In this document: positions 1 to 23,352 of the stretch, piece by piece
How positions within the stretch are numbered: position 1 is the stretch's first letter
How the letters are laid out: the number at the start of each line of letters is the position of its first letter
IMG/VR virus record: IMGVR_UViG_3300042860_003435
Location: 1-23,352 of that record
Source: a virus
Strand: one strand, 5' to 3'
DNA length: 23,352 bases
The notes under the pieces: model-generated
What the model saw: only the letters and a program-made list of their open reading frames with translations
Told to the model about the DNA's origin: nothing
Database searches by the model: none
Position numbers and translations under genes: made by a program

Positions 1-1101
1 TATTTGTTGACTTGCATTTTGCGCAACTAACCAGCCTCCAGCTCCCTTATAAAAGACACCAATTTCAGAACCTAGAGCTGCTGTTGTAGGAAGAGTCAGA
101 GTAACTAAACCTACGTTATTAGCAATGTAATCGTTATTGGCAACCATCGTCGCAGATGTCCCTGTGACTTCAGTTGTTGCAGAAACACCTGTTGCTGCGA
201 TTGTGACTGATCCCGCACCATCAGTTATGCTGATCCCCGAGCCAGCCGACAAAGTAGCTGCGGTGTAATTTGTACCGTTACCGATTGGAATTTGGCCATT
301 TGTTGGGGTTGTTGTGATTCCAAGACCGCCAGACCCTACAGGTAGCGGTTGAGCTAAGGTTGTGACTTGAGCACTTGAAATAGTAAGAGCTGTTGTGGGT
401 GTTGATGAACCATCAGGCACAGTTTGAAGCAATAAATTTCCTGGCGTATCTGCTACACCTGGAGCTGCTGCAACGTTACATTGAATTTGCGCTGAATACT
501 GGTAATTTGCTCCATCATACGAGACAAACGCAATTCTACCTACACTATCACCGTTTTGAACAATTGCAGGGGCTGCGAATGTCCCTCTAGATCTTCCTAA
601 AACAAGATTAGATCCAAGATTTGCTGTAGTGCCGTTTCTTATTTCGGATATACCAGCGGAATCAGTAGCACCCGCAGTAGATACCAAAAAAGAAGCATTA
701 ACAGTTGTTCCAGCAAAAGGAAAAGAAGGGACACTTGAATTTTGTCCGATAGTTATATGTGTCGGGGAGTAAACACCACCTGTCGTGCCTTTTGCAATTA
801 ATCCAATATCAATGTTTGCATCTGTACCATCTGCCGTGACTGTATTGTTTTCAATCGTCAATCCAGATGCAGTATTAGCAGTAGCATAAGAGGTAGTCGT
901 TACTGCGCTATCCAAAGCTACTGTGACCGTTGCACCTGCTCCAGCAGTATTGATGTTTGCACCGCCGAGAAGGTTTATACTATCAGCAACTGAAGTCGCC
1001 GTCCCTGCATCGGTAACGAAATCTTGCTGTGCACTTGGTGGAACGACAAAATCTTCAACTAAGTCAAGTTTTGTTGTGATGGGGTTGAATTTGAACGGCA
1101 T
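1..1101 (-). CDS. Tail fibre-like protein, 3' end beyond the window
   Basis: The frame opens with ATG at 1101 (residues MPFKFNPITTKLDLVEDF) and runs without a stop to the left edge, so at least 367 residues are present and the C-terminus is missing. The start is backed by AAGGA upstream in AAGGAAAAGTTATG. Composition is Ala/Thr/Gly/Ser-rich and low in charge, as in phage fibres. Near residue 275 there is a TNGQIPIGNG stretch followed by AGSGISITDGAGSVTI, and then a segment beginning MVANNDYIANNVG that predicts beta structure. Both segments recur in the fibre-like gene at 1418-2215, so the two share modules. It is probably an adhesin or tail-fibre component in the distal part of the late operon. 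Confidence is good that it is a fibre-type virion protein; receptor and exact position are unknown. Confidence 0.75.
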   Translation of the reverse strand, partial: MPFKFNPITTKLDLVEDFVVPPSAQQDFVTDAGTATSVADSINLLGGANINTAGAGATVTVALDSAVTTTSYATANTASGLTIENNTVTADGTDANIDIGLIAKGTTGGVYSPTHITIGQNSSVPSFPFAGTTVNASFLVSTAGATDSAGISEIRNGTTANLGSNLVLGRSRGTFAAPAIVQNGDSVGRIAFVSYDGANYQYSAQIQCNVAAAPGVADTPGNLLLQTVPDGSSTPTTALTISSAQVTTLAQPLPVGSGGLGITTTPTNGQIPIGNGTNYTAATLSAGSGISITDGAGSVTIAATGVSATTEVTGTSATMVANNDYIANNVGLVTLTLPTTAALGSEIGVFYKGAGGWLVAQNASQQI

Positions 1102-1110
1102 AACTTTTCC

Positions 1111-1404
1111 TTAACTATATGTGTAAGTAATTCTTGAATCCCAAACAAAATTATAATCGCTCGAAGCAACTCCATTTGCATTTTGAGGCCAGGTAATCGA
1201 AAGCAAATTATCATTTGCGTCATAAGCCAACTTTGCAATTTGCCATACAGCTAATGCAGTACTGCTACCAGGTTTGGCCAATCCTTTGTAAATGAGGTTA
1301 TTTCCAACATCGTATTCACCTCTAAACGACTCTTCATTAAATGAATCTGGATCTAGCCTGTAATTGTTATCCAGTTGCCCTAAGGGTCTATTTGTATCTG
1401 CCAT
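1111..1404 (-). CDS. Small hypothetical protein between fibre genes
   Basis: This 97-residue protein starts MADTNRPLGQLDNNYRLDP at an ATG preceded by GGAGA. It is polar and slightly acidic, with an aromatic C-terminus (WDSRITYTYS) and no signal peptide or membrane segment. The stop lies 9 nt before the next fibre gene start at 1101, and the gene follows another fibre gene by 13 nt, so all three are probably co-translated. I do not recognise a named family. Position suggests a small virion, fibre-attachment or fibre-assembly protein, but that is inference from context only. Confidence 0.7.
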   Translation of the reverse strand: MADTNRPLGQLDNNYRLDPDSFNEESFRGEYDVGNNLIYKGLAKPGSSTALAVWQIAKLAYDANDNLLSITWPQNANGVASSDYNFVWDSRITYTYS

Positions 1405-1417
1405 AATGTCTCCAAAT

Positions 1418-2215
1418 TTAAGCTACTGTCCAGTTACCCATCGAGGAGCCAACTTTAAACCCAGTATTTGCGGTTTGACAAATTAATTCTACGGTATTAC
1501 CTATTGCTGTACTTTCAATGTAACCAGCAACTCCAGTTGTTGATGCTGAAGATCCAAGTTGTATAGATTGACCTGCACCTTGGGTAATTTTAACTTGGTT
1601 AACGCTTGAATCTACCTTATAAACTCTAATTGTATCTCCCACACTCGCAGTAGCGGGCAATGATAGAGATATAGCACCACCTGTCGCATCTACAAAATAC
1701 CCCTGATTTACTGCTAAAGCTTGAGAAGCACTGATATTATTCCAAATAACTGTCGCCGTGGATGCGGAAATCGTTATGCTGTTTGCCCCATTTACTACAC
1801 TGATACCCGAGCCTGCGGTAATTGTCCCTAGTGCAGGAGCGGCACCCGTTGCTCCAATTAATAGCTGACCGTTAGACATCGTCAAAGACGTAAGAGGGGA
1901 AGTCGTTGTACTCCCAGATATTACTGCGCCATTGATGTTAAATGAAGTGCTAGCAGTACCCCCAGATGCGATTGGGATAGGTATTGATAATGCGGGGTTG
2001 CCTATTACTTGCCATAGTGTGAATTCACCTATGATTGGATCTTGAAAATAGCCACAACTGATGTACCAAAGTTGGTTTACAGAATCAAAGTAGAGTGTGC
2101 CAGCTGCTTGTTTATTTTTTGGTACTGGTGCCCCAGAACCGCGAATAAATGTCACATTGCTAGTCCCCGACCCGCCTTGTCGGTTGATAAACTGTGGGTA
2201 TGGGTTAATAGTCAT
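1418..2215 (-). CDS. Modular tail fibre-like protein
   Basis: The product has 265 residues. The N-terminal segment (about 1-65) contains GSGAPVPKNKQAAGTLYFD followed by QLWYISCG. It matches in spacing the N-terminus of the protein at 2458-3162 (GNGAPTAALKRAPGTFYLD then QLIYASGG), so the two share a likely virion-attachment module. The middle holds MSNGQLLIGATGAAPALG and AGSGISVVNGANSITIS, a module also found in the gene at 1-1101. The C-terminal third (ALAVNQGYFVDATGGAISLS onward) reads as a beta-rich receptor-facing domain. The Shine-Dalgarno sequence is weak. A 37-bp sequence shared with the leader of the gene at 2458-3162 lies 28 nt upstream of the start. Fibre role is likely; the target is unknown. 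Confidence 0.72.
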   Translation of the reverse strand: MTINPYPQFINRQGGSGTSNVTFIRGSGAPVPKNKQAAGTLYFDSVNQLWYISCGYFQDPIIGEFTLWQVIGNPALSIPIPIASGGTASTSFNINGAVISGSTTTSPLTSLTMSNGQLLIGATGAAPALGTITAGSGISVVNGANSITISASTATVIWNNISASQALAVNQGYFVDATGGAISLSLPATASVGDTIRVYKVDSSVNQVKITQGAGQSIQLGSSASTTGVAGYIESTAIGNTVELICQTANTGFKVGSSMGNWTVA

Positions 2216-2243
2216 GCTCTAGGCCGTTCAAATATTAAATAGA

Positions 2244-2280
2244 AATCTACCAAACATCCTTTCTTTTGGCTACTAGTTGA
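2244..2280 (-). repeat. 37-bp direct repeat, copy A, upstream of a fibre gene
   Basis: This 37-bp stretch matches 3183-3219 at about 32 of 37 positions. The longest shared block is TTTTGGCTACTAGTTGA on the plus strand. It lies immediately upstream, in transcription direction, of the fibre gene starting at 2215. It may be a regulatory leader or a remnant of the duplication that produced the two fibre genes. Confidence 0.7.
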
Positions 2281-2284
2281 CTGA

Positions 2285-2458
2285 TTAATCTTTTTTTTCT
2301 AAATCCTTTTGACACTTTTCCCCTTTGAATTTCAAAAGAATCAATTTTTGAATCAACGCAATAGCATCAAAGGCGTCTATTAAAGAGACGCCTTCGGGTA
2401 TTTCTATACAATATTCACCTGAATGATGTTCACATTTCAGTTTAATATTTTCATTCAT
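2285..2458 (-). CDS. Small hypothetical protein, 57 aa
   Basis: This short ORF begins MNENIKLKCEHHSGEYCIEI with an ATG that shares one base with the TAA of the preceding fibre gene (TAATG), a translational-coupling arrangement common in this operon. It is charged, ends in a Lys-rich helix (CQKDLEKKD), and contains Cys9, Cys17 and Cys49 with His11 and His12. No family is recognised. The coupled start and position between two fibre genes support expression, but the function is unknown. Confidence 0.5.
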   Translation of the reverse strand: MNENIKLKCEHHSGEYCIEIPEGVSLIDAFDAIALIQKLILLKFKGEKCQKDLEKKD

Positions 2459-3162
2459 TAAATTTGTCTCACAATAACATAATCAACTGTAGAAACATCA
2501 TTTGTTTCAGCGGTTGCATCTGCTGGTTTTCTTGATGTAATAACAAAGTTTGTGTTGGGTGTAATTGCAAAAGTTAATAAACCTAAAGCTGTCGATGCGT
2601 TAATATTGCTTACTGATAATAAAATCCGATCAGTTGCTTGAATGTTTGTATTGGCAATTGTAACTGTTCCAGCCGTAAGGGTTGCTTGACCGATAAAGTC
2701 AGTAGCTGCACCACCTTTACATCTTAATGCTTTACCTGATCCTGAGACAGATATATTACCATTTGTAGCGCTCAAATCTGTTCCAGCTGTCAATGTGGTT
2801 GTTGTAGCCAAAGAACCTGGGGCTGTAACTGCTACTGGTAATGAAAGGGTTACTGTAGATCCTGCATTTGCTACACCAATTTGGTTAGATGTACCTGCAA
2901 CAGTAATGTTTCCAGAAGTAGGATTTAAGTTATTGATAGTGAGAACATCACCACTTGATGATCCTAATGCAATCCATACAGCTTGATTATTGACCACTCC
3001 ACCAGATGCATAAATTAATTGTGCTACTTCATCTAAATAAAATGTGCCAGGTGCTCTTTTCAAAGCTGCTGTAGGGGCACCATTCCCAACAATAATTGAG
3101 AAAGAATTTTCAGCAAATCCGCCTAATTTTGTAACATAAGGGACGTTTACGTTTACTGCCAT
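2458..3162 (-). CDS. Modular tail fibre-like protein
   Basis: I chose the ATG at 3162 (MAVNVNVPYVTKLGGF), preceded by AAAGG; an upstream TTG at 3192 would add ten residues with no better ribosome site. The protein then has 234 residues. Its N-terminal 55 residues match the N-terminus of the protein at 1418-2215 (GAP, then GTFYLDEVAQLIYASGG). The remainder is Thr/Ala/Gly/Asn-rich with alternating hydrophobic residues, consistent with beta-helical or beta-sandwich fibre structure. The C-terminus is AETNDVSTVDYVIVRQI. It probably forms a short fibre or appendage attached through the shared N-terminal module. Copy B of the 37-bp repeat lies 20 nt upstream of the start. Confidence 0.7.
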   Translation of the reverse strand: MAVNVNVPYVTKLGGFAENSFSIIVGNGAPTAALKRAPGTFYLDEVAQLIYASGGVVNNQAVWIALGSSSGDVLTINNLNPTSGNITVAGTSNQIGVANAGSTVTLSLPVAVTAPGSLATTTTLTAGTDLSATNGNISVSGSGKALRCKGGAATDFIGQATLTAGTVTIANTNIQATDRILLSVSNINASTALGLLTFAITPNTNFVITSRKPADATAETNDVSTVDYVIVRQI

Positions 3163-3182
3163 AAAAAACCTTTTTTTGTTTG

Positions 3183-3219
3183 AATCTATCAAACATCTCG
3201 ACTTTTGGCTACTAGTTGA
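3183..3219 (-). repeat. 37-bp direct repeat, copy B, upstream of a fibre gene
   Basis: This is the partner of 2244-2280, of equal length and with about five mismatches, mostly in a four-base central patch. It fills nearly all of the gap between the stop of the KTSC-domain gene (3220) and the start of the fibre gene (3162). Confidence 0.7.
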
Positions 3220-3831
3220 TTAACTTATTTTTTGGTAAGGAAAACCTAAGTTTTTGATGTGTTGATTTAACGCTGCACCTAGACTTGGTTTTTTACCTTT
3301 CCACCAAGCACCAAATTTATTGGAACCTTGAGTTTTTGCCATTGAGGCACCATTCATGAATAATTTCGCTATAGTGCTGGGAACATTGTCATATTTATAG
3401 ACCCCATCGCCTTGGAACTTTACAAACAATCTTTTGTTTTTTGGACTGTATTTAAAACCGTACACAGTTGAGCTTTGAAGGCCTGATTGTGGTATACCTG
3501 CCTCCTCACCCTTGGAAATCTGAATACTGCCTTGTAGCTTATTTAAAGCATTGTCAAGGGTTGTTTTGTTTGCAGCTATGCGATTGATGTTTGCGTCAGG
3601 GACTTGTTTTGCGTATTTTGCAAAAGCCTTGGGGTCTCCTCCTGCTAATAGGTAGAGAAATTCAGCACCTTTTGGGATGCGATCTTCTTCTGAAACCAAT
3701 TCCTCGGAAACTCTTTCTCGTGCAAGACTTAACGTGTCTTGTACTACTTTGAACTCTTCAGGGGATAACTCATTGATGACGGATGGGAGTTGTTCTATGA
3801 GTTTACCTAGTATTGGCTTCAGATCTACCAT
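3220..3831 (-). CDS. KTSC-domain virion-associated protein
   Basis: The 203-residue protein has an acidic helical N-terminal half (LSPEEFKVVQDTLSLARERV) and a C-terminal half, residues about 118-195, that resembles the KTSC domain. Visible elements are SSTVYGFKYSPKNKRLFVKF, then GVYKYDNVPSTIAKLF and a GASMAKTQGSNKFGAW stretch; the family has the same order of S-S-x-x, Y-x-x-x-x-x-x-L-x-V-x-F, Y-x-Y-x-x-V-P and A-S. The domain is found in phage and bacterial proteins, and its biochemical role is not established. The ATG overlaps the previous stop by one base (TAATG). Context among internal-protein genes suggests a virion or ejection-associated protein. Confidence 0.65.
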   Translation of the reverse strand: MVDLKPILGKLIEQLPSVINELSPEEFKVVQDTLSLARERVSEELVSEEDRIPKGAEFLYLLAGGDPKAFAKYAKQVPDANINRIAANKTTLDNALNKLQGSIQISKGEEAGIPQSGLQSSTVYGFKYSPKNKRLFVKFQGDGVYKYDNVPSTIAKLFMNGASMAKTQGSNKFGAWWKGKKPSLGAALNQHIKNLGFPYQKIS

Positions 3832-4925
3832 TAGGAACCTCTAAGTAGGTTTTGCAGTTCTAACATAGAATTCATGAACGCTTGCCTATCCGTTGGAGCG
3901 GTAAGGCTTTCTGTGGGTCTTGCTGACTCTTGAACCTGTTTCATGAAGTCGCCCATTTGTTGTTTTTTTCTCATAGGCTTTAGCTTGGGTTTGAGTCCAG
4001 AATCTTGTAACTCTTTATCTTGTTTGCTTGTAAACAGTTGTTTGGGTTTTGTTGGAGCTTTGAATTTACCTTTAGAAGCAATCAAATCTTTAATTTCTTG
4101 CTTAATGTCTTTGCCTGTCTCAATTTTGAATTGTTTTGCATATTCGGCAAAATTCTTATCTACAAATTTTTGGACTGACTTTTCACTAAATCCTTGGTCA
4201 ATAACTTGCTTTATCGCATTTGCAGGAGTAGGCCGACTTTTGAATAACTCAGTTTCGAAAATAATTGGCTTAGATTCAACTTGCGGTTGAGGGGCTGGGG
4301 GCTGAGGGCTGATTGCTGAGGGCTGGCTTACAGATGGTGCTTTAGCTTCTGCCATGGTCATTTCTGGTTGTAAACGCTGAGCTGCTTCAAACCTTTTAAT
4401 TTGTCCCCTTTGCTCAGGAGTCACAGGAGGTGTAATGATTTCACCAGGTTGTGCTCTAACAACTTCAGGGGGTGCAGGTAATTGAGGTGGTGTAACAGGT
4501 TGCGCTACAGGTGCTTGTGGCGTTAAAGGTGCTTGTTGTGCTTCAGGCTCAACATATTCTTCTACTTGAATATCAGGTATTGGATACTTTTTACCTAATT
4601 TTGATAAGCCATAAGCAGCCAAGCCAACTGAAGCTATGTTTTTAACAGCGTTTTTGTAGTCTTTCTTGCTTTTTGAATCGATACTTTTTAGATAATTACC
4701 AAATGTTGATTGAAAAATTTCTTCTGGGTATTTTTCTTTATCTTTCTCGGTATCTGTAAAAAGATCTTGTAAAATTTTAGACGCGTTGGTGCCCGTTAAA
4801 GTTAAATAACTAAGATCTTTTAATTTATTGCTTGATTTACCAAGATTAGTGAGGATGTCTTTTGCATCATTCCCTTTTTTGAGAAGGTCAAAAATTATTG
4901 GTAGATACCTTATTAACTGCATCAT
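3831..4925 (-). CDS. Pro/Gln-rich internal or ejection-like virion protein
   Basis: This 364-residue protein has a helical N-terminus (MMQLIRYLPIIFDLLKKGND), a short hydrophobic segment near residues 92-108 (AVKNIASVGLAAYGLSKLG), a long Pro/Gln/Ala linker at about 120-215, and a Lys-rich helical C-terminal part. Short-tailed phages commonly have several such low-complexity internal proteins at this position after the tail genes; T7 and P22 ejection proteins are the model, but I see no specific homology. It overlaps its upstream neighbour by ATGA. The linker contains a GC-rich short repeat (4291-4326) also found in the scaffold gene. Assignment rests on position and composition. Confidence 0.55.
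   Translation of the reverse strand: MMQLIRYLPIIFDLLKKGNDAKDILTNLGKSSNKLKDLSYLTLTGTNASKILQDLFTDTEKDKEKYPEEIFQSTFGNYLKSIDSKSKKDYKNAVKNIASVGLAAYGLSKLGKKYPIPDIQVEEYVEPEAQQAPLTPQAPVAQPVTPPQLPAPPEVVRAQPGEIITPPVTPEQRGQIKRFEAAQRLQPEMTMAEAKAPSVSQPSAISPQPPAPQPQVESKPIIFETELFKSRPTPANAIKQVIDQGFSEKSVQKFVDKNFAEYAKQFKIETGKDIKQEIKDLIASKGKFKAPTKPKQLFTSKQDKELQDSGLKPKLKPMRKKQQMGDFMKQVQESARPTESLTAPTDRQAFMNSMLELQNLLRGS
4291..4326. repeat. GC-rich GGCTGA-type short repeat within a gene
   Basis: Tandem imperfect units of the type GGGCTGA/GGGCTGG lie inside an otherwise AT-rich gene and encode the SQPSAISPQPPAPQPQ part of the linker. The 12-mer GGCTGGGGGCTG recurs at 15790-15801 in the scaffold gene, which is otherwise unrelated. 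Confidence 0.55.
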
Positions 4926-5995
4926 TTTTTACCTTCAAATTTTTCAGGAGTACGTATTAGAGACCCACGTGCTAAAAAATTTAAAATACTCTTATAGGTT
5001 TTTGGATCATAAAGTGATTCTTTTATTTTTCTAAACGCATCTTTTTCAGGTCTTTGTATTGTTCCTAGTTGCTTTAACTGTTCATTATTATATTTAATTT
5101 TGTTCTCATTTGATATTTCACTAGCAGCTTGTAAAAAATCGACAAAACCAATTTTACCAGTATTTACAAATTTTTCTCTCAAAAGAATAAGGTTAGTATT
5201 AGGATCAATTGTCAAAACTTCTTCAATTTGATTTTTCAAATTTTCTGGTTTTACGTTTTTAATCTCTTTATTTAAAAAATTAGTTACTTGTGGATTGATT
5301 TTAGCCCCTTTTATTTCTTCGACCATTACTGGTGGATAACCTTTATCAGTTGCTATTTTTGTAAATTCATCGTTTGCGCCAAGATCTTTGAAAGGTTTAT
5401 AAAAAGTAGCTAAACTTTCCTTTATGGTTTCTTCAGGTACTGCCGTTCCTGTTACAGACCTGTATAATTTTTCTAGTGGGCTAAATGTAATTGGTAAAGA
5501 TTGTTCAAACGCACCTCCTGCCGCAGCTAAAGTATTTGCCATTTTAGTTAATTCTGTAGTTGCTTGGGCTGTATTTACTCCTCTGCGATATAGTTTAATT
5601 GCATAATCCCCAAATAGCTGTAAAGTTTGTGGCCCTGCTCCTGGCATGATTTGTTTTATGATATCTGAAGCTAAGTCTTTATAAATATTTGCATTTTGAA
5701 TCTCTTGACCAGCGGCCAAGTTTCTTTGCTCCATCAATCCTTTAACTTTAGAACGTAAATACCACGGTGTTTCCCGTAACATTTCTTCTTGTTGTCTTTG
5801 ATTGTAGAATTGTGGCCCTTGAACATTTGTATCTTCCATAGTTTCAGTTCTTGGAATCTTTTGATCCAATAACTCCATGGCTTTATTTGTTGTGTAAACG
5901 TCCAATCCTTGGCTTCCTGCTTGTCCCAAAAGACTGCCTAGCGCTTGTCCAAACTCTGCTCCTGCTGTGGGAGCTGGTAGATTTAAAATATTCAT
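4922..5995 (-). CDS. Internal or ejection-like virion protein, 357 aa
   Basis: The protein begins MNILNLPAPTAGAEFGQALG, with a small-residue helical segment GQALGSLLGQAGSQGLDVYT of the kind seen at the N-termini of phage internal and ejection proteins. The rest is mostly alpha-helical and charged, with Ala-rich stretches (about 145-165) and no clear catalytic motif. It overlaps both neighbours by 4 nt (ATGA), so translation is coupled through this set. It lies between the paralogous pair at 5992-7072 and the Pro/Gln-rich protein. An internal-capsid or ejection role is plausible by position; no family is recognised with certainty. Confidence 0.5.
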   Translation of the reverse strand: MNILNLPAPTAGAEFGQALGSLLGQAGSQGLDVYTTNKAMELLDQKIPRTETMEDTNVQGPQFYNQRQQEEMLRETPWYLRSKVKGLMEQRNLAAGQEIQNANIYKDLASDIIKQIMPGAGPQTLQLFGDYAIKLYRRGVNTAQATTELTKMANTLAAAGGAFEQSLPITFSPLEKLYRSVTGTAVPEETIKESLATFYKPFKDLGANDEFTKIATDKGYPPVMVEEIKGAKINPQVTNFLNKEIKNVKPENLKNQIEEVLTIDPNTNLILLREKFVNTGKIGFVDFLQAASEISNENKIKYNNEQLKQLGTIQRPEKDAFRKIKESLYDPKTYKSILNFLARGSLIRTPEKFEGKK

Positions 5996-6510
5996 GAGAA
6001 GGTACCTCCTATACCGCCTAGTAGCCTTTCTAAAAATCCTGGTGTTCGGGGAGCTATATCGAAAGGTCTTTGTTCTAATGCTGGTTGTGTTTGTCCTAGA
6101 AGGTATTGCAGTCCTGTTTGTTTAAGACCTGCTCTTTGTGCAGCTAGTTGTTGTGCCAATCCAGTACCAGCTTGAGCTAGTTGTTGTTGATAGGCACTAG
6201 ACCCTTGTGCTCCTTCACCCATGGAGGTAAAGCTTTCAGCGATTCCAGGGATTACTTGTTCACCGAATTGTCTTCTTATTGGTGCTTCTAACTCTTGCAA
6301 AAGTTCAGGATCGCCAGAAAGTAGTCTACTGATGAAGTCAAATCCTCCAGGAAACGCACCTAAAGTACCTTGCGCCATTTGCCCATACAACATTTGACGA
6401 CCAGGAATATTACCGTACATTTCAGGTGATCCTGTAAAGAATCCTCCCCGACCTGTTGGTGTAAACTGTGGTTGGAAACCTAGAGGGCCTCCTAAAACGC
6501 TTGGGGTCAT
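5992..6510 (-). CDS. Gly/Gln-rich virion protein, paralogue of 6512-7072
   Basis: This 172-residue protein is clearly related to its upstream neighbour. Matching blocks in the same order are FTPTGRGG, then PGRQMLYGQM, GGFDFISRLL, RRQFGEQVIPGIAESFTSMG, GAQGSSAYQQQLAQAGTGLA, and a C-terminal RPFDIAPRTPGFLE. The GxGxQGSSAYQQQ block is the most conserved. It is rich in Gly, Gln and Ala, with no membrane segment or catalytic signature. The gene begins one base after the neighbour's stop and ends with an ATGA overlap onto the next gene. The pair most likely arose by tandem duplication; an internal or ejection role is inferred from position. Confidence 0.6.
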   Translation of the reverse strand: MTPSVLGGPLGFQPQFTPTGRGGFFTGSPEMYGNIPGRQMLYGQMAQGTLGAFPGGFDFISRLLSGDPELLQELEAPIRRQFGEQVIPGIAESFTSMGEGAQGSSAYQQQLAQAGTGLAQQLAAQRAGLKQTGLQYLLGQTQPALEQRPFDIAPRTPGFLERLLGGIGGTFS

Positions 6511-6511
6511 A

Positions 6512-7072
6512 CTATTCCATTCCTAATCTTGAAACGCCTTTACCAATACCTTGCAATAAACCTAAAGCCCCAGTTTCTAAAGCACCTGGTCTACGTGGCA
6601 TAAGATCAAAAGGTCTTGCTGCCATTACTTGCCCAGCCTGTGAAAATAGTTGATCTAGTGCTGACATTCTCATACCAGTTCTTCGTGCTGCTAAATCCTG
6701 TGCTAAACGGCCTGCTGCGGCGTTCATTTGTTGTTGGTAAGCACTTGACCCTTGTCCACCTTCTCCACGAGCTGTAAAGCGTCCTGCAAGTTCTGGTACG
6801 AGTTCTTCTTGAAACATGCGGATTGCTGGTTGTTCAAATTCGCTATAGAGTCCTGATGATGGCCCTAGAAGTGTACTAAGTAGATCGTATCCACGAGGTA
6901 AGTTCTGCGTTAAACCTCTGATCATCTGCTCGTAAAGCATTTCACGACCTGGCATTCGCACAAACTGTTCAGGTGTACCTAAAAGAAAATCTCTCAAACC
7001 TCCCCGACCTGAAGGTGTGAATGTGGGGCTAGTTAAACCGCCAGGTTGAAACCCTGATGGAGTAATAGACAT
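6512..7072 (-). CDS. Gly/Gln-rich virion protein, paralogue of 5992-6510
   Basis: This 186-residue protein begins MSITPSGFQPGGLTSPTF and has the blocks FTPSGRGG, MPGREMLYEQMIRGL, PRGYDLLSTLLG, QEELVPELAGRFTARGEG, GQGSSAYQQQMNAAAGRLA and RPFDLMPRRPG, each with a counterpart in the downstream gene. Arg content is higher than in the paralogue. GAGG upstream of the ATG (TTGAGGTTTTATG) supports the start. A gap of about 50 nt separates it from the gene at 7126. Probably a structural or ejection protein that has diverged from its tandem copy; no named family is recognised. Confidence 0.6.
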   Translation of the reverse strand: MSITPSGFQPGGLTSPTFTPSGRGGLRDFLLGTPEQFVRMPGREMLYEQMIRGLTQNLPRGYDLLSTLLGPSSGLYSEFEQPAIRMFQEELVPELAGRFTARGEGGQGSSAYQQQMNAAAGRLAQDLAARRTGMRMSALDQLFSQAGQVMAARPFDLMPRRPGALETGALGLLQGIGKGVSRLGME

Positions 7073-7125
7073 AAAACCTCAACTTTTATTTATAACAATG
7101 GCAGTTTTATTTTTTTTAGACTAGT

Positions 7126-7614
7126 TTACGCATTTTTGACGTATTCAATTGTCACAAGAGTCTTGGTATAGGCTGTGTAATTGCCAAAAGTTGTGATGAC
7201 GATGTTAGTCGCTGTGAGGTCTAATTGCACCTGAGGTGTAGCTTGTACGTAAGGTAGTGGTATAGCACCAACTGTCGGCTGTGTTGATGCTCCATAGATG
7301 TTTAAGAATTCTAGATCGGTATTTGTGAAGTCAATACCGTGAGCGATGTTGATTGTTCCTGTGTTCGGTAACGTTCCGCATTCAAATGTTTTTCTAAAAG
7401 CAAAACGGTTTCTTTGGGGGTTACCTGGAATATAAACTTGTTGGCCTGTGATTTGCTCTTCTGACAAATAAAATCCAATCTGACGCAAATTAACAGCGGT
7501 TGCAATCAAGCTATAAATAAGAGTCAATTGATCGGGGAGTAATTTAGGGTCATCTGTGAAATCAACAGAGTTTGGCAAGAACGCTTGGATGTAGTTAGTT
7601 GTGTTAATCGTCAT
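7126..7614 (-). CDS. Conserved virion structural protein, 162 aa
   Basis: The protein opens MTINTTNYIQAFLPNSVDFT and includes the segments FLPNSVDFTDDPKLLPDQLT, NLRQIGFYLSEEQITGQQVY, and a later NIAHGIDFTNTDLEF. Podovirus-like genomes often carry a protein with this layout (N-terminal LPNS, a helix, then I-G-F-Y-x-x-E-E-I-x-T-G, then HGI) directly after the gp10-like tail gene; I infer a tail or adaptor-associated role. It overlaps the upstream gene by ATGA. No signal peptide or transmembrane helix is seen. Confidence 0.6.
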   Translation of the reverse strand: MTINTTNYIQAFLPNSVDFTDDPKLLPDQLTLIYSLIATAVNLRQIGFYLSEEQITGQQVYIPGNPQRNRFAFRKTFECGTLPNTGTINIAHGIDFTNTDLEFLNIYGASTQPTVGAIPLPYVQATPQVQLDLTATNIVITTFGNYTAYTKTLVTIEYVKNA

Positions 7615-10160
7615 TGGATTAACCTGCCACTTGAAGTAAATTGGATCACAATAGCCTGTATGATCATCTGTGCGTAGCTTTCTGCGGTATAATTAGAAAT
7701 TTGTCTTGTGTCCAAGGTCAACTGCATTCTTAAAGATTGTCCTTGCACGCTGTTTTGCAGTATTGACCAGACATACTCTTGGGATTGATTACCTATAAGA
7801 AGTTGCGAAGGGGATGTTGATACAAGGTTGCTATCCGAATAATCGATGTTATTGATTGTGGTAACGGTACCTAAGTTCGTAGTAATGTCCCCATTGATGG
7901 GGTTACCGAGTGTGGTGTTGTCGTAGATATTACAAACAAATGAACCACCGCTTGATTGGGCTACGTAGAAATCGATTTCGTTGATTCGGATTGAGATAGG
8001 GGATTGTAGGAAGTAGTTAAAATCTTTGGTGACTACATTTGGTACAATAATTTTTGTAATCTGTCCTAAACCAAGATACGTCCCACTCCAGCCTAGAGGC
8101 GAACCATCCGCTTTAGTAACGGTTACAGTATCATTATCGATAATCGAAACTATGTAATTATAATCATTAATACCTGACGTCCCTACACATCCAGTTATTC
8201 TTATCGCTGCTCCTTCATCAAAACCGTGATCTGTAACAGTTAGAGCACCTGTAGTGTTGTTTACAGCGGTAATGTTGAGTTGTGCATCGTTAACGTTTAG
8301 ACCTAGCAAAAAGGCAAATACATACCCTTTTTGGTTTCCTCCGATAGAATTACGGTAACCTGTTATTTGCTCAGCCGATCCCCATTCGAAATCTGCTTCA
8401 CCCCAAGTTATCTCTGTATTCCAACTAATCGATTGATCAATCTTCAAATAAGAGTAACCTAGGGCGGTAACGTTATCTCGGTATTTTGCAAATGATTTAT
8501 TGACGTAGTTGTAGACTAAAATTCTATTGGGATATGGAAATGCTTCGTTATTCAAAGAAGTAATTGTTGCATCGGGATACGCAAAATAGACGATCTCCTC
8601 GAAGTAGTTGATATTACCAGAAACTCTCTGTGGCCCAAAATCGGTGTTTTTGATCTTGAATATTTCTGATGGGATTCTTTCATCTACTCTTAGGATGTCC
8701 GTAGTTGTAGATTCATGAACTCCTGTCTGACCAAAGCCCATAGCGTATTTATCAAACTGCACCGTGGAGAAGGTAGATTCAACACCTAACTGGTCATTGA
8801 TCTTTTGAAATACAAACGGGAGGACTTCATTACCTGTATATACAAGACGGAATGTAGATCTTTCGCAATAGATTAAAACGACATCTTTGTTTTGCGCTAT
8901 GCTGGTAATAAACTCATTGGTAGGGACATCAATATATCCTCCCCGACCTGGTTTAGTTTCATCCCATGAGTAGGGATCTACTACTTGCCCCGTTGGGTTT
9001 TGTCCCCAGAAAGGTGTTCCATTTTGTGACCAACGCACCCTTTGTGGATATCTTTGGGCGTTTACATTCGATACGCCTTGTTTTGCTTCAACGGTGTTAA
9101 AGAAAATGGTTCTATCTTTGAATACACACCCGACTAAAGCACCCCTCAGATACACTATATCTGCAAGTGCTGGATTTGCGTTCAGATTGAGAGGTGGTTG
9201 GAAGTTTACAAATCCTGTTCCATCATACCAGCGAATGCCGTCTCCAGTTCCAGTTAAAGAACCTCCTACAACCATGATTCCATTACCTATGGCTGGGCCA
9301 GGGGCTGTGGCTGGGCTGATATCAAATGTGTTTGCAGTTACATTGCTGATTACAAATGGGAAAGCAATAATGCCAGCAACTATTGTTGAGGACACAAACG
9401 ATACCACCATTCCATTCGATAGACCGTGTGCTGCTGTGGTAGTTACTGTAGGTGAAACAAAACCAGAAACAGTTACAGAAATTACATGTTGTCCAGGAAC
9501 GTTATTCGTAGTCCAAAGAACATTACGATAGTTAAACGTGTCAAACTGTTGGTAGTTTGCACCTGTCCATGTTACTGCGGGCCTTGGAGTGCTCGTGCTT
9601 TTGTAAAAGCTTTCATCCTCGTATTGTGTAGTTACAAACTTATAGGCGTACTTTGTGTCGAATGCGAGGTTCTCTTCAAGGTTCAGTTGAGTTGTATCGA
9701 AATTTGGTAACCCCATGACAGGCAAGCCAGGGTAATAAGCGAATGTAGCTACAATAGACGTTGCTGCTGGAGCTGAAGCGATTGTTATAGCACCTGTAGC
9801 GTAATTGATTGTGCCTGTTGCTCCACCACCAGCCAAAACACCTAGACCATTGTCGGTAAGAGTAGCAGCACCTATGACGATGCTAAAGGATTCTCCTTCA
9901 AAGTTTGCAGTTGTTTCAAGTGAGGCAATTGTGATGATATTCCCACTAAACGCCCCTGAACCATTTGTAGAACCCAACGTAAATTCAATTTCACGTCTTA
10001 ATCTACCAACTAGCTTAACACCGTCTTTTTGCTTTAAACGATTACGCCAGATAAGAGCGTCTTCAAGTGTAGGGAATGCATCGTTAGACAACTTCGCAGG
10101 GGCGATGTTGGTTTGGTATCCTGTTGCGAAATCTGAGATAACGAGATTATTTACACTCAT
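7611..10160 (-). CDS. gp10-like tail stabilisation / tail hub protein
   Basis: At 849 residues this is the largest structural protein in the window. The N-terminus (MSVNNLVISDFATGYQTNIA, then LEDALIWRNRLKQKDGVKLV) and the long central series of beta strands (about 310-610, with IAQNKDVVLIYCERSTFRLV and DILRVDERIPSEIF) resemble the P22 gp10 / packaged-DNA stabilisation protein family, a beta-propeller-like component that closes the head after packaging. Two kinds of inserted module are visible: an INYATGAITI module at about 60-145, and HG-type modules at about 245-290 (AAHGLSNGMVVSF) and about 643-690 (TDHGFDEGAAIRITG). It is coupled by ATGA overlaps on both sides. Confidence in the family is moderate to good. 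Confidence 0.7.
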   Translation of the reverse strand: MSVNNLVISDFATGYQTNIAPAKLSNDAFPTLEDALIWRNRLKQKDGVKLVGRLRREIEFTLGSTNGSGAFSGNIITIASLETTANFEGESFSIVIGAATLTDNGLGVLAGGGATGTINYATGAITIASAPAATSIVATFAYYPGLPVMGLPNFDTTQLNLEENLAFDTKYAYKFVTTQYEDESFYKSTSTPRPAVTWTGANYQQFDTFNYRNVLWTTNNVPGQHVISVTVSGFVSPTVTTTAAHGLSNGMVVSFVSSTIVAGIIAFPFVISNVTANTFDISPATAPGPAIGNGIMVVGGSLTGTGDGIRWYDGTGFVNFQPPLNLNANPALADIVYLRGALVGCVFKDRTIFFNTVEAKQGVSNVNAQRYPQRVRWSQNGTPFWGQNPTGQVVDPYSWDETKPGRGGYIDVPTNEFITSIAQNKDVVLIYCERSTFRLVYTGNEVLPFVFQKINDQLGVESTFSTVQFDKYAMGFGQTGVHESTTTDILRVDERIPSEIFKIKNTDFGPQRVSGNINYFEEIVYFAYPDATITSLNNEAFPYPNRILVYNYVNKSFAKYRDNVTALGYSYLKIDQSISWNTEITWGEADFEWGSAEQITGYRNSIGGNQKGYVFAFLLGLNVNDAQLNITAVNNTTGALTVTDHGFDEGAAIRITGCVGTSGINDYNYIVSIIDNDTVTVTKADGSPLGWSGTYLGLGQITKIIVPNVVTKDFNYFLQSPISIRINEIDFYVAQSSGGSFVCNIYDNTTLGNPINGDITTNLGTVTTINNIDYSDSNLVSTSPSQLLIGNQSQEYVWSILQNSVQGQSLRMQLTLDTRQISNYTAESYAQMIIQAIVIQFTSSGRLIQ

Positions 10161-10810
10161 GGAGCTAACTCAACGATTGCTTGATAATACGTGGGGCATG
10201 CAAAAGCATTATCACCGTTTACTTTTAAATATCTTGGTTTAAAAGTTCCTAATGCAGGGACATTGTTTATGTTTTCAACAAATATGAAAGCAGCATTATT
10301 TCCTAATGGTACTGTAATTGGTGGAGCAACTTGTAATGTTAATTGATAAATATTTGCTACATTTATTCCGCCAACTTGTGGAAATGTTTGGTCTACGTTA
10401 TTATTGAAAGAAGCTACATGACCCCAAACATATACTAAACCACCTGGCAAAAATGTATATCCCTGTGTTCCTACACCACTACCAGAAAGTGCAGGTGTAA
10501 GTCCTCCAGAGCTTAATTGTATTTCACTTCCATTGTTAGCCCTTCTAAAAAACCACTCTAGATATGGTGTTCCACCAGCTGTCACATTTTTAGCATACAA
10601 CGCAACTTGTGTCGTTGTTGTGGAGGGCCCTACAGCTTGAACATTCAATCTGACTTTGTCATGTGTTAGTCTTTTTCCTGAAGTTGGATCATTGATATCA
10701 GCATGATCATTCGATAATCCAGCAGCTAAGTTGTCAAAGTTTGCTCGAATAAGAGATGTTGTGTTTTTAATTTTCTGGGCTGAAAGAGGGATATTTGTTG
10801 TGTAAGTCAT
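10157..10810 (-). CDS. Tail-appendage / short fibre-like protein
   Basis: The 217-residue protein starts MTYTTNIPLSAQKIKNTTSL, then IRANFDNLAAGLSNDHADIN and SGKRLTHDKVRLNVQ. This N-terminal pattern (polar start, helix, N-F, D-H, then G-K-x-x-x-H) is typical of short tail-fibre or knob proteins of podoviruses. The rest is beta-rich with a YTFLPGGLVYVWGHV strand pair. It lies between the connector-like protein and the gp10-like protein, with an ATGA overlap onto the latter. The receptor is unknown. Confidence 0.6.
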   Translation of the reverse strand: MTYTTNIPLSAQKIKNTTSLIRANFDNLAAGLSNDHADINDPTSGKRLTHDKVRLNVQAVGPSTTTTQVALYAKNVTAGGTPYLEWFFRRANNGSEIQLSSGGLTPALSGSGVGTQGYTFLPGGLVYVWGHVASFNNNVDQTFPQVGGINVANIYQLTLQVAPPITVPLGNNAAFIFVENINNVPALGTFKPRYLKVNGDNAFACPTYYQAIVELAP

Positions 10811-10819
10811 ACTTTCATC

Positions 10820-11791
10820 CTAAAAGAAAAAGTTATTGTTACTAAATTGTCCTGTCATTTGAGCAGAGTATAACGTTGCCACTCTCTGCACATCTTGTTG
10901 GTTTAATGTTCTCCTTCTCACAAGATCCATTTGCTCTTCTAGATAGGGTTGATAGGCTTGAGCTTGGTCTAACTTTCCTGTATCGATGAAGATCTTCTGA
11001 GCTGCTCCAAATGCAAGAAGTTGCCACATAGCATTGAATACGGGTTCATCTGTAGGGTTCGTAAGTTCCGTAGGTTTCTTGTAGACGTTCATATTGACGA
11101 TGTAGGCGCGGTCTGGGATTGGTCTAAAGGTAAATGTATCCTCGAAGAATAAAACCGACGTAGGGCGTGTAGCGCTGTAGCTGTAGTATGTACAATTCAC
11201 ATCTGCTGCACTTTGAATCGCAATAGGGAAAACGATACCAATTACACCCGTTAGATAGTTGATTGAACAAAAGGGTACAATTGCTCCATTGGAATCTAAA
11301 AATAAACCCTGACCATTGTCTCTTAAAACGATTGAGTCTCCGTTAATATCAATAGAGGCAACAATCACATTAGAAACAATTGTTCCAACACCGTTTGTAT
11401 AACCTGCAAGGACTGGGCTAGTGCCAAGTGTTGCTGTAAATGGTCCTGGTATTCCGCTACCTGTTCCGATACGTTGAGTTACATCAAGTGTTGGGAAGGT
11501 GCGATTAAAGATGAGAGGATCTTGGAACCATTGAGTTTCATAGCCGTTAACCTGAATCAATGGCTCTACAAGTGTGTAATCATTCTTCGGGAAAGAGTAG
11601 CTAGCAACAAAAGGCTCGGTATAAAACTGGTAGGTCTCTTTGAGGTTTAACAGTTTCATTTGTTCGGGGAGGTCATAGAGATAAAACGTATTCACGTAAA
11701 AATCTATGTTCGCATCACTAAGCTTAGCTGGAGTGTCTAAAGCCGTAATTCTTCGAACTTTTGTCCTTATTTGTTGTAGCGTTGCACTCAT
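10820..11791 (-). CDS. Head-tail connector / adaptor-like virion protein
   Basis: This 323-residue protein begins MSATLQQIRTKVRRITALDT, then SDANIDFYVNTFYLYDLPEQ and ETYQFYTEP. The pattern (I-R-x-K-V-R-R-I-T, then Y-x-N-x-F-Y-L-Y-D-x-P-E) is common in conserved phage proteins encoded just after the capsid. The C-terminal part carries Arg/Gln-rich helices (LVRRRTLNQQDVQRVATLYS). An extra domain at about 113-207 ends in SINYLTGVIGIVF and resembles a module in the gp10-like protein. A role in head completion or tail attachment is inferred from position and helical ends. It overlaps the upstream gene by ATGA. Confidence 0.6.
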   Translation of the reverse strand: MSATLQQIRTKVRRITALDTPAKLSDANIDFYVNTFYLYDLPEQMKLLNLKETYQFYTEPFVASYSFPKNDYTLVEPLIQVNGYETQWFQDPLIFNRTFPTLDVTQRIGTGSGIPGPFTATLGTSPVLAGYTNGVGTIVSNVIVASIDINGDSIVLRDNGQGLFLDSNGAIVPFCSINYLTGVIGIVFPIAIQSAADVNCTYYSYSATRPTSVLFFEDTFTFRPIPDRAYIVNMNVYKKPTELTNPTDEPVFNAMWQLLAFGAAQKIFIDTGKLDQAQAYQPYLEEQMDLVRRRTLNQQDVQRVATLYSAQMTGQFSNNNFFF

Positions 11792-12183
11792 AGCCCCTCA
11801 GGAAGTATCTCTACAGAGAATCTTTTTTCATATCCTACTTGTTTATGGACTTGTAATCCACTAACAGGATCGGTTACATAATCATATTTTGGAATTTTAC
11901 TATCCATCAAATGTTTAATTTCCATCTTGGTAAGATCGTAAGTTCTCCCCGATAGAAGCTTTTGTCTAATTTCGGGTTGATTAGGATAGAGTTGTAGAGT
12001 GTATTGAATAGAGCCAGTCATAGGTGCTTGAAGATCAATAAAACGGCAACGGAACTTTTTCAAATCCTCTTGCATACGCTTATTTAGCTCTTCTTTTCTT
12101 TTTTTCTCATCGGTAGGTAACGGGTTAGCGTTTGACTTAACGATGATATCGTGTTCTTTGTGAACGATTGCAGATACTGTCAT
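11788..12183 (-). CDS. Conserved virion-associated protein, 131 aa
   Basis: I start this gene at the ATG at 12183 (MTVSAIVHKEHDIIVKSNAN) because AAGGAG lies just upstream; an upstream start at 12252 would run back over the preceding stop and hairpin. It has a Lys/Glu helix (about 28-45, KKRKEELNKRMQEDLKKF), a central FIDLQAPMTGSIQYTLQLYP, and a C-terminal KIPKYDYVTDPVSGLQ segment. Proteins of this layout often sit between capsid or decoration genes and connectors. Function is not known to me; a structural or assembly role is inferred from the neighbours. Confidence 0.6.
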   Translation of the reverse strand: MTVSAIVHKEHDIIVKSNANPLPTDEKKRKEELNKRMQEDLKKFRCRFIDLQAPMTGSIQYTLQLYPNQPEIRQKLLSGRTYDLTKMEIKHLMDSKIPKYDYVTDPVSGLQVHKQVGYEKRFSVEILPEGL

Positions 12184-12204
12184 AGTTCTCCTTTTAAAGT
12201 TAAA

Positions 12205-12224
12205 GGGGGCAGTTGCCCACCCCC
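12205..12224 (-). terminator. GC-rich hairpin between decoration and next gene
   Basis: On the minus strand GGGGGTGGGCAACTGCCCCC can form a five-pair G-C stem (12220-12224 with 12205-12209). It is followed only by TTTAACTTT, so as an intrinsic terminator it is weak. It lies just after the stop of the gene at 12234 and before the ribosome site at 12183. It could cause partial termination or protect the abundant capsid/decoration mRNA from 3' decay. Confidence 0.4.
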
Positions 12225-12233
12225 TAGTTTGTT

Positions 12234-13118
12234 TTAGGTCAATGCAAACCATTTAAATTTATTACCTGCAACACCCAACACGTTGGCTCCCAAAGCTAGT
12301 CCGCGAACACCTTCGTTCACTGAAGCTCCTGGAGTTACGTTTCCTTGGGCTAATGTAGTTTGTGATCCTGCTGGCTCAACTTGAGCAAAGCTAAACGGCA
12401 CAGCCCCAGATGCTGGGAATGCGAAAGCTGTTGCTGCGGATGAGTCAATATCAACCACAAATTCATTTGCTGCTGGTACAGAAGAAATTCTTCCTCTAAG
12501 ACCATTCAATTGTACTGATCCAAAGTCTGATGGGACTTGAAGAGTTACCAATTGACCAACGGAATAACCGTGATCTACAGATGTTTTAATCGTTGTAGTA
12601 GCACCTAGGGTGATTCCTACAATGAATTTCTGTCTTGGTTGCCACAATTGCGGAACAATCAGTTTTTGGCAAACACCAGCTGTTGCTTGTGATGCGAATC
12701 CTGATGAATCCAAATTGATCTTGAAGTTGTTTCCATCAACTACAATTGCAACTTGGAAAAACATTCCTGCAATTTGTCTCATGCTAGTTGTATTAGTGAT
12801 CTTGATGATATCACCAGCAACATAACCATGGTTCAAAACAGTGATTGTTGTTTGGCCAAATCCTGCAGATGCAGAAAATGGTGCGCTCATGCTTTTTTGA
12901 GCTGCAAAGCTGCTTTCAGATGAAAGGAACGCTGTTACTCCACCTGATGTAATAGCGGCTCCTGTAGCTACGTTTGTAGCGGTATCAGCTGCATAGCCTA
13001 AATACCACTCAAATTGTCCAGCTGCGCTTGTGTTTGTTAGTTTTAAATATTTTCCTTCCGCTACGATATCCAATAGTTCGGATACGCCATCGGAGGTAAA
13101 TTCGCCATATACTGCCAT
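12234..13118 (-). CDS. Probable capsid decoration / virion structural protein
   Basis: The 294-residue protein is encoded directly after the capsid gene with an AAGGAG site (12 nt between genes), as is common for decoration proteins. It starts MAVYGEFTSDGVSELLDIVA. Two related beta modules are visible: about 90-140 (LNHGYVAGDIIKITNTTSMR, ending NNFKINLDSSGF) and about 177-228 (VDHGYSVGQLVTLQV, ending NEFVVDIDSSA). Both have H-G-Y-x-x-G-x-x-x, a central small-residue loop, and F-x-x-x-x-D-S-S. Similar HG modules occur in the gp10-like protein. It probably coats the capsid or its surface; that role is inferred from position. Confidence 0.6.
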   Translation of the reverse strand: MAVYGEFTSDGVSELLDIVAEGKYLKLTNTSAAGQFEWYLGYAADTATNVATGAAITSGGVTAFLSSESSFAAQKSMSAPFSASAGFGQTTITVLNHGYVAGDIIKITNTTSMRQIAGMFFQVAIVVDGNNFKINLDSSGFASQATAGVCQKLIVPQLWQPRQKFIVGITLGATTTIKTSVDHGYSVGQLVTLQVPSDFGSVQLNGLRGRISSVPAANEFVVDIDSSAATAFAFPASGAVPFSFAQVEPAGSQTTLAQGNVTPGASVNEGVRGLALGANVLGVAGNKFKWFALT

Positions 13119-13129
13119 ATTCTATCTCC

Positions 13130-13727
13130 TTACGAAAGCGTTGAGTTAAGTAGGAATACCCAGGCATCGTTGGTGATAACACCAGCATAGGCCATCTTCC
13201 ATCCCACTGTTGCGTTAAGCGCTAGTGGTGAAGAGAAGATTGGTGGTCTATAGATGAACGAAGAGCTATAACGATCTTGTTCAACGATACAGTAGGACTC
13301 TCTACCGATTACGATTAGTGGATACACATCCGCACCGTTTGCAGAAGCGTTAGGCAACTTGGCTCCAATTGAGGAGAGCAAGAAGCGAACGTTCGCAATC
13401 GCACCATACTCTGCTGGCATAGTGGATTGGATGGATGGGTAGTTCCATTTGTAGGTAAATTGGGGAATGTTTTCGAACTGACTTTGCAATTGAGTCGAAC
13501 CCATCGCTAGGTAAGAGTCTCTGGTGGGGCTTGTTCCTATACGATTTTCCCCGATGATACCGTCCATAAACTCGTACGCATTGTTGCTACGAAGTTGTTT
13601 AACTGTATTCACTGTATCAGAGAATGTGAGTTCTGTGGGGTTATCACCGTTTGATCCACCAGTACAGTTTACCTGTGACATAGTAGAAAGAAGACGATCT
13701 CTTGTGAGTTCATCCTCTGTTTGTCTG
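13130..13727 (-). CDS. Major capsid protein, exon 2 (N4-gp56-like)
   Basis: This is the 3' exon of the major capsid gene, joined to exon 1 (14929-15278) by removal of a group I intron. The joined gene is 948 nt and encodes 315 residues; the junction restores a Leu codon (CT/C) and reads LGVSL-RQTEDELTRD. Exon 2 begins RQTEDELTRDRLLSTMSQVN, then CTGGSNGDNPTELTFSDTVN and NNAYEFMDGIIGENRIGTSP, and ends with FIYRPPIFSSPLALNAT and VFLLNSTLS. These features match the N4-gp56-type coat protein family (conserved Q-T-E-D-x-L-T-R-D, G-x-N-G-D-x-P-T-E, IYRPP and S-P-L). The frame is also open upstream through the intron to 14830, but that part is not capsid-like. Confidence 0.88.
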
Positions 13728-13873
13728 CTTTCTGTTACTTTCAGCCAATGCTTACTGACCAATTTTTTTAATTGGCGGAAGGTCTTGTTATTCCCTTCTC
13801 CTAATTTTTCAATTAGGTTCGGACTATCGCATACACTTTTTACAGTGTCTCTACCGCTTAGTCTCTGCGGGTC

Positions 13874-13902
13874 TTGACATAATCTCTGTTTGTCGTCATA
13901 AT
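13874..13902 (+). promoter_or_regulatory. Sigma70-like promoter for the antisense endonuclease
   Basis: TTGACA (13874-13879, perfect -35) is followed by a 17-bp spacer and CATAAT (13897-13902, five of six for -10). The predicted start of transcription, 13908-13910, is only 3-5 nt before the ATG at 13913, so the mRNA would be leaderless or nearly so. The -35 overlaps DNA encoding a paired stem of the intron core. Confidence 0.65.
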
Positions 13903-13912
13903 CCACGATATC

Positions 13913-14836
13913 ATGGAAGAATTTAACAAATTTTCTTATCTTGCTGGCTATGTAGATGGTGATGGCTGCTTTTATTTGGGTACAACGATTCAAAAACCTA
14001 AAAATATTATTGTTTATGAAAGTTCTATACAAATTTTGTCTGTAAAACCTGAAGTTCTTTATTGTTTTAAAGAAAATTTCGGAGGTTATGTAAGACAAAA
14101 ACCGCAAAAACTTAACCACAAAACTCCGTACGTGTGGACTATCAAAAATAAATTTGCTTTTGATCTTGCTAAACTCATTAGCGACCATCTTACAGATAAA
14201 AAAATCAGCTCTCAAATATTTATTAAAATGGCACACAGGATTAAACCTAATTGTGGGATTTCCATTTCTATTGAAGAGCATGAAATAAGATTGAAAATTA
14301 TTAATGCAATTAGAGAGGAAAAATCTATGAATGATTTCATTGATGAAGAATTTGTCCAAAACATGAAAAATACTGTTCAATGTAAAACGCCCACTTCTAA
14401 AGACTTTGCATATTTTGCTGGTCTTATGGATTCCGAAGGTTGTTTTCGTATTAAAACTTGGAAACCTAAAACCAAACCCAACAAGGTTTATGCAATAAGT
14501 ATTGAAATTGGTAATACTCGTAAACCAATTTTTCCTTTTTTGATAGAAACATTCGGAGGCTCTATTCAATATATTCATCCAAAATCCAAAAACAAAAAAC
14601 CATTTGCTTTGTGGACTCTCTCCGCAGATGCCCTTTTCAAAATTCTTCCTAATATCTATCCGTATCTCATTAGCAAAAAAGAAGTTTGTGCAAAACTCAT
14701 AGAGTTTCAAAAAACTATTCTTTCTAATGGAGGTGATAGGCATTCCGAAAGTTTTCGAATTCTCTATGAAAAAACTCGCATCATTCGGGATAAAATTATT
14801 GAAGAGGTTCATCTTCTTAACTCTAAAGGTTCATAA
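13913..14836 (+). CDS. Two-motif LAGLIDADG homing endonuclease, antisense in the intron
   Basis: The 307-residue protein carries two LAGLIDADG motifs: LAGYVDGDG at residues 10-18 (catalytic Asp17) and FAGLMDSEG at 168-176 (catalytic Glu175). It is therefore a monomeric, two-domain enzyme of ordinary length that would cleave an intronless capsid allele and promote intron spread. It is encoded on the strand opposite to the intron and capsid transcript. The ATG lies 3-5 nt after a predicted transcription start, with no Shine-Dalgarno site. Each domain also has a conserved-looking GG-Y/I strand (ENFGGYVRQ, ETFGGSIQY). Codon use is unlike its neighbours: by eye none of its 21 Leu codons is TTA or CTA, and only the last Ser is TCA. 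Confidence 0.9.
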   Translation: MEEFNKFSYLAGYVDGDGCFYLGTTIQKPKNIIVYESSIQILSVKPEVLYCFKENFGGYVRQKPQKLNHKTPYVWTIKNKFAFDLAKLISDHLTDKKISSQIFIKMAHRIKPNCGISISIEEHEIRLKIINAIREEKSMNDFIDEEFVQNMKNTVQCKTPTSKDFAYFAGLMDSEGCFRIKTWKPKTKPNKVYAISIEIGNTRKPIFPFLIETFGGSIQYIHPKSKNKKPFALWTLSADALFKILPNIYPYLISKKEVCAKLIEFQKTILSNGGDRHSESFRILYEKTRIIRDKIIEEVHLLNSKGS

Positions 14837-14928
14837 TTTTTATCAAGTTCCCTCTGGTTGTCATAGGCTATGCAGCCCTTAGATTTTCCAAGGTATTCAG
14901 GTAAAGTTTATTGTCGCCCATAACGTTA

Positions 14929-15278
14929 AGCGACACTCCAAGCCTTTCCGCAGCTGCGTTAAGGACGGGATCTTGTCTTTGCAGTGTAACTTGCTCATTT
15001 AATTCTACGTAAGTTCCATAGAATCCTACGACCGCATCAATGTTTACAGCGGTTAATTGTTGAGCTGGGGGAGTTTGTCCCGAATTACCGATTGGCACAA
15101 GTGCTGCTGCCAATGGGTTATATCTGGTCATCCTCAGAGTTGTTCCACCATTTGCCGGCATGGTTCTATAGTCCGCACCGATTGTATGGATGAAATAAGG
15201 CACAGGAGTACTGAGCAATTTCATCGAAAATGATAGAAGAACTTGAGGAGGCAGTGTTGAAGTTGTTGTAATAGACAT
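14929..15278 (-). CDS. Major capsid protein, exon 1 (N4-gp56-like)
   Basis: This is the 5' exon of the major capsid gene, from ATG at 15278 (MSITTTSTLPPQVLLSFSMK) to the first two bases of a Leu codon at 14929. It encodes 116 residues plus two bases and includes MPANGGTTLRMTRYNPL, YGTYVELNEQVTLQRQDPVL and the final NAAAERLGVSL, which matches the N-terminal part of N4-gp56-type coat proteins. Without splicing, translation would continue 20 codons into the intron and stop at TAG 14868, giving a 136-residue fragment that lacks the capsid core. AGAGGT lies ahead of the ATG, 15 nt after the scaffold stop. Splicing is therefore needed for a functional capsid. Confidence 0.88.
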
Positions 15279-15294
15279 CTCTAACCTCTATTAG

Positions 15295-15978
15295 TTAGCG
15301 TCGTCCTTGAGATGCTCGCATTTCCTCATACAACTTTTGACGCATTTCTGTCGTCATTCTTCCCGAGGCAAACTCTTCTGCGTGATCAAGTCCACTTTCT
15401 TTTAAAGAGGAGGTTGTTCTCGGTTTCTGTAGGTTTTGACGTATGGTTTGTTTATCCACCTGTTCTGGATTTGCCCTATCCATCATGCGGATATACCTAT
15501 ACGCAGCAACACCCTTCGCATAAGGATCGCTAGTAGCTCTTAAGACTTTCGCTAGTTCTGGTTCATCTTTTATTAGCTTTCTAACGTTTTCCTCGCTTAC
15601 CACGTCATCGAAATCAGTAAACTTTGATCTAAGCCTGTCCTCTGCTGTCTCCGCTTCAAACTTCACCCTCTCTTGTTGGTAGAGTTCTTTAGCCATTTTC
15701 TTTGCGAGCAACTTTACGTCTTTCGCTGTGACGATATCATCGTCGGCTAATGCGACATCCTCTTCTTCTGGCTGAGGCTGACGGCTGACGGCTGGGGGCT
15801 GTCTTTTTTCAAAATCTTCTAATCTTTGCTCGTAGTATTCGAGCTTTTTACGCATTTCTCTCCAGTTCCGATCTTGTTTAGATTCCTGAACTTGAGCCTC
15901 TTGCGTAGGCTCTTGAACTTCTTGAGGCTGATGTGACACCTCTTGCTCTAACACATCAATTGGTTCTTCGTCATTCAT
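15295..15978 (-). CDS. Capsid scaffold-like protein
   Basis: I use the ATG at 15978 (MNDEEPIDVLEQEVSHQPQE), preceded by AAGGA; an upstream start at 16080 would begin inside the promoter. The 227-residue protein is acidic and Glu/Gln-rich, with coiled-coil stretches (WREMRKKLEYYEQRLEDFEK at about 47-66, then a Lys/Glu helix at about 95-120) and a basic C-terminal end (KLYEEMRASQGRR). An acidic coiled-coil protein with a basic C-terminus directly before the capsid gene is typical of scaffolding proteins, which shape the procapsid and then leave. A linker near residues 65-75 (PPAVSRQPQP) is encoded by the GC-rich repeat also seen at 4291. Family identity is inferred from position and composition. 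Confidence 0.7.
   Translation of the reverse strand: MNDEEPIDVLEQEVSHQPQEVQEPTQEAQVQESKQDRNWREMRKKLEYYEQRLEDFEKRQPPAVSRQPQPEEEDVALADDDIVTAKDVKLLAKKMAKELYQQERVKFEAETAEDRLRSKFTDFDDVVSEENVRKLIKDEPELAKVLRATSDPYAKGVAAYRYIRMMDRANPEQVDKQTIRQNLQKPRTTSSLKESGLDHAEEFASGRMTTEMRQKLYEEMRASQGRR
15769..15801. repeat. GC-rich GGCTGA-type short repeat within the scaffold gene
   Basis: The tandem units read GGCTGAGGCTGACGGCTGAC followed by GGCTGGGGGCTG and encode the PPAVSRQPQP linker of the scaffold. The last 12 bases also occur in the Pro/Gln-rich gene at 4291-4326. Confidence 0.55.
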
Positions 15979-16051
15979 GAGCTTTTCCTTGGCGAATGGA
16001 TTATTACTGCCTCGCTTGTCTAGGGTACGCCTAGCCGAACAAGATAACACT

Positions 16052-16080
16052 AAATTAATTTTACCTACTGTTAATGTCAA
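16052..16080 (-). promoter_or_regulatory. Candidate promoter for scaffold-capsid operon
   Basis: On the minus strand TTGACA (16080-16075) is a perfect -35. A 17-bp spacer leads to TAATTT (16057-16052), a weak -10 matching three of six bases. The start would be near 16045, leaving about 67 nt of leader before the scaffold ATG. It overlaps the oppositely directed promoter at 16068-16096. Confidence 0.45.
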
Positions 16081-16096
16081 TTTTTTGTTATATAAT
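16068..16096 (+). promoter_or_regulatory. Candidate promoter for the plus-strand cassette
   Basis: TATAAT at 16091-16096 is a perfect -10. The -35 position (16068-16073, CTGTTA) matches only three of six bases. The predicted start is near 16103, followed by AAGGAAG and ATG at 16117. Confidence 0.5.
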
Positions 16097-16116
16097 CTTT
16101 AGCTTTGAAGGAAGAT

Positions 16117-16656
16117 ATGAAAGAAATAGATCTCGTAGAAGGTAGAAAAAATACCAAAGAAATCAACATCTCTGAACTATCAGCAAATGCTTATAGCACT
16201 CAAGAAAGGTTGCAAGTACAAGAGATAGTAGATGAGAAAAAAAAGAATCACCAAAAGATGATGGATAAGATAATTGCTGAACATCGTAACTATGACCCCC
16301 AAGGTTATTATATCGTGGTGATTAGCAAAAACGACTACACCAATACCAACGTTATCAAAACTAGGTATTTTGTTAGATCAACAAAACCCGAACCCGATTG
16401 GAGCCAAGATCTTTACTACTACGACAATCAAAAAGAGTGCCTGTATTTTATCTATAGCTTACCTAAGCAAGAGGACACGGTTTATTTCAAAAAGAATTGG
16501 GACCTATTCAAGCCTGAATGGGTAGAGCCCTACATGGCTGCTATTACTGCTATGCAAAATGGGACTCTTATTTATTGGGATGCACCTGGGAAAAAGATAG
16601 AAGACTTGACGCAACCTAAAAGAGATGCTACATCTAAAGTTAAACTCATCATTTAA
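16117..16656 (+). CDS. Conserved phage protein of unknown function, plus strand
   Basis: The start chosen is ATG 16117 (MKEIDLVEGRKNTKEINISE) with AAGGAAG 5 bp upstream; a TTG at 16105 would place the start inside that ribosome site. The product has 179 residues. A charged N-terminal helix (about 30-52, EIVDEKKKNHQKMMDKIIAE) is followed by a compact domain with YYIVVISKNDYTNTNVIKTR, YFVRSTKPEPDWSQDLYYYD and LYFIYSLPKQED. This pattern (Y-V-V-x-x-K, N-V-I-x-x-R-Y-F-V-R, then P-x-P-D) is known to me from phage proteins encoded near the scaffold and terminase genes of podoviruses, with no assigned role. It lies on the opposite strand to all neighbouring structural genes and has its own promoter and terminator. 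Confidence 0.65.
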   Translation: MKEIDLVEGRKNTKEINISELSANAYSTQERLQVQEIVDEKKKNHQKMMDKIIAEHRNYDPQGYYIVVISKNDYTNTNVIKTRYFVRSTKPEPDWSQDLYYYDNQKECLYFIYSLPKQEDTVYFKKNWDLFKPEWVEPYMAAITAMQNGTLIYWDAPGKKIEDLTQPKRDATSKVKLII

Positions 16657-16657
16657 A

Positions 16658-16813
16658 ATGTTCTCCCTAGGCGTTTACTCAGCGTTCCATCCACAAAGAA
16701 GTGGTTGGCATATTCTTTTTTTAATTGTTTCCTTTTTTTGTCTTTATGGATATATTACGTTTATCAATCATCAGATTGATGAAAAATATTCAGAACTTAT
16801 TTACACCCAGTAA
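16658..16813 (+). CDS. Small single-pass membrane protein, plus strand
   Basis: The 51-residue product (MFSLGVYSAFHPQRSGWHIL) has one hydrophobic segment at about residues 18-36 (WHILFLIVSFFCLYGYITF) and a polar C-terminal tail ending DEKYSELIYTQ. Its ATG begins 1 nt after the upstream stop; an in-frame ATG at 16625 within the preceding gene would add 11 residues and cannot be excluded. It ends just before the plus-strand terminator. A small membrane protein in a phage could be holin- or spanin-related, but nothing in the sequence assigns it. Confidence 0.5.
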   Translation: MFSLGVYSAFHPQRSGWHILFLIVSFFCLYGYITFINHQIDEKYSELIYTQ

Positions 16814-16855
16814 TGGGAAAGGAGTAACGCCCTGAGTGTTTTTTGGAATTTTATT

Positions 16856-16883
16856 AGAGAGGTTTTTACCTCTCTTTTTTTTT
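16856..16883 (+). terminator. Intrinsic terminator of the plus-strand cassette
   Basis: An eight-pair stem (AGAGAGGT / ACCTCTCT, 16856-16863 with 16868-16875) with a TTTT loop is followed by an unbroken T run to 16883, 43 bases after the last plus-strand stop. No comparable T run exists on the minus side. Confidence 0.85.
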
Positions 16884-16966
16884 AAAAGTCTACTCTATTA
16901 CCAAACCGTTGGCCACTTTTTGACCTCTAAAAGCTAAAGAGTAGATAATCAAGCATAAACTAGGTC

Positions 16967-17031
16967 AAAAAAAATCTAGCGCATTACTGAATTTTTCAGC
17001 CATCACTATCGGCTTATGACTAAACGCTAGA
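16967..17031 (-). terminator. Branched intrinsic terminator of the packaging operon
   Basis: On the minus strand TCTAGCG (17031-17025) pairs with CGCTAGA (16981-16975), directly followed by eight T. Two small hairpins (GCC..GGC and TGAA-AAA-TTCA) fit inside, giving a three-way junction. It begins about 20 bases after the last minus-strand stop at 17051 and faces the plus-strand terminator. Confidence 0.75.
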
Positions 17032-17050
17032 CCATCCTTTTAAATGCCGA

Positions 17051-17320
17051 TTAACAACGCCATTTCTTACGAGCGAGCCTTAGACGAGATTTTGGATTTG
17101 CTGCCGCTTCGGGAAACATCTTCATTTGTCCTGCGGATCTAGCGCAATAGGACTTTCTACGTGCTGCTCTTTTTGGCCCTGGGTCTTTCTCTGTTACAGC
17201 CATAGCAAGCTTAGAGCCTGGATTTTCTCTACGGTAGGAAGCAATTCCTTTGGGATTAAGGCCTCCCGTTTTGGACTTGCCTTCTGATCGACCCCAAGCC
17301 GGTGTTTTGTATTTTGCCAT
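17051..17320 (-). CDS. Basic small protein of a recurrent phage family
   Basis: The 89-residue protein reads MAKYKTPAWGRSEGKSKTGG, then LNPKGIASYRRENPGSKL, a Cys in RRKSYCARSAGQMKMFPEA and a C-terminal ARKKWRC. The order K-T-P-A-W, x-R-x-E-G-K, G-G-L-N-x-K-G, S-Y-x-R-E, S-x-C-A-R, and terminal K-W-x-C is a pattern I know from small phage proteins of unknown function in environmental genomes. It is strongly basic, so nucleic-acid contact is plausible. It starts after GGAGATTCACC and is the last gene before the terminator at 16967-17031. Confidence 0.65.
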   Translation of the reverse strand: MAKYKTPAWGRSEGKSKTGGLNPKGIASYRRENPGSKLAMAVTEKDPGPKRAARRKSYCARSAGQMKMFPEAAANPKSRLRLARKKWRC

Positions 17321-17338
17321 GGTGAATCTCCGAATGCT

Positions 17339-17602
17339 TTAGCGTGATGATTTAGAGCGATTAGATGCATAGGTCTTTACCATCGTAGGTTTGCCTTTTA
17401 CGCCCTGTTTTTTAGCCCTTTTGCGCTTTACTGCTGATTGTATTTCAGAAGGAGACATAGTGGTCGCTTTTGAGAGAGGAACGCATTTGGGATAACCTTT
17501 AGAGGCTAATTTGGCTTTCGGTCTACCGCATGGGGCGAATGATCCATCTTTCTTCTTTCCGATATTCACCCATTTTTCAGCGAACCATTTTTTAAGACTC
17601 AT
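17339..17602 (-). CDS. Basic small protein (KWxxIGxKKDG family pattern)
   Basis: I use the ATG at 17602 (MSLKKWFAEKWVNIGKKKDG), which overlaps the stop of the preceding gene and has GGAGGGGG upstream; the longer frame back to 17704 lies over that gene and is not used. The 87-residue protein contains SFAPCGRPKAKLASKGYPKC followed by VPLSKATTMSPSEIQSAVKR and a Lys/Arg tail. The pattern EKWV-x-I-G, C-G-R, Y-P-K-C-V-P, M-x-x-S-x-x-x-S-A-V-x-R-K-R recurs in phage genomes next to the neighbours seen here. The two Cys and basic residues may bind nucleic acid or metal; this is inference. Confidence 0.65.
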   Translation of the reverse strand: MSLKKWFAEKWVNIGKKKDGSFAPCGRPKAKLASKGYPKCVPLSKATTMSPSEIQSAVKRKRAKKQGVKGKPTMVKTYASNRSKSSR

Positions 17603-17744
17603 AACCCCCTCCCCGAGCTTTATATGTTTTGACAAGCCAAGCGTTGGCGTATGCGGATGGGTACACCTTGAATTTCTTCTTAGCTTCTGCTTTGACACGT
17701 GCATATAAAGCAGGGTTCGTTGGTTTTGGAGAACTATTTCCCAC
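17592..17744 (-). CDS. Basic 50-aa protein, GTG start (YPSAYANAW motif)
   Basis: A short gene with a GTG start at 17744 lies between two better-visible genes. GGAG eight bases upstream of the GTG fixes the start. It overlaps the preceding gene by 11 nt and the next start by 11 nt. Residues are GNSSPKPTNPALYARVKAEA, then KKKFKVYPSAYANAWLVKTY and KARGGGYES. The pattern K-P-T-N-P-x-L-Y-x-x-V-K-x-E-A-K-x-K-F-x-V-Y-P-S-A-Y-A-N-A-W is common in small phage proteins of unknown function. The protein is basic. Because it is short and starts with GTG, automated annotation could miss it. Confidence 0.7.
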   Translation of the reverse strand: MGNSSPKPTNPALYARVKAEAKKKFKVYPSAYANAWLVKTYKARGGGYES

Positions 17745-17919
17745 GTTTAAAGCTCCTAAGGGTTAGAGCTAGGTTTGCTCTTTTACCGAGCTTGCCACCT
17801 TTTTTTGCAGCTGATTTTAGTTTAGCAACAGGTATTTTTTTCTCCATGGGTACTTTTAGTGCTTTATGGAGTTTGCCCTTAGACTTAGGGTTGAGTGCTT
17901 TTTGAATCCACTTTTCCAT
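17734..17919 (-). CDS. Basic small protein (KALNPKSKGKLHKALKVP pattern)
   Basis: I use ATG 17919 (MEKWIQKALNPKSKGKLHKA), one base after the preceding stop; the longer frame to 17955 overlaps that gene. The 61-residue product continues with LKVPMEKKIPVAKLKSAAKK and ends RANLALTLRSFKRGK. The pattern W-I-Q-x-A, G-x-L-H-x-A-L-x-V-P, K-K-I-P-x-x-K-L, G-K-L-x-K-R-A-x-L-A-x-T-L is found in many phages next to the other basic proteins listed here. Function is unknown; very high Lys content suggests DNA or RNA binding or a virion-internal role. Confidence 0.65.
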   Translation of the reverse strand: MEKWIQKALNPKSKGKLHKALKVPMEKKIPVAKLKSAAKKGGKLGKRANLALTLRSFKRGK

Positions 17920-17920
17920 A

Positions 17921-18214
17921 CTACTTCTTCTTTTTCGCCATAATTTTGATGCCAAGAAGAACTTTTTCGCCCTTCATGTGTTTCTTTAATTGTGCTGGTG
18001 AATATTTGGCATATTCTTTGGCGTGCTCTTTGCTCATTCCAGGAAGTTTTTTAGAGCCTTTATCCATCTTCGAAACACTAGCATAAGATTTCTTGCCAGC
18101 TTTTTTCTCCATACCTTCAGACTCATGCGCTCTCGCTTTAAGTGATTGTTTCTTTTTGCCTTTGTGTCGCATTCCCAAAGACTCTTTTAATTTATCCATA
18201 AACCCTTGATGCAT
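17921..18214 (-). CDS. Very Lys-rich small protein, 97 aa
   Basis: The protein begins MHQGFMDKLKESLGMRHKGK and is dominated by Lys, with repeated KK pairs, a KLPGMSKEHAKEYAKYSPAQ segment in the middle and a KKKK end. GGAG lies ahead of the ATG. The start overlaps nothing and the gene is closely flanked on both sides (1-2 nt). It belongs to the same run of small basic genes as those at 17051-17919. I do not recognise a named family; the charge suggests binding to nucleic acid. Confidence 0.6.
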   Translation of the reverse strand: MHQGFMDKLKESLGMRHKGKKKQSLKARAHESEGMEKKAGKKSYASVSKMDKGSKKLPGMSKEHAKEYAKYSPAQLKKHMKGEKVLLGIKIMAKKKK

Positions 18215-18215
18215 T

Positions 18216-18470
18216 TTACCGCTCCCTAATTCTTCGCCATTTGATTACAGGGGGAGAATTCTTTATTTTGTATCCTTCCCATATTCTACCGTTAAACCAG
18301 GCTTTGAATAGTTGCTGGTCAATGGTTTCTATTTCTACCAGATCAAAAGGTATAGGGCTATAGATAGTGAAAGATATCCAACCTTCTGGGTCTTTTTCTA
18401 TCTTGGAATAGAGTATTTTGATGTTATCAACGACAATCAATCTTTTGCTTTTGTCGGGAAAAACAATCAT
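18216..18470 (-). CDS. Hypothetical protein, 84 aa
   Basis: This protein opens MIVFPDKSKRLIVVDNIKIL and includes EKDPEGWISFTIYSPIPFD and FKAWFNGRIWEGYKIKNS, with a basic end KWRRIRER. The mix of short beta strands and aromatic residues suggests a small folded domain. GGAGGG lies directly ahead of the ATG. No signal peptide or clear motif is visible and no family is recognised. It lies between the basic-protein run and a conserved small phage protein. Confidence 0.55.
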   Translation of the reverse strand: MIVFPDKSKRLIVVDNIKILYSKIEKDPEGWISFTIYSPIPFDLVEIETIDQQLFKAWFNGRIWEGYKIKNSPPVIKWRRIRER

Positions 18471-18528
18471 AATCCCTCCAGCTTTTTTGATCTGGTGAAT
18501 ACAAATTAAAACATGAGAAGTTTTCTAT

Positions 18529-18687
18529 CTACTTACGACCTAAACTTATATTTTTAGAAAGTCTTACTTCGCTATTTTTAAATGTCCAAATCTCACAATT
18601 ATCTAAAAAAACGATCCAGTAAAGATCTCCTTCTTCACCTGAGTCCATAAGAAAGTTTGCGTAGCCGTGGCCTTTACTCGTCATCAT
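18529..18687 (-). CDS. Conserved small phage protein, 52 aa
   Basis: The product MMTSKGHGYANFLMDSGEEG continues DLYWIVFLDNCEIWTFKNSE and ends with VRLSKNISLGRK. I know the pattern D-x-G-E-E-x-D-L-x-W-I-V-F-x-D, then E-x-W-x-x-x-N-x-x-V-R-x-x-x-N-x-S-x-G-R from short phage proteins near terminase and portal genes, with no assigned function. ATG 18687 overlaps the end of the preceding gene by 14 nt. A GTG at 18717 with AAAGG upstream is an alternative start that would add ten residues. Confidence 0.6.
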   Translation of the reverse strand: MMTSKGHGYANFLMDSGEEGDLYWIVFLDNCEIWTFKNSEVRLSKNISLGRK

Positions 18688-19069
18688 CGAGATGATCGGA
18701 TTTAGTTGGAGAATCACTTGTCGCCTTTGCGTAGATTATTTCGAGTTTCTTCAATCCGTCATCAATTGAGATAGACCCTTTTTTCTTTTCTATTTCCCAA
18801 GCTTTCAAATCATCATCGTAAAGTGGTTGTGAGTCTTTATACACCGATGCGTTGATTTCATTTTCTAAAGCTTTCTTTTCTCTACGTATACCGATTTTAA
18901 GACGTGCGTAGTGGTAAGCCTCTAAGAGATCAGGATCTTTTGATAAAAGTGTTGTAAATCTATTTTGAGATAACCTTTGCTCTGCAATGAATTCACGTAG
19001 AATCAGGTTCTTGGGGTCGTCTGCGTAAGCGTACAGTTCTTCAATAAGATGTTGTTTATCCTCTTTCAT
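18674..19069 (-). CDS. Possible small terminase subunit
   Basis: This 131-residue protein is mostly helical and acidic at the C-terminus (TKSDHLDDDE). The segment LREFIAEQRLSQNRFTTLLS followed by DPDLLEAYHYARLKIGIRRE looks like a helix-turn-helix with the A-Y-x-x-A-R-x-x-x-x-x-R-R-E helix common in small terminase subunits, which bind packaging sites and load the motor. It overlaps the RusA gene by 14 nt. Position after, not before, the large subunit is unusual but not excluded. Confidence is low because the evidence is a general fold impression. Confidence 0.4.
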   Translation of the reverse strand: MKEDKQHLIEELYAYADDPKNLILREFIAEQRLSQNRFTTLLSKDPDLLEAYHYARLKIGIRREKKALENEINASVYKDSQPLYDDDLKAWEIEKKKGSISIDDGLKKLEIIYAKATSDSPTKSDHLDDDE

Positions 19070-19451
19070 AGACTCTTACTTCTGTTCCTACCTCTAAACC
19101 GTATACCTTTTTACCTGAAATTTCAATAACTTGTTTGTCATCAATAAATACAATACCAGTTAGGCAATCTTCCATTTGCTTATTAAGGTTTGTGGTGTCA
19201 GGTCTTTTGGTATGAAATAGTTCTTCGTGGAACTTATTTTTTAAGATCTTTTTTCGTATGGTCTGAGGAAAAGGCAGTATATGAACGAACTCGAGTGCTA
19301 TTGGTTTGTCGGAGGGAGGAAACGGAAAGCGCTCAACTATAAAGCTTTTCACTTCATCGATGTAAGCTTGATTCACGTTATAGAAAATGAAACGACTTCT
19401 TTGGACTTTCCAAGCTTTTGGTAAAAAGGGGATGAAGGTTTCAAATAGCAT
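19056..19451 (-). CDS. RusA-type Holliday junction resolvase
   Basis: The 131-residue protein has the RusA-family signature: TKRPDTTNLNKQMEDCLTGI (residues 81-100) and VFIDDKQVIEISGKKVYG (101-118), then a C-terminal VGTEVRVYERG strand. Asp85, Lys91 and Asp104/Asp105 align with the metal and catalytic positions of E. coli RusA; the residue matching RusA Asp72 is Thr87. Length is normal for the family. RusA cuts Holliday junctions symmetrically as a dimer, resolving branched DNA before or during packaging. Its position between portal and possible small terminase suits that role. The gene is not preceded by a strong ribosome site; an inverted repeat (19469-19507) lies in its leader. Confidence 0.75.
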   Translation of the reverse strand: MLFETFIPFLPKAWKVQRSRFIFYNVNQAYIDEVKSFIVERFPFPPSDKPIALEFVHILPFPQTIRKKILKNKFHEELFHTKRPDTTNLNKQMEDCLTGIVFIDDKQVIEISGKKVYGLEVGTEVRVYERG

Positions 19452-19468
19452 AGAGTCCTAAAAGTTAA

Positions 19469-19507
19469 TAGCCCTGAGCAAAAAGGAAGATAAATGCAAC
19501 AGGGCTA
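19469..19507. repeat. Eight-base inverted repeat in the RusA leader
   Basis: TAGCCCTG (19469-19476) and CAGGGCTA (19500-19507) are perfect inverted copies separated by 23 bases, in the gap between the genes at 19520 and 19451. No T run follows on either strand, so it is not a typical intrinsic terminator. It could be an RNA stem or an operator. Confidence 0.45.
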
Positions 19508-19519
19508 CTAACCAATATA

Positions 19520-19711
19520 TTACTTCTGAGAAGTACCATATTTTTTGATTTGATTTGCTGAATACGCAACGATATCGTCTGCTTCTTTCATCGTATCATC
19601 AGGAATAGCATAAGCTGAATCCCCTCCCCGACTACCAGCACGACCAACCTTCATACGTTTAACGTCTTGAGGCATGTTGGCGTATTCATCATGATCTGCG
19701 AACATTTTCAT
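19520..19711 (-). CDS. Hypothetical protein, 63 aa
   Basis: The protein reads MKMFADHDEYANMPQDVKRM, then KVGRAGSRGGDSAYAIPDDT and DIVAYSANQIKKYGTSQK. It is polar, with a short basic Gly-rich loop in the middle and a helical C-terminus. AAGGTG lies ahead of the ATG. It follows the portal gene by 8 bases and so is probably co-translated. Function is not recognised. Confidence 0.55.
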   Translation of the reverse strand: MKMFADHDEYANMPQDVKRMKVGRAGSRGGDSAYAIPDDTMKEADDIVAYSANQIKKYGTSQK

Positions 19712-19719
19712 AATGCACC

Positions 19720-21798
19720 TTATTGTTGTTGGTCTTGGGCGAGACCTGGGACTTGACTAACTACATTTGACAACTGTTGATTTATTTTTTCAACCCCCAA
19801 ATCTTGTTCTGGCTCAATTTTTGTTTTAATTGTTTCAAGAACTGATAGAAGCTCTTTGAGGTTGGATAAATCTAAGCTTTGTAGACGTAGAGCAGTTTCG
19901 ACGAGGTCAAGGTTTGCCTTCGTTTTATTTGCCTGTGCTTGAGTAATACGTTCTGCTGATAGAGCAGTATCAAGGTTAGCTTTATTTAATCTTTCGACAG
20001 CAAGAGATTGTTTAGATTTGACGTCTGCCATCAGATTTTCATTTTCAATGATCTGTCGCTGAGTTTGTAGCTGTTGCTGTACTTGTGTTTCTCTTTGCGC
20101 CATCATCTCTTGTTCTGCTACAGCGTCGACGAGTTGCTTTTTGTCGATGAGTGGAGAGTTTTCGATATAGAGCTTTGAAGGTACAGGAACACCCAGTTGA
20201 CCAAGTTGAACCAGCTGTTGGAACTGTAGACGCTTTTGGCTGTCTGTGTAAGCAACTTCATCAACAACAATGTTGAACTTAGTGAATGTTTTGTTTTGAA
20301 TCATCGGGTCAATCTCTTCCCCAACGACATCTTGATACTTTCCAAGCTTCCAGTTGTTTTGTTTGCAAGTTAGCATCTTCTCCCCGACAAGCTTTTGAGT
20401 AGTATCGAGTTGATCGAATAACCGTTGAAGCATCGTTAACCCAGCACCTTGACGCACCATAGCTAGGATTCCTGGGATATCATCTTTTGCCATTCCCATC
20501 AGTTCTTGATTGACGAGACCAGTTTGATAAACGAGGTTCTTAAGTTCGTTTTGTAAGCCAGCAAGTCCTGGGTTCGGGGAAGTTGGTTGGATCTTCTCGA
20601 TATCTGACATGTTCGCATTTTTAGCGACTTTCACGTTGATACCGTTACCGCCTTTTTTAAGATCTTCTGGATTGACGACGGCGTTTTCTTTGTACTTCCA
20701 ACCAGAGTTTACTTGCGATTCAATCTGATCCGCGGTGTTGATGAGGACGCGGTTATACAAGAATTGTGAATCGCGCATACCCCTAACTAGGCCTTGATGA
20801 CGAAGGGCGAAGTTTGTCAGCTCTGGATTGTAGAATCCGTAGCAAGGGGTCATAGGGTAGCAATCTAGGCCTGTTGGGTGCGGGCCAGAATAGAAAACTA
20901 CCCCATTGACGACGATATTATATACAACTGTTGGGACATCCATTTCAATGATATCAAGCTCAGGATATAGTCCCAGTAGGTCTCCTAAAGCTTCTTGATT
21001 CGATGATGTCCACTCTTTTGTTTGACCCGTTCTAGCATCAACGATGAATTTTCCTTTACGTGAGCTTTTGTAATAGTACTCATCTACTGTGTAAAGCCCG
21101 ATATCTCGCATGTAGTAGTTTTCGGGCATGAAGATAAACTTGCCATCTTTTTGATATACGGGCTGTAAGTTGTCTATCTCTTCATCGCGTTGATAATTGA
21201 ACATGCGCTTGACTTGGCTTTTAGTCAGAGCTTGACGACGCCATACCGATTCTGCGTCACTCATGTCAAAATTTTTATAGAACGGGTCTATCCAATAGTA
21301 ATTGTACGGAACATTCGAAAGAATGATGTCTCCATTCACAGGATCATTTTCATAAGAGATATCAATATCGATAAATGAAAGGCCTTGAATCACTGCACCG
21401 TCAAACGCTTTTGAGATAACTTCGTGACCGCCAGCTTGCTCAAATGACCAGATAAGAGATTTAGAAAGTTGTTGTGCTGGTACGTCTGCTTTTTTTGATA
21501 GTGCCGAGCAAGATAAGCTTTTCTTATGCTGACGTTGATAGCCTGTGACTAGCTCTACAGCGGGCTTGATGATGTTAAAGTAGTACCGCTTTTGACCCCA
21601 GTATGGAGAGTTTCCATAGATTTCAAACCAAAGAGTTTGATCTCCTGCGTAGAAGCGTGTGTCTAAGTCTGCTTCTGCTTGAAAAGCTTGATTGACAACG
21701 ACATAGTTCATGTACGATCGTTCCATGCGATCGAGTACGTCTGTCTTATCACCGCTCTTATAAAATCTAGATTGTAGTCTTTCCGAAAGATTGTACAT
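19720..21798 (-). CDS. Portal protein (P22-like)
   Basis: At 692 residues this matches the size of P22-type portal proteins, which form the dodecameric ring at the capsid vertex through which DNA enters and leaves. It begins MYNLSERLQSRFYKSGDKTD and has the characteristic early RFYAGDQTLW, RYYFNIIKPAVELVTGYQRQ and SFIDIDISYENDPVNGDI; later come WIDPFYKNFDMSDAESVWRR, TADQIESQVNSGWKYKENAV and GMAKDDIPGILAMVRQGAG. The last quarter (about 555-680) is a Gln/Ala-rich coiled coil, as in the barrel of some portals. It lies directly downstream of the large terminase, the usual order. GGTAGTG precedes the ATG. A CTGTC/GACAG hairpin lies in the 76-base gap upstream. Confidence 0.88.
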   Translation of the reverse strand: MYNLSERLQSRFYKSGDKTDVLDRMERSYMNYVVVNQAFQAEADLDTRFYAGDQTLWFEIYGNSPYWGQKRYYFNIIKPAVELVTGYQRQHKKSLSCSALSKKADVPAQQLSKSLIWSFEQAGGHEVISKAFDGAVIQGLSFIDIDISYENDPVNGDIILSNVPYNYYWIDPFYKNFDMSDAESVWRRQALTKSQVKRMFNYQRDEEIDNLQPVYQKDGKFIFMPENYYMRDIGLYTVDEYYYKSSRKGKFIVDARTGQTKEWTSSNQEALGDLLGLYPELDIIEMDVPTVVYNIVVNGVVFYSGPHPTGLDCYPMTPCYGFYNPELTNFALRHQGLVRGMRDSQFLYNRVLINTADQIESQVNSGWKYKENAVVNPEDLKKGGNGINVKVAKNANMSDIEKIQPTSPNPGLAGLQNELKNLVYQTGLVNQELMGMAKDDIPGILAMVRQGAGLTMLQRLFDQLDTTQKLVGEKMLTCKQNNWKLGKYQDVVGEEIDPMIQNKTFTKFNIVVDEVAYTDSQKRLQFQQLVQLGQLGVPVPSKLYIENSPLIDKKQLVDAVAEQEMMAQRETQVQQQLQTQRQIIENENLMADVKSKQSLAVERLNKANLDTALSAERITQAQANKTKANLDLVETALRLQSLDLSNLKELLSVLETIKTKIEPEQDLGVEKINQQLSNVVSQVPGLAQDQQQ

Positions 21799-21874
21799 TC
21801 ACTACCAACTTTTTTTTATAAGTTAGCAAATTTTAAGAAGTGCTGTCTATGAATAGAAAAGACGACAGAGTTTT

Positions 21875-23352
21875 TTAAAACATTTGCTGTCCAAGCGGGA
21901 AACGATCTGTGTCAAAAATTGCGGGCATTGAACGTTGTTCTTCTACTTGCTTACGTGTGTCCGCAAAGTACTTTTTATATGCATTGCAGAGATAACGGAA
22001 GCCGTCTGAATTACTGACTAATAAATCATTTGCAAAATAGCAATGATCATTTTCAACTGTAAAGTCATATACTCTTATTTTGTCTTCTGTGTTTAACTCC
22101 ACAACTTGTTGAACATGTAATGTTTCTAGAATATTTATTGATTCTATATCTTCTAAAACAGATTTTACATTCACGTTCTTCAAGATCTGTTTTGTTAATT
22201 CTTCTAAATTGAGATTTGCAATTATTTGAGCAAAATTTTCCGTGTTTTGTTTTTGAAATGTATTTGGTTCGACAAACTTCACATTCATGTTCTTGACTGT
22301 AGTTTTTTCCAAAATTGCATCTAATTGCGTGTTGTTTATGCCATTCAATCCCTTTTTCACTTTTATGCCATTCTGGAGCTTTTGCAATAGCAAATTTAAT
22401 AGTTTCTCTACTTCTTCTAATATTTTCATCTTTTTTTGAGTGATAAGATAAATGTTTGCTTTTTTCAATAGATTGCAAATTGCTGATATCGTTGTTTCTA
22501 GTGTTTTCATCAATGTGATGAATGTGATGTCCATCTTGGATTTTTCCGTAGAAGTGCTCGTGAACAGATCTATGTAAATACAAGCATCCTTTACGCCATC
22601 TACCAGCTTTGTAATATCTACCATCCCATCTGTATTTTCTGTCTTTGAAAAAAATGACCTCATCATCATGACTAATAAAAAATAATCCCTGAATCCTAAC
22701 CCAAGTTTTTTTATGTAAAAAGAATTCGTCCATATTTTCTGTGCTTCAATTATCTTATCATTGTATCTTAAAGCATCAGCACTTACAAGACCATTCGTAG
22801 TAAAAAATTTATGTGAAGGCGTACAAATAATTTCCGATTTATTTGTTATAATTATATATAAATTGTTTGTTTCGTGAGAATGTAAACATGTAATTTTATT
22901 CGAGCCCGTAGGTGTTAAAACACTATGTCCAATTTTTAGATCTTCTATATTTATACTTCCAAAAAGTGATTGAATTCTAGTTCCTGCTACAAAACAAGCA
23001 TGGCTATGCTCGTCGTGTCGAGGGCGTTCCTCGGGTCTTCCTAAGCTAGTGTTCCATTCTCTTGAGTAGTTTGCGAGATGATCTAGACCGATCTTTGTTG
23101 TTGCTTCGTGAAAGAATGAGCGTTCAAGACAAGTCTTGACTAAGTCGATACCGTCTTGCACTGGTAGTCTATCAAGTACTGTCATATTAAGACCAAGGTC
23201 GTAAGCGATTTCTAAGCGTGTGAGACCTGTTGACATCTCATGTACTTTAGCGTCGTGGGGTACAAAGTGTTCTCCGTACACGTACCGTTTTGATTGTACG
23301 ATACGGATATTTTCAGCGAGTGATTGTCCGGACGTTTCGTGAAAATCTATGA
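21875..23352 (-). CDS. Terminase large subunit, 5' end beyond the window, intein-bearing
   Basis: Only the C-terminal nuclease part is in view; the frame is open to the right edge, where IDFHETSGQSLAENIRIVQS is read before KRYVYGEHFVPHDAKVHEMS. The GTG at 23281 is internal, not a start. The RuvC/RNase H-like nuclease features are IDFHE (first acidic position), PHDA and the final HDEHSHA-SDGFRYLC block, whose Asp is a metal ligand in the family. An intein is inserted between HSHA and SDGFRY. After splicing the protein ends YKKYFADTRKQVEEQRSMPA, then IFDTDRFPLGQQMF. The enzyme packages phage DNA with ATPase and nuclease activities; the ATPase part lies outside the window. The neighbouring portal gene supports this. 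Confidence 0.9.
   Translation of the reverse strand, partial: IDFHETSGQSLAENIRIVQSKRYVYGEHFVPHDAKVHEMSTGLTRLEIAYDLGLNMTVLDRLPVQDGIDLVKTCLERSFFHEATTKIGLDHLANYSREWNTSLGRPEERPRHDEHSHACFVAGTRIQSLFGSINIEDLKIGHSVLTPTGSNKITCLHSHETNNLYIIITNKSEIICTPSHKFFTTNGLVSADALRYNDKIIEAQKIWTNSFYIKKLGLGFRDYFLLVMMMRSFFSKTENTDGMVDITKLVDGVKDACIYIDLFTSTSTEKSKMDITFITLMKTLETTISAICNLLKKANIYLITQKKMKILEEVEKLLNLLLQKLQNGIKVKKGLNGINNTQLDAILEKTTVKNMNVKFVEPNTFQKQNTENFAQIIANLNLEELTKQILKNVNVKSVLEDIESINILETLHVQQVVELNTEDKIRVYDFTVENDHCYFANDLLVSNSDGFRYLCNAYKKYFADTRKQVEEQRSMPAIFDTDRFPLGQQMF
22065..22733 (-). CDS. HNH homing endonuclease overlapping the intein in another frame
   Basis: This 222-residue frame is offset -1 from the intein frame and lies wholly inside it. 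The N-terminal part (about 10-60) is aromatic and basic. The HNH core is GHHIHHIDENTRNNDISNLQ (68-87) with His72, His73, Asp75 and Asn85, and the later His94 and His98. Two zinc-finger-like modules follow: Cys151/Cys154/Cys168/Cys172 and Cys189/Cys192/Cys207/Cys211. The stop lies just before intein block F. An ATG at 22733 has only a weak ribosome site, so independent initiation or entry by frameshifting are both possible. It is most likely the homing nuclease that spreads the intein into intein-free terminase genes. Confidence 0.82.
   Translation of the reverse strand: MDEFFLHKKTWVRIQGLFFISHDDEVIFFKDRKYRWDGRYYKAGRWRKGCLYLHRSVHEHFYGKIQDGHHIHHIDENTRNNDISNLQSIEKSKHLSYHSKKDENIRRSRETIKFAIAKAPEWHKSEKGIEWHKQHAIRCNFGKNYSQEHECEVCRTKYISKTKHGKFCSNNCKSQFRRINKTDLEERECKICFRRYRINKYSRNITCSTSCGVKHRRQNKSI
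22706..22712 (-). other. A-AAA-AAA slippery heptamer at the intein/HNH junction
   Basis: The minus strand reads AUA AAA AAA CUU in the intein frame. Seven A bases form a perfect X-XXY-YYZ heptamer in that frame; a -1 slip gives AAA AAA ACU UGG, which is the HNH frame. No strong downstream stem or upstream Shine-Dalgarno stimulator was seen by eye. Confidence 0.5.

What the first reader, a model, noticed from the sequence alone, without database searches (positions are those of the whole stretch)
22065..22733. Intein and HNH endonuclease share the same DNA in two frames
Homing nucleases in inteins are normally inserted in frame between the splicing blocks. Here the HNH gene is offset -1 and the intein frame stays open for all 222 codons across it. 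With about 30% G+C a random frame of this length should hold about ten stops, so both frames appear to be maintained. The intein frame in this stretch has no recognisable domain and is Lys/Leu/Asn-rich, as expected for a linker forced by the overlapping HNH code. I know of split inteins with a separate nuclease gene between the halves, but not of a fully nested out-of-frame one; novelty should be checked.
Basis: partly seen in the sequence, partly recalled or inferred. Interest (0 to 1): 0.88.

Follow-up and report, generated by a model that had tools for sequence, protein, structure and literature searches.

The report
Intein with out-of-frame hidden HNH endonuclease
A phage DNA-packaging gene carries a self-removing protein insert whose DNA also encodes, in a shifted reading frame, the enzyme that probably spreads it, and 80-odd relatives in other phages keep the same two-layer layout, a design not found in the literature we could search.

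Summary
Confirmed and widened. A 329-codon class 1-type intein (22996-22010, minus strand) sits in the large terminase gene. A 222-codon HNH_3 endonuclease gene (22733-22065) lies wholly inside it, one frame back. Both frames are real. Among 129 distinct HNH relatives, 76 are nested in TerL inteins at the same -1 offset and 5 at +1. Over 14,656 codons the 76 intein frames hold no stop where about 475 are expected; HNHs in split or intein-free loci match chance. In the overlap only the HNH protein is constrained (dN/dS 0.14-0.21); the intein frame is merely kept open (about 0.85), while the flanking splicing blocks are normal. Relatives with 90-95% identical TerL lack the 987-bp element exactly, leaving an empty site. 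Seventeen relatives are 'fractured' split TerL inteins with HNH between the halves; others have HNH beside intein-free TerL. Likely mechanism: cis-splicing intein plus independently started homing nuclease. Splicing, cleavage and HNH translation are inferred. Closest known: the ShiLan out-of-frame HNH, which has no splicing domain (PMC11855218), and fractured split inteins. No out-of-frame HEG inside a true intein was found in the open-access papers searched. New variant; interest 0.8.

The parts
22997..23350 (-). N-extein: part of the terminase large subunit (TerL) upstream of the insertion site (gene runs off the window)
   Evidence: phrog_2472 and phrog_30251 matches; full-length TerL in L001
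22742..22996 (-). Intein N-terminal splicing domain (Cys1, TxxH at residues 59-62)
   Evidence: Pfam Intein_splicing E=2e-14; AF2 pLDDT above 92 for residues 1-80
22065..22733 (-). HNH_3 homing-type endonuclease gene, 222 aa, ATG start, one frame back from the intein, fully nested
   Evidence: Pfam HNH_3 E=4e-12, phrog_15471 E=6e-36, AF2 pLDDT 87, I-HmuI is the only PDB sequence match
22452..22580 (-). HNH catalytic motif (HNH residues 52-94)
   Evidence: Pfam HNH_3 stretch; invariant His columns across nested relatives
22098..22295 (-). two Cys4 zinc-ribbon-like motifs at the HNH C-terminus (C151/C154/C168/C172 and C189/C192/C207/C211)
   Evidence: invariant Cys columns in 30 nested HNHs
22130..22741 (-). 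intein-frame linker, mostly overlapping the HNH gene: kept open, no recognisable domain, low-confidence fold
   Evidence: zero stops; AF2 pLDDT mostly 30-75; intein-frame dN/dS about 0.85 in the overlap in relatives
22010..22129 (-). Intein C-terminal splicing domain ending LLVSN
   Evidence: TIGR01443 intein_Cterm above cut-off; AF2 pLDDT 82-95
21875..22009 (-). C-extein of TerL, begins SDGFRY (Ser +1)
   Evidence: uninterrupted ...HSHA-SDGFRY... in intein-free relative L283

Best explanation
A mobile class 1-type intein in the C-terminal part of the phage TerL gene, near a conserved DxxRY-type motif. The whole 987-bp element is translated as part of TerL; the Hint domain formed by its two ends splices in cis and restores TerL (inferred). 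Its homing endonuclease is not an in-frame domain but a separate HNH gene overlapping the linker in the -1 frame, translated from an internal ATG, probably at a low level (inferred). The nuclease would cut intein-free TerL alleles at the insertion site in a co-infecting phage, and repair would copy the 987-bp element in (inferred). TerL function forces the intein frame to stay stop-free; homing selects the HNH sequence. When stops enter the linker, a locus can survive only as a fractured split intein (relatives of that form exist).
For: Shown: both ORFs and domains. 76 nested -1 and 5 nested +1 relatives with 0 stops against 475 and 54 expected, and null-like counts in fractured or other HNHs. 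HNH start 212-305 nt after the intein start and HNH stop 37-85 nt before its end in essentially all nested inteins first mapped. Substitutions: in the overlap the fastest position is HNH position 3 = intein position 2 (intein positions 1/2/3: 1786/3012/1994), whereas splicing blocks show normal third-position excess (838/676/1452; 240/169/433). dN/dS in the HNH frame 0.14 and 0.21, intein frame 0.87 and 0.84. Clean empty site in relatives with 90-95% identical TerL that also lack HNH nearby. AF2: confident Hint halves, disordered middle, confident HNH; Foldseek hits are Hint/intein structures; PDB profile best hit gp41-1 intein, E=2e-20. A start codon is available in all nested HNHs tested, typically 15 nt after the last upstream stop in its frame.
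Against: No experiment: splicing, cleavage and HNH translation are unproven. Shine-Dalgarno signals at nested HNH starts are weak (29% at or below -6 kcal/mol against 13% control; 92% in fractured loci). The window's penultimate residue is Ser, not the usual His. Flank divergence around the site looks like co-conversion, but intein-free alleles also differ there, so it is not counted as evidence. Some intein-free relatives differ at the recognition site itself.
Confidence: 0.85

Rival explanations
1. Sequencing or assembly error: an ordinary in-frame HNH intein with two compensating indels.
For: Single metagenome-derived virus record.
Against: Identical element in three other contigs; same offset in 76 distinct sequences including phages TJE1 and Highwayman; an in-frame origin would leave several stops in the other frame.
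Confidence: 0.01
2. Chance: the HNH is a decayed passenger and the open intein frame is luck.
For: Shuffling this HNH's own codons leaves zero stops in about 10% of trials.
Against: HNH-frame dN/dS 0.14-0.21 in relatives; catalytic His and zinc Cys invariant; 0 of about 475 expected stops in the family.
Confidence: 0.02
3. The HNH is made as a fusion with the intein N-half by -1 ribosomal frameshifting rather than by internal initiation.
For: The HNH is in the -1 frame; slippery XXXYYYZ sites are 2.6-fold enriched near the start, in 25 of 76 loci; weak SD sites.
Against: Most loci have no such site; the last HNH-frame stop lies a median 15 nt before the start codon, leaving almost no window; five loci use the opposite offset; enrichment may reflect A-rich sequence.
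Confidence: 0.1
4. The HNH is a packaging cofactor of the terminase (as HK97 gp74-type HNH proteins are), not a homing enzyme.
For: The family sits in or beside TerL; packaging HNHs are known (Kala et al. 2014, cited in PMC10448857; not read).
Against: Close relatives with 90-95% identical TerL have neither intein nor this HNH nearby; the only PDB sequence match is I-HmuI; a related HNH is nested in an intein of another head gene (L175).
Confidence: 0.07
5. The element is retained in TerL without splicing, like the ShiLan insertion.
For: ShiLan shows that an out-of-frame HNH can sit in a translated open insertion (PMC11855218).
Against: Here both splicing blocks are present and conserved, in 28 of 32 members by Pfam, with Cys1, TxxH, terminal Asn and Cys/Ser/Thr +1.
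Confidence: 0.04

Closest known systems
ShiLan domain and Pacc40 out-of-frame HNH insertions in phage DNA methylases (Arsenault, Gosselin and Gogarten 2025, PMC11855218)
   Same: HNH gene hidden in another frame of an insertion that stays open in the host gene's frame; homing-like spread; translation start unexplained
   Different: Those insertions have no intein or intron splicing elements and are thought to stay in the protein; here the HNH lies inside a true intein splicing domain, in an essential packaging gene, in 81 distinct sequences
Fractured genes: split inteins with a separate endonuclease gene between the halves (Dassa et al. 2009; known from citations, the paper itself was not held)
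   Same: HEG is a separate gene between intein halves; gp41-1 intein is the best PDB profile match; 17 relatives here have this layout
   Different: In the window and 80 other distinct sequences the two halves stay one continuous open frame, so splicing can be in cis
Canonical HEN-containing class 1 inteins, including TerL inteins of mycobacteriophages (PMC5050341) and Mic1 (PMC7156551)
   Same: Hint fold, Cys1, TxxH, Asn, homing endonuclease between the two splicing halves, TerL host
   Different: Known ones carry the endonuclease in frame as a domain of the intein; here it is a separate overlapping gene; the site is in the C-terminal part of TerL, whereas the mycobacteriophage TerL inteins are in the ATPase domain
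I-HmuI-type HNH homing endonucleases (PDB 1u3e)
   Same: HNH homing fold, only sequence match in the PDB (E=3e-4)
   Different: Intron-encoded; the window protein adds two C-terminal zinc ribbons and is nested in an intein; the Foldseek match is weak
Collaborative homing (free-standing HEG beside an intron-bearing gene; PMC10448857)
   Same: Relatives L046 and L050 have a HEN-less mini-intein in TerL and this HNH just downstream
   Different: In the window the two parts are already merged into one element

Membership tests
Class 1 intein | N-terminal Cys, block B TxxH, C-terminal Asn, Cys/Ser/Thr at +1 | tested here: met
   C1, T59/H62, N329, Ser +1; penultimate residue is Ser instead of His
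Class 1 intein | Hint fold | tested here: met
   Pfam Intein_splicing, AF2, Foldseek
Class 1 intein | Precise insertion with an intact uninterrupted host allele | tested here: met
   L283 reads HSHA-SDGFRY without interruption
Class 1 intein | Protein splicing activity | not testable with these tools
   needs expression
In-frame HEN intein | Endonuclease is a domain in the intein reading frame | tested here: not met
   HNH is offset by -1; the in-frame linker has no domain
Fractured-gene split intein | Two separate ORFs for the intein halves | tested here: not met
   single open ORF; met in 17 relatives
ShiLan-type out-of-frame HNH insertion | HNH in another frame of an open insertion | tested here: met
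ShiLan-type out-of-frame HNH insertion | No splicing domain | tested here: not met
   intein splicing domain present
HNH homing endonuclease (HNH_3) | HNH catalytic motif | tested here: met
   PF13392 in 31 of 31 members
HNH homing endonuclease (HNH_3) | Cuts the unoccupied target site | not testable with these tools
   biochemistry needed
Group I intron | Catalytic RNA core | tested here: not met
   no Rfam match in the window at gathering threshold

The most novel reading that the evidence does not exclude
Overprinted inteins are a widespread, previously unrecognised type of composite mobile element in phages (and in contigs of archaeal MAGs): the homing nuclease is uncoupled from the intein by frame offset, expressed weakly and separately, and the arrangement is repeatedly interconverted with split inteins and with free-standing HNH genes beside TerL, making it a source of natural split inteins.
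Probability: 0.6. Interest if true: 0.87.

Novelty: new variant of a known kind. Interest (0 to 1): 0.8.

Why it matters
It shows a third way to build a mobile intein, besides in-frame and split: two overlapping genes in one stretch of DNA, one read for splicing and one for homing. It gives a natural experiment on overlapping genes in which one frame is under protein-level constraint and the other only has to avoid stops. It links free-standing homing genes, cis-splicing inteins and split inteins within one family at one site, so the long-open question of how homing genes enter inteins and how split inteins arise becomes testable. Annotation pipelines miss the nested gene: the HNH is not annotated in TJE1, Highwayman or the Rhodobacteraceae phage record.

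Tried and rejected
Group I intron in place of the intein: no Rfam hit. Blastn to phage genomes: no match, too diverged. Shine-Dalgarno search at HNH starts: weak only, does not explain expression. Slippery-site search for -1 frameshifting: enriched but in a minority of loci. Flank divergence as a co-conversion tract: intein-free alleles also differ from one another there, so not used. HNH family tree as proof of one origin: short search, many open forks, long branches; it shows several changes of layout but not their direction. Foldseek of the HNH model: only a weak I-HmuI hit. In one search loci L080 and L081 were read on the wrong strand (their HNH frame has an internal stop), so their rows there are void; one search does not have this fault. 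Dassa 2009 could not be read.

Full report
WHAT IS THERE. On the minus strand the window begins inside a terminase large subunit (TerL) gene. An intein runs from Cys at 22996 to Asn at 22010 (329 codons, 987 nt), between HSHA and SDGFRY of TerL. Pfam Intein_splicing (E=2e-14) and the TIGR01443 C-terminal model agree. Inside it, one frame back, ATG at 22733 opens a 222-codon ORF ending at 22065, an HNH_3 nuclease with two Cys4 zinc-ribbon-like motifs. The intein frame is open over all of it and has no domain there; AlphaFold2 folds the two intein ends confidently (pLDDT above 90 over most of them) and leaves the middle mostly disordered, while the HNH folds at pLDDT 87. The intein profile's best solved relative is the gp41-1 intein; the HNH profile's only one is I-HmuI.

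IS IT CHANCE. For this locus alone, random synonymous codons for the same HNH protein put on average 8 stops in the intein frame and never zero in 500 trials; permuting the gene's own codons gives 1.6 and zero in about one trial in ten. Those codons have themselves been shaped by the constraint, so the family is the better test. HNH searches of IMG/VR, GTDB genomes and phage genomes gave 129 distinct sequences. Sorted by where intein blocks lie: 76 nested at offset -1, 5 nested at +1, 17 with the two halves in separate ORFs, the rest without intein, distantly related, or cut by contig ends. Distinct sequences are not independent lineages, and the sample was seeded with this HNH family. The nested -1 set has 0 stops in 14,656 codons against 474.5 expected, the +1 set 0 against 54.3; fractured and other HNHs have 116 against 129 and 183 against 215. 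The +1 frame of these HNH genes expects about a third as many stops as the +2 frame (474.5 against 1419 in the same genes), which probably explains why the -1 nesting dominates (inference). GC of nested copies ranges from 0.30 to 0.63.

WHAT IS SELECTED. In 34 pairs of nested relatives the intein splicing blocks change mostly at intein third positions, but in the overlap the fastest position is HNH position 3, which is intein position 2. In two close pairs dN/dS is 0.14 and 0.21 for HNH and 0.87 and 0.84 for the intein frame. So the HNH protein is under purifying selection and the intein frame across it only has to remain open.

ANATOMY OF THE FAMILY. In the 51 nested inteins first mapped with an intact HNH frame, the HNH start lies 212-305 nt into the intein in nearly all and the HNH stop 37-85 nt before its end; L080 and L081 have a broken HNH frame but an open intein frame. 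Nearly all insertions lie in TerL near ...DHCxDALRY..., with Cys, Ser or Thr after the intein in nearly all. Members include Tetrasphaera phage TJE1, Acinetobacter phage Highwayman and a Rhodobacteraceae phage, where the HNH is unannotated, and contigs of archaeal MAGs (L090, L091). A distantly related HNH is nested in an intein of a portal/MuF-like gene in L175.

EMPTY SITES AND SIBLINGS. TerL relatives 90-95% identical lack the element; L283 reads HSHA-SDGFRY without a break, and none of these has this HNH nearby. Fractured siblings (L195, L057, L092, Vibrio phage 1.245.O, Brochothrix BL3) carry HNH between split halves. Other relatives have HNH just downstream of intein-free TerL, or of TerL with a HEN-less mini-intein (L046, L050). 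The tree needs 22 changes of layout against 42 for shuffled labels; direction is not resolved.

HOW IT PROBABLY WORKS. The Hint halves splice in cis and restore TerL; HNH is translated from the internal ATG; it cuts intein-free TerL alleles and repair copies the element. All three are inferred. Nested HNH starts have weak Shine-Dalgarno signals (29% at or below -6 kcal/mol, control 13%), fractured ones strong (92%), which suggests low expression in the nested form. A -1 frameshift is less likely because a stop in the HNH frame lies a median 15 nt before the start and most loci lack a slippery site.

WHAT IS KNOWN. The out-of-frame HNH idea exists: the ShiLan insertion in phage methylases, which has no splicing domain (PMC11855218). 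Split inteins with a separate nuclease between the halves are known (Dassa 2009, cited in PMC10448857; not readable here). Ten full-text searches of open-access papers found no out-of-frame endonuclease gene inside a continuous, splicing-type intein. That is not proof of novelty, since most subscription papers and preprints were not searchable.

VERDICT. Confirmed; a new variant of the intein-plus-homing-endonuclease kind, widespread and under clear selection, with function still to be shown at the bench.

Noticed in passing
window 13913-14836 (+) and 13130-15278 (-): A LAGLIDADG endonuclease gene lies antisense between two pieces of the major head protein gene; no group I intron was found by Rfam even at E<=1, and the minus-strand frame opposite it is open for about 300 codons.
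   Followed up: partly
L175: An intein in a portal/MuF-like fused head gene carries a distantly related zinc-finger HNH nested at the opposite offset (+1).
   Followed up: partly
L046, L050: TerL with a HEN-less mini-intein and a free-standing HNH of the same family immediately downstream; a candidate for collaborative homing.
   Followed up: no
L160 around 3019-3731: HNH gene downstream of an uninterrupted TerL, followed by a second copy of the TerL C-terminus; looks like a HEG insertion that duplicated the gene end.
   Followed up: no
L080, L081: HNH frame broken by a stop while the intein frame stays open: the nuclease decays, the splicing frame is kept.
   Followed up: partly
L090, L091: Nested elements in contigs of archaeal MAGs (Methanomethylophilaceae, Thermoplasmatales), suggesting archaeal viruses or proviruses carry them.
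   Followed up: no
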